NCBI RefSeq assembly: GCF_014529625.1 | Contig: NZ_CP076039.1 | Location: 1,736,001 to 1,800,000, forward strand | Source: Candidatus Pelagisphaera phototrophica | Lineage (GTDB): Bacteria > Verrucomicrobiota > Verrucomicrobiia > Opitutales > Opitutaceae | DNA length: 64,000 bases | Direction: 5' to 3' | Shown: one piece after another, positions 1-64,000 of the stretch | How positions within the stretch are numbered: the first letter of the stretch is position 1 | Layout: each line of letters starts with the position of its first letter | Notes under the pieces: generated by a model | Told to the model about the DNA's origin: nothing | The model's database searches: none | Seen by the model: only the letters and a program-made list of their open reading frames with translations | Position numbers and translations under genes: made by a program

Positions 1-948
1 GTGTTCCTCGCTTTGGGAAACGAAGGCAGCATCTTCCAGTCCCAGTAGGCGGACACGAGGGTGGGGCATTTCGGCGGCGACCGATTTGTGGCCAATGTCG
101 AGGCACACAAGGTTTTCTGATGGCTTGCTCAAAACTCGAGTTAGTAGAAAGGCGGCGTGCTGAAAGGGGAGATCTGGGAAGGCGTCGCCGTATCCAAAAT
201 CCCATAGAAGGGTTGTACCTGGACTAAGGTCAACGCCCTCTCGCCTAGCATGAACCGGAAACGTGGGACTTCCTCCAGCGATGATATTGGGAATTGGAAA
301 GGCGGATTCTTCTAGTGAATCGATGAAGGCGTCAACGGCCCCCCAGTCGCACCGGCAATGTTCCGCGCGGTCGCCAATGTTCGAATCGCGAATGTGGCCA
401 TCATAGACATGCAGGCCACCCAGAATGACCGACTTGCTTTGATGTATGCGTTGGTAGAGTTTTTTGGACGCTTCACCGGGAACGATTCCAGTGCGATTCA
501 TACCACAGTTTATATCCAGGTAGATCCCGAGGTTTGCTCCCGATTGGTCGCAAAGGGTCTCGATCGTTTTGAGGGTTTCAGAATTGTCGACGAGAGTGGA
601 GAAGCGTGTATCCGGATACTCCTTCGACAGCTGGACAAGACTCTCTGTAATCGGGCCAACCGGCTGCATGGCCAGCAAAATGTCATTGGCCCGGCAGGTG
701 AGAAGCATTCGCATTTCTGCTAGTGTGGCGCACTTGAACTTCCGCACTCCTTGTTCCTGCTGCAACGCGACGACTTCGGCCATTTTGTGGGTCTTGACAT
801 GCGGTCTGAGTCGCTCGGGTCCAGCCGCAATTTTGATCATGAGCTTGATATTAGCCCGGATTTTTTCGGGAAATATTACGAGTGACGGTGAGGGGACGCC
901 TTCAATTTGGGAGAGCTCGGGAAACTCGTAGTCAGAAGATAGTGCCAT
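1..948 (-). CDS. D-threonine aldolase / D-serine dehydratase-like PLP enzyme (3'-truncated by window edge)
   Basis: The gene runs off the left edge; 316 codons are visible and family members are usually about 370 aa, so the C-terminus is missing. The protein starts MALSSDYEFPELSQIEG and carries RPHVKTHKM near residue 50, the PLP-lysine motif of the alanine racemase-like N-terminal barrel used by D-threonine aldolases and D-serine dehydratases. Further on NPRT-type strands, GLHVYDGHI, and LVCLDIGHKSVAAE match the family. These are cytoplasmic enzymes that cleave or deaminate D-amino acids. The zinc ligands that separate active metal-dependent members lie in the missing C-terminus, so aldolase versus dehydratase cannot be decided. 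It is divergent from the cytochrome gene at 1211 with about 260 bp between them. Confidence 0.8.
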   Translation of the reverse strand, partial: MALSSDYEFPELSQIEGVPSPSLVIFPEKIRANIKLMIKIAAGPERLRPHVKTHKMAEVVALQQEQGVRKFKCATLAEMRMLLTCRANDILLAMQPVGPITESLVQLSKEYPDTRFSTLVDNSETLKTIETLCDQSGANLGIYLDINCGMNRTGIVPGEASKKLYQRIHQSKSVILGGLHVYDGHIRDSNIGDRAEHCRCDWGAVDAFIDSLEESAFPIPNIIAGGSPTFPVHARREGVDLSPGTTLLWDFGYGDAFPDLPFQHAAFLLTRVLSKPSENLVCLDIGHKSVAAEMPHPRVRLLGLEDAAFVSQSEEH

Positions 949-1210
949 TCTTGGTGAAAAAGAAAATTGGTTCGAAGTGGGTGTGAAGACCTGTCAAAAA
1001 GCGATTTTCCGGAATATTTTGCGAGGAGATCAGTACCGTCTAAAAAGGTATTTGGAAATGGGTATAGCTCCAGCCGTATTTAATCCGTCCATAAAAAGTC
1101 GTTCAAACATAATGTCGAGATGTCCATTTGCTCCGCAAGTAGAAGAAACTTCTTTAAAACGGGAGTATGTCGTCTATCAGGTAGTTGAGCGATTTACCTC
1201 GATTGTGCCC

Positions 1211-3661
1211 ATGTTATTATCGAACCGCAGTTTTCTAAAAGTCAGTATCACCGCTGTTTTATCGGGCCTGTCTGGCTCTGCTATATTTGGAAACTCGATT
1301 TCATACGATAAGGAGGTTGCCCCAATTTTGGAGAAATATTGCGTGACCTGCCATGGTCCGGATGAGCGGGAAAACGATCTGCGCGTGGACACTCTCAATC
1401 GGGACTTTGTCAATGGGCGTGATGGGGAAACGTGGCACGATATGCATGATGTCCTCATTTTGGGTGACATGCCGCCGGAGGATGAGCCGCAACCCACGGC
1501 GGCTGAGCGGCAGACCGTTATCGATTGGATAACGGCTAGTCTCGAGCACGCGTCCGAGGTCAAGCGAGCGACCGGAGGGCGAGGGGTAATCAGGCGACTT
1601 ACTCGATACGAATACAATAACACGCTTTCAGATTTGCTAGGAGTTGAGTTGGACTACGCCAAGAACTTGCCTCCGGAAACCGCAGGGCCGGGAGGGTTTC
1701 AAAATGATGGCTCGATCATGGGAATGTCGGGCATGCAGTTGGAGTATTACTTGGACGCAGCGCGAATGGGACTAGATGTGGCTTTGGTCGAAGGACCGCA
1801 GCCGGAACGGTTCTACCACTTTGGCACCTGCAATGTAGATCGACGCTGGAATGCGAAAATCGAGAAAGTTCACACTAACAAGATCCAGCCCGGCAATGCG
1901 TTCATGACGCGGATGATGGAGTATCCGACAAAGGGACCCGTCACGGTGCGGGTGAAAGCCCATGCGAGAATACCGGAAGGCAAGGGCCCGCCTCGCATGC
2001 GGGTACGTATGGGGCTTCGGGCCGACACCTACATTCCCGGCGGGCAAGTGGGCGAGGACATTGACATTTGGGCGACGGAGGACGTCCCCGGAGTCTATGA
2101 GTTCAAGGGACGGCTGGAGCAGTTTAAGAGCGTTCTGGAAACGCCCTCCAATTTCCCTGGGCTCATGATTACCGTGCAAAACGTTTACGACGACGGCTCG
2201 GACAAAATAGAGGTGCTCGACCTTAGGCTAGGAGAACAGGAACGCGAGTTAAACAAGCCCGATCCCGAACAGCCGTGGCTAGTGGTGGACTGGGTAGAAT
2301 TCGTTGCCCCTGATCATGCCGCTTGGCCACCTGAGCATCACCAGAGAATCCTTTTTGCCGGACTCGATATCCCCAAAGACGAGGACGTCTACGCGGAGGA
2401 AGTGTTGCGCCGCTTTATGAGACGAGCCTACCGGCGGCCCGCAACCGATGAAGAGCTCGCTGAGCCACTTCAGTTCTTCAAGGATATCCGGAGCCGGTAC
2501 GACTCGTTCACCGAATCAATCAAGCAGTCCCTGGCGATGGTGCTCATCTCGCCACAATTCCTCTATTTAGTTGAGCCCAGCGACGAGAATAAGGGAGCCC
2601 GATCTTTGACAGCCCATGAAGTGGCGTCGCGCATGTCCTACTTCTTGTGGAGCACGATGCCGGACGAGGCACTTCTCAAGTTGGCTGAAAGTGGCCAACT
2701 CCTCAAGCCGCGAACGCTAAAGAAGGAGGTGCAACGCATGCTAGCCGACCCGCGCTCGGAACGGTTTGTTGGCCAATTCACCGAGCAATGGCTCGATCTG
2801 CGGGCCTTGGAACGCGTCGCGGTCAATCCCGAGTTCTATCCGGAATTCAACAGTCGGGTGATGGCGGACATGCGGCGGGAAACCGAAGCGTTTTTCGAGG
2901 AGATCCTTCGTAACGATGTTTCGGCGCTCAATTTCCTTGATTCAGACTTTACGATGCTCAACGAGCGCCTGGCGAAGCACTATGGGATCGAAGGGGTCGT
3001 TGGTACGGAGATGTTGCGGGTGCCTCTTCCTGAGAATTCGCGTCGGGGCGGCTTGATTACTCAGGCGAGCATGCTGGTGGGCAATTCCACAGGTGAGGAT
3101 TCCCATCCCATCGATCGAGCTGTCTGGATTCTAGAGCGAATCCTAGACGACCCTCCGTCACCCCCTCCTGCTAGTGTGCCAGAGCTAGATCCAGAAACGC
3201 CCGGATTCGCCCAACTGCCTTTGAAGGAGCAACTGGCCATTCATCGTGACAAGACTGCCTGTATTAGCTGCCATAAAAAGATCGACCCATGGGGGATCCC
3301 CTTGGAGGAATTCGATGCGACCGGATTATACCGATCGGAATCGCTTCGGCTCACATCCATGGAAAAGGGCGGGACGCGGACTGAAAAAGCATTTGCCCCG
3401 GTCAAGGCGTCCGACGTGATGCCGGATGGAACCCGGATCGAGGGAGCGGAGTCGCTCAAGGCCTACCTTCTCGACCAGCGGCGGCGCGATTTTGCGAGAG
3501 CCCTTGTGGTGAAGCTGACCTCGTACGGATTGGGTCGAACACTTGAATTTACGGATGAGCCCATCGTTGAGGATCTGACCAACCAATTTGAGGAGCGGGA
3601 TTATCGTCTGGATTATCTTATCGAATCTATTGTACTATCTGATTTGTTTCTAACTCGATAG
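1211..3661 (+). CDS. DUF1592/DUF1588/DUF1585 planctomycete-type cytochrome c protein
   Basis: An 816-aa exported protein. The open frame extends upstream to 977, but the ATG at 1211 is chosen because it begins a signal peptide (MLLSNRSFLKVSITAVLSG). A haem c motif CVTCH sits at residues 44-48 in a PSCyt1-like domain (KEVAPILEKYCVTCHGPD, followed by GDMPPE). Then come a DUF1587-like part (RLTRYEYNNTLSDLLG), DUF1595 (RRFMRRAYRRPATDEEL), DUF1592 (SYFLWSTMPDEALL), DUF1588 with a second haem motif CISCHKKIDPWG near residue 684, and DUF1585 at the end (VVKLTSYGLGRTLEF). This domain string is typical of PVC bacteria and the function is not established; a periplasmic electron-transfer or oxidative role in polymer degradation is inferred. 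It is followed 18 bp later by its usual DUF1552 partner. Confidence 0.9.
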   Translation: MLLSNRSFLKVSITAVLSGLSGSAIFGNSISYDKEVAPILEKYCVTCHGPDERENDLRVDTLNRDFVNGRDGETWHDMHDVLILGDMPPEDEPQPTAAERQTVIDWITASLEHASEVKRATGGRGVIRRLTRYEYNNTLSDLLGVELDYAKNLPPETAGPGGFQNDGSIMGMSGMQLEYYLDAARMGLDVALVEGPQPERFYHFGTCNVDRRWNAKIEKVHTNKIQPGNAFMTRMMEYPTKGPVTVRVKAHARIPEGKGPPRMRVRMGLRADTYIPGGQVGEDIDIWATEDVPGVYEFKGRLEQFKSVLETPSNFPGLMITVQNVYDDGSDKIEVLDLRLGEQERELNKPDPEQPWLVVDWVEFVAPDHAAWPPEHHQRILFAGLDIPKDEDVYAEEVLRRFMRRAYRRPATDEELAEPLQFFKDIRSRYDSFTESIKQSLAMVLISPQFLYLVEPSDENKGARSLTAHEVASRMSYFLWSTMPDEALLKLAESGQLLKPRTLKKEVQRMLADPRSERFVGQFTEQWLDLRALERVAVNPEFYPEFNSRVMADMRRETEAFFEEILRNDVSALNFLDSDFTMLNERLAKHYGIEGVVGTEMLRVPLPENSRRGGLITQASMLVGNSTGEDSHPIDRAVWILERILDDPPSPPPASVPELDPETPGFAQLPLKEQLAIHRDKTACISCHKKIDPWGIPLEEFDATGLYRSESLRLTSMEKGGTRTEKAFAPVKASDVMPDGTRIEGAESLKAYLLDQRRRDFARALVVKLTSYGLGRTLEFTDEPIVEDLTNQFEERDYRLDYLIESIVLSDLFLTR

Positions 3662-3679
3662 TTACAGGAGGGCGTTATT

Positions 3680-5026
3680 ATGGCAGAAAAATCATGTTAC
3701 ATAAACCGTAGAACTTTTCTCAAAGGGACGGGTGTCGCCTTGGCCTTGCCCTTCCTGGACTGTATGCGAACCCCCGCCCACGCGGGGAAATCAGCGGGAG
3801 CGGGACTGCCCAAACGACTCTGTGCGATCCACTTCCCCTACGGTGCCAGCGTGCCCGCTGAAGATCACGAAGATCGCGAATGGGGATGGTTCCCTGTTCG
3901 AGAAGGATCCGGATTTCGTTTCACGAAGGTGCTGCAGTCAATGGAGCCTCTTCGTAAGTACACGACCATGATTGGCGGGCTTTCGCATCCGACCGGTCGT
4001 CACATTGGCGGGCATGATACGGGCGATATATTCCTGACCGGCGCGGACTTTAGCGGGGCAAATTTCACAAACACTGTTTCCTTCGATCAAATTGCGGCGG
4101 CCAAGATTGGCCACGAAACGCGTTTTGCATCTCTCGCACTATCCAGTGATGGGGGCATCGGCATGCCGACGCGCTCCAAGACGCTTTCCTTCACTCAGTC
4201 GGGCCAACCGATTCCTGGCTTGGACAAGCCGCAGCAGATATTCGATAGCCTCTTCGGAATTGACGGGGGAACGATCGCCGAACGGCGTCGGCGCCTCCAA
4301 ACTGAGACAAGCTTGCTGGATCGAGTGATGGATCAGTCCAAGTTTCTTCGCAACAAACTGGGCAGGCAGGATCAGGAAAAGTATGACGAGTACTTGACCT
4401 CTGTGCGCGACATAGAGCAGCGGGTGGTTCGAAGTCAGGAGTGGCTGGATATTCCCAAGCCAAAGGTTGATGCGTCTGAGCTCAATTTGGAGGTTACTCA
4501 AGAGGCACCTTTGGAGTATATGGAGACCATGTACGATCTCATGTACTTGGCGTTTAGAACCGATTCGACTCGAGCTATCACCTACATGCTCGGAGCGATG
4601 AACGGCGAAACTTCGAACCAGTTCTCCAAGGCGTTGGGATTGGGCAGTCAGCACGAGCTCGCTCATGGAGCCGGCAAGCCGGGTGGGTTCATCCGCCAAG
4701 GTACTTGGAATATCTGTTTAGCCGAAAACCTGGCTCGCTTTCTGCAAAAGATGGCAGACACCCCAGAGGGGGATGGTAGTTTGCTCGACAATACGACGGT
4801 ACTCTTTGGCACTTCCAATAGTCGCACCCACAATAATCACAACTATCCACTTATATTGGCGGGTGGTGGCAATATGGGCTTCAAGCACAATCAGTACCTC
4901 TCCTACGGAAAAGGTGGTGAGGATGTGCCCATGTCCAACTTGCTCTTTACGATGCTCAATCGCATGAATATCACCGATACGCGATTCTCGGATAGCCAAG
5001 GCGATCTGTCGGACCTGTATGTATGA
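3680..5026 (+). CDS. DUF1552 Tat-exported protein
   Basis: A 448-aa protein whose N-terminus MAEKSCYINRRTFLKG-TGVALALPFLDCM is a twin-arginine signal (R10-R11), so it is probably exported folded. The body has the DUF1552 pattern (HFPYGASVP, GGLSHPTGRHIGGHDTGD, FGTSNSRTHNNHNYPLILAGGG). DUF1552 belongs with DUF1501 to the alkaline phosphatase/sulfatase-like fold group, but no catalytic activity has been assigned. It starts 18 bp after the DUF1592 cytochrome gene, the pairing seen throughout Planctomycetota and Verrucomicrobiota, so the two are likely co-transcribed and act together outside the cytoplasm. The nucleophile residue of true sulfatases (CxPxR) is absent. Confidence 0.9.
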   Translation: MAEKSCYINRRTFLKGTGVALALPFLDCMRTPAHAGKSAGAGLPKRLCAIHFPYGASVPAEDHEDREWGWFPVREGSGFRFTKVLQSMEPLRKYTTMIGGLSHPTGRHIGGHDTGDIFLTGADFSGANFTNTVSFDQIAAAKIGHETRFASLALSSDGGIGMPTRSKTLSFTQSGQPIPGLDKPQQIFDSLFGIDGGTIAERRRRLQTETSLLDRVMDQSKFLRNKLGRQDQEKYDEYLTSVRDIEQRVVRSQEWLDIPKPKVDASELNLEVTQEAPLEYMETMYDLMYLAFRTDSTRAITYMLGAMNGETSNQFSKALGLGSQHELAHGAGKPGGFIRQGTWNICLAENLARFLQKMADTPEGDGSLLDNTTVLFGTSNSRTHNNHNYPLILAGGGNMGFKHNQYLSYGKGGEDVPMSNLLFTMLNRMNITDTRFSDSQGDLSDLYV

Positions 5027-5157
5027 GTTGAATCCGAGCATCGTGCCCGCTACCCGGCCCTACCCGCGATGCCAGAGCAACCGAACTAAATCTGTATTGG
5101 AGCCACCTGTTGGTTAAAGGGATCTATCGGAAGGGGTATTGCGTGCGTTAACCTATT

Positions 5158-5229
5158 GCAGGAGCGGCTTTACACCGCGATTTTTGGATGTTGGAGTTGA
5201 TGAGTATCGCGGTGTAAAGCCGCTCCTAC
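5158..5229. repeat. REP family 1 head-to-head pair (GTAGGAGCGGC type)
   Basis: Two 24-nt arms at 5158-5181 and 5206-5229 are inverted copies of each other with one difference (GCAGGAGCGG.. against GTAGGAGCGG.., both ending ..CACCGCGAT when read outward to inward). Each arm also has an internal small stem (GCGG..CCGC). It lies between the convergent ends of the DUF1552 gene and the lipoprotein gene, so it could also act as a bidirectional terminator-like hairpin. Related arms occur at 8066, 32935 and 58143. Confidence 0.8.
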
Positions 5230-5280
5230 GTTTAGTCCACTAAGGTGAGTATTCAAATATTTGTTGTCCCAATCAATCTT

Positions 5281-6471
5281 TCAGAATCGGTTCTGGGCGA
5301 TGATCTGCTTGAGTCGGTTCTTTAGGTCCTCGCCCGTCTCGTAGATCATTTGCTCGTTAGATGGGAAGGGAATGATGGTGTGTTCGAGGAGTCCTCGATC
5401 ATGGTGGCTCAGGGCTCGTCTATCTCCTTGGTGGGTACAGTAGTGGTGCTTGAATATGTGCTCACTCGCTAGAGGGAAACTGGAAAGGTTCTCTCGGCCT
5501 TGGAATGCGCGATATTCAACTTTACCCTCTATAGCCACTGACTTTGACTGAGTGAATTCAGTCACGACCGAGCGAGAGGTCACAAATTTGTCCACCTTGA
5601 TGTCGTTACCTTGGGCGTCCCTGGCGACATTTCCGTTTTTGTCGAGCTTGTATTCGAAGCCGTCCTTGATCCGCTTCTCTCTGATAAGCTCTTTTTCGTA
5701 TATCCTCTCCGGACTGACGACGATGTCTCTGATCGTCAGAACCATCTCATAGTCATAGTCGATGTTCTCGATGTAGTTATTGTGGTAAACGGACCAGGAT
5801 TGGTTACCGTTTAGCTGGTAGGCTTCGAAATCGAGTAAATCGTCTTCGAGGCGTTTGGGCAAAGTGGCGTTGGATGCGTTTACGGTTTTGACCAAGACAA
5901 AGTCGGTCCCGAGGTAGTGGGCCTCTTTTATCAGGTTTCGAGTTTCTTTGTAGTTTGGGTTTATTTCATCTAGGTAGTTAAGATTCTCGTACGCAACGCG
6001 CACCTGGGGTTTGTCCTTGGTGGCGAGTAATTCGGTTGCATGACGGTAGAGGTGTTCGGAAAGGCGGTTTCTCGAGTCGAGTAGGGAGCCATTGTAATTG
6101 ACGATATCAAAATGAGCCTCTCGTCCCTGATCGGCGATGTAGAGAGGCAGCAATGGCATGATGTATTCCTGTCTATTTTGAAGCGATTGATAGGTGTTGA
6201 ATAGCTCTTCAAGAGCCGTTCCACTTTGGTCCATTCGCAATCTTTCGAGATTCCGATTGTCGCGATTAACGGCCTTGGCGAAGGCCTCTTCCAAAATAAG
6301 GATGTAATCGGCCGACTTCTTTTTCGTTCGGCTTTCCCGCAGGTTTTCGACGGAGTTTCGGATCGCCCGTTCGTAGTTTCCTGAAGCGACATGGACTTGG
6401 GTCTCTTTCAGGGTGTTGCACCCGACTAGGATTAGGGTGAGGAGGGCAAGAAATGGTGTTGTCGACTTCAT
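5281..6471 (-). CDS. Lipoprotein of unknown function, possibly helical-repeat
   Basis: A 396-aa protein with a clear lipoprotein signal: a charged start, a hydrophobic stretch and the lipobox LVGC (Cys18). The N-terminal 200 residues are mostly helical with TPR-like spacing (GNYERAIRNSVENLR, AFAKAVNRDNRNLERLR, LATKDKPQVRVAYENLNYLDEINPNYKETRNLI). The C-terminal half looks like mixed strands with VVSPERIYEKELIREKRIKDGFEYKLDKNGN. I do not recognise a named family. The gene stands alone, convergent with the DUF1552 gene and divergent from the esterase, which suggests an independent unit. Anchoring in the inner or outer membrane is inferred from the lipobox only. Confidence 0.75.
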   Translation of the reverse strand: MKSTTPFLALLTLILVGCNTLKETQVHVASGNYERAIRNSVENLRESRTKKKSADYILILEEAFAKAVNRDNRNLERLRMDQSGTALEELFNTYQSLQNRQEYIMPLLPLYIADQGREAHFDIVNYNGSLLDSRNRLSEHLYRHATELLATKDKPQVRVAYENLNYLDEINPNYKETRNLIKEAHYLGTDFVLVKTVNASNATLPKRLEDDLLDFEAYQLNGNQSWSVYHNNYIENIDYDYEMVLTIRDIVVSPERIYEKELIREKRIKDGFEYKLDKNGNVARDAQGNDIKVDKFVTSRSVVTEFTQSKSVAIEGKVEYRAFQGRENLSSFPLASEHIFKHHYCTHQGDRRALSHHDRGLLEHTIIPFPSNEQMIYETGEDLKNRLKQIIAQNRF

Positions 6472-6772
6472 TTTAGATTGGGGACAATGATTTACTATCG
6501 GAATGGAAGGGATATGCTGTCGTATCAGGCTGTTTTAAAAGAAAAATTTCACAGAGATGTGATTGTAAGACGTTGATGGGTTGGGACTTATTCGCCAATT
6601 TTAGAGGAATATACCGGGACGAGGCTGCGGTTTGGGCTGTTTGCTGGGTAATCCCCTTATGGGCAATGGGATGCAGGCGGTTGAAATCGCTTGCTAGGTC
6701 GGGGGGTCGAAATCAAGGTGATTGTCGTGCAAATCCTATTTCTGGATTCAATACCCCCTCTTTAAGGACCCT
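6472..6772. other. Divergent intergenic region with no recognised element
   Basis: 301 bp between the lipoprotein gene and the esterase gene. Apart from an AAGGA ribosome binding site at 6764-6768 (4 nt before the ATG at 6773) I see no repeat, terminator or operator that I can support. Confidence 0.5.
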
Positions 6773-7981
6773 ATGAATACTCATGCTAAGTTCTTGTCAT
6801 TCCTCGCTGTACTAGGAATCTCCGTTGGCGTTTTTGCTACCGTAGACACCGACCCATTGTTTCTTCACGAAGTGATTACCAAGGATCAGTTGAGAAAGGG
6901 GCATCACTGGACTCCAGGGGAAGCGAACCTGAAAATGAAGGAGTACGGAGGGACATGGAAGGACAAGGCTTCGTGGGAAAATAGAGCGGCTTCGATTCGC
7001 AAGGGTATCTTGAAAGGGCTATATTGGAACAAGATGCCGCAAATTGAAGGGAACTTTAATCCTATTATCCACAGTCGGCGGGAGATGGATGGCTACGTAG
7101 TTCAAAATATCGCCATTCAGAGCTTCCCAGGTTACTATATCACGGGGAATCTGTATTCGCCCTTGAAACCCGCTGAGCGGAATCCCGCTATTCTCTGTCC
7201 GCATGGGCATCTGGCAGACAAGCGATTGAAAGAAGACGTACAAAAACGGAGTGCTTCCTTTGCCCGATTAGGAGCGATCGTTTTTGCCTACGACATGGTC
7301 GGTTACGCGGAGGCAACCCAAACCACCCATAAAATGCCCATTGCTGCCTTGTTGCAGACGTGGAACAGTAAGAGGGTTTTGGACTATTTGGTTTCGCGGT
7401 CGGACGTGGACAGTTCCCGAATTGGCATGACCGGTGGCTCAGGCGGAGGCACACAGACATTTGTTCTGACGGCGATTGATGATCGCATAACTGTATCCGC
7501 TCCCGTAGTACAAGTATCGGCTCATTTCTTTGGAGGCTGCGTTTGCGAGAGCGGTATGCCGATTCATAAGGGAGTAGAATATGAGACGAACAATGTGGAA
7601 ATTGCCGCTATGGCAGCGCCGCGACCCTTGTTGCTCGTTTCCAACGGAGCTGATTGGACGCGTAACTCACCGCGAATTGAGTATCCCTATATACGGAGCG
7701 TTTATGCTCTGTATGACGCCGAACATAATGCGGAGCATGTCCATTTGTTTAATGAAGGCCATGACTATGGCTATTCCAAGCGGACATCAGTCTATCCGTT
7801 CTTTGCCCATCATCTGGGGCTCAACTACAAGCGAATCCCTTACGATAACGGATTCGACGAGAGCTTCGTGACGGTGATGCCGCGAGAGGAGCTCTATGTC
7901 TTTGATGAAGACCATCCTAGACCAGCAGATGCTCTTATTGGCGATAATGCGGTAATGGACTATTTGGGTTTTGAAAGGTAG
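6773..7981 (+). CDS. Exported alpha/beta-hydrolase, acetyl xylan esterase-like
   Basis: A 402-aa protein. The ATG at 6773 is preferred over the longer frame from 6722 because AAGGA lies 4 nt before it and a signal peptide follows (MNTHAKFLSFLAVLGISVGVFA). The alpha/beta-hydrolase core is clear: CPHGHLADK, FAYDMVGYAEA, the nucleophile elbow GGSGG with Ser223, an acid candidate at D294 (SNGADWT) and the catalytic His330 in NEGHDYG. The fold resembles the acetyl xylan esterase / glucuronoyl-esterase-like group of polysaccharide-tailoring enzymes; the exact ester is not predictable. It is followed by a mutarotase-like gene and a sugar ABC transporter, which fits a role in deacylating plant or algal glycans. 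Confidence 0.8.
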   Translation: MNTHAKFLSFLAVLGISVGVFATVDTDPLFLHEVITKDQLRKGHHWTPGEANLKMKEYGGTWKDKASWENRAASIRKGILKGLYWNKMPQIEGNFNPIIHSRREMDGYVVQNIAIQSFPGYYITGNLYSPLKPAERNPAILCPHGHLADKRLKEDVQKRSASFARLGAIVFAYDMVGYAEATQTTHKMPIAALLQTWNSKRVLDYLVSRSDVDSSRIGMTGGSGGGTQTFVLTAIDDRITVSAPVVQVSAHFFGGCVCESGMPIHKGVEYETNNVEIAAMAAPRPLLLVSNGADWTRNSPRIEYPYIRSVYALYDAEHNAEHVHLFNEGHDYGYSKRTSVYPFFAHHLGLNYKRIPYDNGFDESFVTVMPREELYVFDEDHPRPADALIGDNAVMDYLGFER

Positions 7982-8025
7982 GCAGGGGGATATGGAGATG
8001 AAGATTTTTACGAGAAGACTTATTT

Positions 8026-8089
8026 GTAAGAGCCCCGATTTGTCGGGGCGATATATGCTAACAGAATCGCGGCATGAAGCCGCTCCTAC
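8026..8089. repeat. REP pair at the 5' side of the mutarotase gene
   Basis: 8026-8052 reads GTAAGAGCCCCG..CGGGGCGAT, a hairpin with a CCCCGA/TCGGGG stem. 8066-8089 is an inverted family 1 arm (ATCGCGGCATG..GCTCCTAC). The two share the GTA(A/G)GAGC..GCGAT frame and point at each other, forming a BIME-like pair. The open frame that starts at 7971 reads through it, which argues that the true start of the mutarotase gene lies downstream. Confidence 0.75.
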
Positions 8090-8141
8090 GGGAAAAGGCA
8101 ATGATTTCCACCGTTGGGCGAGCGCTTGCTCAGTACTGCGT

Positions 8142-9140
8142 ATGGGGGCGGATTCGGATAACGCGGCACATTGCAAGCGTTGGTCATGTGTAATGGTAGT
8201 TTTTTCGCTTTTGTTGGCAATGGTGGTGCTTCCAATTGCATCCTTTGGTTCCAAGATCGTTTCGATTGAAAACGATACTTTACGAGTTTCGATTAACGCC
8301 CGAGGAGCGGAGCTTTGGAGCATACGTCACAAAGAATCAGATACGGAGTATTTGTGGCAAGGGAAGCCTGAATATTGGGTAAATCGAGCTCCAGTGATGT
8401 TTCCGGTTAATGTTCGCTTCAAAGACAATCGCTTTTCTTACAAGGGAGATTCCTACGAGATCCCAAAAATGGGGATGGCTGTATATTCCGACTTTGAGGT
8501 TGAGAAAAGCCGGGATGGATGCTCCGTCGTTTTCTTACTTAAGTCGAATGAGGAAACACAGAAGCGATACCCATTTGATTTTGTCTTCAAGGTGATCTAC
8601 CGATTGAAGGGGAATCGATTGGCCAACGAGTTTGTGATAGAGAACGAGGGAGGTGAAACAATGTATTTTGCTACGGGTGGTCACCCCGGGTTTAATTGTC
8701 CATTTGTGGATGGCAGGGATCGGAGTGATTATCAGATTAGCTTTTCAAAGAAATTGTCGGTAAAACGTAGTGAAATTGTGGATAGTTTAATCCAGAAAAC
8801 GGAGGTACCCTTTTTGAATAACGAAGACTCTTTTACTTTGGACGATTCCCGTATCCCCAATGGGGGAATGTTTCAGAAAGACATGAAAGCGAGAAAGATT
8901 AGTATCGGGAGGACAGGGGAAGCACCATACCTAACGCTAGATTTGGGTGATTTTCCCAACGTTAATCTCTGGTCCCCTCCAGGGATGCCCTTTGTCTGTA
9001 TCGAGCCGATGGTGAGCCATCACGATCTGCAGGATTCGCCGATGGACATCGAGGAGAAGTCTTATTTGATTCCCTTAGAGCCGGGAAAGACAAAACGGTA
9101 CGCTTTCTCCGTGATTGTTAACCACAACGGGACTTTGTAG
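8142..9140 (+). CDS. Aldose 1-epimerase (galactose mutarotase-like) family protein
   Basis: 332 aa from ATG 8142, or 315 aa from ATG 8193. The frame is open from 7971, but that extension is translated REP DNA, so a downstream start is chosen; the hydrophobic segment MVVFSLLLAMVVLPIAS would be a signal peptide or anchor, preceded by KR if 8142 is used. The body matches the aldose-1-epimerase fold: RVSINARGAELWSIRHKES near the start, the catalytic-type GGHPGFNCPF, SPPGMPFVCIEPM and the C-terminal LEPGKTKRYAF. The family interconverts sugar anomers or hexose-6-phosphate anomers. An exported form is unusual and may process oligosaccharide ends outside the cell. It lies between the esterase and the sugar transporter genes. 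Confidence 0.8.
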   Translation: MGADSDNAAHCKRWSCVMVVFSLLLAMVVLPIASFGSKIVSIENDTLRVSINARGAELWSIRHKESDTEYLWQGKPEYWVNRAPVMFPVNVRFKDNRFSYKGDSYEIPKMGMAVYSDFEVEKSRDGCSVVFLLKSNEETQKRYPFDFVFKVIYRLKGNRLANEFVIENEGGETMYFATGGHPGFNCPFVDGRDRSDYQISFSKKLSVKRSEIVDSLIQKTEVPFLNNEDSFTLDDSRIPNGGMFQKDMKARKISIGRTGEAPYLTLDLGDFPNVNLWSPPGMPFVCIEPMVSHHDLQDSPMDIEEKSYLIPLEPGKTKRYAFSVIVNHNGTL

Positions 9141-9160
9141 GGAGTTAGGCTGCCTGGGAC

Positions 9161-9304
9161 CGCCGAGCCCCAGCGCGGCAGCAAACGTTTGTGTTTGCCA
9201 AGCTGGGGCGTGGCGTTCGCGGAGATCGAGCTATCTATTTAGGCAGGCACCATGCCGCGTTGGTTGAGCTTCTAACGCGGACTGCCGGAACGCCAGCCCC
9301 TACC
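9161..9304. repeat. Composite hairpin repeat block between mutarotase and ABC genes
   Basis: 9161-9216 forms a long hairpin (CGCC ga GCCCCAGC ... GCTGGGGC gt GGCG, with an inner GCAAAC/GTTTGC stem). 9246-9304 contains a second structured unit: CCGCGTT ... AACGCGG around the loop GGTTGAGCTTCT, followed by GGACTGCCGG..CCAGCCCCTACC. The second unit is repeated at 13676-13734 with compensating changes in the stem. The block could attenuate transcription between the two genes (inference). Confidence 0.75.
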
Positions 9305-9374
9305 TTGGGTTGTCTCAAAGCTTGCTCTTGCCTGGCAATTTTCTGATACCCGTGACGATTTCGTTTAATCCTCT

Positions 9375-10883
9375 ATGCCCGCTTCTGTTGCAGATTCTCT
9401 AATACCTGTCCTTGAGATGAAGGAAATCGTGAAGACATTTCCAGGGGTAAAGGCTTTGAAAGCAGTGTCGCTGAAGTTGAAAAAGGGGGAGGCCTTGGGT
9501 TTGGTTGGGGAGAATGGAGCGGGGAAAAGTACGCTCATAAAAACGCTCGGTGGAGTTCACTTGCCAGAATCTGGAGAAATACGATTAGGGGGGCAATGTG
9601 TGTCACTCACCACGCCATCCGTTTCTCAGTCGCACGGAATCGCGATCATCTATCAGGAGTTTAATTTAGCCCCAAATCTTACTTCTAGTGAAAACCTTTT
9701 TTTAGGCAAAGAAGTGACGCGACATGGATTCATCAACCACAGTCGCGAGGAGGATCTTACTCGCGAGCTATTTTATCGCTTGGGGATGGACATTGATCCG
9801 CGAGCGAAATGTCGGGATCTTACGGTTGCGGAACAGCAGACCGTGGAAATTGCGCGGGCTCTAGCGGCGGATGCTCAGATAATTGTAATGGATGAGCCGA
9901 CCGCGGCGCTTAGCAAGCAAGAGGTCGATAAGCTTCTAGCTATAATCGAGGATTTAAAGCGGGAGGGAATATCGATCATCTATATCAGCCATCGGCTGGA
10001 GGAAGTCTTTGCGATTGCCGATAGAATTACGGTCCTGCGCGATGGTGAGAGCGTTGGCGAATCGGCTACAGCCGATGTATCTAAAAACCAGCTGATTGAA
10101 TGGATGGTGGGTCGTCCCATGGAGGAGGAGTTTCCGAAGCGAAAAGTAGACCGGGGACCTGTATGCTTGAAAGTGGAAGGACTGTCACGGGGTTGTGCCG
10201 TGCAGGATGTTAGTTTTGAACTCCATGAGGGTGAAGTTTTGGGACTGGCCGGGCTTGTGGGGTCCGGAAGAACCGAAACGGCTCGATTGTTGTTTGGAGC
10301 GGATCCGGCAGATTCAGGATCGATCTTCATGAAGGGGGCTAAAATTGATTTGGGAAATCCGAGGGATTCTATCGAGCGTGGAATCTGTTTGCTGACGGAG
10401 GATCGGAAAGAGCAGGGCTTGATCCTCATTCATTCGTCTGTCGAAAATTTTGGACTACCCAATCTCAAAGAGTTCCAAGAAAACGTCTTCATTAGCCAAG
10501 GTGCGGAAGTCGACGCATTCAAGGGCCATGTCAACAGTTTGAAAATCAGGCTATCCAATCCTTCTCGGAAAGTAGGGGAACTCTCTGGAGGGAACCAGCA
10601 AAAAGTTGTAATTGCAAAGTGGCTACAGCGCAATGCGGATATTTTTATTTTTGATGAACCCACACGAGGTATTGACGTTGGGGCCAAATACGAAATTTAT
10701 CTGTTGATCAACCAACTCGTGAAAGGGGGCAAATCGGTCCTGTTGATAAGCAGCGAACTTCCCGAAGTTATTGGAATGTCTGACCGGATAATCGTGATGA
10801 AAGAGGGACGTATTCAGGGTATAGTTAACGATGCCCAGCGGGCGTCTCAGGAGGAAGTGTTGGAAATAGCTCTAGGAGAATAG
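9375..10883 (+). CDS. Sugar ABC transporter ATP-binding protein, RbsA/MglA type
   Basis: A 502-aa protein with two fused nucleotide-binding domains, the usual size and design for ribose/galactose/xylose type importers. NBD1 has Walker A GENGAGKST at 45-53, a signature region LTVAEQQTVEIARAL and Walker B IIVMDEPTAALS. NBD2 has the typical degenerate Walker A GLVGSGRTE, signature LSGGNQQKVVIAKWL and Walker B IFIFDEPTRGIDVG. It powers import of a monosaccharide from the cytoplasmic face. The permease gene follows after 11 bp and the binding protein gene is next, so the three form one transporter. The substrate cannot be named from sequence alone; the neighbouring esterase and mutarotase point to a plant or algal sugar. 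Confidence 0.95.
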   Translation: MPASVADSLIPVLEMKEIVKTFPGVKALKAVSLKLKKGEALGLVGENGAGKSTLIKTLGGVHLPESGEIRLGGQCVSLTTPSVSQSHGIAIIYQEFNLAPNLTSSENLFLGKEVTRHGFINHSREEDLTRELFYRLGMDIDPRAKCRDLTVAEQQTVEIARALAADAQIIVMDEPTAALSKQEVDKLLAIIEDLKREGISIIYISHRLEEVFAIADRITVLRDGESVGESATADVSKNQLIEWMVGRPMEEEFPKRKVDRGPVCLKVEGLSRGCAVQDVSFELHEGEVLGLAGLVGSGRTETARLLFGADPADSGSIFMKGAKIDLGNPRDSIERGICLLTEDRKEQGLILIHSSVENFGLPNLKEFQENVFISQGAEVDAFKGHVNSLKIRLSNPSRKVGELSGGNQQKVVIAKWLQRNADIFIFDEPTRGIDVGAKYEIYLLINQLVKGGKSVLLISSELPEVIGMSDRIIVMKEGRIQGIVNDAQRASQEEVLEIALGE

Positions 10884-10894
10884 GTGCTCGCAAA

Positions 10895-12241
10895 ATGAGA
10901 TTGAAGACTTTAAATTTCGGATTGGGTGAATATGGCATGGTGCTCGCTCTCATAGGGCTCTGCGTCTTGTTTAGCGTGTTGACCCTGAATCGGCAGTCGG
11001 GAGAGGGCATTGCGGCTGAAAGGGAGCTCACTAAGGTTGTGCTTGATCAGTTTCCAACCGAAGGAGTTGTCCTCGTCGTAGGTGCGGAAAACACGTCTTC
11101 GGCTACGATGGCGGAGAACGTGTATGCGAGTGTAGTTTCTGCGAACAGAGAAAATGTCCGGATGGTTGTGGGTGGACCCAGAGACCTGCGCGATGAGCTG
11201 GATGGGCTTGTCGCTGAGAGTGGTGGGCTCGCTGGGATTGTTACCGGTGGAGACGCTTCCAAGTGGCTCGTATTGGAGCAAATCGAGCAAAACTATCCCG
11301 CTTTCGAATCCTTTGAGATAGTCGTGCCACGCGAAAGACTTTGGCCTGATTTCCTAAAAGCGTCCAATCTCCTCGCCATTGTAGAGCGGATTGTGGTGAT
11401 CGCCATCATAGCCATTGGCATGACGATGGTCATCATAACGGCGGGCATCGATCTTTCCGTCGGCAGTTTGATTGCGTTGTCTGCGGTGATTGGAGCTACC
11501 GTGGTTAAGCATATGGGTGGCCCTGAAGCTGCGGGCTGGGTCGTCGTTCTTGGGTTTTTTGCCGGAACTATCAGTTGTGGGCTCATCGGCATGTTTGCGG
11601 GTGGGCTGGTTTCACGATTCAAGGTAGCCGCGTTTATCGTTACATTGGGGATCATGATGATGGCTCGGGGGCTCGCCTTCATGACGACGGGTGGTTTCTC
11701 CATTGATCAAGTGCCGGACTCGTTTGTTTGGCTAGCGCAGGGTAGGCTTTGGGGGATTCCAAATACAGTCATTCTTTTGGCAGTAGTTTACTCAACCGCC
11801 CACTTATTTATGTCTCACACACGTTATGGACGTTACATATACGCAGTGGGTGGAAATGCGGAAGCAGCTCGTTTGACCGGTGTTCCGGTGGGAACGGTGA
11901 TTGTGCTCGTCTACACCGTAAGTGGACTGGCCGCCGGACTAGGAGGGTGCTTACAAGCCTCTCTCGTACGAGCGGCGGCACCCAACATGGCCAATATGTA
12001 CGAGCTCTATGTGATCGCTGCCGTAGTAGTGGGGGGAACGAGTCTATCGGGAGGTTCGGGTAGAATGTTTGGTACTCTAATTGGTGCGTTCATTATAGCG
12101 GTGATTCAAAATGGGATGAACCTGCTCGGTATTAAGAGCTATGCCCAAATGTTTACACTCGGTGCGGTGATAGTTCTCGCTGTGCTGCTCGACAAAGCCC
12201 GCCAAAATGGAGGGTTTCGGCGGTTGTTGCGAGGAAGGTAG
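10895..12241 (+). CDS. Sugar ABC transporter permease, RbsC type, with extra soluble insert
   Basis: A 448-aa membrane protein. The permease core is plain: GMTMVIITAGIDLSVGS, TLGIMMMARGLAFM, YAVGGNAEAARLTGV and VVVGGTSLSGGSGRMFGTLIGA are hallmark strings of BPD_transp_2 permeases. RbsC-type proteins are usually near 320-340 aa; the excess lies between the first membrane segment (residues 14-31) and the second, where about 110 residues (roughly 35-145) form an alternating strand/helix soluble segment (VVLVVGAENTSSATMAENV, VRMVVGGPRDLRDEL, LAGIVTGGDASKW). That part would sit in the periplasm. The start ATG 10895 follows AGGAGA at 10874-10879. See findings for the insert. Confidence 0.93.
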   Translation: MRLKTLNFGLGEYGMVLALIGLCVLFSVLTLNRQSGEGIAAERELTKVVLDQFPTEGVVLVVGAENTSSATMAENVYASVVSANRENVRMVVGGPRDLRDELDGLVAESGGLAGIVTGGDASKWLVLEQIEQNYPAFESFEIVVPRERLWPDFLKASNLLAIVERIVVIAIIAIGMTMVIITAGIDLSVGSLIALSAVIGATVVKHMGGPEAAGWVVVLGFFAGTISCGLIGMFAGGLVSRFKVAAFIVTLGIMMMARGLAFMTTGGFSIDQVPDSFVWLAQGRLWGIPNTVILLAVVYSTAHLFMSHTRYGRYIYAVGGNAEAARLTGVPVGTVIVLVYTVSGLAAGLGGCLQASLVRAAAPNMANMYELYVIAAVVVGGTSLSGGSGRMFGTLIGAFIIAVIQNGMNLLGIKSYAQMFTLGAVIVLAVLLDKARQNGGFRRLLRGR

Positions 12242-12479
12242 CGATTCGCCCCACAACCCCCAGGTTTCCGAGCCAAGGCCAAGACGGAGAGAACGATACT
12301 TACGCCAAAGCGAGTGAGCTGTGACTCTTCCTTGGACCTAGTGCAGGATCGATGAGATGCTCACCCCACTTTTAAAGTTCGGAACTTGAATTCGTTTAAA
12401 TCAGTGGAACGGGAAGGTTAATCGCTTGCCAGATCCTCTCAAAAGCGGATCAATGGATTTAGTTCAATTTATCCCTAGT

Positions 12480-13454
12480 ATGAATATTCGAAATCTCCTT
12501 TCACTTCTTCTTTCGGTCCCTCTGATTTTGTTGGTATCCTGCTCTAACCCCGGGTCGGGAAAGGGATCGCCTGTTACGGTGAGAGGAAAGATTGGAATGA
12601 CCTGTATGGACCTGACCAATCCTTTTTTCAAGCTCATAGCTAATGTGATGGAAGAAGAGGCGTTGAAATATGGATACAGCCTTGTCGCATTGGATGGGGC
12701 GAACGATGGGGCGGCTCAAAATTCTCAGCTAGCTGACTTTGTGGCCCAGGGCTACGATGCGATTTTCCTGAACCCTGCAGACTCGAAGGCGGCGGCCGAA
12801 GGGGTGCGAAAAGCTCATGCTGCTGGGATTCCCGTTTTCACTTTCGATATCCAGATCGATGATTCCACAGTCGGGGAAATGGTGACTTCCCACATTGGCA
12901 GTGACAATTTCCAAGGAGGGCAATTAGCGGGGAAGAGCATGATGAAGGCCACGGGGAATCGTGGAAAGATTGCTATTGTTGGCCTACCCGAAGTGACTTC
13001 TTGCATCCTGCGGGTGGAGGGTTTCAAGGACTATCTCAAGAACAATGGGGGAAATCTGGAGATCGTCACGGAGCTCAATGGAAAGGGGAATCGAAATGAA
13101 GGTTTCGCGGTAACCACGGACATCTTACAAGCTCACCCTGATATAGTCGGGATTTTCGCGATCAATGATCCCTCTGGTTTGGGAGCCTACGCCGCAGTAG
13201 CTAAGGCGAATCTGACCGACCGCATTACAATAGTCGCCTTCGATGCCTCTCCTGCTGGGAAGCAAGGGGTTTTCGAGAAGAAGCTCTTCGACACGCCTCA
13301 GCAATTTCCTAGAAAAATGGCTGAAGGGACAGTCCAGTCATTCATCCGCCATTTGCAAGGGGATGAGGTGAATAGGAGCATTTTCATACCCTGTTCGCAC
13401 TACTACTATGAAACAGCGGTCAACGACGAGAGCCGTATTAACGAGCAGTGGTAG
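12480..13454 (+). CDS. Sugar ABC transporter substrate-binding lipoprotein, RbsB type
   Basis: 324 aa from ATG 12480; the frame is open from 12426 but the ATG chosen gives a proper lipoprotein signal (MNIRNLLSLLLSVPLILLVSC, Cys21). The mature part has the periplasmic-binding-protein-like 4 fold: GMTCMDLTNPFFKLIANVMEEEA, GYDAIFLNPADSKAAAEGV, VFTFDIQIDD, GIFAINDPSGLGAYAAV and IVAFDASPAGKQGV. It captures a monosaccharide and delivers it to the RbsC/RbsA-type pair encoded just upstream. The 238 bp before the start contain no recognised element, so it may have its own promoter, as often seen for binding proteins that are made in excess. Confidence 0.93.
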   Translation: MNIRNLLSLLLSVPLILLVSCSNPGSGKGSPVTVRGKIGMTCMDLTNPFFKLIANVMEEEALKYGYSLVALDGANDGAAQNSQLADFVAQGYDAIFLNPADSKAAAEGVRKAHAAGIPVFTFDIQIDDSTVGEMVTSHIGSDNFQGGQLAGKSMMKATGNRGKIAIVGLPEVTSCILRVEGFKDYLKNNGGNLEIVTELNGKGNRNEGFAVTTDILQAHPDIVGIFAINDPSGLGAYAAVAKANLTDRITIVAFDASPAGKQGVFEKKLFDTPQQFPRKMAEGTVQSFIRHLQGDEVNRSIFIPCSHYYYETAVNDESRINEQW

Positions 13455-13948
13455 TTGAATGGTGGGGTGAGGCTATAAATGTTGTTTAAACCTGCTCTCG
13501 TGATGCGAGATCCTGTTCGCCAAGGGCGATCCCGATTGAATACATTTTGAAGCCGAGACAAGCGGTTTGTTTTAAGAGGGTTGATACTGCTTATCAGCAG
13601 TATGGAGCGATTGGCAGCAGGTTTGGTATTGAGAGGCTGTCCGGTTTTTTCGTAGCGCGGGCACCTGTGCCACGCCACGTTGGTTGAGCTTCTAGCGTGG
13701 ACTGCCGGGTCGACAGTCCCTACCCTCGGTTAAGTGCAATCGACGATCGCGTCTACAGTTTTTTCGGAAAATAGTATCCCCGAAGTAGCCTTTGGCTGAT
13801 TCTTTTATTCCGTCTTGCTCAGCGAGCGAACAAAGGATCCCGTTTATCCGGAATCAAGTTTTTTATATTGATAGATTGGTCGAACTCGAGTTCATGTTCA
13901 TCTGTCGCTCGTCGAATGAATCGATAGAGCCCAATCGGTATTAAGAAT
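13455..13948. other. Intergenic region carrying a structured repeat only
   Basis: 494 bp between the sugar-binding protein and the EF-hand gene. The supported content is the repeat at 13652-13734; I see no gene, terminator or operator in the remainder. Confidence 0.5.
13652..13734. repeat. Structured repeat, second copy of the 9246-9304 unit, plus a GTAGCGCGGGCAC hairpin
   Basis: 13652-13675 is a REP-like hairpin (GTAGCGCGGGCAC ct GTGCCACGC). 13676-13734 repeats the unit at 9246-9304: CCACGTT, the identical loop GGTTGAGCTTCT, then AGCGTGG, then GGACTG..CAGTCC and CTACC. The stem base change G to A on one side is matched by C to T on the other, so pairing is kept. Confidence 0.8.
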
Positions 13949-14266
13949 ATGAAAATGAATCATGCCTTACTCGCTGTGTTCGCAGTGCTCGTCTTCGGTT
14001 TAGCCGCCGGATTTTCTGCTACTAAGTTCCAGCAAAAGCAATTCGCGGAAGGGGATGCCAATGGCGACAAAAGCCTCAATAAAGAAGAGTATGTCGCCGT
14101 TAAGTTGGCTTCGGGCAAAAAATCTGCTCAGAAAAACAATAGGGAGTTTAATGAGGAAAAGGTAGCTGCCCGCCAAGCGAAAGCCTTCGGCAGACATGAT
14201 ACAGACGGAAATGGAAAGTTAAGCGAAGAAGAATTCTACGCTTCGTTCCCTGCTAGGAAGAATTAG
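13949..14266 (+). CDS. Small exported EF-hand calcium-binding protein
   Basis: A 105-aa protein with a signal peptide (MKMNHALLAVFAVLVFGLAAGFSA) and two canonical EF-hand loops: DANGDKSLNKEE at 36-47 and DTDGNGKLSEEE at 84-95. Each has Asp at position 1, Asp or Asn at 3 and 5 and Glu at 12. Such short EF-hand proteins are common in Planctomycetota and Verrucomicrobiota; calcium sensing or buffering in the periplasm is inferred. The gene stands alone with long flanking gaps; an ATG two codons downstream (13955) is an equally possible start. Confidence 0.85.
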   Translation: MKMNHALLAVFAVLVFGLAAGFSATKFQQKQFAEGDANGDKSLNKEEYVAVKLASGKKSAQKNNREFNEEKVAARQAKAFGRHDTDGNGKLSEEEFYASFPARKN

Positions 14267-14688
14267 TTCGGCCGGTTCGATTAATGGCGACTATCTCGGG
14301 TTAGTGGATCGATCGCTGTTGTGGATAGGATGTTCCTAAGGGAGTGCGAAAACATATCAAATATGAAGCGGCGAGTTAGGGCTGCCTTTCCGTTCGACTA
14401 AGCTCACGGCCGAAACCTTAAGCAGCCGAAATAGGACGAGCGAACGTGGCTGACTAGTGATCGTCATCCCTAGCTTTTAGCTCATTGGACGCTCTCTTCT
14501 TTTAGCCAGGAGCGCTTGTCGATTCTACTGTAGAGCGCTGGCGACTGTTGCACAGTGTCGGGGTCGTTCAGTTTAGATTCGGCCTGTTTTGGGGCCTCAA
14601 TGATCGGTAAACAAGATTTCGCAGGAGGTTTCGTACAGTTGACCTTTCCGTTCGTTTTCGAATGCTTAGGAGTTCGTAAAACTCATCT
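14267..14688. other. Intergenic region upstream of the MoxR-Bat operon
   Basis: 422 bp, expected to hold the operon promoter. The only structure I can point to is an imperfect inverted repeat with GGCTGC at 14380-14385 and GCAGCC at 14422-14427. No clear promoter hexamers are claimed. Confidence 0.4.
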
Positions 14689-15663
14689 ATGAAGACTTTG
14701 ATCGAGGATTCCTGCGCAAAGCTGGACAATGTACGCAAATGCTTATCGCAAGTGATAGTCGGGCAAGAGACATTGATTGAGCGTTTGCTACTCGCATTGC
14801 TTTGTGATGGGCATGTTCTGATCGAGGGAGTCCCAGGAGTCGCCAAGACACTCGTCATCACCACCTTGGCCCGCTCTATGGAAGCGACTTTTAGCCGCGT
14901 CCAGTTCACGCCAGATCTGCTGCCGAGCGATCTGATTGGGAGTCTCGTCTACGATCCGAAGGAGCACAGTTTTTCCGCCGAAAAGGGACCTGTATTCGCT
15001 AATTTGGTACTAGCCGACGAAATCAATCGAGCCCCTGCCAAGGTGCAGAGTGCCTTGCTTGAGTCCATGCAGGAAAAGCAAGTAACCTTGGGGAAAGAGA
15101 CCTTTCCTTTGCCTCATCCCTTTCTGGTGATGGCGACTCAAAATCCGATCGAGCAAGAGGGTACCTATGCACTCCCGGAAGCACAAGTCGACCGGTTCAT
15201 GTTTAAGCTTAAGGTTGGCTATCCCAGTATGGAAGAGGAGCATCAGGTTATGCGACGTATGGCCCGTACCGCTCCGAAGATTACCGTTGATCCTGTCATT
15301 CACCTCAACGAAATCCTCGATATGCGGACCTTGCTAGACAAGGTTTACATCGATGAGAAAGTGGAACGCTACATTTTGCGTGTCGTGGATGCCACGCGTA
15401 ATCCTGGAAGCTACGGACTCGATATTGCCCGTTACATGCGATTTGGAGCCTCTCCCCGGGCCACTATCTACTTGTCATTGGCCGCTCGCGGCTACGCCCT
15501 TCTCAACCAACGGGAGTTCACGGTTCCCCAGGATATCAAGGATGTGGCGGGGGATATTTTGAGGCACCGAATCGCCCTTTCATACCGGGCAGAGGCGGAA
15601 GGTTTGAGTTCGGATGACTTGATTATCCAGATTCTGGAAAACGTTCCAATTGTTGATGAATGA
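14689..15663 (+). CDS. MoxR-family AAA+ ATPase
   Basis: A 324-aa cytoplasmic ATPase. Walker A is GVPGVAKT (47-54), Walker B is LVLADEIN (106-113), followed by the MoxR-typical RAPAKVQSALLESMQEKQVT, ATQNPIEQEGTYALPEAQ(V)DRF and a C-terminal lid domain. MoxR ATPases act as chaperones that mature partner proteins, often those with von Willebrand factor A domains. The gene opens a tightly packed operon (MoxR, DUF58, a small membrane protein, two VWA proteins and a BatD-like protein), the classic arrangement. Its last codons overlap the DUF58 gene by an ATGA. The gene order supports assembly or activation of the membrane VWA complex. Confidence 0.95.
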   Translation: MKTLIEDSCAKLDNVRKCLSQVIVGQETLIERLLLALLCDGHVLIEGVPGVAKTLVITTLARSMEATFSRVQFTPDLLPSDLIGSLVYDPKEHSFSAEKGPVFANLVLADEINRAPAKVQSALLESMQEKQVTLGKETFPLPHPFLVMATQNPIEQEGTYALPEAQVDRFMFKLKVGYPSMEEEHQVMRRMARTAPKITVDPVIHLNEILDMRTLLDKVYIDEKVERYILRVVDATRNPGSYGLDIARYMRFGASPRATIYLSLAARGYALLNQREFTVPQDIKDVAGDILRHRIALSYRAEAEGLSSDDLIIQILENVPIVDE

Positions 15664-16529
15664 GTCTTAACGATGACAGTCGGCTCAATTTGCTCGAGTT
15701 GAAATGTCGCCGCCCGGTCGAACACGTTTTGGCTGGAGAGTACCGCAGTGTATTCAAAGGGCGGGGAATCGAATTTGAAGACGTTCGTCCTTACTTCCCA
15801 GGCGACGATGTTCGGGCAATGGACTGGAAGGTGACGGCCCGCACCAGAGTTCCGCATGTAAAACGCTACGTAGAAGAACGTGAGCAGTTCTTCTTTCTTT
15901 TGGTCGACCTGTCCGCGTCTACGTTGAGTGACCGGAATGGGGCAAAACGAAAAACAGTATCTGAATTTTGCGCGCTTTTGACGTTGGCGGCTCTGTCCAA
16001 TAATGACCGAGTCGGTCTGATCCTGTTTACAGATCAAGTCGAGCTCGTGGTCCCTCCAGCGAAAGGGCGTCAACAGAGTATGCGAATCCTGGATGTGCTT
16101 AACTCGTACGAGCCAAAAGGAACAGGTACACGTATCGATGTCGCTCTAGATGCCCTCGGGCATATGGCAAGAAAGCGTTCGGTAGCCTTTGTGGTTTCTG
16201 ATTACTATACGAGTGACTACGGAATCGACCTTCAAGCAGCGGGATTTCGGCATGATGTGATCGCAGTCAATTTGATCGAGCCTTTTGAGCTGGAGACTCC
16301 GGACGTGGGCTTGGCCCGATTGAGGGATGCGGAATCAGGAGAGGAGCGTGTGGTTGATTTTGGGACGGGAGTAGGGAAGCCGAATCCCAAGAATTCCCGG
16401 ATTAGAGAACAAATGCTCGATTGCGGTGTTGATCTTATCGATTTAAAGGTAGGCGACGATTGCGTCTTGGTCTTAGCGACGTTTTTCAAATCGAGGCAAC
16501 GAATGTTAGCCGGGGAGTCTGGAGGCTGA
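15660..16529 (+). CDS. DUF58 domain protein of the MoxR-Bat operon
   Basis: A 289-aa soluble protein with the DUF58 hallmark GRGIEFEDVRPYFPGDDVR followed by MDWKVTARTR (about residues 37-66). The remainder resembles a VWA-like fold: FFLLVDLSAS carries a DxSxS-like element and VAFVVSDYY a later strand. DUF58 proteins always accompany MoxR ATPases and are thought to be their clients or adaptors, though the biochemical role is unproven. The start ATG overlaps the moxR stop by four bases, which indicates translational coupling. Confidence 0.93.
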   Translation: MSLNDDSRLNLLELKCRRPVEHVLAGEYRSVFKGRGIEFEDVRPYFPGDDVRAMDWKVTARTRVPHVKRYVEEREQFFFLLVDLSASTLSDRNGAKRKTVSEFCALLTLAALSNNDRVGLILFTDQVELVVPPAKGRQQSMRILDVLNSYEPKGTGTRIDVALDALGHMARKRSVAFVVSDYYTSDYGIDLQAAGFRHDVIAVNLIEPFELETPDVGLARLRDAESGEERVVDFGTGVGKPNPKNSRIREQMLDCGVDLIDLKVGDDCVLVLATFFKSRQRMLAGESGG

Positions 16530-16541
16530 ATACAGTTCAAA

Positions 16542-17315
16542 TTGAATACGTTAACTAGAACTCAGATACTGATTGGGCTGATTTTCGTTGTATCGAAATT
16601 CGGTTGGGTCGCACTGGGATCAGACTCCGTCTCGATTCAATTGGATCGAGAACGGGATTACTACCCTGGCGATTTGGTTGAGCTAGAGGTGTCTATTCAG
16701 TTTAGCGCCTATGCGCGGTATGCGTTGCAAGAGCCCCGACACAGATCCGCTCGTTATCTTGAAACCCAGCCGTTTCCAGTGATGAAGTCTGAGAACGGCC
16801 CCTACGAGCAAAGGTGGATAGTTTTATACCAGATTAGTCGATCGGGTAGTATCGGGCTTGATGGAGGAAGCTTGAAGAATGAATCGAATGCTGAAAATAA
16901 TCCGATTCCTTTAGAAGCGGTTGTCATTACCTCTCAAGGATTTGGTGTCGAAAGCGATTCAAATGCGCCAGAGTTACTGGTAGATCAGTCAGCAAAAAAA
17001 GAAATAAGCAGGTGGATTTCAGTTCTGGTTGCGTTAGCGGGTGTTGCTTTGGGCACTTTTCTGTGGTGGAGGAGAAATACTCGTGTAGATAGACATGAGG
17101 ACGAGGTGAGATCACCGTTGATTGAAGCGGTGGAGGGCTTGTTGGCGAAGCTGGAAAGTGGAAAGCGACCCATGAACGAAATGGAGCTTTTTTTGCGTGA
17201 CTATTCGTCGGCCTGCTCGCCTTTACTCGTTGATTCTTTTGAGCGAATACTGTATTCAAAAAATGGAAGTATAGATGAGTTAGCGGACCGCTTGAGGAAG
17301 GAGTTTTCTCTATGA
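16542..17315 (+). CDS. Single-pass membrane protein of the MoxR-Bat operon
   Basis: 257 aa, read from TTG 16542; no better start is evident and GGAGG lies 18 nt upstream inside the preceding gene. An N-terminal hydrophobic stretch (ILIGLIFVVSKFGWVALG) is followed by a beta-rich exported part (VSIQLDRERDYYPGDLVELEVSI), a second membrane segment (ISVLVALAGVALGTFLWW, about 163-180) and an 80-residue cytoplasmic tail. The layout matches the DUF4381/BatD-like small proteins found at this position in MoxR operons, which bridge the periplasm and the ATPase, but I cannot assign the family with certainty. The 3' end overlaps the next gene by an ATGA. Confidence 0.75.
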   Translation: MNTLTRTQILIGLIFVVSKFGWVALGSDSVSIQLDRERDYYPGDLVELEVSIQFSAYARYALQEPRHRSARYLETQPFPVMKSENGPYEQRWIVLYQISRSGSIGLDGGSLKNESNAENNPIPLEAVVITSQGFGVESDSNAPELLVDQSAKKEISRWISVLVALAGVALGTFLWWRRNTRVDRHEDEVRSPLIEAVEGLLAKLESGKRPMNEMELFLRDYSSACSPLLVDSFERILYSKNGSIDELADRLRKEFSL

Positions 17316-18343
17316 GTTTCGCTTATCCATGGGTTCTGCTTGTATTTCCTTTGGCGGCTTGGGTCGCATTGTGGAAATCATCTTCCACAGGTTTGACGGT
17401 TGCCTCACTCGGACAATGGGCAAATTTAGAGAAGGGACGGGCTCGGTACCTGTGGCTGCTTACCGCGTTGGAACTTCTTTTCTACGGAGGGCTGCTGATT
17501 GCGTTGGCGAGACCGCAAGCCGGATCGAGTGAATCGATTGAGGAAGCGGAGGGAATCGCGATTGAACTACTCGTAGATGTGTCGAGCAGCATGGATCGCG
17601 CGATCGACCTTCCCGGCGGAGGGAGCAAGACTAGAATGGAGATTGCCAAGGAATTGCTGGAGCAGTTCATTCTGGGGGATGGGGAGCGCCTGACGGGGCG
17701 GTCGAGTGATCTGATTGGACTGATTAGCTTTGCCCGGTATGCGGATACGCGAAGTCCCTTGACTTTTGGGCACAAAGCCTTGGCCCAAATTGTAGGGAGC
17801 CTAGAGATACAGGATCGACCCAATGAAGATGGTACCGCCTATGGGGACGCGTTGACCCTCGCTTGCGCCAGATTGGAGAATTTGGATGAACTGAAGTCTT
17901 TGAATGCCTCGCGCAAGCTCGCGGAGATCGAGAGTCGAATTGTGGTTCTGCTTACAGATGGGGAAAATAACTCTGGGAATCACTTGCCCCTTGAAGCGGC
18001 TGGGCTGGCTAAGCAGTGGGGGATCCGCGTCTACACGATTAGTCTTGGGGATGCCGGCGGGGTTCAAGGAATCGACAAGGTCTTTGAGGAGTCTGAGTTC
18101 TCTACTGCGGAACTAACGCTCCAAAGGATCAGCGATGAAACCGGTGGAGTCTTTAGGCGAGCGCCCAACTATGAGGCTCTAAAATCGATATACGAGGAGA
18201 TTGATTCCCTAGAGCGCTCGAGTATCGAAACGCGTTCCTTTGAGATCGTATCGGAATGGTATTGGCTGCCATTGACATTGGCGCTTCTTTTCTTGTGTGG
18301 GCGTATGATACTGCAAACCACTTGGCTGAGGGTCGCTTCATGA
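17312..18343 (+). CDS. batA: BatA-like membrane von Willebrand factor A protein
   Basis: A 343-aa protein with two N-terminal membrane segments, a VWA domain and a C-terminal membrane segment (WYWLPLTLALLFLCGRMIL). The MIDAS metal site is intact: DVSSS at 89-93 and LTDGENNSG further on; SPLTFG is the central threonine region. This is the size and order of BatA (Bacteroides aerotolerance) proteins, which sit in the inner membrane and work with BatB-E and a MoxR ATPase in periplasmic stress tolerance. It overlaps its neighbours on both sides by ATGA, so it belongs to a strictly coupled operon. The gene symbol follows family resemblance and gene order. Confidence 0.85.
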   Translation: MSFAYPWVLLVFPLAAWVALWKSSSTGLTVASLGQWANLEKGRARYLWLLTALELLFYGGLLIALARPQAGSSESIEEAEGIAIELLVDVSSSMDRAIDLPGGGSKTRMEIAKELLEQFILGDGERLTGRSSDLIGLISFARYADTRSPLTFGHKALAQIVGSLEIQDRPNEDGTAYGDALTLACARLENLDELKSLNASRKLAEIESRIVVLLTDGENNSGNHLPLEAAGLAKQWGIRVYTISLGDAGGVQGIDKVFEESEFSTAELTLQRISDETGGVFRRAPNYEALKSIYEEIDSLERSSIETRSFEIVSEWYWLPLTLALLFLCGRMILQTTWLRVAS

Positions 18344-20466
18344 AGGACATCGTATTTCAATGGCCCTGGTTTCTCTTTGCACTAACTGGAGTGTGGCCCT
18401 TGTGGTGGTATCTGAATTGGGCAAAGAAGAAACGCCAAGATGCTAGAGCGAAGTTGGGTCACTCCGGAGAAGTGGCGATTGAGCGTTGCGATTGGATCTG
18501 GATGGGGGTTTTTGTTCTCATCATATTTTCGCTCGCCCGACCGGGGTACGATCCAACGCGATTCTCTATTTCGCAGTCCGGTCGGGATGTCGGCTTCGTT
18601 TTGGATGTGTCGCGAAGCATGCTCGCCCAAGATGCCTATCCTACGCGACTGGAAGCGGCTAAACAAGGGATCCGGGATTGCCTAGATGGATTTGTGGGGG
18701 AAGAGGTTGGTCTAGTCATCTATGCGGGTAGTTCCTCTATTAGTTGCCCGCTAACTTCGGACTACGATTTTGTTCGCTACATGCTTTCTCAAGTCCAGCC
18801 GCGAAGTGTAGAGTTCGGTGGCACTCTGCTGCTTTCGGCGATCGAGAAATCAGTTGACCAGGTATTGGATCCGGAGCGGCGAGGATTTCAGGATCTGATT
18901 GTGCTGACCGATGGCGAGGACCATGGTCAGGGCATTGACAAGGTTGCGGAGCGCTTGAAGGAGAGTGGGGTGTTCCTGCTTGTGGTAGGAATTGGTGATT
19001 CCGTAACAGGATCCAGAATTCCGATCCTGAATGAGGAAGGGGAAAGCATTCCCTTGAAACACGAAGGACGAGTCGTTTATACAAAGCTCCACGATAGTGA
19101 GTTGGCTGAATTGGCTCGGAAAACGCCGGAAGGCGAGTTCGCCAACGTGGGGACTTTGCCCTTCCACCTGGGGGAGATCTACGAGACCTTTGCGAAGGAA
19201 AAGGAGTCGATTCGATCCGATGGCGATACGGGATACGTGGTGTATAAAGAAGCCTCTTTTCTGATTTTGCCGATCGCTCTCGTTTTGTCGCTTTGGGCTT
19301 CCGGTTTGGCGAATCTAGGAAAAGGGACGTTAGGGTTGGCGCTTTTGGTAGGAGCTTCTCTTGTCAGTGAGCCCGTTAGTGGCCAAGAAGAGCAAGAGTC
19401 GGCGAGTTTCGAAACAGCGCTGGACTGGCTGGAAGATGGAAAATTCAATGACGCAGGGGTCGCCTTTGGAGAACTGGCCTTCCAGATGGAGAGGCAAGGC
19501 GATTCTCCCGTGAATCTCGCCGCCGCGGTTTTTAATCAGGCTCTGGCGAATTTTAATCAGGTCGAAGTATTGTGGGAGAGCTCTCCGAGGGAAGCGCTTT
19601 CGTCTGCCCTTTTTGCCCAGAATCTATTGTTCCAAGCAGCCCGAATGCGCCCGGGATTTAAAAGAGCCAGTATGCGACTCGACTCACTCGCGGTGATGCT
19701 GGAGGTATTGGAAAAGCGGGTGGCTGAGGAAGAAAAGAAGGAGCAAGAAAGAGATGAAAAGATTGAGGTGCTCCTAGAGAGAATTCGAGCGCTTCTAGAA
19801 GGCCAGGCCGAGCTAAGGCGAAATGTGGAAAGTGTCGACATACAGCGACGGCCCGCGAATCGAAATGTTAGGGCGCCTTCACCTAATCCTCAAGAACCGC
19901 CGGAAAACGCGTCGATCCATGCGGTTCAGTTTGAGCAAAGTCAAAAACAGCACCGTTCCGAGGGAAAGTCGATCGAACGCTACATGATTGAGCTAGACAA
20001 TGAGTTTTCGATGGCCAGTGCGGTTGCCCAAGCAAGTGAAGGAAAGGGGTTGGAGACCATTCTCAAGCGTCCATTGGAACTAATGGGAAAGGCGTTGGGA
20101 GCGCAACTGGAGGCGGAAGAACTGCTTTCGCAATGGCGTTACTGGTCGGCAGCTCGGGCACGCCAGTCCTTAGCGATAGACCGGCTTCAGGAAATACTGG
20201 ATCTGTTTGCCTCGAATAGCGATGATGAGGGCGAAGGAGAGTGGGATGATGAAGATTGGGAGGAGTATTTGGATACGGATCCCGGGGAAGCAGTCGCTTC
20301 ATCGCTTCCAATGAAAGGGGAATTCCGGGAGGACTCCCTGATGCAGCCACTTCCAGTTCCCAACTTTTCAGCGGAAGATGTGCTCATGGAAGAAATGGGC
20401 AGTCAGCAATTTCGACAAGAACAGCGGGCAAAAGCCAATGCGGGAAAAGTGGAGAAGGACTGGTGA
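18340..20466 (+). CDS. batB: BatB-like VWA protein fused to a BatC-like TPR/coiled-coil region
   Basis: 708 aa from ATG 18340, which overlaps the batA stop; a longer open frame from 18256 is only read-through. Residues 1-70 hold two membrane segments, then a VWA domain with DVSRS at 89-93, CPLTSDYDF and VLTDGEDHG. A third hydrophobic region (ILPIALVLSLWASG and LALLVGASLV) is followed by a TPR-like region (LDWLEDGKFNDAGVAFGELAFQM), a coiled coil rich in Glu/Lys (KRVAEEEKKEQERDEKIEVL) and an acidic tail (DDEGEGEWDDEDWEEY). In Bacteroides BatB and BatC are separate genes; here they appear joined. It likely forms an inner membrane complex with BatA and the following protein. Confidence 0.85.
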   Translation: MKDIVFQWPWFLFALTGVWPLWWYLNWAKKKRQDARAKLGHSGEVAIERCDWIWMGVFVLIIFSLARPGYDPTRFSISQSGRDVGFVLDVSRSMLAQDAYPTRLEAAKQGIRDCLDGFVGEEVGLVIYAGSSSISCPLTSDYDFVRYMLSQVQPRSVEFGGTLLLSAIEKSVDQVLDPERRGFQDLIVLTDGEDHGQGIDKVAERLKESGVFLLVVGIGDSVTGSRIPILNEEGESIPLKHEGRVVYTKLHDSELAELARKTPEGEFANVGTLPFHLGEIYETFAKEKESIRSDGDTGYVVYKEASFLILPIALVLSLWASGLANLGKGTLGLALLVGASLVSEPVSGQEEQESASFETALDWLEDGKFNDAGVAFGELAFQMERQGDSPVNLAAAVFNQALANFNQVEVLWESSPREALSSALFAQNLLFQAARMRPGFKRASMRLDSLAVMLEVLEKRVAEEEKKEQERDEKIEVLLERIRALLEGQAELRRNVESVDIQRRPANRNVRAPSPNPQEPPENASIHAVQFEQSQKQHRSEGKSIERYMIELDNEFSMASAVAQASEGKGLETILKRPLELMGKALGAQLEAEELLSQWRYWSAARARQSLAIDRLQEILDLFASNSDDEGEGEWDDEDWEEYLDTDPGEAVASSLPMKGEFREDSLMQPLPVPNFSAEDVLMEEMGSQQFRQEQRAKANAGKVEKDW

Positions 20467-23150
20467 CTGCTTTCTTCAAAAAACCTTTCATGCGTGCGGG
20501 GGGCAAAACTCAGAAGCTTTTTTTAGCCTTGTTAGGTAACGGGCGACTGCCCGCCGGGCCGCATTGTTTGAGCGGCTTGTGCGGCACACCGGGCCGTCGC
20601 GCCCTACTGGCTCCAAGGATTCCTAGTGCTCTTGTGTACATTGCTTTGGCTATCAGGGTTCCGGTTGCGTTAGCCCAAGATGTTCCGGAAGCGGTCCAAG
20701 GTCCTCGTCTTCACATGATGGAAGCCAGTTGGTTTGTGGATGAGGTTTCGACTGTGCTACTCTTTGTAGATGCGAAGGTAGAGCCGATCCTCCAGCCGAT
20801 TGAGGATACAGATGAGATTCGGTTTTTGGACTCGGAGGTGATGAAACTCGAAGAGGACGAACGTGGCAGCTACGCAATGTCGGTCCGCTTTCTGCCCCTG
20901 CGAACTGGGGTGCGGGACTTCCCCTCTCTTGCGGTCGATGTGGATGGGGACGTTTTGCGATCCCTCCCGCGCCAATTGTTCGTGGGCGAACCTCATCTTT
21001 CCGATTCGATGAGCTTCATCATCGAGGCAGAGAAAACTCAGGTTTATGTGGGAGAGCCTTTGCGGTTGGATTTCATCTGGCGTTGCCAATTGCCAATGAA
21101 CCAGATGCGGGCGCTGAGCCTGTATCCAGATTTCTTTAACGATTCCGATATTGAAGTAGTTATTCCGCGAAGTGTGGTTCCGGAGGAAGAGCAGTTCGGT
21201 CTGCCAGTCGGAGGACGACGTGTGATCGCCCATCGGATTAGCGGGGAAGAGGCGTTTCCGCCCAGTTTGGGTGAATTGAGATTTTCGGTCTTCGTGAGAT
21301 TTGAGGAATCGGGGATGTTCGAGATCTTGCGAACGCGTCTGCTGTGTTCGCGACTTCTAGTTGAAAATGCCCAGTCCAATCGTTACGCCGCCTATTTCGA
21401 CAACGCCCTTTTTGAGTCCGTCGACCGCTCATTGCCCAACGAAAAGCTGCACGCATTCTCAAGCCCCATTGAGATCGAAGTGCTTCCGCTACCGAGTAAA
21501 GGAAGACTGGAATCCTTTAGCGGGCTCTTCAACGTCAATTCAATCGAGGTGAGCGTTCAACCCGCGACTGCCGAGGTAGGGCAGCTAATAGAGGTGCGTG
21601 TTGAGGTGAACTCGGATGTCTGTTCGGAAATGCTGGAGTTGCCAGATCTTAGTCGGCAAGCGTCGTTGCAAAACCGTTTTTGGGTGGGGCAGGAAGTAAA
21701 TGAAATTTGGAGGCCAAGCGGCCGCACGTTTGTCGCCCGGGCAAGGCCTCTGTCAGTTGAGTCGATCGCTTTTCCTAGTTTGGCGATACAGATCTTCGAT
21801 CCTGATGAGGCGGACTATCGCTTGATCCGTACAAGACCCGTACCCATTGAAATCTCGGCTCGAGATGGCATGAGTTACTTCCCGGTGGAGAAAATTCCTG
21901 GAGCGCAGTATTCGGTTATAGGCAGCAACGAAGGAATATGGCACAACTATGATGCGACGATTATGGGCGATGTAATGGATGAACTTGTGAACCTGCTGGC
22001 CGATGGCCTATGGGCGTTTGTTCTGCTCGGGCCCATCTTGTTTTATGGGCTCTCATTTTGGGCGCGAGAAGCGCGGCGACGCGCCATAGATGAAGCCTAT
22101 CGAATCCGTCGCGAAGCGTTCGAAAAATTTAAGCGAGCGGCGTCGAAGGGGGAAGACGATGTGGAAGCGCTCAGGGAGTTGGTCGCGGCATGCTTTGAGC
22201 GCAGGCAAGCGGCTTTGACCGCGAAGGACGTGGCGAGACTTCTCGACGCGGCCGAAGGGGAAAGGGATCTAGTAGAGGAGATTGAGGCGACCATTGGAGA
22301 AACGGATACTCGGAAGTACAATCCAGGAAAGGGCAAGCCGGGAGAACGAAAGCGAACAGGGCGGTTGGGTGAACGCGTTTTTGAGCTTTTTCAAAAAGGA
22401 CTTGTATCCGTTATCTTGATAATCGCTTTGGGTGCGGCTGAATATTCGAACGCTGCGGATTGGGACGATGCAGAAGCCCTTTTCACAGCTGCTTTGGAAT
22501 CGGCAGAGGAGGGGTTGGGTTCGGAAATGACTGAATCCAAATTTGCCGCGGCTGCTCTCGAGTTTGAAAGCTGCGCTGCGAATGGGATTAGAGCGGGTCT
22601 GTCCTGGTACAATGCGGGAAACGCCTGGTTTAAAACGGGCGAGATTGGCCGCTCGATTGCGAGTTACCGGCAAGCCCAGACGCGAATGCCCTTTGATGAG
22701 AGATTGGCGACGAGCCTTGAGGCGGCCCGAGCCCTTAGACTTGACTCGTTTTCGCATGATCGAGAATCAATAGAAACTCCGATTCGTTGGCAAAAGGCAA
22801 TGTTCTCTCTGCTTTGGCTGGTTTCGTTTGGTGTGACTTTGTTTTGGATACGATACCGGAATCGAGTTTGGCTGACGGTGTCAGGCGTGTTGTTTGGGGT
22901 GACGATAATGCAAGGACTGCTTCTGGGATGGGCTGTCGTTGCGGGACGGGATGAAGGCGTTTTGATTGTGGATGAGGTATATGGGCGAAAAGGTCCCGGG
23001 TATTCCTATTTGTCTTCATATGCCGATCCTCTGCACAATGGAATTGAGCTTTCTCTGTTGGAAGTGCGAGGAGAATGGCTCTTGGCTAGCTTGGAAGACG
23101 GTTCTGATTGCTGGCTGCCGTGCGAGACTGTGCAGATACTGGAACGGTAG
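20463..23150 (+). CDS. batD: BatD-like protein fused to BatE-like TPR and SH3 domains
   Basis: 895 aa from GTG 20463, overlapping the preceding stop (GTGA); ATG 20490 is an alternative. A hydrophobic signal (QKLFLALLGNG ... ALVYIALAIRVPVALAQ) is interrupted by about 24 residues translated from a REP-like inverted repeat. The mature part is a large beta-sandwich, BatD/oxygen-tolerance type region, then a membrane segment (LWAFVLLGPILFYGLSFWA), a charged cytoplasmic part, a second hydrophobic segment (GLVSVILIIALGAA), TPR-like repeats (AGLSWYNAGNAWFKTGEIGRSIASYRQAQ), two further membrane segments and a C-terminal bacterial SH3 domain (YGRKGPGYSYLSSYADPLHNG). TPR plus SH3 is the layout of BatE, so BatD and BatE seem fused. 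Confidence 0.82.
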   Translation: MTAFFKKPFMRAGGKTQKLFLALLGNGRLPAGPHCLSGLCGTPGRRALLAPRIPSALVYIALAIRVPVALAQDVPEAVQGPRLHMMEASWFVDEVSTVLLFVDAKVEPILQPIEDTDEIRFLDSEVMKLEEDERGSYAMSVRFLPLRTGVRDFPSLAVDVDGDVLRSLPRQLFVGEPHLSDSMSFIIEAEKTQVYVGEPLRLDFIWRCQLPMNQMRALSLYPDFFNDSDIEVVIPRSVVPEEEQFGLPVGGRRVIAHRISGEEAFPPSLGELRFSVFVRFEESGMFEILRTRLLCSRLLVENAQSNRYAAYFDNALFESVDRSLPNEKLHAFSSPIEIEVLPLPSKGRLESFSGLFNVNSIEVSVQPATAEVGQLIEVRVEVNSDVCSEMLELPDLSRQASLQNRFWVGQEVNEIWRPSGRTFVARARPLSVESIAFPSLAIQIFDPDEADYRLIRTRPVPIEISARDGMSYFPVEKIPGAQYSVIGSNEGIWHNYDATIMGDVMDELVNLLADGLWAFVLLGPILFYGLSFWAREARRRAIDEAYRIRREAFEKFKRAASKGEDDVEALRELVAACFERRQAALTAKDVARLLDAAEGERDLVEEIEATIGETDTRKYNPGKGKPGERKRTGRLGERVFELFQKGLVSVILIIALGAAEYSNAADWDDAEALFTAALESAEEGLGSEMTESKFAAAALEFESCAANGIRAGLSWYNAGNAWFKTGEIGRSIASYRQAQTRMPFDERLATSLEAARALRLDSFSHDRESIETPIRWQKAMFSLLWLVSFGVTLFWIRYRNRVWLTVSGVLFGVTIMQGLLLGWAVVAGRDEGVLIVDEVYGRKGPGYSYLSSYADPLHNGIELSLLEVRGEWLLASLEDGSDCWLPCETVQILER
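20536..20607. repeat. REP-like inverted repeat inside the batD signal-peptide coding region
   Basis: Arm 20536-20562 (GTAACGGGCGACTGCCCG..) and arm 20581-20607 (read in reverse, GTAGGGCGCGACGGCCCG..) match at 20 of 27 positions and are separated by 18 nt. The local GC content is higher than in the flanks. The reading frame stays open through it and encodes LPAGPHCLSGLCGTPGRRAL, which breaks an otherwise hydrophobic signal segment. Confidence 0.7.
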
Positions 23151-23275
23151 GCACGTGAGCAGTCGTAAATCGTGAATGGGAGAAGGGTTCTCTTAATTGT
23201 ATGCTCTGGGCGAGCCATCGCTATTCTTCTTTTCTGGACAATAGGCTCAATATCGTCAGTTTTTAAATTTACCCC

Positions 23276-25819
23276 ATGAATTACCGAATCCCGAAAATCC
23301 AGTTTGCGAAAAGGACTATTGTTTGGAGCGTTCTGTTGCTTTGGGGACAACTTCACTCCGGATTAATCCATGCAGAAGAGTCGGACGACTTGGTTTCCTT
23401 TAATCATGATATACGTCCCATCATGTCGGATACATGTTTCCAATGTCATGGACCCGACAAAAATACTCGGGAAGCAAACCTGCGATTAGATTCAATCGAG
23501 GGAGCAACCAAGGATTTGGGCGGATACGCGGCGATTGTTCCAGGTGATCCTGACGAGAGTGAGCTGATTTGGAGAATCCTCTCGGAAGCTGATTCGGAAC
23601 GCATGCCTCCAGAGGAGCACCCCCGTCGGTTGACAGACGAGGAAAAGGAGCTTTTCAGAAAATGGGTCGAGCAAGGCGCTAAGTATGAAGCCCACTGGGC
23701 ATTCCTTCTACCGGTGCGAGGGAGGCTTCCTCAGGAAAGGGATCCCGTTTGGGAGCGGAACCCGATTGACGCATTCGTTTTTTCCAAATTGAAAGAAAAA
23801 GGTCTCACTCCTTCTCCGGAAGCCGATCGCGAGACTCTCATTCGCAGGATAACGCTGGATTTGACTGGACTCCCACCGACCATTGAGGAGGTCGAGGCGT
23901 TTCTTTCGGACCGGTCGCCGGATGCCTATGAGAAGGTGGTAGATCGGCTGTTGGCGTCGCCTCGGTATGGGGAGCGCATGGTATGGGAATGGCTAGACGC
24001 TGCCCGTTATGCTGACAGCAATGGCTACCAGAATGACGATGAGCGGGGAATGTGGCCCTGGCGTGACTGGGCAGTTGACGCTCTGAATTCAAATATGCCG
24101 TTTGACCAGTTCACCATCGAACAGCTCGCGGGCGACTTGCTGCCTCAGCCGACGATGGAACAGAAGCTCGCCACCGCATTTTTGAGAAACCACATGATCA
24201 ATGGTGAGGGGGGACGACTTGCGGAGGAGAATCGAATTGACTATCTGGTCGATCAGACGGACACGGTATCCACGATCTGGATGGGTCTGACGATGGGATG
24301 CGCTCGTTGCCACGACCACAAGTATGATCCCGTTTCCCAGCGTGAGTACTATCAGCTCATGGCCTTTTTTGACAAGACAGAGGTTACGGGCAAAGGTCGT
24401 AATCCGCATACACTTCCAATCCTAGATCTCACCACTGAGATTCACGAGCAGCGTGTCGAAGAGCTGGAAGAAGCGAAGCGGATCGCAGCGAACCGTTTGG
24501 ACCTGGTGGAGCGAGCCTTATTCCCTAGGGAAGAGGGAGCGCTGGCCATCGAGTCGGAAAAGGCGAAATCGATTACTAACGGAACCGTTCAAGGAATTCT
24601 CAAGCAACCGGTCATCAAACGACGGCCCGAGCCTTTGACGGAGATAATCGCCGTTTATGGTGAAACCGAACCGAAGTATGTGGAGGCGACGCTAAACTAT
24701 ATCGACGCTTACAAGGATCTCGACGTCTACAGCAACTCGCGTCCGATCGTGATGATCATGGAGGACTCCGTGGAACGGGATACTCACATTCTCGAAAACG
24801 GTCTGTACGACCAGCCGAGAGAAAAAGTGACGACGGGTTTTCCTTCTGCTTTGAATGGTGGCGATGAAGTGACGGGTGATTTCAACCGTCTCGATCTGGC
24901 GAAGTGGCTGATGTCCGAAGATAATCCGCTTACGGCGCGAGTGACTGTTAACCGATTTTGGCAGCAGTATTTTGGTAGAGGTATCTTGGAACAGGTGGAG
25001 AACTTTGGGGTTCAGAGTAAGCCACCGGTACACGAAGCCTTGTTGGACTGGCTGGCGGTCGAGTTTCGCGAGAGCAACTGGAATGTGAAGGAGCTTCACA
25101 AGTTGGTTGTGACGAGCGCGACTTACCGTCAATCGTCTCGAGTTACACCTGAGTTAATAGAGCGTGATCCGCAAAACGAACTGCTCGCGCGTGGGCCTCG
25201 TTTTCGCATGCCGTCCTGGATGATCAGAGATCAAGCTTTAGCTCTAGGAGGTCTTCTGAATGAAGCTCAAGGAGGCCCCCCCGTGATGCCTTATCAACCC
25301 GAAGGGATCTGGAAGGAGGCGTCCTTTGGATTTATTGAGTACGAACAGGGAAATGGAGAAGACCTGTATCGAAGAAGTTTGTACACTTTCTGGAGGCGCA
25401 TCGTGGGGCCATCTATCTTTTTTGACGCGACTCCGCGTCAGGTCTGTGAGGTCAAAACCAAGCGAACCAATACACCCCTACATGCCTTGACCACACTGAA
25501 TGATGTCACTTTTGCCGAAGCCGCTCGAGGGTTTGCGAAACGATTGCTAACGGAGTTCAAAGGAAGCGACTCTAAGCGGTTGTGGACTGCCTTTCGTATG
25601 GCTACGGCCAGGGATCCCAACAAAACGGAACAGAGGACTCTGAAAGTAGCCTTGGCGAAGTACCGTTCCCATTTTGCAGACGACCCGGATGCCGCTCTCA
25701 AGGTTGCCAGTGCAGGTGAGTCTAAAAGAAACGATCGGTTGAATCCTGTCGAACACGCCTCTTGGGCGACGATTGGCTTAATGCTGCTGAATTTGGATGA
25801 AACGATTACTAAGGAATGA
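23276..25819 (+). CDS. PSCyt1-DUF1549-DUF1553 cytochrome c protein (no insert)
   Basis: An 847-aa exported protein with a signal peptide (KRTIVWSVLLLWGQLHSGLIHA). Haem motif CFQCH at 54-58 lies in the PSCyt1 domain (FNHDIRPIMSDTCFQCHGPD, later ERMPPEE). DUF1549 follows ([54 protein letters not shown]) and ends with a second motif [11 protein letters not shown] near 342. DUF1553 makes up the C-terminal part (DLAKWLMSEDNPLTARVTVNRFWQ, SATYRQSSR, RTNTPLHALTTLND). Unlike the two paralogues in this window it has only a short linker between DUF1549 and DUF1553. Function is unknown; a DUF1501 Tat protein follows, the standard partner. Confidence 0.92.
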   Translation: MNYRIPKIQFAKRTIVWSVLLLWGQLHSGLIHAEESDDLVSFNHDIRPIMSDTCFQCHGPDKNTREANLRLDSIEGATKDLGGYAAIVPGDPDESELIWRILSEADSERMPPEEHPRRLTDEEKELFRKWVEQGAKYEAHWAFLLPVRGRLPQERDPVWERNPIDAFVFSKLKEKGLTPSPEADRETLIRRITLDLTGLPPTIEEVEAFLSDRSPDAYEKVVDRLLASPRYGERMVWEWLDAARYADSNGYQNDDERGMWPWRDWAVDALNSNMPFDQFTIEQLAGDLLPQPTMEQKLATAFLRNHMINGEGGRLAEENRIDYLVDQTDTVSTIWMGLTMGCARCHDHKYDPVSQREYYQLMAFFDKTEVTGKGRNPHTLPILDLTTEIHEQRVEELEEAKRIAANRLDLVERALFPREEGALAIESEKAKSITNGTVQGILKQPVIKRRPEPLTEIIAVYGETEPKYVEATLNYIDAYKDLDVYSNSRPIVMIMEDSVERDTHILENGLYDQPREKVTTGFPSALNGGDEVTGDFNRLDLAKWLMSEDNPLTARVTVNRFWQQYFGRGILEQVENFGVQSKPPVHEALLDWLAVEFRESNWNVKELHKLVVTSATYRQSSRVTPELIERDPQNELLARGPRFRMPSWMIRDQALALGGLLNEAQGGPPVMPYQPEGIWKEASFGFIEYEQGNGEDLYRRSLYTFWRRIVGPSIFFDATPRQVCEVKTKRTNTPLHALTTLNDVTFAEAARGFAKRLLTEFKGSDSKRLWTAFRMATARDPNKTEQRTLKVALAKYRSHFADDPDAALKVASAGESKRNDRLNPVEHASWATIGLMLLNLDETITKE

Positions 25820-25862
25820 TGATCGATTTGTATAAAGCGCAGATTAGGACTAAATTGAATCA

Positions 25863-25938
25863 GGTAGCGGGCGATCTCCGAGCGCCCGTGGATAAGTACT
25901 ACAGTCTTAATATGGGTGCTCGGAGATCGCCCGCTACC
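25863..25938. repeat. REP family 2 head-to-head pair abutting a start codon
   Basis: Arms at 25863-25887 (GGTAGCGGGCGATCTCCGAG..) and 25914-25938 are inverted copies with 24 of 25 positions equal. The right arm ends 5 nt before the ATG of the DUF1501 gene at 25944 and occupies the space where a ribosome binding site should lie. Related single arms are at 27551, 27590 and 32978. Confidence 0.85.
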
Positions 25939-25943
25939 TTGCC

Positions 25944-27389
25944 ATGAATCCATTAATTGATTGGAAAAGACAGTTTACTCGCAGAGAGTTTTTTGGAAAG
26001 TCGGCTCAAAGCGTAGGCGCGGTGGCTCTGGCAAGTTTGCTCGATCCGAAAGCGCTAGCCCGATCTCCATCTGGGCCCCCGAGTCTCCCTCATTTTGCCC
26101 CGAAGGCAAAGCGTATCATTTATTTACTGCAGAACGGAGCCCCATCGCATGTCGACTTATTTGATCATAAGCCCATGCTGGCAAAGCTAAGAGGGGAGCC
26201 GGTTCCCGATTCGATTTTAGGGGGCAAACGCTTTAGCTCCATGACCGATACCAAGGAGAAGCTGCTCTTGCCGAATATTACTGAATTCGCCCAATATGGA
26301 AAAAGCGGTATCACTTTAGGCAGCTTTCTTCCGCATACGGCCGAGATCGTTGACGATTTGTGCTTTATCCGGTCCATGCACACGACATCGGTTAACCATG
26401 CTCCGGGCATCAATTATTTTCTTTCCGGAGCGGAGATTCCGGGCCGTCCCAGCATGGGAGCCTGGCTTAGTTATGGGCTCGGTTCGGACGCGGAAGACTT
26501 GCCTTCGTTTGTGGCTATGACCTCTCGGGACAAGGAAGCATCCTGTGGTCAGATCTTCTACGACTTCTATTGGGGCTCCGGTTTCTTGCCCACGAAATAT
26601 CAGGGCGTGAAATTTCGTGGCAGCGGAAGCCCTGTTCTGTATTTGTCAAACCCCGACGGAGTCAGTCGTGAGCTGAGGCGTAGTATGCTAGATGATCTGG
26701 AGAAGCTGAACGAGGAGAAGCTCAAAGACTATGGTGATCCGGAAATCGCGACGCGGATCTCTCAATACGAAATGGCTTACCAAATGCAAATGAGCGTTCC
26801 CGAGCTCACTGACTTTACTAGCGAATCGGAATCGACTCTCTCGATGTACGGTCCAGATGTGCATCGTCAGGGGAGTTTTGCCTACAATTGTCTAATGGCG
26901 AGAAGACTGGCGGAACGGGGTACACGTTTCATCCAGTTGATGCATGCCGGCTGGGACCAGCATAATAATTTGAACCGGCAATTGAAAGTCCAATGCATGG
27001 ATACGGATCAACCCAGTGCTGCCCTGATTAAGGATTTGAAATCACGTGGAATGCTGGATGACACCTTGGTTATTTGGGGAGGCGAGTTTGGTCGGACACC
27101 CTTTCTGCAGGGAGAGTTTGAAGACTACGCTCGCTGGGGAAGAGACCATCATCCGTATGGGTTCACCGTCTGGATGGCCGGAGGCGGAGTAAAACCTGGG
27201 ATGGTTTATGGAGCCACAGATGAATTTGGGTTCAATGCCGTGGAGGATCCGGTGCATGTGCATGACTTTCAGGCCACGATCATGCATTTGATGGGGATTG
27301 ATCACGAGCGGTTCACCTACAAGTTCCAAGGCCGCAACTATCGCTTGACCGACGTGCATGGTCAGGTGGTAAAGCCCATTTTGGCGTGA
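25944..27389 (+). CDS. DUF1501 Tat-exported protein
   Basis: A 481-aa protein. The N-terminus has a twin-arginine signal (R13-R14 in FTRREFFGKSAQS, then GAVALASLL). The DUF1501 body shows [103 protein letters not shown] and PVHVHDFQATIMHLMGIDH. The His/Asp-rich strings recall the alkaline phosphatase superfamily metal sites, but no formylglycine or Thr/Ser nucleophile is obvious and no activity is known. It follows the DUF1549-DUF1553 gene by 124 bp, unusually far because a REP pair separates them. Confidence 0.92.
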   Translation: MNPLIDWKRQFTRREFFGKSAQSVGAVALASLLDPKALARSPSGPPSLPHFAPKAKRIIYLLQNGAPSHVDLFDHKPMLAKLRGEPVPDSILGGKRFSSMTDTKEKLLLPNITEFAQYGKSGITLGSFLPHTAEIVDDLCFIRSMHTTSVNHAPGINYFLSGAEIPGRPSMGAWLSYGLGSDAEDLPSFVAMTSRDKEASCGQIFYDFYWGSGFLPTKYQGVKFRGSGSPVLYLSNPDGVSRELRRSMLDDLEKLNEEKLKDYGDPEIATRISQYEMAYQMQMSVPELTDFTSESESTLSMYGPDVHRQGSFAYNCLMARRLAERGTRFIQLMHAGWDQHNNLNRQLKVQCMDTDQPSAALIKDLKSRGMLDDTLVIWGGEFGRTPFLQGEFEDYARWGRDHHPYGFTVWMAGGGVKPGMVYGATDEFGFNAVEDPVHVHDFQATIMHLMGIDHERFTYKFQGRNYRLTDVHGQVVKPILA

Positions 27390-27510
27390 AGTTGAGTATA
27401 TTGATTCTAAACCACAGATCTCATGGATTGTACAGATGATTTGGAAATCGTTCTAGAGACAAAGGCTAATAGGCGGTTAGTGATAGGTAAGTGAGGACCG
27501 GTTTCCTCTC

Positions 27511-27697
27511 GTAGGGCCAGCGCTTGTGCTGTGCAGCGTTGGTTTGGAAGAGGGCGATCTCTGAGCGCCCAACCGATAGAAACGACAATGGGCGCTTGGA
27601 GATGGCCCGCTACCTTTAAATACCTTGGAGATGCTTTGTTTTGTAATACAACCGTTAGGATACGGCCTACGCGGCACGGCGCAAGCACCGGCCCTAC
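27511..27697. repeat. REP cluster: family 3 arms flanking a family 2 pair
   Basis: The 318-bp gap 27390-27707 between the DUF1501 gene and the P450 gene (convergent) is mostly repeats. Outer arms 27511-27534 (GTAGGGCCAGCGCTTGTGCT..) and 27674-27697 (reverse, GTAGGGCCGGTGCTTGCGCC..) are inverted copies with a few differences. Nested inside are family 2 arms at 27551-27570 (AGGGCGATCTCTGAGCGCCC) and 27590-27614. Nested pairs of two families look like successive insertions. Confidence 0.8.
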
Positions 27698-27707
27698 GTT
27701 GAAATGG

Positions 27708-28871
27708 CTAATGGCTAGTCGCTCGTGAATTTAGTCGCACGACCAGCGACTGGTAGCCGGCTTTGCGTTGGTATTGCGCTTCGCGTTCGATGTTTTCATC
27801 GAAGTCGATGAGTTCTATACTTCCTATGTGTTCTGAGAGTTTCTTGAGGAGGGAGCGGATGATTAGGCGGGCGTGGGGCGCTCCGAGGCACATGTGAGTT
27901 CCGGCTCCGTAGGCGATATGTGGATTGGGTCGGCGATCGAGACGCACTTCTTCGGGGGAATCGAATACGGTTTCATCGAAGTTGGCGGAGGCCCAGCAAA
28001 GAGAGATCCGTTCATTGGAAGCGACGCTGTAGCCTTCGATCTCCGTATCCACAGGACACTTGCGCCCGATATGAGTCAGGGGAGTGATCACTCGAACAAA
28101 CTCTTCCGCGGCGGTGGGAATGATCTTTGGTTCTTTCCGAATCGAATCGAGCTTTTGAATATGGGAACTGAAGTAGGCGATGATGCCGGTTATGGTATTA
28201 ATGACGGTGTCGCGCCCACCGGCGAAGGTGAGGTTGGTGAAACCCTCCATCTCGTCTCGCGTTAGGGATCGACCTTGAAAGGTGGCTTGGGTGAGGGCGC
28301 TGAAGAAGTCTTCACTTGGCTCCTTTTCGGCCCGATCAAGCTGTTGCTGAATGTAGCTGTCTAGCTGCGATCCTTTCTCACCCGTCTTCGGGTCACGGAA
28401 GACGTGTATTCCCCACCGGATCCAGCATTCCGCTTCGGTTGGAGGAACATTGAGAAGAATCGCTAGCGCTCGACTCTGGATGGGGAGGGCGAAGTCGCGC
28501 ACGATTTCAATCGAGTCGCGTGCTACCGCATCTGAAAGGGCGTCGCCGATCAGTTGCTCGACCTGTTCGATCATCTCAGGTTTCAGGGCTCGACGAAAAA
28601 AGGGCTCCACGATCTTGCGGTATTCCGTGTGTATAGGTGGATCGGTCTCGATGGGCAACTGCCGAACGCTTCGGACATCCTCCTCTTGAGGGATGGGAAC
28701 ATGGAATGGGTCATCTGAGCTGAAGGTCCTCCAGTCCTTCGCCGCTGCTCGTACGTCCTTGTGACGAAGAATCATAGGAATGGTCTCCCCGTCAAAGTCG
28801 TTCGGCAGAACTCCTTCGGATTTTCGGGCCTGTTTAAATGGATCGTGGGGACAGAATGCGTCAGCGCTCAT
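27708..28871 (-). CDS. Cytochrome P450
   Basis: 387 aa from ATG 28871; a TTG 60 nt upstream would add 20 residues and is less likely. The haem-binding loop is YGAGTHMCLG with the axial Cys328, the I-helix oxygen motif is AGGRDT at 217-222 and the K-helix ExxR is EFVR at 257-260. The size and short N-terminus without a membrane anchor mark a soluble bacterial class I P450 monooxygenase. Substrate is unknown. No ferredoxin or ferredoxin reductase gene is in the window, so its redox partner is encoded elsewhere. It is divergent from a TonB-dependent receptor with 652 bp between the starts. P450s of marine bacteria in polysaccharide loci sometimes demethylate methyl sugars; nothing here proves that role. 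Confidence 0.93.
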   Translation of the reverse strand: MSADAFCPHDPFKQARKSEGVLPNDFDGETIPMILRHKDVRAAAKDWRTFSSDDPFHVPIPQEEDVRSVRQLPIETDPPIHTEYRKIVEPFFRRALKPEMIEQVEQLIGDALSDAVARDSIEIVRDFALPIQSRALAILLNVPPTEAECWIRWGIHVFRDPKTGEKGSQLDSYIQQQLDRAEKEPSEDFFSALTQATFQGRSLTRDEMEGFTNLTFAGGRDTVINTITGIIAYFSSHIQKLDSIRKEPKIIPTAAEEFVRVITPLTHIGRKCPVDTEIEGYSVASNERISLCWASANFDETVFDSPEEVRLDRRPNPHIAYGAGTHMCLGAPHARLIIRSLLKKLSEHIGSIELIDFDENIEREAQYQRKAGYQSLVVRLNSRATSH

Positions 28872-29054
28872 GTGGCCTAGATTGGAGAGAAGACTCGGAA
28901 AGGAAAGACGCTTTCTTGGTTTTAGGGGCAAATGTAAATGAGGAAGCTTTCCCCCTTACTGCATTCAATCGGAAAGAGGTTTGTATAATACGAATGGAAA
29001 GTTTGGTTGGCAAAGCAGACTTGGCTCGGCTTGATTTATGGTGGTTGATTGAAT

Positions 29055-29076
29055 TTTGCTCAAATTTGAGCCAAAA
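29055..29076. promoter_or_regulatory. Candidate operator: 14-bp perfect palindrome
   Basis: GCTCAAATTTGAGC at 29058-29071 is a perfect 14-bp palindrome, flanked by TTT on the left and CAAAA on the right, so the symmetry almost extends further. It lies 187 bp upstream of the P450 start and about 450 bp upstream of the TonB receptor start. A dimeric regulator site is plausible; no cognate regulator gene is adjacent. Confidence 0.4.
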
Positions 29077-29509
29077 TGGGATAACAGTCGGCCATTCTTG
29101 TTTAAGACGAGTTATATTTGAATGTAGCTTAAACTGTGTGCGTTCGCCCATTCCTACCGAAACCCTACCGCTACTATGGGAAAAAAGGCGTAAGTTTTTA
29201 CCATCAAAGAAGTCTAAAACGACCCCTTTTCAATTCGTGTTATGGGCACATAATAGATTGATAATAGCCCTGATATGCAGAATTTGAGGAACGATTCTAG
29301 ATGCCGAATCTGCTAAGATTTTAATAATAAGCCTACTATTTGCAAAGTTGGTTTTTTTAGGCTTGATTGAATGTCCAAATCTGCTGCGAGAAGAGATAGG
29401 GTATTCAGACCCCAAAGCGGTCACAAAGAGTTGCGTTTGCGCCGGCGACTTAGGGTGGGAAAACTTGGCGCTCACGACTTCAGTTTTAATATGAGTGACA
29501 ATCTCTTAC

Positions 29510-29514
29510 AGGAA
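29510..29514 (+). promoter_or_regulatory. Ribosome binding site that decides the TonB receptor start
   Basis: AGGAA lies 9 nt before ATG 29524, while ATG 29491 and the longer frame from 29371 lack such a site. A signal peptide begins directly at 29524. Confidence 0.6.
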
Positions 29515-29523
29515 TTTCAGTTT

Positions 29524-31956
29524 ATGCGGTGTGGGATGGCTTTAGCAACTCTCTCTTTTGCTGCGATCTCGGTATGGGGCAAAGCAATCGACGAGCCCAG
29601 CGAGCCAACGTCGGGCGTCGAGGAGAGCGATTTTATTGTAAGTGAAAAAAACGAGGTGGAGCTTGTCGAGGACTCTAACATAAGCGAAGCGATTCAGCGA
29701 CGGCCGGATTTAACCTTTTCAAATGTCACTATTGATGGGGAGGATTCGCTTCAATCGCTAGACAGTATTTCAGCCGATGACGTTACCTCAGTTGAGGTAA
29801 TGAAAGCGGTGACGCCTGATCAGGACGCTGATTCGCGTGGAGGTTCCATACGATTGAAAACTCGGCCTTCCTACACACAAAAGGAAATTTCGACAAAAAT
29901 AATGCTCGAGAGCGAATACAACTCTTACATTGAAGAGCTTGGTTATGAGGGCAGTATATCGGTGGGTGGGCCGTTGAACGGGGCAGCGACTATCGGTGGT
30001 CGATTGACTTTTAGTTATGAAGATGAACCAGAAGGAAATCAGTATATCAACAAGGACTGGTTTCGTAGAACGGTTAATGGCGAATCTAAGCTTCTACTCA
30101 GAGAGTTGAAACTAAATGACATCCGCGAATGGAACAGCGATCGGGATATAACAGCTTCTTTGGATTTTAAAGGTAGTGATTCTTTACGTCTTTTTTGGAA
30201 AGGAAGCCATAGTATAAATCGGAACCGTGAAAGACGCCCTCAGCTTGAGTACCGCTTCAATGAAGGAAAGTATGCGGCCATAAATTCTGATCAGATAATC
30301 ATAGAAGGTTTCGAAGTAGAGCGAGGGTTATATGAATTCGAAAATGAGATGGAAATAGCGGAAACGACTTTGGGGTCCGAATGGGAGTCGGGTAATTGGG
30401 AGGCGGATGTCAAATTATTGTATCAGATAGAAGACTACAAACCCATTGATTATTTCAATGTGGATTTCGTGAAACCTGATGTGGACGCAGCCTACGAACT
30501 TGACAGCTATTTGTTCCCCTTAGTCATGATAGAAAACGGTGACTCAATTGATGATTCTTCCCAATTTGCCCTCGAGGATTTTGCTATCCGGGACAGAAAC
30601 CGTGACGAGAGGGACGCTATTGGGTCTGTTAACGTTCGATTAAAGAATGCTTTCGATAATGAGAGTTTATCTCTGCGATTTGGAGTTAAGAGTAGGCGAA
30701 GAGATTACGATACTTTTGGTGAAACTGCTTATTTCAGTGCTTCATCCGAATTACCTCTTAGTTTAGCAGATGCGGAATTGAGGAATAATGGCATAAGTCT
30801 TATAAGCGATCGGTACAGGTATGGGCCGGCCGTCGATAGGACAAAGATTGAAAGCCTCATTGAAGATAATTTTCAAAGCTTCCCTTACGAAGAGAGGAGA
30901 TCCCGTGAAATTACTGATTCATCTACGTTCTCTGTTGAAGAAAATATAGACGCAATTTATGCGATGGGCGATTACAGTGTTGGCAATTGGAGGGCTCTTG
31001 TGGGCCTGCGCCAAGAGATAACATCAATCGACTTCGAATCTAACGAGGTTATCGTAGGCAACGACGTACTGGACAAAGATTCGGATGGCAATACCAACGA
31101 GATTGTGTACCTGGGCGCGAGTCCAACATTTGGCTCCAATCAATACAATAATTTCTTCCCGAATACCCATTTGCGTTTTCGATTGAATAATTATACGACG
31201 TTCATTACATCCTACACAGAGACCATTGATCGTCCGCGATACGCTGATGTTGTCCCATACCGCTTGCTGAAATTAGAGGATCAGGAAGTTGAAGAGGGCA
31301 ATCCGAACTTACGACCGACGCTTTACGCAAATATAGACATCTCGGTCGATATGAAAGTAAAGGATGGAGGATTGGTTTCATTCGAGTTCTTCGATAGGCA
31401 GGTGGAGGACTACATTTTTAGCAACGAAACCATTATAAGCGGCGGCATATACGATGGATTCGAACTCGAAAGGCAGGAAAACGGTTCAAGTGCATTTCTG
31501 CGGGGTGTATCCATGACCTGGAGTCAGCCTATTAGTCTGCCATTTTTCGATGAGGGATTTTCGCTTAATGCCAAGTACGTAAAACAAGAGTCCGAATTGC
31601 AGTATCCGGAGCGTCCAGGAGAAGTCCTTCCGCTACCAATGATGCCGGACAATGAAATGAATGTCTCTTTTACTTACGAAAAAGAGAGGCTGTTTGCCCA
31701 GCTGAAATTTTGGAATGAGGAAGATAAAGTCTTTAGAGTAGGCAAGGACACCGAAAGCGATCGGTATTTAGGCTCTAAAAGCAGTGTCGATCTTTCGGTG
31801 AGCTATAAGCTGAAAGAGAAGGCAAGGGTTTATGTAGAGTGGGATAATATTACCAACGAACCCTATGGCAGAATCTACGAAGGAAGCCCACTTTACGCAA
31901 CGTACTACCGCACTCGCCCTTGGACCTTAACAACGGGTATGCGGATAGAACTATAG
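29524..31956 (+). CDS. TonB-dependent outer-membrane receptor
   Basis: 810 aa from ATG 29524 with a signal peptide (MRCGMALATLSFAAISVWG). A reduced plug domain follows: NISEAIQRRPDLTFSNVTIDG, then SISADDVTSVEVMKAVTPDQDADSRGGSIRLKT, the typical end of a plug. About 650 residues of beta-strand-rich barrel come next, including the region TIDRPRYADVVPYRLLK, EEGNPNLRPTLYANIDIS and SFEFFDRQVEDYIF, and the C-terminus ends in TTGMRIEL as expected for a barrel. The plug is shorter than usual because the N-terminal strands before SNVTIDG are brief. It would import a large substrate across the outer membrane using TonB energy. The lone position next to a P450 gene suggests co-regulation. Confidence 0.85.
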   Translation: MRCGMALATLSFAAISVWGKAIDEPSEPTSGVEESDFIVSEKNEVELVEDSNISEAIQRRPDLTFSNVTIDGEDSLQSLDSISADDVTSVEVMKAVTPDQDADSRGGSIRLKTRPSYTQKEISTKIMLESEYNSYIEELGYEGSISVGGPLNGAATIGGRLTFSYEDEPEGNQYINKDWFRRTVNGESKLLLRELKLNDIREWNSDRDITASLDFKGSDSLRLFWKGSHSINRNRERRPQLEYRFNEGKYAAINSDQIIIEGFEVERGLYEFENEMEIAETTLGSEWESGNWEADVKLLYQIEDYKPIDYFNVDFVKPDVDAAYELDSYLFPLVMIENGDSIDDSSQFALEDFAIRDRNRDERDAIGSVNVRLKNAFDNESLSLRFGVKSRRRDYDTFGETAYFSASSELPLSLADAELRNNGISLISDRYRYGPAVDRTKIESLIEDNFQSFPYEERRSREITDSSTFSVEENIDAIYAMGDYSVGNWRALVGLRQEITSIDFESNEVIVGNDVLDKDSDGNTNEIVYLGASPTFGSNQYNNFFPNTHLRFRLNNYTTFITSYTETIDRPRYADVVPYRLLKLEDQEVEEGNPNLRPTLYANIDISVDMKVKDGGLVSFEFFDRQVEDYIFSNETIISGGIYDGFELERQENGSSAFLRGVSMTWSQPISLPFFDEGFSLNAKYVKQESELQYPERPGEVLPLPMMPDNEMNVSFTYEKERLFAQLKFWNEEDKVFRVGKDTESDRYLGSKSSVDLSVSYKLKEKARVYVEWDNITNEPYGRIYEGSPLYATYYRTRPWTLTTGMRIEL

Positions 31957-32076
31957 TTTGCGAGCAATACTATCCCTGGCGGTGAAGTAATTTTTGTTAC
32001 AGCTTTGCAGATCGAAAGCTTAGACTCGAGTAAACTGTCGTAATTCTTTATTCAAATGTGCTTCGATTAAGTTGAG

Positions 32077-32808
32077 TCATCGAGGTTTTTCGAAGATCAA
32101 AAAATGCTGCCAAGGTAGATCGTTTTTAGTTTCCACCCAATTGAATCCAACAAGGTTCATCTCTTTTTTAGCCTGAGCTTGAGTCATTTTGTGCAGCGGT
32201 TTGATGGGCACTTTTGGATCTTCAGCTCGGTATTCCAATAAGTAGACGATGCCTCCAGGCCGCAAAGCATTGAAGATGGATGTCATCATTTCGTAGGGGT
32301 GGGAGAACTCATGGTAGGCATCAACAAATAAAGCCGCATCGATCGTTTCGGGTGGCATTTGGATACTTTTGGTGCTGCCGAGGTGTGGCACTACATTCGT
32401 GATCTTTTCCGCGGCCGCTTTGCTTGTGATGTAGTTGAGCATCTCCTGCTGGATATCAACTGCGAGTGCTTTCGAGCTGGGATACTTCTTAGCGATACGA
32501 AAGCTATAGTAGCCCGATCCCGCCCCGATGTCGGCGATGACGGCATTCGGCTTTAAGTCGAGAAGAGCGATGGCTTTACTCGGAGCCTCTTCGTCCTCGC
32601 GATTGTCCCGCTCTAGCCATGAAATGCCTTGGTGGCCCATGACCTGTGCGATCTCACGACCCATATAGTACTTTCCAATTCCGTCGCGCGTGCGGGGGCC
32701 TTCGGTGTAGATAACAGCGCTATCGGGAATCGATTGACCCAGCAGCGGGAGCTTTACGCAGATGGCTAAGGCGATTAAAGCAGTTGAGAGCCGCATTCGA
32801 AAGGGCAT
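32077..32808 (-). CDS. Exported class I SAM-dependent methyltransferase-like protein
   Basis: 243 aa from ATG 32808, chosen over the longer open frame to 32931 because GGAG lies 8 nt upstream and a signal peptide follows (MPFRMRLSTALIALAICVKLPLLGQS). The SAM-binding motif is ADIGAGSGYYSFRIA, followed by ALAVDIQQEML and PPETIDAALFVDAYHEF, then GGIVYLLEYRAED. The N-terminal YYMGREIAQVMGHQG..WLERDNREDEE is characteristic of a PVC and proteobacterial group of secreted methyltransferase-like proteins. How a periplasmic enzyme would obtain S-adenosylmethionine is unclear, so the activity is uncertain. It stands alone and is convergent with the TonB receptor gene. Confidence 0.85.
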   Translation of the reverse strand: MPFRMRLSTALIALAICVKLPLLGQSIPDSAVIYTEGPRTRDGIGKYYMGREIAQVMGHQGISWLERDNREDEEAPSKAIALLDLKPNAVIADIGAGSGYYSFRIAKKYPSSKALAVDIQQEMLNYITSKAAAEKITNVVPHLGSTKSIQMPPETIDAALFVDAYHEFSHPYEMMTSIFNALRPGGIVYLLEYRAEDPKVPIKPLHKMTQAQAKKEMNLVGFNWVETKNDLPWQHFLIFEKPR

Positions 32809-32934
32809 GACAGGTACTCCATAGGAATGTTCGGAAAATACAAAAGGAATCGACAAAGCGGATAGTAGGTGGCGTAGCAATGGCACGATGATAGGCAAGC
32901 CAATCACAGCAACGCAACCTTCGTCAACCATATC

Positions 32935-33006
32935 GTAGGAGCGGTTTTACACCGCGATCATTTTTGATTTCAAGACTGTAGGGGCGGTCGTAGATCGCTC
33001 GCTATC
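32935..33006. repeat. REP elements of families 1 and 2 side by side
   Basis: 32935-32958 is a family 1 arm (GTAGGAGCGGTTTTACACCG..). 32978-33006 (GTAGGGGCGGTCG..CTCGCTATC) is, on the reverse strand, a diverged family 2 arm (GATAGCGAGCGATCTACGAC..). They fill the 127-bp gap between the methyltransferase gene and the LarA-like gene. Confidence 0.7.
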
Positions 33007-33007
33007 T

Positions 33008-34330
33008 TTAGCGGATCGTGGGCCAGGTTTGGTTGCCAGATTCGTCGAATTCGATCGGGCGGGGTTCACCGTCCAGAATGATGTCCTCTCGACATTCAAT
33101 TTCAGGAAGATAGGATGTCGAAACCCAAATCTTTTCGATATCTTTTGTATTGGAAATTTGGACGAGGCGCGCGACTTGATCTGGCTTACTAGTCGCATTG
33201 CGACAGGCGATTTCGATCGCTTGACGATCGGATGAAGCGATTAAAGGAACCTTAGCTCCTACGGGAGTACGGGCAGTGAGGGCATTGGTGTAGGTAACGG
33301 CAAGGTCGATTTTTTCGGCAGCCCTTGAGGTAATGATGTCGGCATTACCCATCCCAATGGCGTTACCCTTTGTGGCCTTGCTCAAATCGCGAATAACGAT
33401 TTGGCCAATGTTGGGGGTGTACTCTCTTTGGACGTTGGTGGCGGAGCGGCCGGTCACATTGGAGTCCATGCCGGCCCCGCTAATGTCTTTCCCCATGGCA
33501 TCGACCACGAGGACGTCGATTTCCGAAAGCAACATTCGCCCGATTAGCGTTTTAGAGTAGGCCAGAAGTTCTTTCTCTTGATCCAGAATCTGGTCTGCAG
33601 GAATGGCCTTAACTCTGGCGACCTGATTTGCAGCGTTATCGACGATGGCGACACCAAATAAGATAGGAGCTTTTTCGAGGAATATTTTGGCCGCATCGGG
33701 GAGCGCTTTGTGGAAGCGATGAAAACCCAACTTGTGAACCTCGGTCGTGCCTATATGTTTACCCAAGCCAATCATCATCATTTTTAGGAGGCCACTTTCG
33801 TATTCAGCGGCGAAGGCAGTGTGCGGCTTGATCCGGTTACAAACGATAATGCCATCCGACTCGTAAGCCAATTGATCGCAGCAAACGGGAGTTTCCTCCT
33901 CGATTTCACCTAGTTTCACAACATCCATCGATGAACGGATAGGAGTGTTAACGGATTCTTCGGTAATACCTAAGTTCTCAAGTACAGCCAGCTGTCCTTC
34001 CGCGGTTGCTCCTCCGTGACTACCCATAGCGGGAACGATAAACGGTTCTGCTCCCCGTTCTTTGAGTTGAGAGACGAGTGAGCGAACAACGGGGATGAAA
34101 CCCTTGATTCCTCTGCTTCCAGCGGTGATGGCGATCCGTTTCCCTTTTAAATCCAATCCTGAGAATTGCTGAAGCTGGGCACGCATTTCAGCCTCAATGT
34201 CGCTAACGGTGTCGGTTGGGAACCGTTGGATTACCGGTACTAGCTCAGGCAGGGTGATGGGAGGTTGATCCGCAATAGTCGGGCAGATATTGCGGACGGT
34301 GAGACTGGACGTATAGGGTCGGGAGTTCAT
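33008..34330 (-). CDS. LarA-like (DUF2088) lactate racemase family protein
   Basis: A 440-aa cytoplasmic protein. The DUF2088 N-terminal region shows GKRIAITAGSRGIKG, FIVPAMGSHGGATAEGQ and IIVCNRIKPHTAFAAEYESGLLKMMMIGLGKHIG, which are positioned like the cofactor-binding His and Lys region of LarA. LarA racemises lactate with a nickel-pincer nucleotide, and many homologues act on other 2-hydroxy acids; the substrate here is not predictable. LarB/C/E cofactor synthesis genes are not in the window. It is the third gene of a minus-strand run (dehydratase, aldolase, this gene; gaps of 41 and 59 bp), so a role in sugar-acid breakdown is inferred. Confidence 0.75.
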   Translation of the reverse strand: MNSRPYTSSLTVRNICPTIADQPPITLPELVPVIQRFPTDTVSDIEAEMRAQLQQFSGLDLKGKRIAITAGSRGIKGFIPVVRSLVSQLKERGAEPFIVPAMGSHGGATAEGQLAVLENLGITEESVNTPIRSSMDVVKLGEIEEETPVCCDQLAYESDGIIVCNRIKPHTAFAAEYESGLLKMMMIGLGKHIGTTEVHKLGFHRFHKALPDAAKIFLEKAPILFGVAIVDNAANQVARVKAIPADQILDQEKELLAYSKTLIGRMLLSEIDVLVVDAMGKDISGAGMDSNVTGRSATNVQREYTPNIGQIVIRDLSKATKGNAIGMGNADIITSRAAEKIDLAVTYTNALTARTPVGAKVPLIASSDRQAIEIACRNATSKPDQVARLVQISNTKDIEKIWVSTSYLPEIECREDIILDGEPRPIEFDESGNQTWPTIR

Positions 34331-34389
34331 CTGTAGGTAGCTATTAATTACGCTTAATAGGTGCTTTTCAGCAATGGTTGAAGGGTTCG

Positions 34390-35160
34390 CTATTGAACAG
34401 CCTCTTGATTCGCTGTTACGAGTTCTTTCATTCCTGCGGCGACCATCCCTCCGTCGGATCCGACGGCGAGAAAAGAGAAACCTTTGGCATGAAACTTTGC
34501 AATGTCTGGAGAAGCGAAACCGAGAATGCCGCTAGCCTTGTTGTACTTTTTAGCCGCTTCGACCACTTTTTCTGTGGCGGCAATGTAATCCGGATGGTCA
34601 AACTGTTGAGGGATGCCCATGCAAATACTAAGATCCATGGGACCAACGAAGAGTACGTCTACACCGTCAACTGCTGCGATCTCCTCTACATTTTCAATTG
34701 CGGCAGGAGACTCGATCTGAGCAATAATTAGAGTGCTCTCATGAGACGATTCGAGTCGCTCGTTAAACTTGGCCCCGTAGTGGGCTCCTCGATTCATAAG
34801 GGCGACCCCTCGAGTGCCGTGCGGAGGATATCGAGAGTAGGATACGGCAGCTCGTGCCTCGTCAGCGGTATTTACATTGGGCACCATCAAACCATTAGCG
34901 CCTAGATCGAGGGCCCGTTTGAAATAGTCGGCCTGATTTGAGGGTAGCCTGATCACAGGGGCTGTATTGGAGCCCTCTAGGGCTATGAGTTGGTGGGTTA
35001 GCATGCCCCAGGAGCCCGAACCATGTTCCATGTCGAGCAAGGCCCAGTCTAGGCCGGAGCGTCCCGCCAATTCAGCGAGGATCGCTGATCCAGAGTTCAG
35101 AAAGGATCCCAGGAGTTTGCCTCCTTGCAGTGCCCTTTTTCGTATGGTAATTTCGTTCAT
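34390..35160 (-). CDS. HpcH/HpaI family aldolase (2-keto-3-deoxy-sugar acid aldolase type)
   Basis: A 256-aa class II pyruvate aldolase. The catalytic His pair region is DMEHGSGS (D43-H46), the substrate arginine is in PVIRLP, and the metal ligands are Glu in IIAQIESPAA and Asp in VGPMDLSICMG. The GANGLMVPNVNTADEARAAV and YPPHGTRGVAL strings are typical for HpcH, GarL and RhmA. These enzymes cleave 4-hydroxy-2-oxo acids to pyruvate plus an aldehyde. The gene lies between a glucarate dehydratase-like gene and a LarA-like gene, so the likely substrate is the 2-keto-3-deoxy acid made by that dehydratase, as GarL does in aldarate catabolism (inference from context). Confidence 0.9.
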   Translation of the reverse strand: MNEITIRKRALQGGKLLGSFLNSGSAILAELAGRSGLDWALLDMEHGSGSWGMLTHQLIALEGSNTAPVIRLPSNQADYFKRALDLGANGLMVPNVNTADEARAAVSYSRYPPHGTRGVALMNRGAHYGAKFNERLESSHESTLIIAQIESPAAIENVEEIAAVDGVDVLFVGPMDLSICMGIPQQFDHPDYIAATEKVVEAAKKYNKASGILGFASPDIAKFHAKGFSFLAVGSDGGMVAAGMKELVTANQEAVQ

Positions 35161-35201
35161 GTAGTGTGCTTAGACGGAATGTCTTACGTGGTGGGTTGCA
35201 G

Positions 35202-36485
35202 CTACCAGCGGGTTGCTTTAAACTTCCATCCTGGCTCGATTTTCTGCATTTCGGCTTCGTCATTCCGGAACGAGAGTCCTGACTTGAGGTAATTTTGATG
35301 AAGCCGGTCCAATTCAGCTCGATTGATTGTGACGCCTAATCCTGGACCATCTGGAACTTGGATGGCGCCGTTTTTGAAGGGCAGGCGACCGCCTTCTATG
35401 ATCTCGTCGGACTGCCACGGGTAGTGTGTATCCAAGTCATAGTCGAGCTGTGGGATACAGGCTCCCAGGTGGACCATAGCGGCCAGCGACACTCCGAGAT
35501 GGCTGTTTGAATGCATTGAGATTGCCCGACCAAAGGTCTGGCAGATGCGGCACAATTCAATACAGGGCTTGAGCCCGCCCCAGAAGTGGTGGTCGGTCAA
35601 AATGACGTCTTCAGAATGGACCTTAATTGCGTTTGGAATATCCTCAAATGACGTGGTGCACATATTGGTGGCTAGCGGGGAATCGATTGCTTTGCCCACT
35701 TCGGCCATTGCTTTCTGGCCGCGAACCGGGTCTTCCAGGTATTCAAGAACTGAATCCAGCTTCTTGCCTATGCGAATTCCGGTTTCGACGGTCCAGACCG
35801 CGTTGGGGTCGAGTCGGAGGGGAACGTCGGGGCCAAACGCGTCCCGCAGAGCCAGCATAGCGTCGGCTTCTTCATCCGGTGGAAATACCCCGCCTTTGAG
35901 TTTGATCGACTTAAAGCCAAATGTATCGATCATGGACTGGGCTTGCTTGACGACGGTATCCGGAGTATTCGCTACTTGCTGTCGCGCGGCGGCCCAGCCT
36001 GTGGCGCTTTCGTTCATGCCAAATTTCAGTTCTCCGCCGGTGCCCGGTTCCTTGTAAAAAAGATAGGCGCCGAATGGAACCTCGTCTCGGACCGCCCCGC
36101 CGAGCAAATCACACATCCGGACCTCGAATCGCTTACCTAAATAGTCGAGGCAGGCGACTTCGAGAGCGCTTCTTAAGTGAACCCAAACTCGATTGTCCCA
36201 TGGAGTATCGCCGCGCGAGTCTTCTTGAGTCGTGAGCCGCTCACCCGCTTTTTCCAGGAGACGGGTGAGCTGAAGGGGATCGCTGCCCAGCAGTCCTGCG
36301 CAAATATGGATTAGAGAATCGACAACTCCTTCGGTGCAAGGGATTTCGCTGATCCCCGTGAGACCGTCCTCGCAGGATAGCTCAAGCACTACTCGAAGTG
36401 CGTAGGGGGCATGCAATCCGGACGCGGCACGGAGTGGGGGATCAATTGTAGCTATTGGGGTAATTCGATAATGAGAGATCTTCAT
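35202..36485 (-). CDS. Enolase-superfamily sugar acid dehydratase, glucarate dehydratase-like
   Basis: A 427-aa protein with the full glucarate dehydratase active-site set: K195-x-K197 (SIKLKGG), metal ligands D226 (RLDPNAVW), E251 (LEDPV) and N274 (LATN), D298 (ILTDHHFWGG) and H325 in SMHSNSHLG. Asn as third metal ligand and the HSN(S/N)H string are features of the GlucD subgroup. The N-terminal GLHAPYALRVVLE and GISEIP also match that group, as does LDYDLDTHYPWQ near the end. It would dehydrate an aldarate or related sugar acid to a 2-keto-3-deoxy acid for the aldolase gene downstream. Whether glucarate itself is the substrate cannot be told. Confidence 0.87.
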   Translation of the reverse strand: MKISHYRITPIATIDPPLRAASGLHAPYALRVVLELSCEDGLTGISEIPCTEGVVDSLIHICAGLLGSDPLQLTRLLEKAGERLTTQEDSRGDTPWDNRVWVHLRSALEVACLDYLGKRFEVRMCDLLGGAVRDEVPFGAYLFYKEPGTGGELKFGMNESATGWAAARQQVANTPDTVVKQAQSMIDTFGFKSIKLKGGVFPPDEEADAMLALRDAFGPDVPLRLDPNAVWTVETGIRIGKKLDSVLEYLEDPVRGQKAMAEVGKAIDSPLATNMCTTSFEDIPNAIKVHSEDVILTDHHFWGGLKPCIELCRICQTFGRAISMHSNSHLGVSLAAMVHLGACIPQLDYDLDTHYPWQSDEIIEGGRLPFKNGAIQVPDGPGLGVTINRAELDRLHQNYLKSGLSFRNDEAEMQKIEPGWKFKATRW

Positions 36486-36607
36486 AGAGGAACTAAAACG
36501 AAGGATTTGTAGGTTATTGAGGAGGGAGTAGAATCAGGGTTTCTCTGAATTACAAACTGATCATTTAGATTGCACCAAGAAAGGGACTGGTTTTTCTCGT
36601 ATTCTAT

Positions 36608-38083
36608 ATGAAGCGATTCTTTTTTGCCCCGATATTCGTAATGCTGTCTCTGTCTTCGGAAATCGGTCTGGGAAAATCTCCCAACATTATATTTTTCATC
36701 TCCGATGATGTTAGTTGGAACGACTACGGTTGCTACGGGAACGCGGGGGCGAGGACGCCCCACATCGACCGTCTGGCTGCGAATGGAATGCAGTTTACGA
36801 ATGCCTATTTGACGGCGAGCAGTTGCAGTCCGAGCCGTGCCAGTATCGTTACGGGAAGGTATCCGCACAACAACGGCAAAGCCGCGGAGCTTCATTTGGC
36901 GATTGCGGATCATTTACCCTGGCTTCCTGAGGTATTGAGCGAAAAGGGCTACTATACGGCGCTTTCCGGGAAGAACCACATGAAGCGGGAGAATCCTCGA
37001 GACACGCCACCCTTTGATGATATTAGTTTAGGCAAAGTCGAAGGGAACCGAGGGGGGCATGCGAACTGGCTTCGGGTGACGCAAGAGCGCCCGATAGATC
37101 AGCCCTTTTTCTTCTGGTTTGCTTCGAATGATGCCCATCGCGCCTGGGAAGCAGACACTGAGTGGGACAACGCGATCTACGGTCCCAAAATCGATCCCGC
37201 AGCGGTCGTAGTACCTCCCTTTCTTGTAGATTCGGATAAGACCAGGGGAGATCTGGCGTCCTACTACAATGAAGTGACGCGTTTCGACCATTTCATTGGT
37301 GCGGTGGTCGGGGAACTTGAGGCCCAGGGTGTTTTGGACGATACGCTAATTTTTGTTCTCTCAGACAACGGGCGGCCCTTCCCGCGAGCCAAGACTCGCA
37401 TGCATGACTCGGGGATGAAGACGGCACTGGTTGCTCACTGGCCAAACGGGATCAGCGATGGTGGTAAGAGCGATCGACTGGTCAGCGTGATAGACCTAGC
37501 CCCGACGGCTATTGAAGTGGCCGGGGGAAAGGCGGGGGCCACTTTTCAGGGAGTGAGCCTGGCGCCACTTTTCTCCAATCGGGAGAAGACCGTTCGGAAT
37601 TACGCTTTTTCAGAACACAATTGGCATGACTACGAAGCGTTGGGACGTAGTGTTCGGACGGAGACGCATTTGTATATAGTCAATGATCGTCCTGAGAAAG
37701 CCTGGCAGGGACCGGCTGATTCTGTGCGGTCAGACTCGCATCTGGAATTACAGCGAGCCTTGAAGGAGCAAGCTTTGGATAATGCCCAGAACGACGTTTT
37801 TCTCGCACCACGGCCGGTTGTAGAATTCTATGACACAAAGAAAGATCCTCACCAGCTCAACAATTTAGCGGGAGATTCGAAATTATCGAAAACTGAAGCG
37901 AAACTGGCCGCGATACTCAAGAAGTGGAGACAGCAAACAGGGGACAGTATTCCTGAGCATATTTCGACGGACGAATTTCATCGGGAAACCGGGGTTCGTG
38001 TCGTGCAGAATGGTGCTTTTCGAGGAGAGACTCCTGGGGAATCGAAGGGAGCTTCCAGCATCAACCGGAGAGGACCAAGATAA
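36608..38083 (+). CDS. Sulfatase, N-sulfoglucosamine sulfohydrolase-like
   Basis: A 491-aa exported sulfatase with a short signal peptide (KRFFFAPIFVMLSLSSEIGLG). The formylglycine site is C73-S-P-S-R in SSCSPSRASIVTGRYP. Metal ligands are seen in FFISDDVSWNDYG and in the later LSDNGRPFPRAKTRMHDSG; the DNG-PFPRAK string resembles the heparan N-sulfatase (S1_8-like) group. Cys must be converted to formylglycine by an FGE or anSME enzyme that is not in this window. The next gene, a DUF6797 cytochrome c protein, begins 2 nt after the stop, so the two are co-translated. The protein probably desulfates a sulfated polysaccharide outside the cytoplasm. Confidence 0.92.
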   Translation: MKRFFFAPIFVMLSLSSEIGLGKSPNIIFFISDDVSWNDYGCYGNAGARTPHIDRLAANGMQFTNAYLTASSCSPSRASIVTGRYPHNNGKAAELHLAIADHLPWLPEVLSEKGYYTALSGKNHMKRENPRDTPPFDDISLGKVEGNRGGHANWLRVTQERPIDQPFFFWFASNDAHRAWEADTEWDNAIYGPKIDPAAVVVPPFLVDSDKTRGDLASYYNEVTRFDHFIGAVVGELEAQGVLDDTLIFVLSDNGRPFPRAKTRMHDSGMKTALVAHWPNGISDGGKSDRLVSVIDLAPTAIEVAGGKAGATFQGVSLAPLFSNREKTVRNYAFSEHNWHDYEALGRSVRTETHLYIVNDRPEKAWQGPADSVRSDSHLELQRALKEQALDNAQNDVFLAPRPVVEFYDTKKDPHQLNNLAGDSKLSKTEAKLAAILKKWRQQTGDSIPEHISTDEFHRETGVRVVQNGAFRGETPGESKGASSINRRGPR

Positions 38084-38085
38084 CA

Positions 38086-40713
38086 TTGGAATTTGTAAAG
38101 AGCGCTTTTTACGGGCTTCTTTTGATCCTAGGCGGGGTCAATGTTGCTTTAGCATTGCCTCCGTACGTGGCTCGAGATGCAGAGCCGCTCTATAAAGAGT
38201 TTCTGGATACGGATTTTCCGTTTATCGAAGCTACGGTGGACATGCGAGGCGTGGCTCCTGCGGGAACGGATGACAATTTGATTCCTCGGGCAATCGTGAT
38301 TCCACTCGAGCACGACGTATTCGTTTGCTTTGATACAGAGTTGCTGAGAGTGGCAGGAATATGGCAGGGAGGCTATCTCTCGCCGAATGGAGTGGCGATG
38401 TTGTCCTATCCAGTGCCACTTCGGAAGATGGGGTCTGGTCAGTCCAAACTCCCGCAACCCTTGGGTAGGGTCGTGTTTTCAACCGGGCTTTACTCCGGTT
38501 GGCAGGCCGGGCAGTTGAGTTTCGAGGATCCAAGACCAAGAGGGGTCGACCCGAAAGAGCTAGGACGCGGTCCTCTGGATCCAACGACAGGAGAATGGCT
38601 GGGGATGGAAGATGCCGGAAACGAAGCGGTTTTGCACTATCGGCTCTTCGATGGCAAGGTTAGGGAGCGATTTCAAGCCAAGGAGATTGACGGTGATCTC
38701 GTGGTTCTGCGTGCGATTGAAGTCAATGGTTTGAGTGAAGAGATTCGATTGATCCTGGCGGAAGGAGGCGACGGTAAAGCAATTAATCGAGGAAGTGATC
38801 TGGAAGCTGACCCTGAAGGAAATCGAATTTTCTATCGTCTTGCGGCGAGTGGGAATCCTCAGTTGTTATCGGTTGGCTACAACCTCAGTAAAGTTGGTGT
38901 CTCTTTAGTTTCTTCCAAAGAAAGTGAGTTGGTAGCAGTGGGGAAAGCGAACTCTCGATGGTCGGATACGGCAGTGGCGGGGATAGAATTGGGAGAGCCG
39001 CAAGGCTCGTATGTCGTCGACGAAGCGATTCTTCCTTATCCTAATCCATGGAAACGTCGCATTCGGCCGGTGGCGATTGATTTTTCCTCGGATGGCGAGG
39101 CGGTGTTAGTGACTTTTGACGGAGACGTATATCGGATCTCAGGGCTGGGGAGTGCAAACAATCAGATCGAGTGGAAGCGAATTGCGGCGGGATTTAATGA
39201 GCCGCAATCGATTCGCATACGGGGTGATGAGGTTTTTGTATTTAGCCGATTAGGAATTACCCGGCTCGTTGACAATGACAACGATGGGGAAACGGATTTC
39301 TATGAAATGTTCAGCAATCGGTTTAACCAAAGCGCGGATACAAGAGACTACCCGCTTAGCTTGGCGTTGAGACCTGATGGAAGCTTTATCATTGTTAAGG
39401 GCGGTCAACAGGCCTCGGCGAAATCTGTTCATAGCGGCCGGGTCATGTCGGTTTCCGCTGATGGAAGGAAAGTCGAATACTTTGGGTATGGACTCCGCAA
39501 TGGATATATCTCGGGCCATCCGACCAAGGATATTATCACTGCGAGCGACCAGCAAGGGAACTGGGTTCCCTCTACTCCGTTCCATATCGTTCGCAAAGGA
39601 AGTTATCTCGGCTACCAACCAGGCGCGCCCTCTAAGGGTGACGCGGAGATTCAGTCTCCCGCTCTATGGATTCCACATCGCGTTGCTCAGTCGGGAATTG
39701 AGCAGATATGGCCAATGGATGAGCGAATGGGCGACCTCGATGGTTCGATACTTTATATTGATTACAAGAAACCGAGCCTATTCAGGATTTTCGTCCCAGA
39801 GGATCCTAGATTTGTTCAGACAGCTGGATCTCAGTTGCCGATCGAATTTGAGACGCCTTTGTTGAAAGGTGCGATGAACCCAGTGGATGGCAGCGCCTAT
39901 TTCGTCGGATTTCAGATCTGGGATTCTATTGCTCCTAGACTGGAAGGCTTATGCCGATTGAGGTTTCTGCCGCACGAAAGTGTATTGCCTCGTAGTGTAG
40001 AAGTTTATAAGGATGGTGTCCGACTTTCGTTCGAACAGACTTTGGGACCCGAACTCGCAAGAGATCCTTCCATCTATCAGGTAAGCAGTTGGGATTATGT
40101 GCGGACAGAGGAATACGGTTCGCCTCAATTTAGGGGCGATGGAGAACCCGGAGTGGATGAGTGGATGGTGCACTCGGTATTGCTTTCAAAGGACCGAAAG
40201 TCCGTATTTCTGGCGATCGACGATGTTCGCGAAACAATGCAGTTAGAAGTTCAATACAACTTGTTCGGGGAATGGCAGCCACTCTACTTTACTATAAATG
40301 AGCTAAACCGGACTCGGTTGAAAGACTATAAATTCGAGTTGATTAACTTTTCGAAGTTGTTCGCATCTGAACCGGTTCCTCGCGTCGTGAAAACCAGTCA
40401 AAAAATTGTATCAGTTGTTAGAGGACAGCAGCTCTATAGCCAGATGGGTTGTGTTGGATGTCACTCGATCGATGGTTCTACGGAAGGGCGTAGTGGGCCT
40501 ACTTGGCTAGGTGCTTATAAAAGTCGACGCAAATTGAAGGGCGGTGGTAGCGTGAGAGTGGACGAAGAGTATTTGAGAACTTCGATTCTAGACCCTGCAG
40601 CGGTTATTACGGAGGGCTTCGATGGGCAAGAAGCCGGTATGCCTTCTTACAAGGGAATTTTGAGCGACGAGGACGTAGAATCGCTGGTGATGTTTATCCG
40701 ATCTTTGAGATGA
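38086..40713 (+). CDS. DUF6797 / beta-propeller / cytochrome c fusion protein
   Basis: 875 aa from TTG 38086; GGAGAGGA at 38067-38074 is a good ribosome binding site 11 nt upstream. After a signal peptide (FYGLLLILGGVNVALA) comes a DUF6797-like region (FPFIEATVDMRGVAPAGTDDNLIPRAIVIPL, ELLRVAGIWQGG). The middle resembles a six-bladed propeller of the sorbosone/glucose dehydrogenase type (PVAIDFSSDGEAVLVTFDGDVYRISGL, GDEVFVFSRLGITRLVDNDNDGETD, GYGLRNGYISGHPTKDIITASDQQGNW). The C-terminus is a cytochrome c domain with CVGCH near residue 789 and a distal Met candidate in AGMPSYKGILSDEDVESLV. Such proteins may oxidise sugars and pass electrons to periplasmic carriers. Confidence 0.85.
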   Translation: MEFVKSAFYGLLLILGGVNVALALPPYVARDAEPLYKEFLDTDFPFIEATVDMRGVAPAGTDDNLIPRAIVIPLEHDVFVCFDTELLRVAGIWQGGYLSPNGVAMLSYPVPLRKMGSGQSKLPQPLGRVVFSTGLYSGWQAGQLSFEDPRPRGVDPKELGRGPLDPTTGEWLGMEDAGNEAVLHYRLFDGKVRERFQAKEIDGDLVVLRAIEVNGLSEEIRLILAEGGDGKAINRGSDLEADPEGNRIFYRLAASGNPQLLSVGYNLSKVGVSLVSSKESELVAVGKANSRWSDTAVAGIELGEPQGSYVVDEAILPYPNPWKRRIRPVAIDFSSDGEAVLVTFDGDVYRISGLGSANNQIEWKRIAAGFNEPQSIRIRGDEVFVFSRLGITRLVDNDNDGETDFYEMFSNRFNQSADTRDYPLSLALRPDGSFIIVKGGQQASAKSVHSGRVMSVSADGRKVEYFGYGLRNGYISGHPTKDIITASDQQGNWVPSTPFHIVRKGSYLGYQPGAPSKGDAEIQSPALWIPHRVAQSGIEQIWPMDERMGDLDGSILYIDYKKPSLFRIFVPEDPRFVQTAGSQLPIEFETPLLKGAMNPVDGSAYFVGFQIWDSIAPRLEGLCRLRFLPHESVLPRSVEVYKDGVRLSFEQTLGPELARDPSIYQVSSWDYVRTEEYGSPQFRGDGEPGVDEWMVHSVLLSKDRKSVFLAIDDVRETMQLEVQYNLFGEWQPLYFTINELNRTRLKDYKFELINFSKLFASEPVPRVVKTSQKIVSVVRGQQLYSQMGCVGCHSIDGSTEGRSGPTWLGAYKSRRKLKGGGSVRVDEEYLRTSILDPAAVITEGFDGQEAGMPSYKGILSDEDVESLVMFIRSLR

Positions 40714-40903
40714 GACAGAGGATCTGATTTCTCAGTATGCTCGGGAGTGGCACGATCATGGCCCCTTCCAATATGCAGCAAATTATCGGAAATCACTCGA
40801 AGCCTTTGCCGCCTTGCGACAAAGCTAAAAAGCATGGCATTGGAGAAGCGGGGGACTGAAGGCAAATCTAGGTGTGACTGATTGTCTTGCCCTGGTTTGG
40901 GTT

Positions 40904-41650
40904 TTATAGCCGACCTGCAGACCAGAGTAAACCGCGACTGACGATTTCCTGAAATTGGGGATCGGCGATCGTGTCGTTCGTATGACCGAACGTGGTTCCG
41001 AATACGCGGGCCTTTCCATATTCATTGGTCCAAAATACAGGATGGGTATCCTTAGTCTCTTCGCTGGTCCCGGTGGCGAGCGCTTTGGCGTTGGGCCATA
41101 GCTTCTCGATGATGTAGAGCTCGTCCATGGGAGAAACCCAGTCAGTTGGAAAGTCTTCCATGATGGGGTGATTTGGGGCGGTAACCGTCACGGGATAACG
41201 GCTCTGGTGGTCATGTCTTCGAGTGGTCACTCCGAGGAACTCACGCCAGTTATCCACTTCGGCGTCACGGTAGGTATGCATCGCGCAGTGTATCACGACG
41301 GCAGAGACACCTTGCCGATGGGCGTCCACAATTTTCGAAATGTACGCAGGGTCCTTCGTTTGGGCGAAGCATTCATTGTGGACGACCACATCGTACTCCC
41401 TGGCCCAATCGGGATTGTTGAACAGTTTGGACTGAAAGTCCCTGGACTCTCCTCCTTCCTGGACGATTGTCCACTCTATAGGCGCGTGCTGTGCGATGCC
41501 CGTGGTGAGGGCTTGCTTTTGGAAGTCGTAGTCGTGGCAGCATCCTCCGGTAATAAGAAGCGCGTTTACGGGGGAGTCTTCACTTGGCTTTGAGTAGCCT
41601 ACGATCAGAGTGGAAAGGAAAGCGATAAGTGTAAGGTTTGTAATTTTCAT
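40904..41650 (-). CDS. ThuA-domain protein (trehalose-utilisation family)
   Basis: A 248-aa protein with a signal peptide or lipoprotein-like start (MKITNLTLIAFLSTLIVGYSK) and a class I glutamine amidotransferase-like ThuA fold: NALLITGGCCHDYDFQKQAL, YDVVVHNECFA, GVSAVVIHCAMHTYR, HPIMEDFPTDW, DELYIIEKLWPNAKALATG, HPVFWTNEYGKARVFGTTFGHTNDT. ThuA proteins occur widely in PVC genomes; in rhizobia they act on trehalose-derived 3-keto sugars, but the role here is not known. It lies 43 bp downstream of a sulfatase gene on the same strand and is probably in one operon with it. Confidence 0.88.
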   Translation of the reverse strand: MKITNLTLIAFLSTLIVGYSKPSEDSPVNALLITGGCCHDYDFQKQALTTGIAQHAPIEWTIVQEGGESRDFQSKLFNNPDWAREYDVVVHNECFAQTKDPAYISKIVDAHRQGVSAVVIHCAMHTYRDAEVDNWREFLGVTTRRHDHQSRYPVTVTAPNHPIMEDFPTDWVSPMDELYIIEKLWPNAKALATGTSEETKDTHPVFWTNEYGKARVFGTTFGHTNDTIADPQFQEIVSRGLLWSAGRL

Positions 41651-41693
41651 TGAATATATAATTCCGAGGGAAAGTTATTGTTGAAGGGTTTGT

Positions 41694-43166
41694 TTATTCT
41701 AGTTCAAGCCAGTCTTTTTGTCGGCTTATGAAGTATTCATTGATGTCGTAGGAGGAACCGGGAGCCAGTCGGGCCGGCTTTGTGGGGATGTGCTTTTTAT
41801 GAGCTGCTATGATTGATTGAAGGCTTTCTTTGTGGGAAAGGTTAGTCCATTCTTTGGGGTCCTTTTTCATGTCGTAAAGCTCTTCGGATCCATCCTCGTA
41901 GCGAATGTATCGATACCGGTCTGACCTGATCGAGTAGTTGAAGGGGCCGTATGCGGTGATGGCAGGTGTCTCCTTTGGGGATTCTACGTCCTCGAGCAGC
42001 GTAACGAGGCTGGTGCCTTCGTTCATCTCATTCTCTGGCAGTCCGCACAACTCGACCAGGGTGGGGTACATGTCAATGAGTCCAACCGGTCTACTGGATC
42101 TGCGATTCGGTTCAATTCCCAGTCCTGCGAAAATGAGTGGTACCCTTGTGTCTCGCTCCCAGATAGCTTGCTTGGCGAATCGGTTTTTCTCACCTAAATG
42201 GTAGCCATGGTCTGACCATAGCACGATGAGGGTGTTGTCGGCGTGAGGGCTGGTGTCGAGAGCATCGAGAACCTTCCCGACTTGGTAGTCTACCCAGGTG
42301 ATACAGGTAAGATATGCCTGTACAGCTTTCTTCCATTCGCCATTTTTAATCAGTTCCTCAGTCGTAGGCATCATGGAAACATCTGCCACTTGTTGGCCCC
42401 CTATGGGAATATCATCGTAGTCGTTTTTCTTGTAAGGCGGTAATTCAATGGTATCCAGTGGATGGTGATCAAACCATTTAGGAGGCGCGTACCACGGTAC
42501 GTGCGGGCGTAGAAAACCCACCGCGAGGAAGAAGGGTTTTTCGTGAGACTGCCCGAGCTTTTCAACTGCCCATTTAGCGACCTTGTAGTCGGTCATTTCC
42601 TCGTCGTTATCGGGGTAAGCCCCCCAGTCGGTTTGGGTACTGCCAATTTTGTGGTCATACCAGTCTGGGTCGAACTTGAATCGTTTTTCGGGTTTTGGCC
42701 CGAACCACTCGAAGCGTCCCCCATATTCGTCGAAAGTACTGGCGGCGTCACCCCCATGGTAGAGTTTGCCTACCGCCATGGTTTTGTATCCGTGATTCTC
42801 AAAATAATCAGGAATCAGAGTGCATTTTTCCGCAAGAGGGTGGCTCGATTTTAGATCCTTGTCTTTTATCTGCAGATAAATGCCGGTAGACGATGGGTAG
42901 AGACCTGTGAAGATCGAAGCGCGGCTAGGGCCGCAGATAGGGGCCTGGCAATGGGCATTTTCAAAAAGCACGCCTTGCTTCGCGAGGCGGTCAATGTTTG
43001 GGGTCTTGGTGTTAGGGTGGCCGTCGAGGCAGCCGACCCAGTCGTTCAGATCATCAATAGCGATGAAAAGTACGTTTGGTTTTCCGGCTACAGAAAGGAT
43101 CGCGGAGTAGATGCAGGCAATCGCTAAAATGATGGCGATTTTAAGAGATCTTTTTGGATTTTTCAT
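41694..43166 (-). CDS. Sulfatase, iduronate-2-sulfatase-like
   Basis: A 490-aa sulfatase with a signal peptide (KIAIILAIACIYSAILSVAG). The formylglycine motif is C78-G-P-S-R in ICGPSRASIFTG. Metal-binding strings FIAIDDLNDWVG and LWSDHGYHLGEK are intact, and KTMAVGKLYHGG and FLAVGFLRPHVPWYAP are typical of the iduronate-2-sulfatase (S1_7) group. It probably acts in the periplasm or outside the cell on sulfated uronic-acid polymers. A maturase for the formylglycine is not encoded here. The ThuA gene follows 43 bp downstream on the same strand. It is a different sulfatase subgroup from the one at 36608, so two sulfate positions may be addressed. Confidence 0.93.
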   Translation of the reverse strand: MKNPKRSLKIAIILAIACIYSAILSVAGKPNVLFIAIDDLNDWVGCLDGHPNTKTPNIDRLAKQGVLFENAHCQAPICGPSRASIFTGLYPSSTGIYLQIKDKDLKSSHPLAEKCTLIPDYFENHGYKTMAVGKLYHGGDAASTFDEYGGRFEWFGPKPEKRFKFDPDWYDHKIGSTQTDWGAYPDNDEEMTDYKVAKWAVEKLGQSHEKPFFLAVGFLRPHVPWYAPPKWFDHHPLDTIELPPYKKNDYDDIPIGGQQVADVSMMPTTEELIKNGEWKKAVQAYLTCITWVDYQVGKVLDALDTSPHADNTLIVLWSDHGYHLGEKNRFAKQAIWERDTRVPLIFAGLGIEPNRRSSRPVGLIDMYPTLVELCGLPENEMNEGTSLVTLLEDVESPKETPAITAYGPFNYSIRSDRYRYIRYEDGSEELYDMKKDPKEWTNLSHKESLQSIIAAHKKHIPTKPARLAPGSSYDINEYFISRQKDWLELE

Positions 43167-43381
43167 CGGGTTCGCTTGAAGGGAAGAAGATTTTCATTGT
43201 ATTATACGTGCGTTACGATGCCAGGGATGTTGATGGGAGCGTTTCGGTAGCGGGGCAAGTGTTTTTCCTTCTGCTGGCTGCGTGGCTCCTCTTACTAGAT
43301 TTGATGAATATTTGCCTAGTTGAAAGCCGAATATGCGATGCGAAAACGACGTTTCGTGAGATATTTTAGTCAATGATTTAG

Positions 43382-43668
43382 TACGACAGAAAAGCGAAAG
43401 AAGCTGATGAAAATGCAAGGGCACATAAGGATGAAAATCGATTATCTAAGACGATCTAAAGAAAGAAGTCGAAGAACTCGAGTTGGATGTCGCTGAAATG
43501 TCGGTGTCGAATTCGGATTCATGGGAGTGGGCACTTGAAATTGAAAACACGGAGTGGCTCTTTAAGGTACCGAAAGAACGCGTCGACCAAGCGAAAAAAG
43601 TTTTTGAGGAAAACAAAAGTGAAGCGCTCGCTGGAGTAAATAGCGAATTAGTAGAAACCAAAATGTAA
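43382..43668 (+). pseudogene. Decayed small protein gene with one frameshift
   Basis: Two reading frames join into one protein-like sequence: YDRKAKEADENARAHKDENRLSK (from about 43382) and DDLKKEVEELELDVAEM.. (about 43450 on, to the stop at 43668, ending SELVETKM). A single missing base near 43445-43450 separates them and a TAG lies just before the first part, so no start codon is available. The product would be a charged, helical small protein; I do not recognise its family. It precedes a decayed PRC-barrel gene by 20 bp, so the two were probably an operon. Confidence 0.5.
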
Positions 43669-43676
43669 GGATAAAG

Positions 43677-44443
43677 ACAACGCTCAGAAGTGTTAAAGAC
43701 CTAATTGGATATCCCATCGAAACAGTAGATGGCAGGATCGGGAAAGTGAAAGACGTGCTTTTCGGCGATTGGTATTGGCGTCTCCGCTACATAGTGGCGG
43801 ATACGGGAACGTAGCTTTCAGGGGAAAAAAGTGCTCTTGACCCCGTACTACCTGAAGAAGCCTGAAACCGGATGGATCGGAAACGGTATCAAAATCGACC
43901 TGACTAAGGGTCAGCTTGAAGGTTCGCCAGAGCTCAAAACGGTTACCCCCTTATGCATGCAGTACGAGGAAGAGTATACCAAGTATTACGATCTTCCATC
44001 GTACTGGATGGATCCCTAATTGTTTGGAGGGTCAACCGTTCCTCCTGCGATGACAACGGAGGTCACTCCCAAGAGCGAGGCGCATCGAAGGAAAGCATTT
44101 GCGCTCGGCTTACGAGATCCTCGGATACCATATCGAAGCGAATGATGACTTGTTCGGCCACGTGGAGGTCTTCATTATCGAAGAAGAGAACTGGAGGCTC
44201 CAGTATTTGGCCATCGATACCAAGAATTGGCTCCCTGGAAGGTCGTCGTTGATCGAAATTGGATGGGTCGAAGGGTTTGATTGGTGGAACAAGACCGCCA
44301 GAGTTGATTTGCTGAGAAAGCAAATTGAAATGGCCCCTCGTTTCGACCCCTTTGATCCTGTCAATGAAGACGAAAATCAAAAATTGTACGACTACTATGG
44401 CAAGCCTAGGGATTATGAAACCCCGGCAGTCCCTATGTTTTAG
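43677..44443 (+). pseudogene. PRC-barrel protein gene broken by stops and frameshifts
   Basis: The frames together spell a two-PRC-barrel protein of about 250 residues. Part 1 (43683 on) reads LRSVKDLIGYPIETVDGRIG.., then meets TAG at 43812-43814 where a Trp (TGG) is expected. A run of six A at 43825-43830 then shifts the frame by one, after which LLTPYYLKKPETGWIGNGIK and TKYYDLPSYWMDP follow to TAA at 44017-44019. A second shift near 44085-44098 leads to RSAYEILGYHIEANDDLFGHVEVFIIEEENW.. and the natural end at 44443. The likely start is ATA at 43677 in place of ATG. PRC-barrel proteins of this type often accompany stress genes. The gene is clearly inactive. Confidence 0.8.
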
Positions 44444-44473
44444 TCGCAGTTGGATGGTCCTGGTTCTGAATGC

Positions 44474-44501
44474 GCCTTGGGCGTATCAGGCCCGGGCTTT
44501 T
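44474..44501 (+). terminator. Probable rho-independent terminator
   Basis: GCCTTGGGC (44474-44482) pairs with GCCCGGGC (44490-44497) with one bulged T and a 7-nt loop, followed directly by TTTT. It lies 31 nt after the end of the decayed PRC-barrel gene, where a terminator is expected. Confidence 0.55.
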
Positions 44502-44657
44502 GTCTTGCGATAAGAATGAGGATTCGCTCGCTTAGCCCAAAGACGTTAGGGGCCCTTATGCTGGCGGGAAGAATTGAATTGCCCTCGTTGGGGAATTGAA
44601 GAGCAATTAGGTGGTCTGGATTTCGGCAGGCCCCAATTCGTTTACCTCATACTCAAC

Positions 44658-46070
44658 ATGAAAATTTACTGTATTCCCCTTTTCGCAAGTCTCATCATCG
44701 GAGTCGCTTCGTTCGGTCAGACATCTACGGGCCCTTTCATGGCTAATGGAATCAAGATTGGAGAGGTGGATCAGGACTCAGCAACTGTCTGGATGCGCTT
44801 AACGAAGGACCAAACCTATCGACTGGATGGGGAAACCTGGGAAAAGGATGACGAAGCCGTCCCGGCGGGAAAGACGTTGGGCGATATGCAATACAGTGCT
44901 ATTGGAGCAACGGGAGAGGTTCGCATTTCCTATTGGCCCAACAGTAATCGATCTAAGCGGATAACGCTGGACTGGGTGCCTGTGACTGCAAAGCGAAACT
45001 ACAGCGTTGCCGTAAAGGTAGAAGGGCTCTCGCCCTGGACGCGATACAACCTTAAGGTAGAGGGCCGAGGATTGGGAGAAACGCGTCCTAGCGTGGAGGT
45101 GATGGGGGGGGTTAGGACTGCTCCCGATCGGGACAAGGCGGAAAAGGTAAGCTTTGCGTTGGTGACCTGCCATGACTTCCCGAGGAGGGATGACCTTGTG
45201 AACGGGCACTATATTTATCCTGCAATCTTGGATACGGTACAGCCGGATTTTCTTGTCAATGCGGGAGACATAGAGTATTACGACAAGCCTGGGCCATGGG
45301 CGAAGACGGAGGAGCTCGCCTACTACAAGTGGGATCGTCTGTTTGGTCTGCCAAACTTTCGAGAATTCTATCGTCAGGTTCCGGCGTACTTCATGAAAGA
45401 CGATCACGATTTGCTCAAGAATGACTGTGGACCCGGAGATACCTATGGCGAGCTGACTTGGGATCGGGGAATTGAAATTTTTAACGAGATCTTCCCGATG
45501 GGGGAAAAGCCCTACCGGACCGTTCGATGGGGCAAGGATCTGCAAGTTTGGATGATGGAAGGGCGGGACTACCGGAGCCGAAACGAAACTCCGGATGGCC
45601 CAAACAAAACTATTTGGGGCGAAGTTCAGAAAGCATGGTTCTACAAAACCTTTTCCGAGTCTGATGCGGCTTTCCGAATCCTGATTAATCCAAACCCCAT
45701 AGTCGGGCCGGATCGGGTGAAGAAAAAGGACAACCATTCCAACAAGAACTTCACTCACGAAGGCGATGAGATCCGGTCCTTTATGGGGAAGCAGAAGAAC
45801 GCGTTCATCCTCAACGGGGACCGCCACTGGCAATATGTGTCCGTAGATCGTGAAACGGGTGCGCGAGAGTATTCTTGCGGGGCGGGGTCAGACATGCACG
45901 CGGGCGGATTCAAGCAAGAGCTTCGGACCGACGAGCATCGGTTTCTGCGAATTAAGGGAGGGTTTCTCAGCGTGAGTGTGGATCGTGACAATGGTAAGCC
46001 CCGAATCGTATTACGGCACCATGACGTGCATGGTGAAATTGTGAATGAAGACCTTTTTTGGGGTGAGTAG
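44658..46070 (+). CDS. PhoD-like phosphodiesterase/alkaline phosphatase
   Basis: 470 aa from ATG 44658, which begins a signal peptide (MKIYCIPLFASLIIGVASFGQ); the frame is open 84 nt further upstream without a better start. An N-terminal Ig-like domain (KIGEVDQDSATVWMRLTKD, YSVAVKVEGLSPWTRYNLKV) is followed by the metallophosphatase core: FALVTCHDFPRRDD, DFLVNAGDIEYYD, YFMKDDHDLLKNDCGPGDTY and FILNGDRHWQYVS. These Asp/His strings are the metal sites of PhoD, although the iron-ligating Cys of classic PhoD appears to be replaced in part (TCHDF). It hydrolyses phosphate esters or phosphodiesters outside the cytoplasm. It lacks an obvious twin-arginine signal, unlike Bacillus PhoD. Confidence 0.85.
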   Translation: MKIYCIPLFASLIIGVASFGQTSTGPFMANGIKIGEVDQDSATVWMRLTKDQTYRLDGETWEKDDEAVPAGKTLGDMQYSAIGATGEVRISYWPNSNRSKRITLDWVPVTAKRNYSVAVKVEGLSPWTRYNLKVEGRGLGETRPSVEVMGGVRTAPDRDKAEKVSFALVTCHDFPRRDDLVNGHYIYPAILDTVQPDFLVNAGDIEYYDKPGPWAKTEELAYYKWDRLFGLPNFREFYRQVPAYFMKDDHDLLKNDCGPGDTYGELTWDRGIEIFNEIFPMGEKPYRTVRWGKDLQVWMMEGRDYRSRNETPDGPNKTIWGEVQKAWFYKTFSESDAAFRILINPNPIVGPDRVKKKDNHSNKNFTHEGDEIRSFMGKQKNAFILNGDRHWQYVSVDRETGAREYSCGAGSDMHAGGFKQELRTDEHRFLRIKGGFLSVSVDRDNGKPRIVLRHHDVHGEIVNEDLFWGE

Positions 46071-46211
46071 GCCATTCCCATCTGCAATCATCGTGATTGA
46101 TACCGCTTGTATCGCGGAGATTTATGATACTTTGCCTGTCCAATAAGCGGCGATTAGCCCGCAATTATATTTAAATAAGTCAGATTGATCGCTAACCGAA
46201 GATACATTTAT

Positions 46212-46271
46212 ATGAATAGAAGAACATTTGTTAAGAGTGGCGCCGCCGGTGCCAATTGTGGGCACCACTAA
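46212..46271 (+). pseudogene. Tat-signal remnant of an exported protein
   Basis: ATG 46212 opens MNRRTFVKSGAAGANCGHH, then TAA at 46269-46271. The first 14 residues look like a twin-arginine signal start (RRTFVKSGAAGA), but the sequence changes abruptly after GA, where it meets the reverse-strand PilX-like remnant. It is too short to be functional and looks like the 5' end of a gene cut by a rearrangement. Confidence 0.45.
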
Positions 46272-46487
46272 TGTAGGAATTATCTCCTTGTACATTTTGT
46301 GGGCGAATTCCTGAAACGACGGCGGCGGAAATCTCGGTTGTGACGGCACTTGGCTCTAGACTGGTGTTGGAATCATTCCAATTTTCCGTAACGGAGTATT
46401 TGAGTAGCTAAGCCATTGCGACTGCAAGCAATCCGACTAGCACTATGGTGGTGATTAGGGCTGAACCGCGTTTGCTGAATGAGTCAT
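46255..46487 (-). pseudogene. PilX-like paralogue with a large internal deletion
   Basis: Read on the minus strand from ATG 46487 it gives the N-terminus of the neighbouring PilX-like gene (KRGSALITTIVLVGLLAVAMA, then LLKYSVTEN), with a frameshift after the first codons and TAG where Ser is expected. At ENW it jumps to sequence matching the C-terminal part of the same protein (ENWNDSNTSLEPSAVTTEIS against ENWDDSVTSMIPPAVTTEYA; SGIRPQNVQGD against GGIRPSNVQGD). The 79 nt 46386-46464 match 48430-48508 at about 92%. The junction lies at a shared GAAAAT/GAGAAT string, so the deletion is probably microhomology-driven. Confidence 0.8.
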
Positions 46488-46567
46488 TGCAAAACGTATT
46501 TAAAAAATTCTATACTATATTGATTTTTAATAGTTTATTCTGTCGCGTCATTTCTACAATCATGAAG

Positions 46568-48538
46568 TTAAAGGCTAGAGGTGACTGTGTTAAATTTAGA
46601 AGGTAATAAATTCGTGTAGTTTGTTCTTCGGTAAGTTCTGAATAGTGGTGTTCCCGGAGGGTAGGCACCTGTGGCAAACAATTTATTGAATCCGTATTCT
46701 CGATAGGGAGGACGGTAGTATGAAGTATGCCCCCAGATAGAAAAATCCACTTCCGATTCGTAAAGACAGACCATAGAACCTCGTAAGTAGAAATCTTCAC
46801 CACCCCAGTTCTCAAGAAAACGCGGAAAATTTTCGTTCCCTCCGCTCTGACTACCGTCACCTTGAACATTTGAAGGACGGATTCCACCGACGACCGCTGT
46901 TGCGTATTCAGTAGTGACTGCAGGGGGAATCATGCTAGTGACTGAGTCGTCCCAATTTTCTGAGAGAAATATAACAGAATCCGCCATGACTGCGACAGGA
47001 ACTTCTCCTGTCTCAGGTGTATAGGCGCTTGTCGTCGCTGTATATCCATCCGAGTTGAAGTGACCACGCAGATACAGTGCATTGTTTGTGACAAAACTCA
47101 TACCAGGATTGAATCCTCGACTAGGAATACCTTCGCTAGGTACATCTGTTTCGGCCCCATGCAATCGGATACCGGAAAAATTCAAATTCTTAGCAGCAGC
47201 CGAATCCAGATCGGAGCTAGTGCATTCGAAATATACAACGCCGTTCCAGTCTGTTGCGGGGTCGTATCCGCCGATGTGAAGCACTGAGTCAGACGTATCT
47301 GGTGATTCGATCAATTGCTTCAATTTCCCAGTATTGATGTCTATAAGAGTGATGTCTTGCGACCTTCTGTGATCCTTCATCACATCCGGTTTATGCTCCC
47401 ACAATGTCCCTTCTAATGAACTGATATCTAGCGGGCTTCCGCTGCCATCATATGCCGTGACCGAATTCGTGGTGGTGTCCCACTTGAAGTAAAGTCCAGC
47501 CTTGTTAGACATTTTCTGAATTTCAATTTCTACTTTGTATTCAGGATGGCTATTGGGAAGGGGTGGTTCGATTATGGCCCTTCCAGAGTTTACTGGGTCG
47601 TAGGCTGCCGTCCCTAGGTCGTCTGGTTCATAGTCAGGGAATGCAACTGGATTGAAAACTGGAACGCCATGTGCCTTTGTCTGTAGATTGCCTTGCCAGC
47701 GATTCGATGCAAAACTCCGAAATTTGTCATTGAGAGCTCCCGTTCCCATTTCTGAATCCATCCAAACACCGCCAATCATCATATTTCTAGATGCTCCGCT
47801 CTCGTCCATGAAATTGACGGCCCCCCGCCGAGTACTGGCCCCGAGATGCTCAAGATGGTGGTAAACATTGCCAGTTGCCGTCACGATATCGTGAAAGCTT
47901 AATCCGCCGATGGGAGCTAATCTTAGATTTCCATTAGTATGAACGGGTCCATAGACGGCCATTTCCGGACCTGGATGGATATCCAGATCGAGGTTGTAGA
48001 AGATAGCGTGAGAAAATAGCGGTGTGTCTCTGACCTGGAATGTTTGCGAAACGTGGGTACTAATTTGTGGGCCGCCATTTGGGTCATTAATTGTCGCTTT
48101 CCCGTAGACGGTCACATCAAAGGCCCTGACATACTTTCCTTTCAAGGGATCGAACATGTTGTCCGGCTCTTTAGGATCAATGTAAGTCAGACTGCTGGTT
48201 GGAACCGTGCTGGCAAAAACTGCCAATTTGGCGTAGTCAACATTGGATCCCAGACTCGCCTTTGGGGGCAAGGCAAGTGCCCCGGAACCGCTCGAATTAA
48301 AAGTGTTGGAAGCAACAGTGGTGTTATTGTCGAATGAGTGGGAAAGTTGTGCAAATCCGTACTCGACGACAGCTTCCGCTGTATTTTCAGATTGGGTACG
48401 AAGCTTGTGTCGATGATTGATTCGATTCTCCGTAACGGAGTATTTGAGAAGCGAAGCCATTGCGACTGCAAGTACTCCGACTAATACTATGGTGGTGATT
48501 AGGGCTGATCCTTTACGTTTCTGAGATGGATGAGTCAT
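46568..48538 (-). CDS. PilX-like pilus/type II secretion-associated protein
   Basis: A 656-aa protein with a PilX/PulK-like N-terminus: a short basic lead (MTHPSQKRKG), then SALITTIVLVGVLAVAMASLLKYSV and ENRINHRHKLRTQSENTAEAVVEYG, a membrane helix that continues into an amphipathic helix as in minor pilins. It lacks the Glu at position +5 but otherwise fits PilX. The large remainder is Gly/Asn-rich and beta-prone (GPEMAVYGPVHTNGNLRLAPIGG, ATGNVYHHLEHLGASTRRGAVNF), as in verrucomicrobial secretion-linked proteins of unknown function. It is the last gene of a three-gene minor-pilin operon and has a degraded tandem paralogue downstream. Confidence 0.8.
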   Translation of the reverse strand: MTHPSQKRKGSALITTIVLVGVLAVAMASLLKYSVTENRINHRHKLRTQSENTAEAVVEYGFAQLSHSFDNNTTVASNTFNSSGSGALALPPKASLGSNVDYAKLAVFASTVPTSSLTYIDPKEPDNMFDPLKGKYVRAFDVTVYGKATINDPNGGPQISTHVSQTFQVRDTPLFSHAIFYNLDLDIHPGPEMAVYGPVHTNGNLRLAPIGGLSFHDIVTATGNVYHHLEHLGASTRRGAVNFMDESGASRNMMIGGVWMDSEMGTGALNDKFRSFASNRWQGNLQTKAHGVPVFNPVAFPDYEPDDLGTAAYDPVNSGRAIIEPPLPNSHPEYKVEIEIQKMSNKAGLYFKWDTTTNSVTAYDGSGSPLDISSLEGTLWEHKPDVMKDHRRSQDITLIDINTGKLKQLIESPDTSDSVLHIGGYDPATDWNGVVYFECTSSDLDSAAAKNLNFSGIRLHGAETDVPSEGIPSRGFNPGMSFVTNNALYLRGHFNSDGYTATTSAYTPETGEVPVAVMADSVIFLSENWDDSVTSMIPPAVTTEYATAVVGGIRPSNVQGDGSQSGGNENFPRFLENWGGEDFYLRGSMVCLYESEVDFSIWGHTSYYRPPYREYGFNKLFATGAYPPGTPLFRTYRRTNYTNLLPSKFNTVTSSL

Positions 48539-48555
48539 TGGCGTTTCGTTAAACT

Positions 48556-49194
48556 CTAACCCCTTGGCGAGACGGTGAAGTTGTAGGTGTTAGTTACTTG
48601 CTCGCCTACTGCTCCAATGTGAATAATCTCTCCCCGGACGACGACGCTTCGATCATAGAAGTTGTAGAATAGTTTTCCATCACTGAGACCTTTCGACAGT
48701 TCGATGATTTCTCCATGGGTTCCTTTTGTGTCTGCTCCAGGAAGCAGGGTACCGAGGTCGGTTGAGGTGCTGGGACTGTATTTGTTGTCGAACATGAGCA
48801 CTGGCCCCTCCGCTTCCTCAGAAAGCGTGTAGCGGTAGTATCCGATGACTCGACCTATCTTGTCGGGATCGCTCACATCTCTGTGGACCAGAATGAGGAA
48901 ATCGCCGGAACCTCCGTCGTTTTGTTCTGTTCTGTCAGAGAAGGAAGTATATGTTTTGAAATAGTCAGCGTACCGAGCGTTCTCGATCATCTCGTTGGTG
49001 AAGTTGCGAATATCGCGATTGATGAGGAGCCTTCCCATGCCGTTTGCCGCAGTGGTTGATCCCATTAGGAAAAGGGGAATGGCTCCTCCAAGTACGACGG
49101 CCGAGATCGTCATTCCAATCAACAACTCGGTGAGTGTAACTCCGGCCTTTGGATGGAGTGCGCTCTTTTGTGCAGCTTTACGTGAGAAAGTCAT
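48556..49194 (-). CDS. Minor pseudopilin, PilW/PulJ-like
   Basis: 212 aa from ATG 49194, chosen because it lies 4 nt after the stop of the preceding gene and gives a standard prepilin leader; the frame is open to 49215. The type III signal is HPKAG-VTLTELLIGMTISAVVLGG with cleavage after Gly18 and Glu at +5. The remainder (LLINRDIRNFTNEMIENARYADYF, DFLILVHRDVSDPDKIGRVIGYYRY) matches PilW/PulJ-type minor pilins. It would be processed by a prepilin peptidase and take part in a type IV pilus or type II secretion-like pseudopilus. Its neighbours are a PilV-like and a PilX-like gene. Confidence 0.85.
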   Translation of the reverse strand: MTFSRKAAQKSALHPKAGVTLTELLIGMTISAVVLGGAIPLFLMGSTTAANGMGRLLINRDIRNFTNEMIENARYADYFKTYTSFSDRTEQNDGGSGDFLILVHRDVSDPDKIGRVIGYYRYTLSEEAEGPVLMFDNKYSPSTSTDLGTLLPGADTKGTHGEIIELSKGLSDGKLFYNFYDRSVVVRGEIIHIGAVGEQVTNTYNFTVSPRG

Positions 49195-49198
49195 AATG

Positions 49199-49759
49199 CT
49201 AAAAGGTTGGAACATCGGAACGGATTGCGTAAAGTGTGTTAGAGTTGTTTACTGTCCGATAGCTGTCGCTGAATGAGTATTCGTATCTAAGTAGAATCCG
49301 TCGGGCTTCTCCGACTTTGTTTGCCGCATTCGTGATATTTTCGATGTAAACATAGACATCGAAACTCAAGTCATCGGTGGTATCGTCAGGAGTATTTTTA
49401 ATATCAATCCGCTTACTGTTTTTAATATCGGTTCCCGCATTTCCATCGGTGGGGTCGGTAGATAATGGAGATACTGACAAGGTGTCAGCGACTCCTTCGT
49501 GGAACAACGTGGTAAGAACGGCTTCGTCTAGGGAGGCGAACTCCATGTTCTTAATTTGTTCGATGTAGCCCTGGCCGATCGTTAATGCAGTGTTCTCGTG
49601 TATCGCCAACTCTGTGTAGCGCCGTGACTGCATGAGCCCGGTCAGGAGAGCAAGTCCGGAAAAGCCAAGAATAACCATCGCCACCATGATTTCAACCAAG
49701 GTAACGCCGGATTTATTGAAAAAGATTTTGGAGCGGTAGGTTCGTTGCCGGTTAGCCAT
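49199..49759 (-). CDS. Minor pseudopilin, PilV/PulI-like
   Basis: 186 aa from ATG 49759; a TTG at 49798 would extend the leader by 13 residues. The prepilin signal is FFNKSG-VTLVEIMVAMVILGFSGLALLTGLMQ with Gly18 before the cleavage point and Glu at +5. A helical spine (YTELAIHENTALTIGQGYIEQIKNMEF) and a variable beta part follow. The motif VTLVEIMVAMVIL is typical of PilV/PulI. It is the first gene of the minor-pilin operon, 4 nt ahead of the PilW-like gene. The major pilin and the assembly ATPase are not in this window. Confidence 0.85.
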   Translation of the reverse strand: MANRQRTYRSKIFFNKSGVTLVEIMVAMVILGFSGLALLTGLMQSRRYTELAIHENTALTIGQGYIEQIKNMEFASLDEAVLTTLFHEGVADTLSVSPLSTDPTDGNAGTDIKNSKRIDIKNTPDDTTDDLSFDVYVYIENITNAANKVGEARRILLRYEYSFSDSYRTVNNSNTLYAIRSDVPTF

Positions 49760-50038
49760 AGGTAAAAGCGGATTGTTCTGCACGTCAGCAAACGACAATG
49801 AGGGGAGAGTTATAAGATAAAGCGGTCAATTTGAGCGCAATACGGCGACTGAATCTCAAAGTTGAGCGAAATCACTCACGGGATTCTAATTAGTATTAGG
49901 GGTTTTCGGTGATACCAGCACTCGAATAAAATGGAGTTTGGAGAAAATATTTACCCGCTCAAGGGGAAGTGATTGCCCAATCTGAATTGGGTTCTTTGCC
50001 GAAGCTATTGAAAGCTTAGGGTGAGCGAAAACTCAATT

Positions 50039-51505
50039 TTAAGCAAGAATCTGATTTACGACTCTAGCGTATTCGACACCGGTCAGTCTTAAGTCCAGAC
50101 CTTGGTGCTTGAATGAAAGCTGCTGATGGTCGACTCCAAAACGATTTAAAATGGTAGCATTGAGGTCACGAATATGAACTGGGTCTTTGACGATATTGTA
50201 TCCAAAATCGTCCGTTTCTCCATAAACAGTGCCGCCTTTTACACCAGCGCCCGCAATCCACTTTGTGTAGCATTTGGGGTGGTGGTCTCTGCCGTAGTTT
50301 GATTCAGTGAGCGTGCCTTGGCAGTAAAGGGTTCTGCCGAACTCGCCCCCCCAGATAACGAGGGTGTCATCCAGCATTCCGCGTTGTTTTAGGTCAGTGA
50401 TCAACGCATAGCTTGCTTGGTCGACGTCTTTGCACTGGTTTGGTAAGTCTTTCGGAAGCACTCCGTGCTGGTCCCATCCGCGGTGAAATATTTGCGAGAA
50501 ACGCACGCCTTTCTCGGCGAGTCGGCGTGCCATGAGACAATTGTAGGCGAACGTACCCGGAACTTTTGCGTCAGGGCCGTACAAGTCGAAAATATAGTCA
50601 GGTTCGTCGGAAAGATCGGTGAGGTCCGGGACGCTGCTTTGCATGCGAAACGCCATCTCATACTGGGAAATGCGAGCATGTGTTTCAGGATCTCCAAACT
50701 CATGATACAAGTCCTCGTTGATCTCATTGACACCGTCGAGCATGTCACGCCGGGTCTCTCGGCTGATCCCATTTGGGTCAGTCAAATACAGGACCGGGTC
50801 ACCCTTGGACCGCAGGCTCACCCCTTGGTGCTCTGAGGGAAGAGGTCCGGCACCCCACAAGCGGGAAAAGAGCGCCTGTGCTTCTTTGCGCCCGGTCCAT
50901 GTGGAATTCAACACTACAAAGGTGGGCAGATTTTCATTCAAGCTACCCAAACCGTAGCTTAACCATGCTCCTAGGCTGGGTCGGCCAGGTATTTGGTTGC
51001 CTGTCTGAATATAGGTGATGGCTGGATCGTGGTTGATCGCCTCGGTCCATATTGACTTAACAATAGCGATATCGTCGACGATCTTTTTGGTATAGGGGAG
51101 AAGCTCACTGATCCAGGCCCCTGATTTTCCAACCTGTTCAAAGTCGAATATACTTGGAGCGATAGGGAACCTCGCCTGTCCCGACGTCATTGTAGTAAGG
51201 CGTTGACCGCGACGGACCGAATCGGGCAGATCTTTGTCGAACATGGACTGCATCTCCGGCTTGTAATCGTACATGTCTAGCTGGGAAGGGGCGCCGGACA
51301 TGAAAAGATAGATACCGCGCTTGGCTTTCGCTGGGAAATGGGTCATGCCCAGTGTGCCAGGCCCAAAGCCTGGGGATCGACTGGCGCTGCCTCTCAGACC
51401 AGGTCCAACAATGGAAGCCAACGCGGCGATGCCAAGACCTTTGGCAGCCTTACCGAGGAATTGCCGACGGGTTTCAAAGGATACGTATTCGTCGATTGGG
51501 TTCAT
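50039..51505 (-). CDS. DUF1501 Tat-exported protein
   Basis: A 488-aa protein with twin arginines at 13-14 ([14 protein letters not shown], then [10 protein letters not shown]). The body follows the DUF1501 pattern: [106 protein letters not shown] and [22 protein letters not shown]. It starts 9 nt after the stop of the upstream DUF1549-DUF1553 gene, so the two are translationally linked. The exact activity is unknown. Compared with the copy at 25944 it has an extra loop of about 10 residues after the signal region ([11 protein letters not shown]). Confidence 0.92.
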
Positions 51506-51514
51506 ATCAGGAGT

Positions 51515-54500
51515 CTAGTACTTAGTGATAAAGGAATCGAGATTCATTATCTGATTGGCAACCATGGTATAGGAAGCAAGCTCTATAAGATGGTGGTCGG
51601 ACCTAGGAGTTGAGTCCCCGACTTGTATGAAGGCTTGGGCATCGGACCTTCCTTCAATGAAAGAGGAATGGAATTTTCGGTAAGATCGCTCAAGGATTTC
51701 CTTGTGTTTGTCTGCAGGCATATTTCCGAATGCATAGGCGTACATTTGAGAAATACGTTCGCCAACTGAGCCATCATGATGCGTCAATACGCGTTCCGCC
51801 AATTGTCGGGCGGCTTCAACGAACTGAGGATCGTTCATGAGGGTGAGTGCTTGCAAAGGTGTGTTAGTTCTCTCTCGCCTAACATTACAGTTTTCTCGGG
51901 AAGGTACGTCGAACACGACCATATTGGGAGGTGGTGCGGTACGTTTCCAGAAAGTGTACAAGCTTCTTCGATACAAGGCCTCTCCCGAATCCTGAAAGAA
52001 ATGGGCGGTGTTGCTATCGGAATAGGCCACTGCATTCCAAATGCCCTCAGGCTGGTAGGGCTTAACAGGTGGACCTCCTACGGCAGAATTGAGGCTTCCG
52101 CTCACAAATAGAACCTTGTCACGTAAAACTTCTCCATCCAGCCGATACCTCGGTCCTCTCGCAAGGTACCTATTTTCGCGATCAATCGCTAGTTCCTCAG
52201 GTGTGATCGTTGACTCCTGCTGGTAGGCGGCGCTCATTACCAAAGTTTTGAAAAAGGACTTCACATCCCAGCTTTCTTCCCGAAAGCGAATGGCCAGCCA
52301 ATCCAGGAGTTCCGGGTGAGTCGGATTTTCTCCCATAATCCCAAAGTCTTCCGATGTAGCGACAATACCCGTACCGAAGAAGTTCTGCCAAAAGCGGTTG
52401 ACGGTTACTCTAGCGGTAAGCGGATTTCGCGGATCAACGAGCCAGTTGGCGAGACCCAGCCGGTTTTTTGTCGCATCTGGGGGAAGTCCGCCGAGAGATT
52501 CGGGTACATCCGCGAAAACCTCTTTCCCTAGTTTGTCATACTCGCCTCTTTCCAGTATCCTGGCGGTGGGAGGCGAGTCCTTTTCTTCCATGACAAGCGA
52601 GACCGTTGCCTGATCGTAGATATGGTTGTAGTCCATTTCATTGATCGCCTGCTTGTACTTGAGCTCCCGATATTCGGGAACGAAATTGGTAAAGTAATAT
52701 TCTTCTATCTGATTTTTATCTCTGCTCCGGTGACGTTCCTCGGGAGTATTCAAGAGTTCTTTGATCCTTTTCACGGTAGCCCCACTGCCAGATTGGAAGG
52801 GATATATTGGACGGTCGAAGACTTTAAGGGAATTGATACTGCCGGTCTTTGGACCGTCACTGCTTTTGTCGTAATAGCCAGTTTTATAGCTCTTGGCAGC
52901 GAGTCCCGGGTCGATCAGTCCTGTTGAGAAGTTTCCGATTTGTAGTGGAGCTTCCACTGCGGCACTTCCCGAAAGATTGTCGATCACCTTGCTGTAGTCG
53001 AACGGCTGGCGAGATCCGGTACGTATAGAGAGTCCCGCTACCGAGCCTGATCCATCATAGGTGACATGTATGATGGTGTTGCTAAACTCCCTTGGATTGA
53101 GGCGTTCTGCCTTGGTAGTGGCCGAAATCATTTTGCTGTCCTTGAGGGAGTGAATCAACTCAAACGTAATCTGATAGCGATTGGGAAATGAGGGGTTGGA
53201 GTTTGCCACTGCAAGCCGCCAGCCTCGGTTGCCATCAAATTGCCTCACTACAGGTATGCGGCCCTGTTTCTCTCCCTCCTCCACAGGCAGTTTCAAATTG
53301 CAGGAAATGGTGAACGGTCTATCGGGGTTAAATTCGAATCCCTGTCGCACCAGATCGATTTGCTCGCCCATCGAAATATCCAATGTCGGGTGGGATGGCT
53401 TCTTCGGTTTGGTTTCAGTCTCTTCATTATCGATTTTGAGTAGCAGCTCGAATGAAGGTTTGAAGTCAGGCGTGAACGTTTTGTACTCGCGACCCTCGTC
53501 CTTTTTCCATGCGGTTAAGGTAGCTCCTTTGTTTTCCTTGAGCTTTTTTACTGCTTCGCTCAATGCTTCCCGCTCATTAGAAACTTGTATCCAATCATTG
53601 GTGTGTTCTGGTTTTGGAATTGTCACAACGGGTCTCGTATCATAGGCATTTCCGTCCATAATGGGCCCGTCAAAATTGTTAAAGAAGGCGGAGAAACGGT
53701 AAAAATCCGTCATGGTGATCGGATCAAATTTGTGGTCATGGCAAGAGGCGCATCCCATGGTCAATCCCATGAAAACAGTAGCTGTGGTCTCCACGCGGTC
53801 CTTTGCGTAGATCGCCCGGTATTCTTCGTCGATGGCTCCGCCTTCGCTGGTGGTGGGGTTGCATCGATTAAAGCCAGTAGCAAGCCGCTGATCGAGGGTG
53901 GGTTTCGGCAGCAAATCGCCCGCGATTTGCTCGACAGTGAACTGGTCGAAAGGCTTGTTGTCGTTGAATGCTTTTACGACCCAGTCGCGATAGGGCCATA
54001 TTTCGCGATAGTTGTCCAAATGGAGTCCGTGCGTGTCTGCGTAGCGAGCCGCATCGAGCCAGATACGAGCTTGGTGCTCACCGTAGGTATTGCTTTTTAG
54101 CAACCTGTCCACGAGTCGCTCGTAGGCGTTGGGTGAAGCATCTTTCACGAATTCCTCAACCAGTTCAGGGCTTGGGGGAAGACCTGTTAAATCGAGGGAC
54201 AAACGTCGAGCTAGGGTGGGTCGATCTGCTTTATCGTTAGGTTCAAGGCCCTTGTTTAACATGGCTTCATGTAGAAAAGCGTCGATCTCGTTGTTGCCCC
54301 AAGGCGCATTGGGTACTTCTGGCTTTTCGGGCTGGCCGAAAGCCCAGTGTCCCTCCCATTTGGCCCCTTCCTCGATCCATTTAGCGACGAGCTCTATCTC
54401 CGATTCTTTTAGAATCTTGTGTGAATCTGGTGGCGGCATTTTATCATCCTCGTCTGAGGTGGTAATGCGCTGATAGAGGGGGCTCTCGTATGGATTTCCG

Positions 54501-54775
54501 CGCACAATCGCTGGATCGTACTTGCCATGCGATTGGAAAGCGTGGGCTTCGATGTCAAGTCTAAGATCAGCCTCGCGCGATTCCGCGTCGGGTCCATGGC
54601 AAGCGTAGCAGTTTTCAGAAAGAATAGGACGAATGTCCTTGTTGAAACTGACGGTTTTGGCTCCGGTGTTTGCGGCAAGGAACTGAACTACGGCTATGTA
54701 GGCAAGGGATCTAACTAAGAACGGGTGGTTTCTACGATTCATAGTTGCTTTTAAGCGTGCGAAGAAAAGTTTCAT
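51515..54775 (-). CDS. PSCyt1-DUF1549-DUF1553 cytochrome c protein with a LamG-like insert
   Basis: A 1086-aa exported protein (ATG 54742 is an alternative start that places NRRNHPFLVRSLAYIAVVQF as signal). PSCyt1 has CYACH at 56-60; DUF1549 (RRLSLDLTGLPPSPELVEEF, AARYADTHGLH, EQIAGDLLPKP) ends with CASCHDHKFDP at 342-346. Residues about 440-665 form a beta-rich LamG/concanavalin-like domain (FEFNPDRPFTISCNLKLP, GRIPVVRQFDGNRGWRLAVA, TIIHVTYDGSGSVAGLSI, GSINSLKVFDRPI). DUF1553 follows (GLANWLVDPRNPLTARVTVN, MSAAYQQESTITPEEL, RTNTPLQALTLMND). The insert could bind carbohydrate. The DUF1501 partner gene is 9 nt downstream. Confidence 0.92.
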   Translation of the reverse strand: MKLFFARLKATMNRRNHPFLVRSLAYIAVVQFLAANTGAKTVSFNKDIRPILSENCYACHGPDAESREADLRLDIEAHAFQSHGKYDPAIVRGNPYESPLYQRITTSDEDDKMPPPDSHKILKESEIELVAKWIEEGAKWEGHWAFGQPEKPEVPNAPWGNNEIDAFLHEAMLNKGLEPNDKADRPTLARRLSLDLTGLPPSPELVEEFVKDASPNAYERLVDRLLKSNTYGEHQARIWLDAARYADTHGLHLDNYREIWPYRDWVVKAFNDNKPFDQFTVEQIAGDLLPKPTLDQRLATGFNRCNPTTSEGGAIDEEYRAIYAKDRVETTATVFMGLTMGCASCHDHKFDPITMTDFYRFSAFFNNFDGPIMDGNAYDTRPVVTIPKPEHTNDWIQVSNEREALSEAVKKLKENKGATLTAWKKDEGREYKTFTPDFKPSFELLLKIDNEETETKPKKPSHPTLDISMGEQIDLVRQGFEFNPDRPFTISCNLKLPVEEGEKQGRIPVVRQFDGNRGWRLAVANSNPSFPNRYQITFELIHSLKDSKMISATTKAERLNPREFSNTIIHVTYDGSGSVAGLSIRTGSRQPFDYSKVIDNLSGSAAVEAPLQIGNFSTGLIDPGLAAKSYKTGYYDKSSDGPKTGSINSLKVFDRPIYPFQSGSGATVKRIKELLNTPEERHRSRDKNQIEEYYFTNFVPEYRELKYKQAINEMDYNHIYDQATVSLVMEEKDSPPTARILERGEYDKLGKEVFADVPESLGGLPPDATKNRLGLANWLVDPRNPLTARVTVNRFWQNFFGTGIVATSEDFGIMGENPTHPELLDWLAIRFREESWDVKSFFKTLVMSAAYQQESTITPEELAIDRENRYLARGPRYRLDGEVLRDKVLFVSGSLNSAVGGPPVKPYQPEGIWNAVAYSDSNTAHFFQDSGEALYRRSLYTFWKRTAPPPNMVVFDVPSRENCNVRRERTNTPLQALTLMNDPQFVEAARQLAERVLTHHDGSVGERISQMYAYAFGNMPADKHKEILERSYRKFHSSFIEGRSDAQAFIQVGDSTPRSDHHLIELASYTMVANQIMNLDSFITKY

Positions 54776-55528
54776 TGGAAAAGGTAACCAGCCGAGGGGC
54801 CAGAGAAACGTAAAAAGCTTCGACAGTTTGATTCAGCTAGTCAGATTGAGTCAAGTTAGAGTTATTATCTACACATTTATAAGAATTCCCGTTGAATCGC
54901 TCAATTGATTTAAATATTTCTTTCCTAGTTTTGAGTCAACTCGGGATGCTGATTTCTTAGTGGTGAGGTTTTGTTTTGGACGCTAATTCAATGAAGGAGC
55001 CCGACCGCATCGTTTGATCTCCGCTGATTGATGCCGAAGAAGCATCACTAAATTGGGGCAGCACTCTTGAGGGCAGAAAATGAGGCACTGTTTAGATGGG
55101 GATTAGTGTTTGATTTGACGACACAGCCTATTACTCCAACACGAGCTTGAGCACCCCGTTTTTAACGGATTGGATTTATCCAAGATCGGCGGCACTCTTC
55201 TCTCGCCCTCGAAATGACGTTCACTCACCCTTTGAATGGCTTAGTTATGGTGATACCATTTATTGTCTACGTTACAACAAAAATGCAAAACCGCAGAGAT
55301 CATTTTGCTTTCTAACTCCATCTGGGTTTGCTAGAGATCACCTTGGGTCCGGTCCCCAAGAGCCCAGCAAGCGGTATCCGCCGAGGGCACTCAAAAAACA
55401 ATAACAAAAAGGAAATTATCTCATCCAAATCGGGTCAAATCTAGGGGTCCAAGCAAGGGCTTGATGAGGGGCGTTACTTGCGCTGCTAGCGGTGTCCAAA
55501 TTAAAAGTAGGGATAGCGAGGTCAATGG
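54776..55528. other. Long non-coding stretch without recognised content
   Basis: 753 bp between the DUF1549-DUF1553 start and a decayed ORF. A frame of 85 codons at 55147-55404 is open but shows no signal, no recognised motif and no ribosome binding site, so I do not call it a gene. Confidence 0.5.
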
Positions 55529-56413
55529 TTGGGTTTCTTGAATGACACAGTCGAGATCGAGAGCGGTGCTGATGTAAATGGGAGTATCTACGTTTGCGGA
55601 GTGGATGTATACGTAAGCGGTGACAGTGCATTGGGTACGGCGTTGGATCCCATCGAGATTAGCTCTATTGGAAGCGTTTACGGAAGTGGCTCTGCGGTTT
55701 TTGTAGGTGTTGTTTATGCAGGAGAAAGCATCGAGGTAAAAGGCGGGGGTATAATCGAGAGTAGCACTTACGCGGGTGGCTCTTTAACGGGCGACAGCAT
55801 CTCGAGTGCCTCGGACCCACTTGGAATCGCCTATTTGCCCGAACCTATCGATTCTGGATAGTCTTGCGTTCCCTGATACTACGGACTTTAGCGCAGGCGG
55901 AGCAGACACCAACCTCCACAAAGGTAACAACAACTCGCCGATGTATTAAACCGCGTATCCTAGAAATTAAGACAATTTCGAAACCAGCGACTATAGTAGC
56001 TACACGCACTTGTATTTCGAGACGGGCAAAGACAATTTCGAGAAAGTGGACTTGGGTGGGGAGCTGAGTTTGTACTTCAACCTCTCGTTAAGCAATGACA
56101 TCCGCGGGTTTGTTTAGGATGACATTAAGTTCGACGAAGAGTTGGGAAGGTATTAGTTTCGATTGGTAGATCAAATTATTACCCCTTGAAAAGCAGTAAT
56201 GTAGATCCCGCGCTCGCCGCCAGTGTTTATTGGGATTCCCACGCAAAATTTGAATTGAAAAAAGAAAGCCAGCGGTTCGGGTCTCTTTTTATGGCATACG
56301 ATGACTTGAAAGTGAAACAGGATAGTTTGCTCATTGGCCCTTTTTACTTGCAGGGACAAAATCGAATTAAAAGCCAGGGCAGTGATCTAAGTAGAGGCGA
56401 ACTATCTAAATGA
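55529..56413 (+). pseudogene. Decayed exported-protein gene, family not recognised
   Basis: Protein-like sequence runs through three frames. 55529-55861 reads GADVNGSIYVCGVDVYVSGD .. SIGSVYGSGSAVFVGVVYAG .. STYAGGSLTGDSI, a Gly/Val/Ser-rich repetitive beta region like those in PilX-associated or polymer-forming proteins. A shift near 55855 leads to DSLAFPDTTDFSAGGADTNL, then TAA at 55947-55949 and 55968-55970. SDYSSYTHLYFETGKDNFEK and GGELSLYFNLSLSNDIRGFV follow with TAG at 56115-56117 and 56154-56156. A further shift near 56170 gives YYPLKSSNVDPALAASVYW .. SLFMAYDDLKVKQDSLLIG to the stop at 56413. Four stops and two or more shifts show it is dead. Confidence 0.6.
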
Positions 56414-56523
56414 GGACTAGCACTGGAGGAGTCCAGTGTTTCGCGCGGACCATAACTTGAACTATTTATGGATGAATAGTTTTGTTTCGCTCTGTGTAAA
56501 AAAGCTTGTGCAGACCGAGAAAC

Positions 56524-56529
56524 GGAGGA
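56524..56529 (+). promoter_or_regulatory. Strong ribosome binding site of the DUF3050 gene
   Basis: GGAGGA ends 10 nt before the GTG start at 56540. It fixes this non-ATG start and is one of the strongest ribosome binding sites in the window. Confidence 0.6.
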
Positions 56530-56539
56530 GAATTGCGGT

Positions 56540-57316
56540 GTGAAAAAAATCACAGAAGAAGATGTATCTGGTGCGGTAGAGCGTCTCAACGGTCACCCGC
56601 TTTACAAATCCCTTAAGGAATTGGGTGACTTAAGAATGTTCATGGAGCATCATGTTTTTTCAGTTTGGGATTTCATGTCTCTAGCGAAAAGCCTGCAAGA
56701 GATCGTAGCACCGGTGCGTCAACCCTGGATGCCGGGAGAGGATGGGGCCCTGCGTCGATTCATTAATGAACTAATACTCGAGGAGGAGTGTGACGAAGGA
56801 CCGAACCACGGGGAGTATCGTAGCCACTTTGAGATTTACATGAATTCGATGTCAGAGGTGGGCGCTGATGTGGAACCATGTAGACGTTTCCTACGTTCGG
56901 TCGTCAATGAGGGGTTGGACATGGCATTGGAGTTACCCTGCGTGCCAGATCCTTCGAGAGCATTTACACGCGCGACGTTCGATATCATTAGGTCGAAAGA
57001 GCCTCACAAAATAGCGGCGGCTTTCGCGCTAGGACGAGAGAGCATCATACCTGACATGTTTCGCGAGATACTGAGTAAAGCGGAAGTGCCGGAGGATTCG
57101 ATTCCGACGTTTCATTACTATCTGAATAGGCATGTGGAGCTAGATGAGGGGCAGCACGGTCCGATGGCGATGCGTCTGTTGAACAGCCTATGTGGCGGTG
57201 AGGAATGTAAGGTACGTGAGGCGATTCATGCTGCCGAGCAAGCTATTGAAGCGAGAATCAAACTTTGGGATGGCATTCTTGTGTCTATCGAAAGGGATGC
57301 ATGCGTGGGAACGTAA
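56540..57316 (+). CDS. DUF3050 protein (haem-oxygenase-like fold)
   Basis: A 258-aa soluble protein read from GTG 56540 with GGAGGA 10 nt upstream. The DUF3050 pattern is clear: FMEHHVFSVWDFMSLAKSLQ, LILEEECDEGPNHGEYRSHFEIY, AFALGRESIIPDMFREIL and YYLNRHVELDEGQHGPMAM. The conserved His and Glu residues (EHH, EEE, HVELDEGQH) are spaced like the di-iron or haem-oxygenase-like proteins, so a metal-dependent oxidase role is possible, but no function is established for the family. It is intact although it lies between a decayed ORF and an insertion-sequence remnant. It is a single gene without evident operon partners. Confidence 0.88.
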   Translation: MKKITEEDVSGAVERLNGHPLYKSLKELGDLRMFMEHHVFSVWDFMSLAKSLQEIVAPVRQPWMPGEDGALRRFINELILEEECDEGPNHGEYRSHFEIYMNSMSEVGADVEPCRRFLRSVVNEGLDMALELPCVPDPSRAFTRATFDIIRSKEPHKIAAAFALGRESIIPDMFREILSKAEVPEDSIPTFHYYLNRHVELDEGQHGPMAMRLLNSLCGGEECKVREAIHAAEQAIEARIKLWDGILVSIERDACVGT

Positions 57317-57373
57317 GAAGTCAGTCTTCAGGGCCAGCCGCTTTTTAAGAGCCGAAATGGTGACTGGCTTCTG

Positions 57374-57942
57374 GCTTGGCCCCCTTTAAATGAGACGGTT
57401 TTCGGTGATCAAAGAAAGGAAGATTCACCTACGAAAAAGACGCGACGTGCTACCGAGCAGATAATCTGCATCCTCCGTGAGTCCGACGCGGGCGTGCGTA
57501 CCGAGGACATCTGCGGCAAGCATAACGTAGTCTCCCAAGGCTTTTAACGCTAGTGGAGCAAGTATGGCGGGAGGGACATCAAGGAGGCTCCAGTGCCTTC
57601 ACGACCTGAATAGGGAGAACATGGAGTTGAAGAAGCTTCTGGCCGTCCAGATGCTCAAGTCCAAGGCCCAATAGATCACCCTGGAAAAAACCTCTAAGCC
57701 CGAAGCGGCGGCGCGGTTTCGTGGCGAAGGTCCAGACCGTGCTGTCCTTTTTCGGGAGAGCCGTTTGCCGTTGGCTCGGGGTCAGCCGCTCGGCCCTGCG
57801 ATACCACCCCAAGCCCGTGGCCGAAGGCAAGCTCCTTCCCGCTCCGGTCGCCCTGCGCCGGAAGGAGAAAAATAACAACATCAACCCCGAAAACCCGGTC
57901 GGGAATCTCTCATTGGAACCAGGCTAAATAGTGGGGCCAAGC
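57374..57942 (+). mobile_element. IS3-family insertion sequence remnant
   Basis: The segment is bounded by a 10-bp exact inverted repeat, GCTTGGCCCC at 57374-57383 and GGGGCCAAGC at 57933-57942. Inside, from 57431 (ACG where ATG is expected) the frame reads TKKTRRATEQIICILRESDA and EDICGKHNVV, the start of an IS3-type OrfA, then TAA and TAG stops, then WSKYGGRDIKEA and, after a frameshift, LNRENMELKKLLAVQML. A piece of OrfB follows (KVQTVLSFFGRAVCRWLGVS, RSALRYHPKP). The rest of OrfB including the DDE residues is missing, so the element is internally deleted and inactive. Its GC content is higher than that of its surroundings. Confidence 0.75.
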
Positions 57943-58113
57943 AGTGGCAAAAAACTGAGAGATTTTCTCGTGAACCTTTTTCTTTAATTCGTCGGGAAAA
58001 AGGGAATACAAAGGAATGTTGTTTTCCGATAGGGCTGCCCATTCCTTTTTGAAAATGGCAGATACTGGCTCATTGCTAGTGAATATGTTCCTGAGTTGCT
58101 TCCAGATGGACAT
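57910..58113 (-). pseudogene. Truncated gene fragment ending in the insertion sequence, possibly MtfA/M90 peptidase-like
   Basis: 67 codons on the minus strand from ATG 58113: MSIWKQLRNIFTSNEPVSAI .. NIPLYSLFPDELKKKVHEKI. The last 11 codons (WPHYLAWFQ and neighbours) are encoded by the terminal part of the IS remnant. The start resembles the beginning of M90/MtfA-type peptidases (an N..P.Y..L...L...V..KI pattern), but the HExxH core is absent because the gene stops here. I see no continuation on the other side of the IS, so it is a broken fragment. The family assignment is tentative. Confidence 0.45.
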
Positions 58114-58142
58114 GCATGGATAGACTAGTTGGAATGGTGCTC

Positions 58143-58166
58143 GAAGGAGCCGCTTTACGCCGCGAT
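58143..58166. repeat. Single REP family 1 arm
   Basis: GAAGGAGCCGCTTTACGCCG..AT matches the family 1 arm (GTAGGAGCGGCTTTACACCG..AT) at most positions. It stands alone in the 100-bp gap upstream of the converging end of the DUF1501 gene. Confidence 0.65.
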
Positions 58167-58213
58167 CGCAAGCAGGTCATTGCAGTGTGAAGGCGCCTCT
58201 TGTAGAAAACTAG

Positions 58214-59653
58214 TCACGCGAGAATGTCATTGACGACATGAGCCTTCTCTACGCCGGTCAGTTTCTGGTCGAGACCTTGGTGGGGGAATATCAGTTTATT
58301 GTGGTCGATTCCTAGTTGGTGGAAAATGGTGGCATGCAGATCGCGGACATGTACCGGGTTTTTGACGACGTTATAGCAGAAATCGTCCGTCTTACCGTAG
58401 CTGATTCCGCCTTTGATTCCACCGCCGGCCATCCAAGTTGTGAAGCAACGTGGATGATGGTCGCGACCGTAGTTTCCTCTGTCGCCTGGGGCGAGGTTTT
58501 GGGCAAAGGTCGTACGACCAAATTCACCGGCAAACACGACCAGAGTATCTTCTAGCAAGCCTCTTTGCTTTAGGTCAGTTAGCAATCCAGATATCGGCTG
58601 ATCAATGTCGCGAGCCTGCCCTCGCATATGCAGAGGAAGCTGTCTGTGGTGATCCCACCCGCGATGGAAAAGTTGAATGAAACGTACATCCCTCTCCGCC
58701 ATACGGCGGGCTAGCAAACAATTGCGTGCGAAAGATCCGGACTGATGTACTTCAGGGCCGTACATGCCTAGCGTTTCCTCACTTTCTTGAGTCAGGTCGG
58801 TAAGCTCAGGCACAGAGGCTTGCATACGGAAAGCCATTTCCTGCTGCGCAATGGATGTTTGGATTTCCGGATCTCCGGTAACCAGTTTCTGCTCAGCGTT
58901 TACTTTGCTAACAAAATCGAGCATTTTGTTGCGAGCCTTTCGATCGACGCCTTTGGGATTCGAAAGAAATAACACGGGATCACCGACCGATTGGAACGCA
59001 ATGCCCTGATGCTTGCCGGGAAGAAAACCGGTGCCCCAAAGGCGGCTGTAAAGCGCTTGAACATTCGTCTTTCCGGACCAAAAGGCGGACGACAAAACCA
59101 CAAAATCCGGCAGATCACGATTTAAGGTTCCAAGTCCATAACTAAGCCACGATCCCATGCTCGCCCTGCCTGGCATCTCAGATCCGGTACAGAAAAATGT
59201 CTTGGCTGGGTCGTGATTGATCGCCTCCGTATGAGTGGATTTGATCATGCAAATATCATCTGCATGTTTAGACAGGTGCGGTAGAAGCTCGCTCATTACC
59301 AATCCGCTTTCCCCTTGTGGCGCGAACTTGAAAATCGAAGCGCAGATTTCTTGTTTCTTGCCACGAGTCATTGTAGTGACCCGTTGGCCACGACTGATTT
59401 CTGGTGGAAGTGACTGTCCGTGCAGTTTTTCCAAACCGGGCTTGTAATCGAATAGGTCAAGCTGACTAGGCGCTCCGGCCATGAAGAGGAAAATAACCCG
59501 CTTTGCCTTGGCCGCATGATGTAGACCTGGCTGAGCGGCGGCGACGAGGGGAGTCATCGATCCGCCCAGTGCAGCGACGCCCAAGCCAACTGAGGCCCGC
59601 TTGATGAATTGCCGTCGATTGAGTTGGTCACAAAATGATTGAAATTGATCCAT
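58214..59653 (-). CDS. DUF1501 Tat-exported protein
   Basis: A 479-aa protein with twin arginines at 13-14 ([20 protein letters not shown]). DUF1501 strings are all present: [110 protein letters not shown] and [22 protein letters not shown]. In this copy the GGEFGR string of the paralogues reads AGEFGR. The gene starts 2 nt after the stop of the DUF1549-DUF1553 gene, so translation is coupled and the two products are probably needed in step. Confidence 0.92.
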
Positions 59654-59655
59654 GG

Positions 59656-62595
59656 CTATCGTCTTACTTTGGCGAGTTCGAGATTGAGAAGGCTATGAGT
59701 CATCATCGTCCAGGCAGCGAACTCCACACGCTTGCTAAAATCGGTGCCGTTTAACTCGGGCGTAAGGGACTCGGTTAACACTGCGTCATTTTGGTAAATT
59801 TCAGAAAACTCCACGAAGGTTTTCTTCATGAGTTCCAGACGCTCTCCCTCGGGCAAATGGGAAGTGATCTTTTCGTAAGTTAGGCTCAGCCCACTTTCCA
59901 GGCCATCGGTTTCCTCAAGCGTCTGTTTCGCGCAAGCCTTGGCCGCTTTGAAGTACTCTTCCTCATTCATCATGAGCAGTGCCTGAAGGGAGGTATTCGT
60001 TCGTTCTCGCCTGGGCAGACAATATTCCCGCGATGGAGCGTTCATGATTGTCATTTGCGGTGGGGGAATGGCACGTCTCCAAAAAGTGTATAGGCTCCGA
60101 CGGTAGATGTTGTCATCGCTGTCGGGAACATAAGGCCGATTTGCGACCATGTTCACCATTTCCCATAAGCCCGGTGGTTGGGGTGGCCTAACACTCTTAC
60201 CGTACATGGTATTGTTGAGCTGACCGCTCACCGCCAATATCTGATCGCGAATCACCTCCGCATCGAGACGGTAACGGGAGGCTCGTGCCAGTTGCCGGTT
60301 CTCAGGATCTTTGGTGTAGGAATCAGGATCGGCGTCAGAACTTTGTCTATAGGTACTCGAAAGCACAATCGACCGAAATAGTTCCTTAATGTCCCACCCC
60401 GTTTCCATAAAGGTGACCGCTAACTCATCTAGCAACTCGGGATGGCTGGGCCACTCCCCTTGTGCCCCAAGGTCCTCAGAGGTTTTGACTAAGCCAACGC
60501 CGAAAATTTGCTGCCAGAAACGATTAACCGCGACGCGGCTGGTCAGTGGGTGGTTGGGGGCGACGAGCCATTCCGCTAAGTCCATGCGGGTATACATGCC
60601 TTTTTTCTTTTTCATCGGAGGCAGAAAAGCCGGCGTGTTACGTTCAACAGGCACATCAGGAGCATCGTAGGCCCCGCCGACAAACATGGTCGCCTGCCGA
60701 GGGGGGTTCATTTCTGACATGATCATCGCTCCGGGAATCGTGTTATAAAAGGCAGTTCGCTTGGCCTTCAAATCGGCGATCTGTTTTTGAGCCTCCAATA
60801 CTTCTTTTGAACGCACTCGGGTAGTCCACTCACTTTCGTGTTCGGGATCATACACCTCATTGGCAGCCACCCAGGAAGATTCCTGATCGACACTCACTTT
60901 CCAATCGGAACTTGTTGTAAAGGTCCTAGTGTCCCCCCCCACTCTGTATTCAAGAATAAAGGCAAACCCCGATTTCCCGGTGGTTTTTGCCGTAATAATA
61001 TTTTCCCCGGAATTAAGTAGGCCACTCAACTCCGCGGCGACACCATCCTTCAATGTGAGTGCATTCCCAAGATAAACGCCATTCACGAACACTTCCGTTT
61101 TCGGAACACGCACAATCGCTTCCTCAGTATTTTGAACACCGCTCGCTTCCGCTGCGGCACCATCGTTTGATTTAGGAAGGTTGCCTTGGAAAGGGCCTTT
61201 CCTGGTTCCGTCTCTTTTTGGCAGACTTACAAATCGAGCTATAGCGAATTCAGGTTTTTCGGACAGGTCCAAGATTGTTTTAAGATCGGTGCTATAAGAC
61301 TGCCGTGAGGGTTCGTGCCAAATCCAAGGGACCGATGCTTTTGAAAAATCTTTTGGCCATTTATCTGACAATCCTTGGCGCCGCAATATCTCTCCGAGTT
61401 CGAATTCAAGCGCCTGTAATCTGACATCAAAATCGGCTAATTGGTTTTCCTGTTTCGGGCCGGTAAGATTTATGAATGGTGGCTGAAGACCTCGTTCGGG
61501 CTCACGATCCGTTTCAGGTGCACCATTAAAGTTATTGAAAAAGGCGTAGAGCTGATAGTAGTCCCTTTGAGTTAGCGGATCGTATTTATGATCGTGGCAC
61601 TGTGCGCATTGAACCGTCAGTCCAAGGAAAGCCGTACCAAAGGCTTCGACGCGATCGACAACGTTTTTATGCAAGCTCTCCTCAGGAAGTGCCGTTCCTT
61701 TGTCGATGATCATGTGCAACCGATTGAATCCAGATGCGACGAATTGATCGGGACTTGGATCATCATACACATCACCAGCCAACTGATACGTTATGAAATC
61801 ATCAAACGGGAGGTTTTCATTGAAGGAACGAATCACCCAGTCACGGTAAGTGGAAAAATCGCGATCAAAATCGTGGTGCATGCCATTTGTATCAGCCAGC
61901 CGAACCAAATCCGCCCAATAACGAGCCATGTGTTCGCCGTAAGCCGGGCTGTTGAGCAAGCGTTCAACGAGATTCTCGTAGGCGGTAGAGCCGCGGTCAT
62001 CCAGAAATTCCCGGATTTCGCTCACAGTCGGGGGAAGGCCAGTGAGATCGAATGACAAACGCCTGATCAGAGTCCGCCTGTCCGCTTCTTCATTGAGTCG
62101 CAATCCTTTCGTCTCAAGGGAGGCGTTTACAATTTGATCGATAGCATTATCGTAGTGTGTTTCAATTTTTTTTGGAATGTGACGTTGCGGTGGCACGAAT
62201 GCCCAGAAATCCTGGTATTCGCCACCTTCTTTGATCCACTGAGTGATGCGATCAATCTCGTCCTCAGTGAGCGGGGCTTTGTGCGAGTCTGCCGGTGGCA
62301 TAAACTCGTCTTCGTATTCGGAAGTGATGCGAAACCAAAGCTCGCTCTCCTCGGGTTCCCCCGGTTTAATGATGTGGTAGCCATCCCTTGGGGTGAGTGC
62401 TCCCAGCTTGCCTCCAGCTATGTCCAATCGAAGTTCCTCCTTGCGATCCTCCTCGTCGGGTCCGTGGCAATGGAAGCACTTGTTAGAGAGAATCGGACGA
62501 ATGTCCCGATTGAAATTGATGCTCTTTTCCGCAAATGAAAGACTGATAGCGGTAAGAAGGAGGTATATGTAAGCAATTTTTTTCAACAACACCAC
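59656..62595 (-). CDS. PSCyt1-DUF1549-DUF1553 cytochrome c protein with a galactose-binding-like insert
   Basis: 979 aa from GTG 62595 (a TTG two or three codons later is possible) with a signal peptide ([20 protein letters not shown]). CFHCH at 40-44 lies in PSCyt1; DUF1549 ([43 protein letters not shown]) ends with [11 protein letters not shown] at 330-340. Residues about 485-595 form a beta-sandwich insert ([49 protein letters not shown]) like the carbohydrate-binding domains at the front of some glycosidases. DUF1553 follows ([49 protein letters not shown]). It is coupled to the DUF1501 gene after it. Confidence 0.92.
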
Positions 62596-62827
62596 GGTTA
62601 GTGCGAGGGAGGTTTGGGGTCAACGACTTAAGCCTGAGTTTTGACATTGAGTAGAACAATAAATTATCATTTAGACCGTTGGAAACTCAAGGACTCCCAA
62701 GCCATTCGCTTTTACCGGCCCACCAGGTAGATTGCGGTTCAATCAGATTTCGCAGTTGCTAGTTCTCTTGGCATCTGCGTGTTTGCCGGTATCTGGATTG
62801 TGAAGATAGCTAATTGAGTGTATCAAA

Positions 62828-63634
62828 TTGAAACGATTATTGTTAGCGACTGTTTTGGCTGTGATTCTAGTGAGCGCGTTTGTCCTTGCCCAGCAGTTTA
62901 GGCGGGGTAGCCGCAATTATGTGGATCGTAGCGAGTTTCCGATTTGGGAGAACGAGGAGGAGTTTGAAGAAGACGTATTCACCTTCGTGCGTATCCGATA
63001 TATTCCGCACGGTCGGCGAGGATGGGATGGCGACTATCCGGAGGCCGATCTGAATATATCGTATCGGCTACAGGAGCTGACATCGATCAAGGTCAACCCG
63101 AACCCGGTAGTGCTTGAATTGACGGATAGGGATTTGAAGAACTATCCTTTTGTTTTTTTGATCGCTCCCTGGTCGGTCAATTTTTCCGACGCTGAGGTCG
63201 CTGCGTTGAGAGATTACCTATTGAGCGGCGGATTCCTGATGGTGGATGAATTTTGGGGACCGCAGCACTGGGATCTCTTTTACTACCAAATCAAGCGAGC
63301 ACTCCCCGAATTCGAACCGCGAGAGCTTCCTATTGAGCACGAGATATTCCACAATGTCTACGACTTTAAGGAGAAGCCCCAAGTTGTACCGATACACATA
63401 TGGCGACAAGGTTACACTTACCATCCGATGCCAGGAGTGGCGGATGATCCCGAACCTCACTTCTATGGAATATTCGATGATACGGGGCGAATGATGGTTC
63501 TCTTATGCCATAATAACGACCTGGTGGACGGCTGGGAACGGGAGGGCGAGGACGAGGAGTTTTTTCGTCAATACTCTGAGCGCTACTCTTATCCGATGGG
63601 GATAAATATCATCACGTACGTCATGACCCATTGA
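62828..63634 (+). CDS. DUF4159 exported protein
   Basis: 268 aa from TTG 62828 with a signal peptide (KRLLLATVLAVILVSAFVLAQ). The DUF4159 region is plain: FVRIRYIPHGRRGWDGDYPEADLN, SYRLQELTSIKVNPNP, YPFVFLIAPWSVNFSDAEVAALRDYLLSGGFLMVDEFWG and YPMGINIITYVMTH at the end. The fold is related to ThuA/glutamine amidotransferase-like proteins that carry a degenerate active site. DUF4159 proteins frequently occur with MoxR/VWA systems, but here the gene precedes an SMP-30-like gene by 47 bp. Function is unknown. Confidence 0.88.
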   Translation: MKRLLLATVLAVILVSAFVLAQQFRRGSRNYVDRSEFPIWENEEEFEEDVFTFVRIRYIPHGRRGWDGDYPEADLNISYRLQELTSIKVNPNPVVLELTDRDLKNYPFVFLIAPWSVNFSDAEVAALRDYLLSGGFLMVDEFWGPQHWDLFYYQIKRALPEFEPRELPIEHEIFHNVYDFKEKPQVVPIHIWRQGYTYHPMPGVADDPEPHFYGIFDDTGRMMVLLCHNNDLVDGWEREGEDEEFFRQYSERYSYPMGINIITYVMTH

Positions 63635-63681
63635 AGGCTTAACGAGTTGCGGTTTATGGCGAGAGCACTAAGAATTTCCAA

Positions 63682-64000
63682 ATGAGGATTAAATTTTCTG
63701 TAGCGGTATGCGTATTTTTAGCGAGTTTGGCTGTTGCAAGAGCGGACGATTTGATATTTCCCGAAGAATCGGAATGGGAGCTTGTTTCCGATGGTCATCA
63801 GTTTGCGGAGGGTATGGCTTGGGACAAGGAGGGGCATTTCTATTTTACGGATGTCCCCCGGTCGCTGTTGTACAAAGTGGATGCCAATACGGGTGAACGA
63901 ATCCTGATTGACAACAATACCGGCAGGGCGAATGGGATCGTTTTTGGCCCGGATGGGCGACTGTATGGCTGCTCTCGAGGGGCGAGTCGAATCTATGCTT
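63682..64000 (+). CDS. SMP-30/gluconolactonase-like protein (3'-truncated by window edge)
   Basis: Starts at ATG 63682 with a signal peptide (MRIKFSVAVCVFLASLAVARA) and runs off the right edge after 106 codons. The visible part shows the first propeller blades of the SMP-30/gluconolactonase family: FAEGMAWDKEGHFYFTDVPRSLLYKVD, GERILIDNNTGRANGIVFGPDGRLYGCSRGASRIY. The Glu in the AEGMAWD string and the Asn in ANGIVFGPDG occupy the positions of the metal ligands in this family. Members hydrolyse sugar lactones, and exported PVC versions are common; the exact substrate is unknown. Confidence 0.85.
   Translation, partial: MRIKFSVAVCVFLASLAVARADDLIFPEESEWELVSDGHQFAEGMAWDKEGHFYFTDVPRSLLYKVDANTGERILIDNNTGRANGIVFGPDGRLYGCSRGASRIYA

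Follow-up and report, generated by a model that had tools for sequence, protein, structure and literature searches.

The window, a 64,000-nucleotide stretch at positions 1736001-1800000 of a 4.09-Mb single-contig genome, carries a gene of 895 codons in which a palindromic repeat occupies codons 24-49, in frame. We analysed the gene and its repeat within a set of eleven genomes of the genus, G000 to G010, the window's own genome being G000. The features of the locus are as follows.

18256-20466, plus strand: upstream VWA-domain gene, BatB-like (PF13519, E 8.6e-14), its stop overlapping the GTG of the next gene
20451-20459, plus strand: Shine-Dalgarno-like GGAGAAGGA 5' of the GTG, read from the sequence, with a similar A/G-rich stretch in other orthologues
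20463-20465, plus strand: GTG start, read from the sequence, overlapping the upstream stop at 20464-20466
20463-23150, plus strand: insert-carrying gene, an open frame of 895 codons, by position perhaps BatD/BatE-like
20517-20534, plus strand: short hydrophobic stretch LFLALL in the translation, codons 19-24, upstream of the insert
20534-20609, model consensus reading on the minus strand: degenerate head-to-head dimer of GTAG-type REPs, in frame (covariance model, 77.8 bits, the window copy being itself one of the nine model sequences)
20536-20563: left palindrome arm, its outer end GTAA in place of GTAG
20564-20579: loop of 16 nt between the arms
20568-20570, plus strand: TTG codon of the frame within the REP loop (by codon comparison GTG in G006), a possible but unsupported internal start
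20580-20607: right palindrome arm, with GTAG at its beginning on the minus strand
20631-20675, plus strand: LVYIALAIRVPVALA, codons 57-71, then Q, the best 15-residue hydrophobic stretch (Kyte-Doolittle mean 2.19)

Two VWA-domain genes precede the insert-carrying gene, and the one that overlaps it also has two sub-threshold matches, to the BatA N-terminal domain (0.002) and to NCBIfam BatB (1.5e-20). The earlier note had called the insert-carrying gene BatD-like. Behind that name stand gene order and weak TPR signals over residues 654-743 (TPR_2 0.0051, TPR_1 0.01, below cut-off), with no Pfam family at E ≤ 0.001, and from the position beside the VWA genes, the neighbour's sub-threshold BatA match and the sub-threshold TPR matches we describe the gene as perhaps BatD/BatE-like. 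That the repeat lies inside an open coding frame, as the note had also proposed, is confirmed by a frame that runs on to 23150.

The repeat consists of two 28-nt arms, in which 21 Watson-Crick and two G-U pairs form in register over the 28 positions, and the limits given by the covariance model are slightly wider than the arms. The same layout is present in the G006 copy (18 Watson-Crick and one G-U pair) and in another copy of the own genome (18 and two), and when all 72-mers of the window are ranked by Watson-Crick pairs in this arrangement of arms and loop the palindrome comes third. As a single strand it folds only moderately better than shuffled sequence, with 20 of 200 shuffles equally good for a 96-nt segment (z -1.31) and 3 of 200 for a 76-nt segment (z -2.36). 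A repeat search of the 401-bp region around the insert reported no repeat, presumably because the arms carry mismatches. Set beside the unit criterion for REPs (stem 5-13 bp, loop 2-20 nt), the dimer is seen as 28-nt arms with a 16-nt loop and not as two separate hairpins; the GTAG tag at one end of each unit is present in the consensus of the copies, AGGTAGGG...CCCTACCT, the window copy having GTAG at one end and GTAA at the other.

A dispersed family of GTAG repeats

It is the existence of a family of copies that makes the repeat more than a chance palindrome. By BLAST, positions 20530-20615 alone find one further copy in the own genome (78% identity over 67 bases, E 1.4e-8), and the repeat part of a 298-base query (20463-20760) is matched in congeners, at best with 84% over 64 bases (E 2.7e-13) and with weaker matches down to the cut-off of 0.01. 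In an alignment of nine copies, the window copy included, from which the covariance model was built, 82.6% of stem cells are paired against 32-47% for slid partners, with a shuffle mean of 79.8%, and both-side changes occur in 6 pairs against 2.5 in shuffles. The model places the family at 12 sites in the own genome at E ≤ 0.05, the insert included (22 matches with both strands counted, 150 of 332 candidates having been scored), and finds it in all eleven genomes at E ≤ 0.01, with at least 1 to at least 87 matches per genome, both strands counted, these counts being lower bounds with 150 candidates scored in each. Two weak members lie in the window itself.

9241-9305: weak family member, E 0.0039
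13650-13725: weak family member, E 0.023

Arm pairing, dispersed copies and the covariance model thus bear out the REP-type inverted repeat that the earlier note saw at 20536-20607. The family consensus, AGGTAGGGC...GCCCTACCT, has GTAG at both outer ends and reads as a head-to-head pair of GTAG REPs.

Genes for Y1 transposases (PF01797) are present in eight of the eleven genomes, and no PF01797 match is found in G000, G006 or G009. Of eight Y1 loci searched, out of 30 matches listed, one, in G010 (L183:1800-2551), is flanked by copies of the window's repeat family, a REPtron arrangement, so that the family is seen beside a RAYT-type gene in the genus and not in the own genome. The likeness to RAYT/REPtron systems lies in the GTAG-tagged repeats that flank a Y1 transposase gene in this congener, and the difference in the lack of a PF01797 match in the own genome and in G006, in both of which the copies consequently look like leftovers. 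From this pattern it is reasonable to infer that a RAYT moved the repeat in an ancestor, and the copy in the window can probably no longer move.

Elsewhere in the window, a long palindrome containing another GTAG-tagged sequence (25865-25936, 23 of 28 Watson-Crick pairs) lies directly 5' of the ATG at 25944, where a gene begins that we take to be DUF1501-like. A separate palindromic repeat family with the core GGAGCGGCTTTACACCGCGAT is found at 5154-5230, 8063-8090, 32931-32958 and 58139-58166, and no other palindrome of that layout in the window pairs as well as the copy at 5158.

The insert among orthologues and the start of translation

Eight of the eleven genomes have the gene with a complete N-terminus (G000, G001, G004, G006, G007, G008, G009 and G010), the nearest to the window being G006 (UBA5694, Opitutales). 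G003, the nearest third genome, could not be scored as its contig starts about 100 bp downstream of the insert position, and a search with the 298-base query found no further G003 piece of the 5' end; the G002 orthologue is likewise cut by a contig end, and G005 gave no match to the gene. From start to conserved motif the leader measures 87 residues in both G000 and G006, and 41 in G010, 50 in G008, 32 in G007, 48 in G004, 46 in G001 and 45 in G009. The insert residues are accordingly present in two of the eight genomes and absent from six, and the covariance model that finds the G006 copy detects nothing at the six other loci up to E 10. The earlier note had held that orthologues with the same residues and no repeat-like DNA would mark the stretch as ancestral coding sequence; no such orthologue was found, and the six without the repeat have the shorter leaders. 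In G006 the insert stands at the same codons as in G000, with no indels over the 895 codons and dS of about 0.45. Its exact boundaries cannot be read since the insert-free orthologues are only 46-58% identical. With six congeners lacking the repeat and these two genomes, the ones in which its presence is observed, sharing it at the same codons, the insertion would be older than the split of the window species from G006.

The start of the gene is conserved around the insert. Seven of the eight orthologues overlap the upstream stop as GTGA and the eighth (G009, with an ATG start) as TAATG, and an A/G-rich stretch before the start is common to orthologues across the genus. The conserved overlap supports the earlier contention that relocating the start would break its coupling to the preceding gene. 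Downstream, the insert sits between LFLALL and LVYIALAIRVPVALA, the latter having the highest Kyte-Doolittle mean in the N-terminus and being intact in both G000 and G006, and LVYIALAIRVPVALA with the following Q is the likely h-region and cleavage region of a signal peptide. The suggestion that the repeat splits a hydrophobic stretch therefore holds for about six hydrophobic residues on the upstream side and fails for the best 15-residue stretch, which is unbroken beyond it.

Taken together, these observations make it probable, in our judgement, that a head-to-head GTAG REP dimer of the genus-wide family entered the 5' end of this gene, beside the VWA (Bat-type) genes, in an ancestor shared by the window species and G006, a RAYT-type transposase probably having carried it there. 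It would have landed without breaking the frame; the family consensus has no stop in three of its six frames, so that by chance alone such read-through is not rare. The ribosome would still initiate at the GTG, conserved and coupled to the stop before it, and would translate the REP into about 25 residues, GNGRLPAGPHCLSGLCGTPGRRALL; the most economical reading keeps the old start and has the REP translated as an extension of the n-region. The product would be a signal peptide with a long n-region, in which the hydrophobic core and an ALAQ end come after the REP and GRR from the REP adds positive charge just before the core, so that export would probably be kept. Because the best core lies wholly downstream, the REP most likely lengthens the n-region and does not destroy the signal peptide.

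The substitutions that separate G000 from G006 bear on whether the REP is translated. Codons 24-49 differ by nine substitutions, five of them synonymous: the arms have six, of which only one alters a residue, and the loop has three, each of which does. Purifying selection within the insert, when tested, does not reach significance (P about 0.10 against neutrality, with nine changes), and at this level the pattern leans to coding constraint on the arms. In the stretches on either side of the insert dN/dS is near 1.4, from few changes, compared with 0.17 in the rest of the gene. This slight protein constraint beside the insert would suit an alternative in which the REP is in practice 5' untranslated and synthesis begins inside it, for example at the TTG at 20568, or just downstream. 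A start there would yield an ordinary signal peptide of about 37 residues with two arginines and the h-region, and the TTG of G000 is a GTG at the same codon in G006. The codon lies, however, inside the hairpin loop with no Shine-Dalgarno-like sequence seen before it in the window, the frame ahead of the insert is kept in both genomes, and the upstream GTG (ATG in G009), the stop overlap and the A/G-rich stretch have been retained across eight orthologues. An internal start is on this evidence rather unlikely, and of the two outcomes that the earlier note had offered, internal initiation or a tolerated insert, it is tolerance that is favoured, short of proof.

The repeat might otherwise act as RNA, its hairpin slowing or attenuating translation between the VWA gene and the next, as would befit a structured stretch about 70 nt after a start within a run of genes, and with 18 Watson-Crick pairs the G006 palindrome is still recognisable. 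Those 18 pairs are nevertheless fewer than the 21 in G000, and the six other congeners do without the repeat, which makes a regulatory hairpin very unlikely. That the stretch is ancestral coding sequence merely resembling a REP could appeal to its degeneracy and to the GTAG lost at one arm end, but is hardly credible at all and was rejected on the dispersed copies and the absence from six orthologues. We thus retain the translated n-region extension as the preferred reading.

Such an insert belongs to a known class, as in-frame GTAG and CGTC REP dimers encoding 20-30 residues have been published, and the same paper reports intragenic GTAG REPs as most numerous in Opitutus terrae (PMC3733652). 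The earlier assumption that REPs are strictly intergenic is therefore mistaken. The paper also describes N-terminal cases and DNA-repair targets, and cautions that misplaced start codons in the annotation may make many extragenic REPs look N-terminal (PMC3733652). Like the O. terrae dimers, the insert is a head-to-head GTAG palindrome in an open reading frame of a member of the Verrucomicrobiota, of about 25 residues against 20-30; unlike them as described there, its 28-nt arms merge both units into one long palindrome where the stems published for single units are 5-13 bp, and it lies in another genus at an N-terminal position checked against orthologues, the likeness being at the level of the class in a paper that has 24 families (PMC3733652). 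Rickettsia palindromic elements are similarly palindromic DNA read in frame inside unrelated proteins, but the two sources give them a length of about 150 bp and assign the intragenic RPE-4 and RPE-6 of R. conorii to the CGTC type, not GTAG (PMC10969869, PMC3733652). Searches of the open-access literature found no paper on palindromic repeats inserted in frame in a signal peptide, on a Rickettsia palindromic element in a signal peptide, or on imuB with a repetitive extragenic palindromic sequence. The kind of event has thus been described already, and the present gene is an N-terminal case in which the evidence of orthologues argues against a start that was simply misannotated. It would show, with orthologues as a check, how mobile hairpin DNA can come to form part of an export signal.

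Other frames across repeats and the ImuB linker

Reading frames were examined at 116 repeat places, a sample of the matches drawn from 100 extracted stretches together with the window and the G006 orthologue (27 in G003, 26 in G005, 24 in G007, 16 in G010, 12 in G000, 5 in G004, 4 in G006 and 2 in G002). The sample took 20 of the 38 listed places of G005 and 22 of the 24 of G007, further copies lying within the stretches, and none from G001, G008 or G009. Some open frame crosses the repeat at 110 of the 116 places, most of these frames being short; 16 translations were judged by eye, and 11 spanning frames besides the window gene were scanned against Pfam (L167, L123, L151, L084, L090, L172, L146, L173, L140, L109 and L141), with no family found in the last eight. 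Four further candidates, L116, L148, L101 and L162, were set aside as having, by eye, evident ATG starts after the repeat.

Of the spanning frames examined at these 116 places, just one besides the window gene shows homology both before and after the repeat. It belongs to an ImuB-like Y-family polymerase gene of G010, in which an IMS domain precedes the repeat, sub-threshold DNA polymerase IV matches follow it, and congeners align on both sides. Its insert is a palindrome with perfect 28-nt arms, situated in the linker. In G000 the ImuB-like gene (G000:C1:3455994-3457586, L191, with L188, L189 and L190 as the further loci of this case) has a RecA-like gene on one side and on the other a gene with PHP and DNA_pol3_alpha domains, which we take to be the imuA-imuB-dnaE2 order. 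Nine genomes could be aligned, the own genome included; G009 yielded just a C-terminal fragment, and the G007 matches were all REP-coded. In six of the nine (G000, G001, G003, G005, G006 and G010) the linker has extra residues that are absent from G002, G004 and G008.

In G000 and G003 a monomeric GTAG REP opens the extra DNA, at roughly the position that the dimer takes in G010; its stem of 9 bp is perfect and fits the unit criterion of 5-13 bp. G006 has the same monomer with ATAG for GTAG and one stem mismatch; the dimer covariance model gives no match on these ImuB monomers. With up to three mismatches the monomer pattern occurs 64 times in G001, 41 in G007, 17 in G003, four each in G000 and G009, three each in G006 and G005, twice in G004, and not at all in G002, G008 or G010, the reversed pattern giving zero in all eleven genomes. 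By eye only, the extra residues of G001 and G005 look like decayed REPs. As the G010 dimer is of another type than the monomer and stands in another frame, two insertions at this one linker are likely, though one may instead have replaced the other. A bolder proposal, that REPs serve recurrently as protein raw material in this genus, having hit the ImuB linker at least twice and supplied the basic n-region of an exported Bat-type protein, with the inserts selected and not merely tolerated, seems to us improbable. The window gene and the ImuB gene nonetheless form a small testable set, the same site being available with and without insert in related species, which bears on the question of whether REP-coded residues are neutral baggage or change the function of a protein.

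In G007 and G003 a REP is also found at the 5' end of a periplasmic binding protein frame (L151:8-1204, minus strand) and of an aldose epimerase frame (L123:1735-2892), respectively. The matches to Peripla_BP_2 and Aldose_epim begin only after the repeat, at residues 118 and 93, so the starts may lie in or after it and the two were not counted as spanning cases; the REP itself may supply their start codon and n-region.
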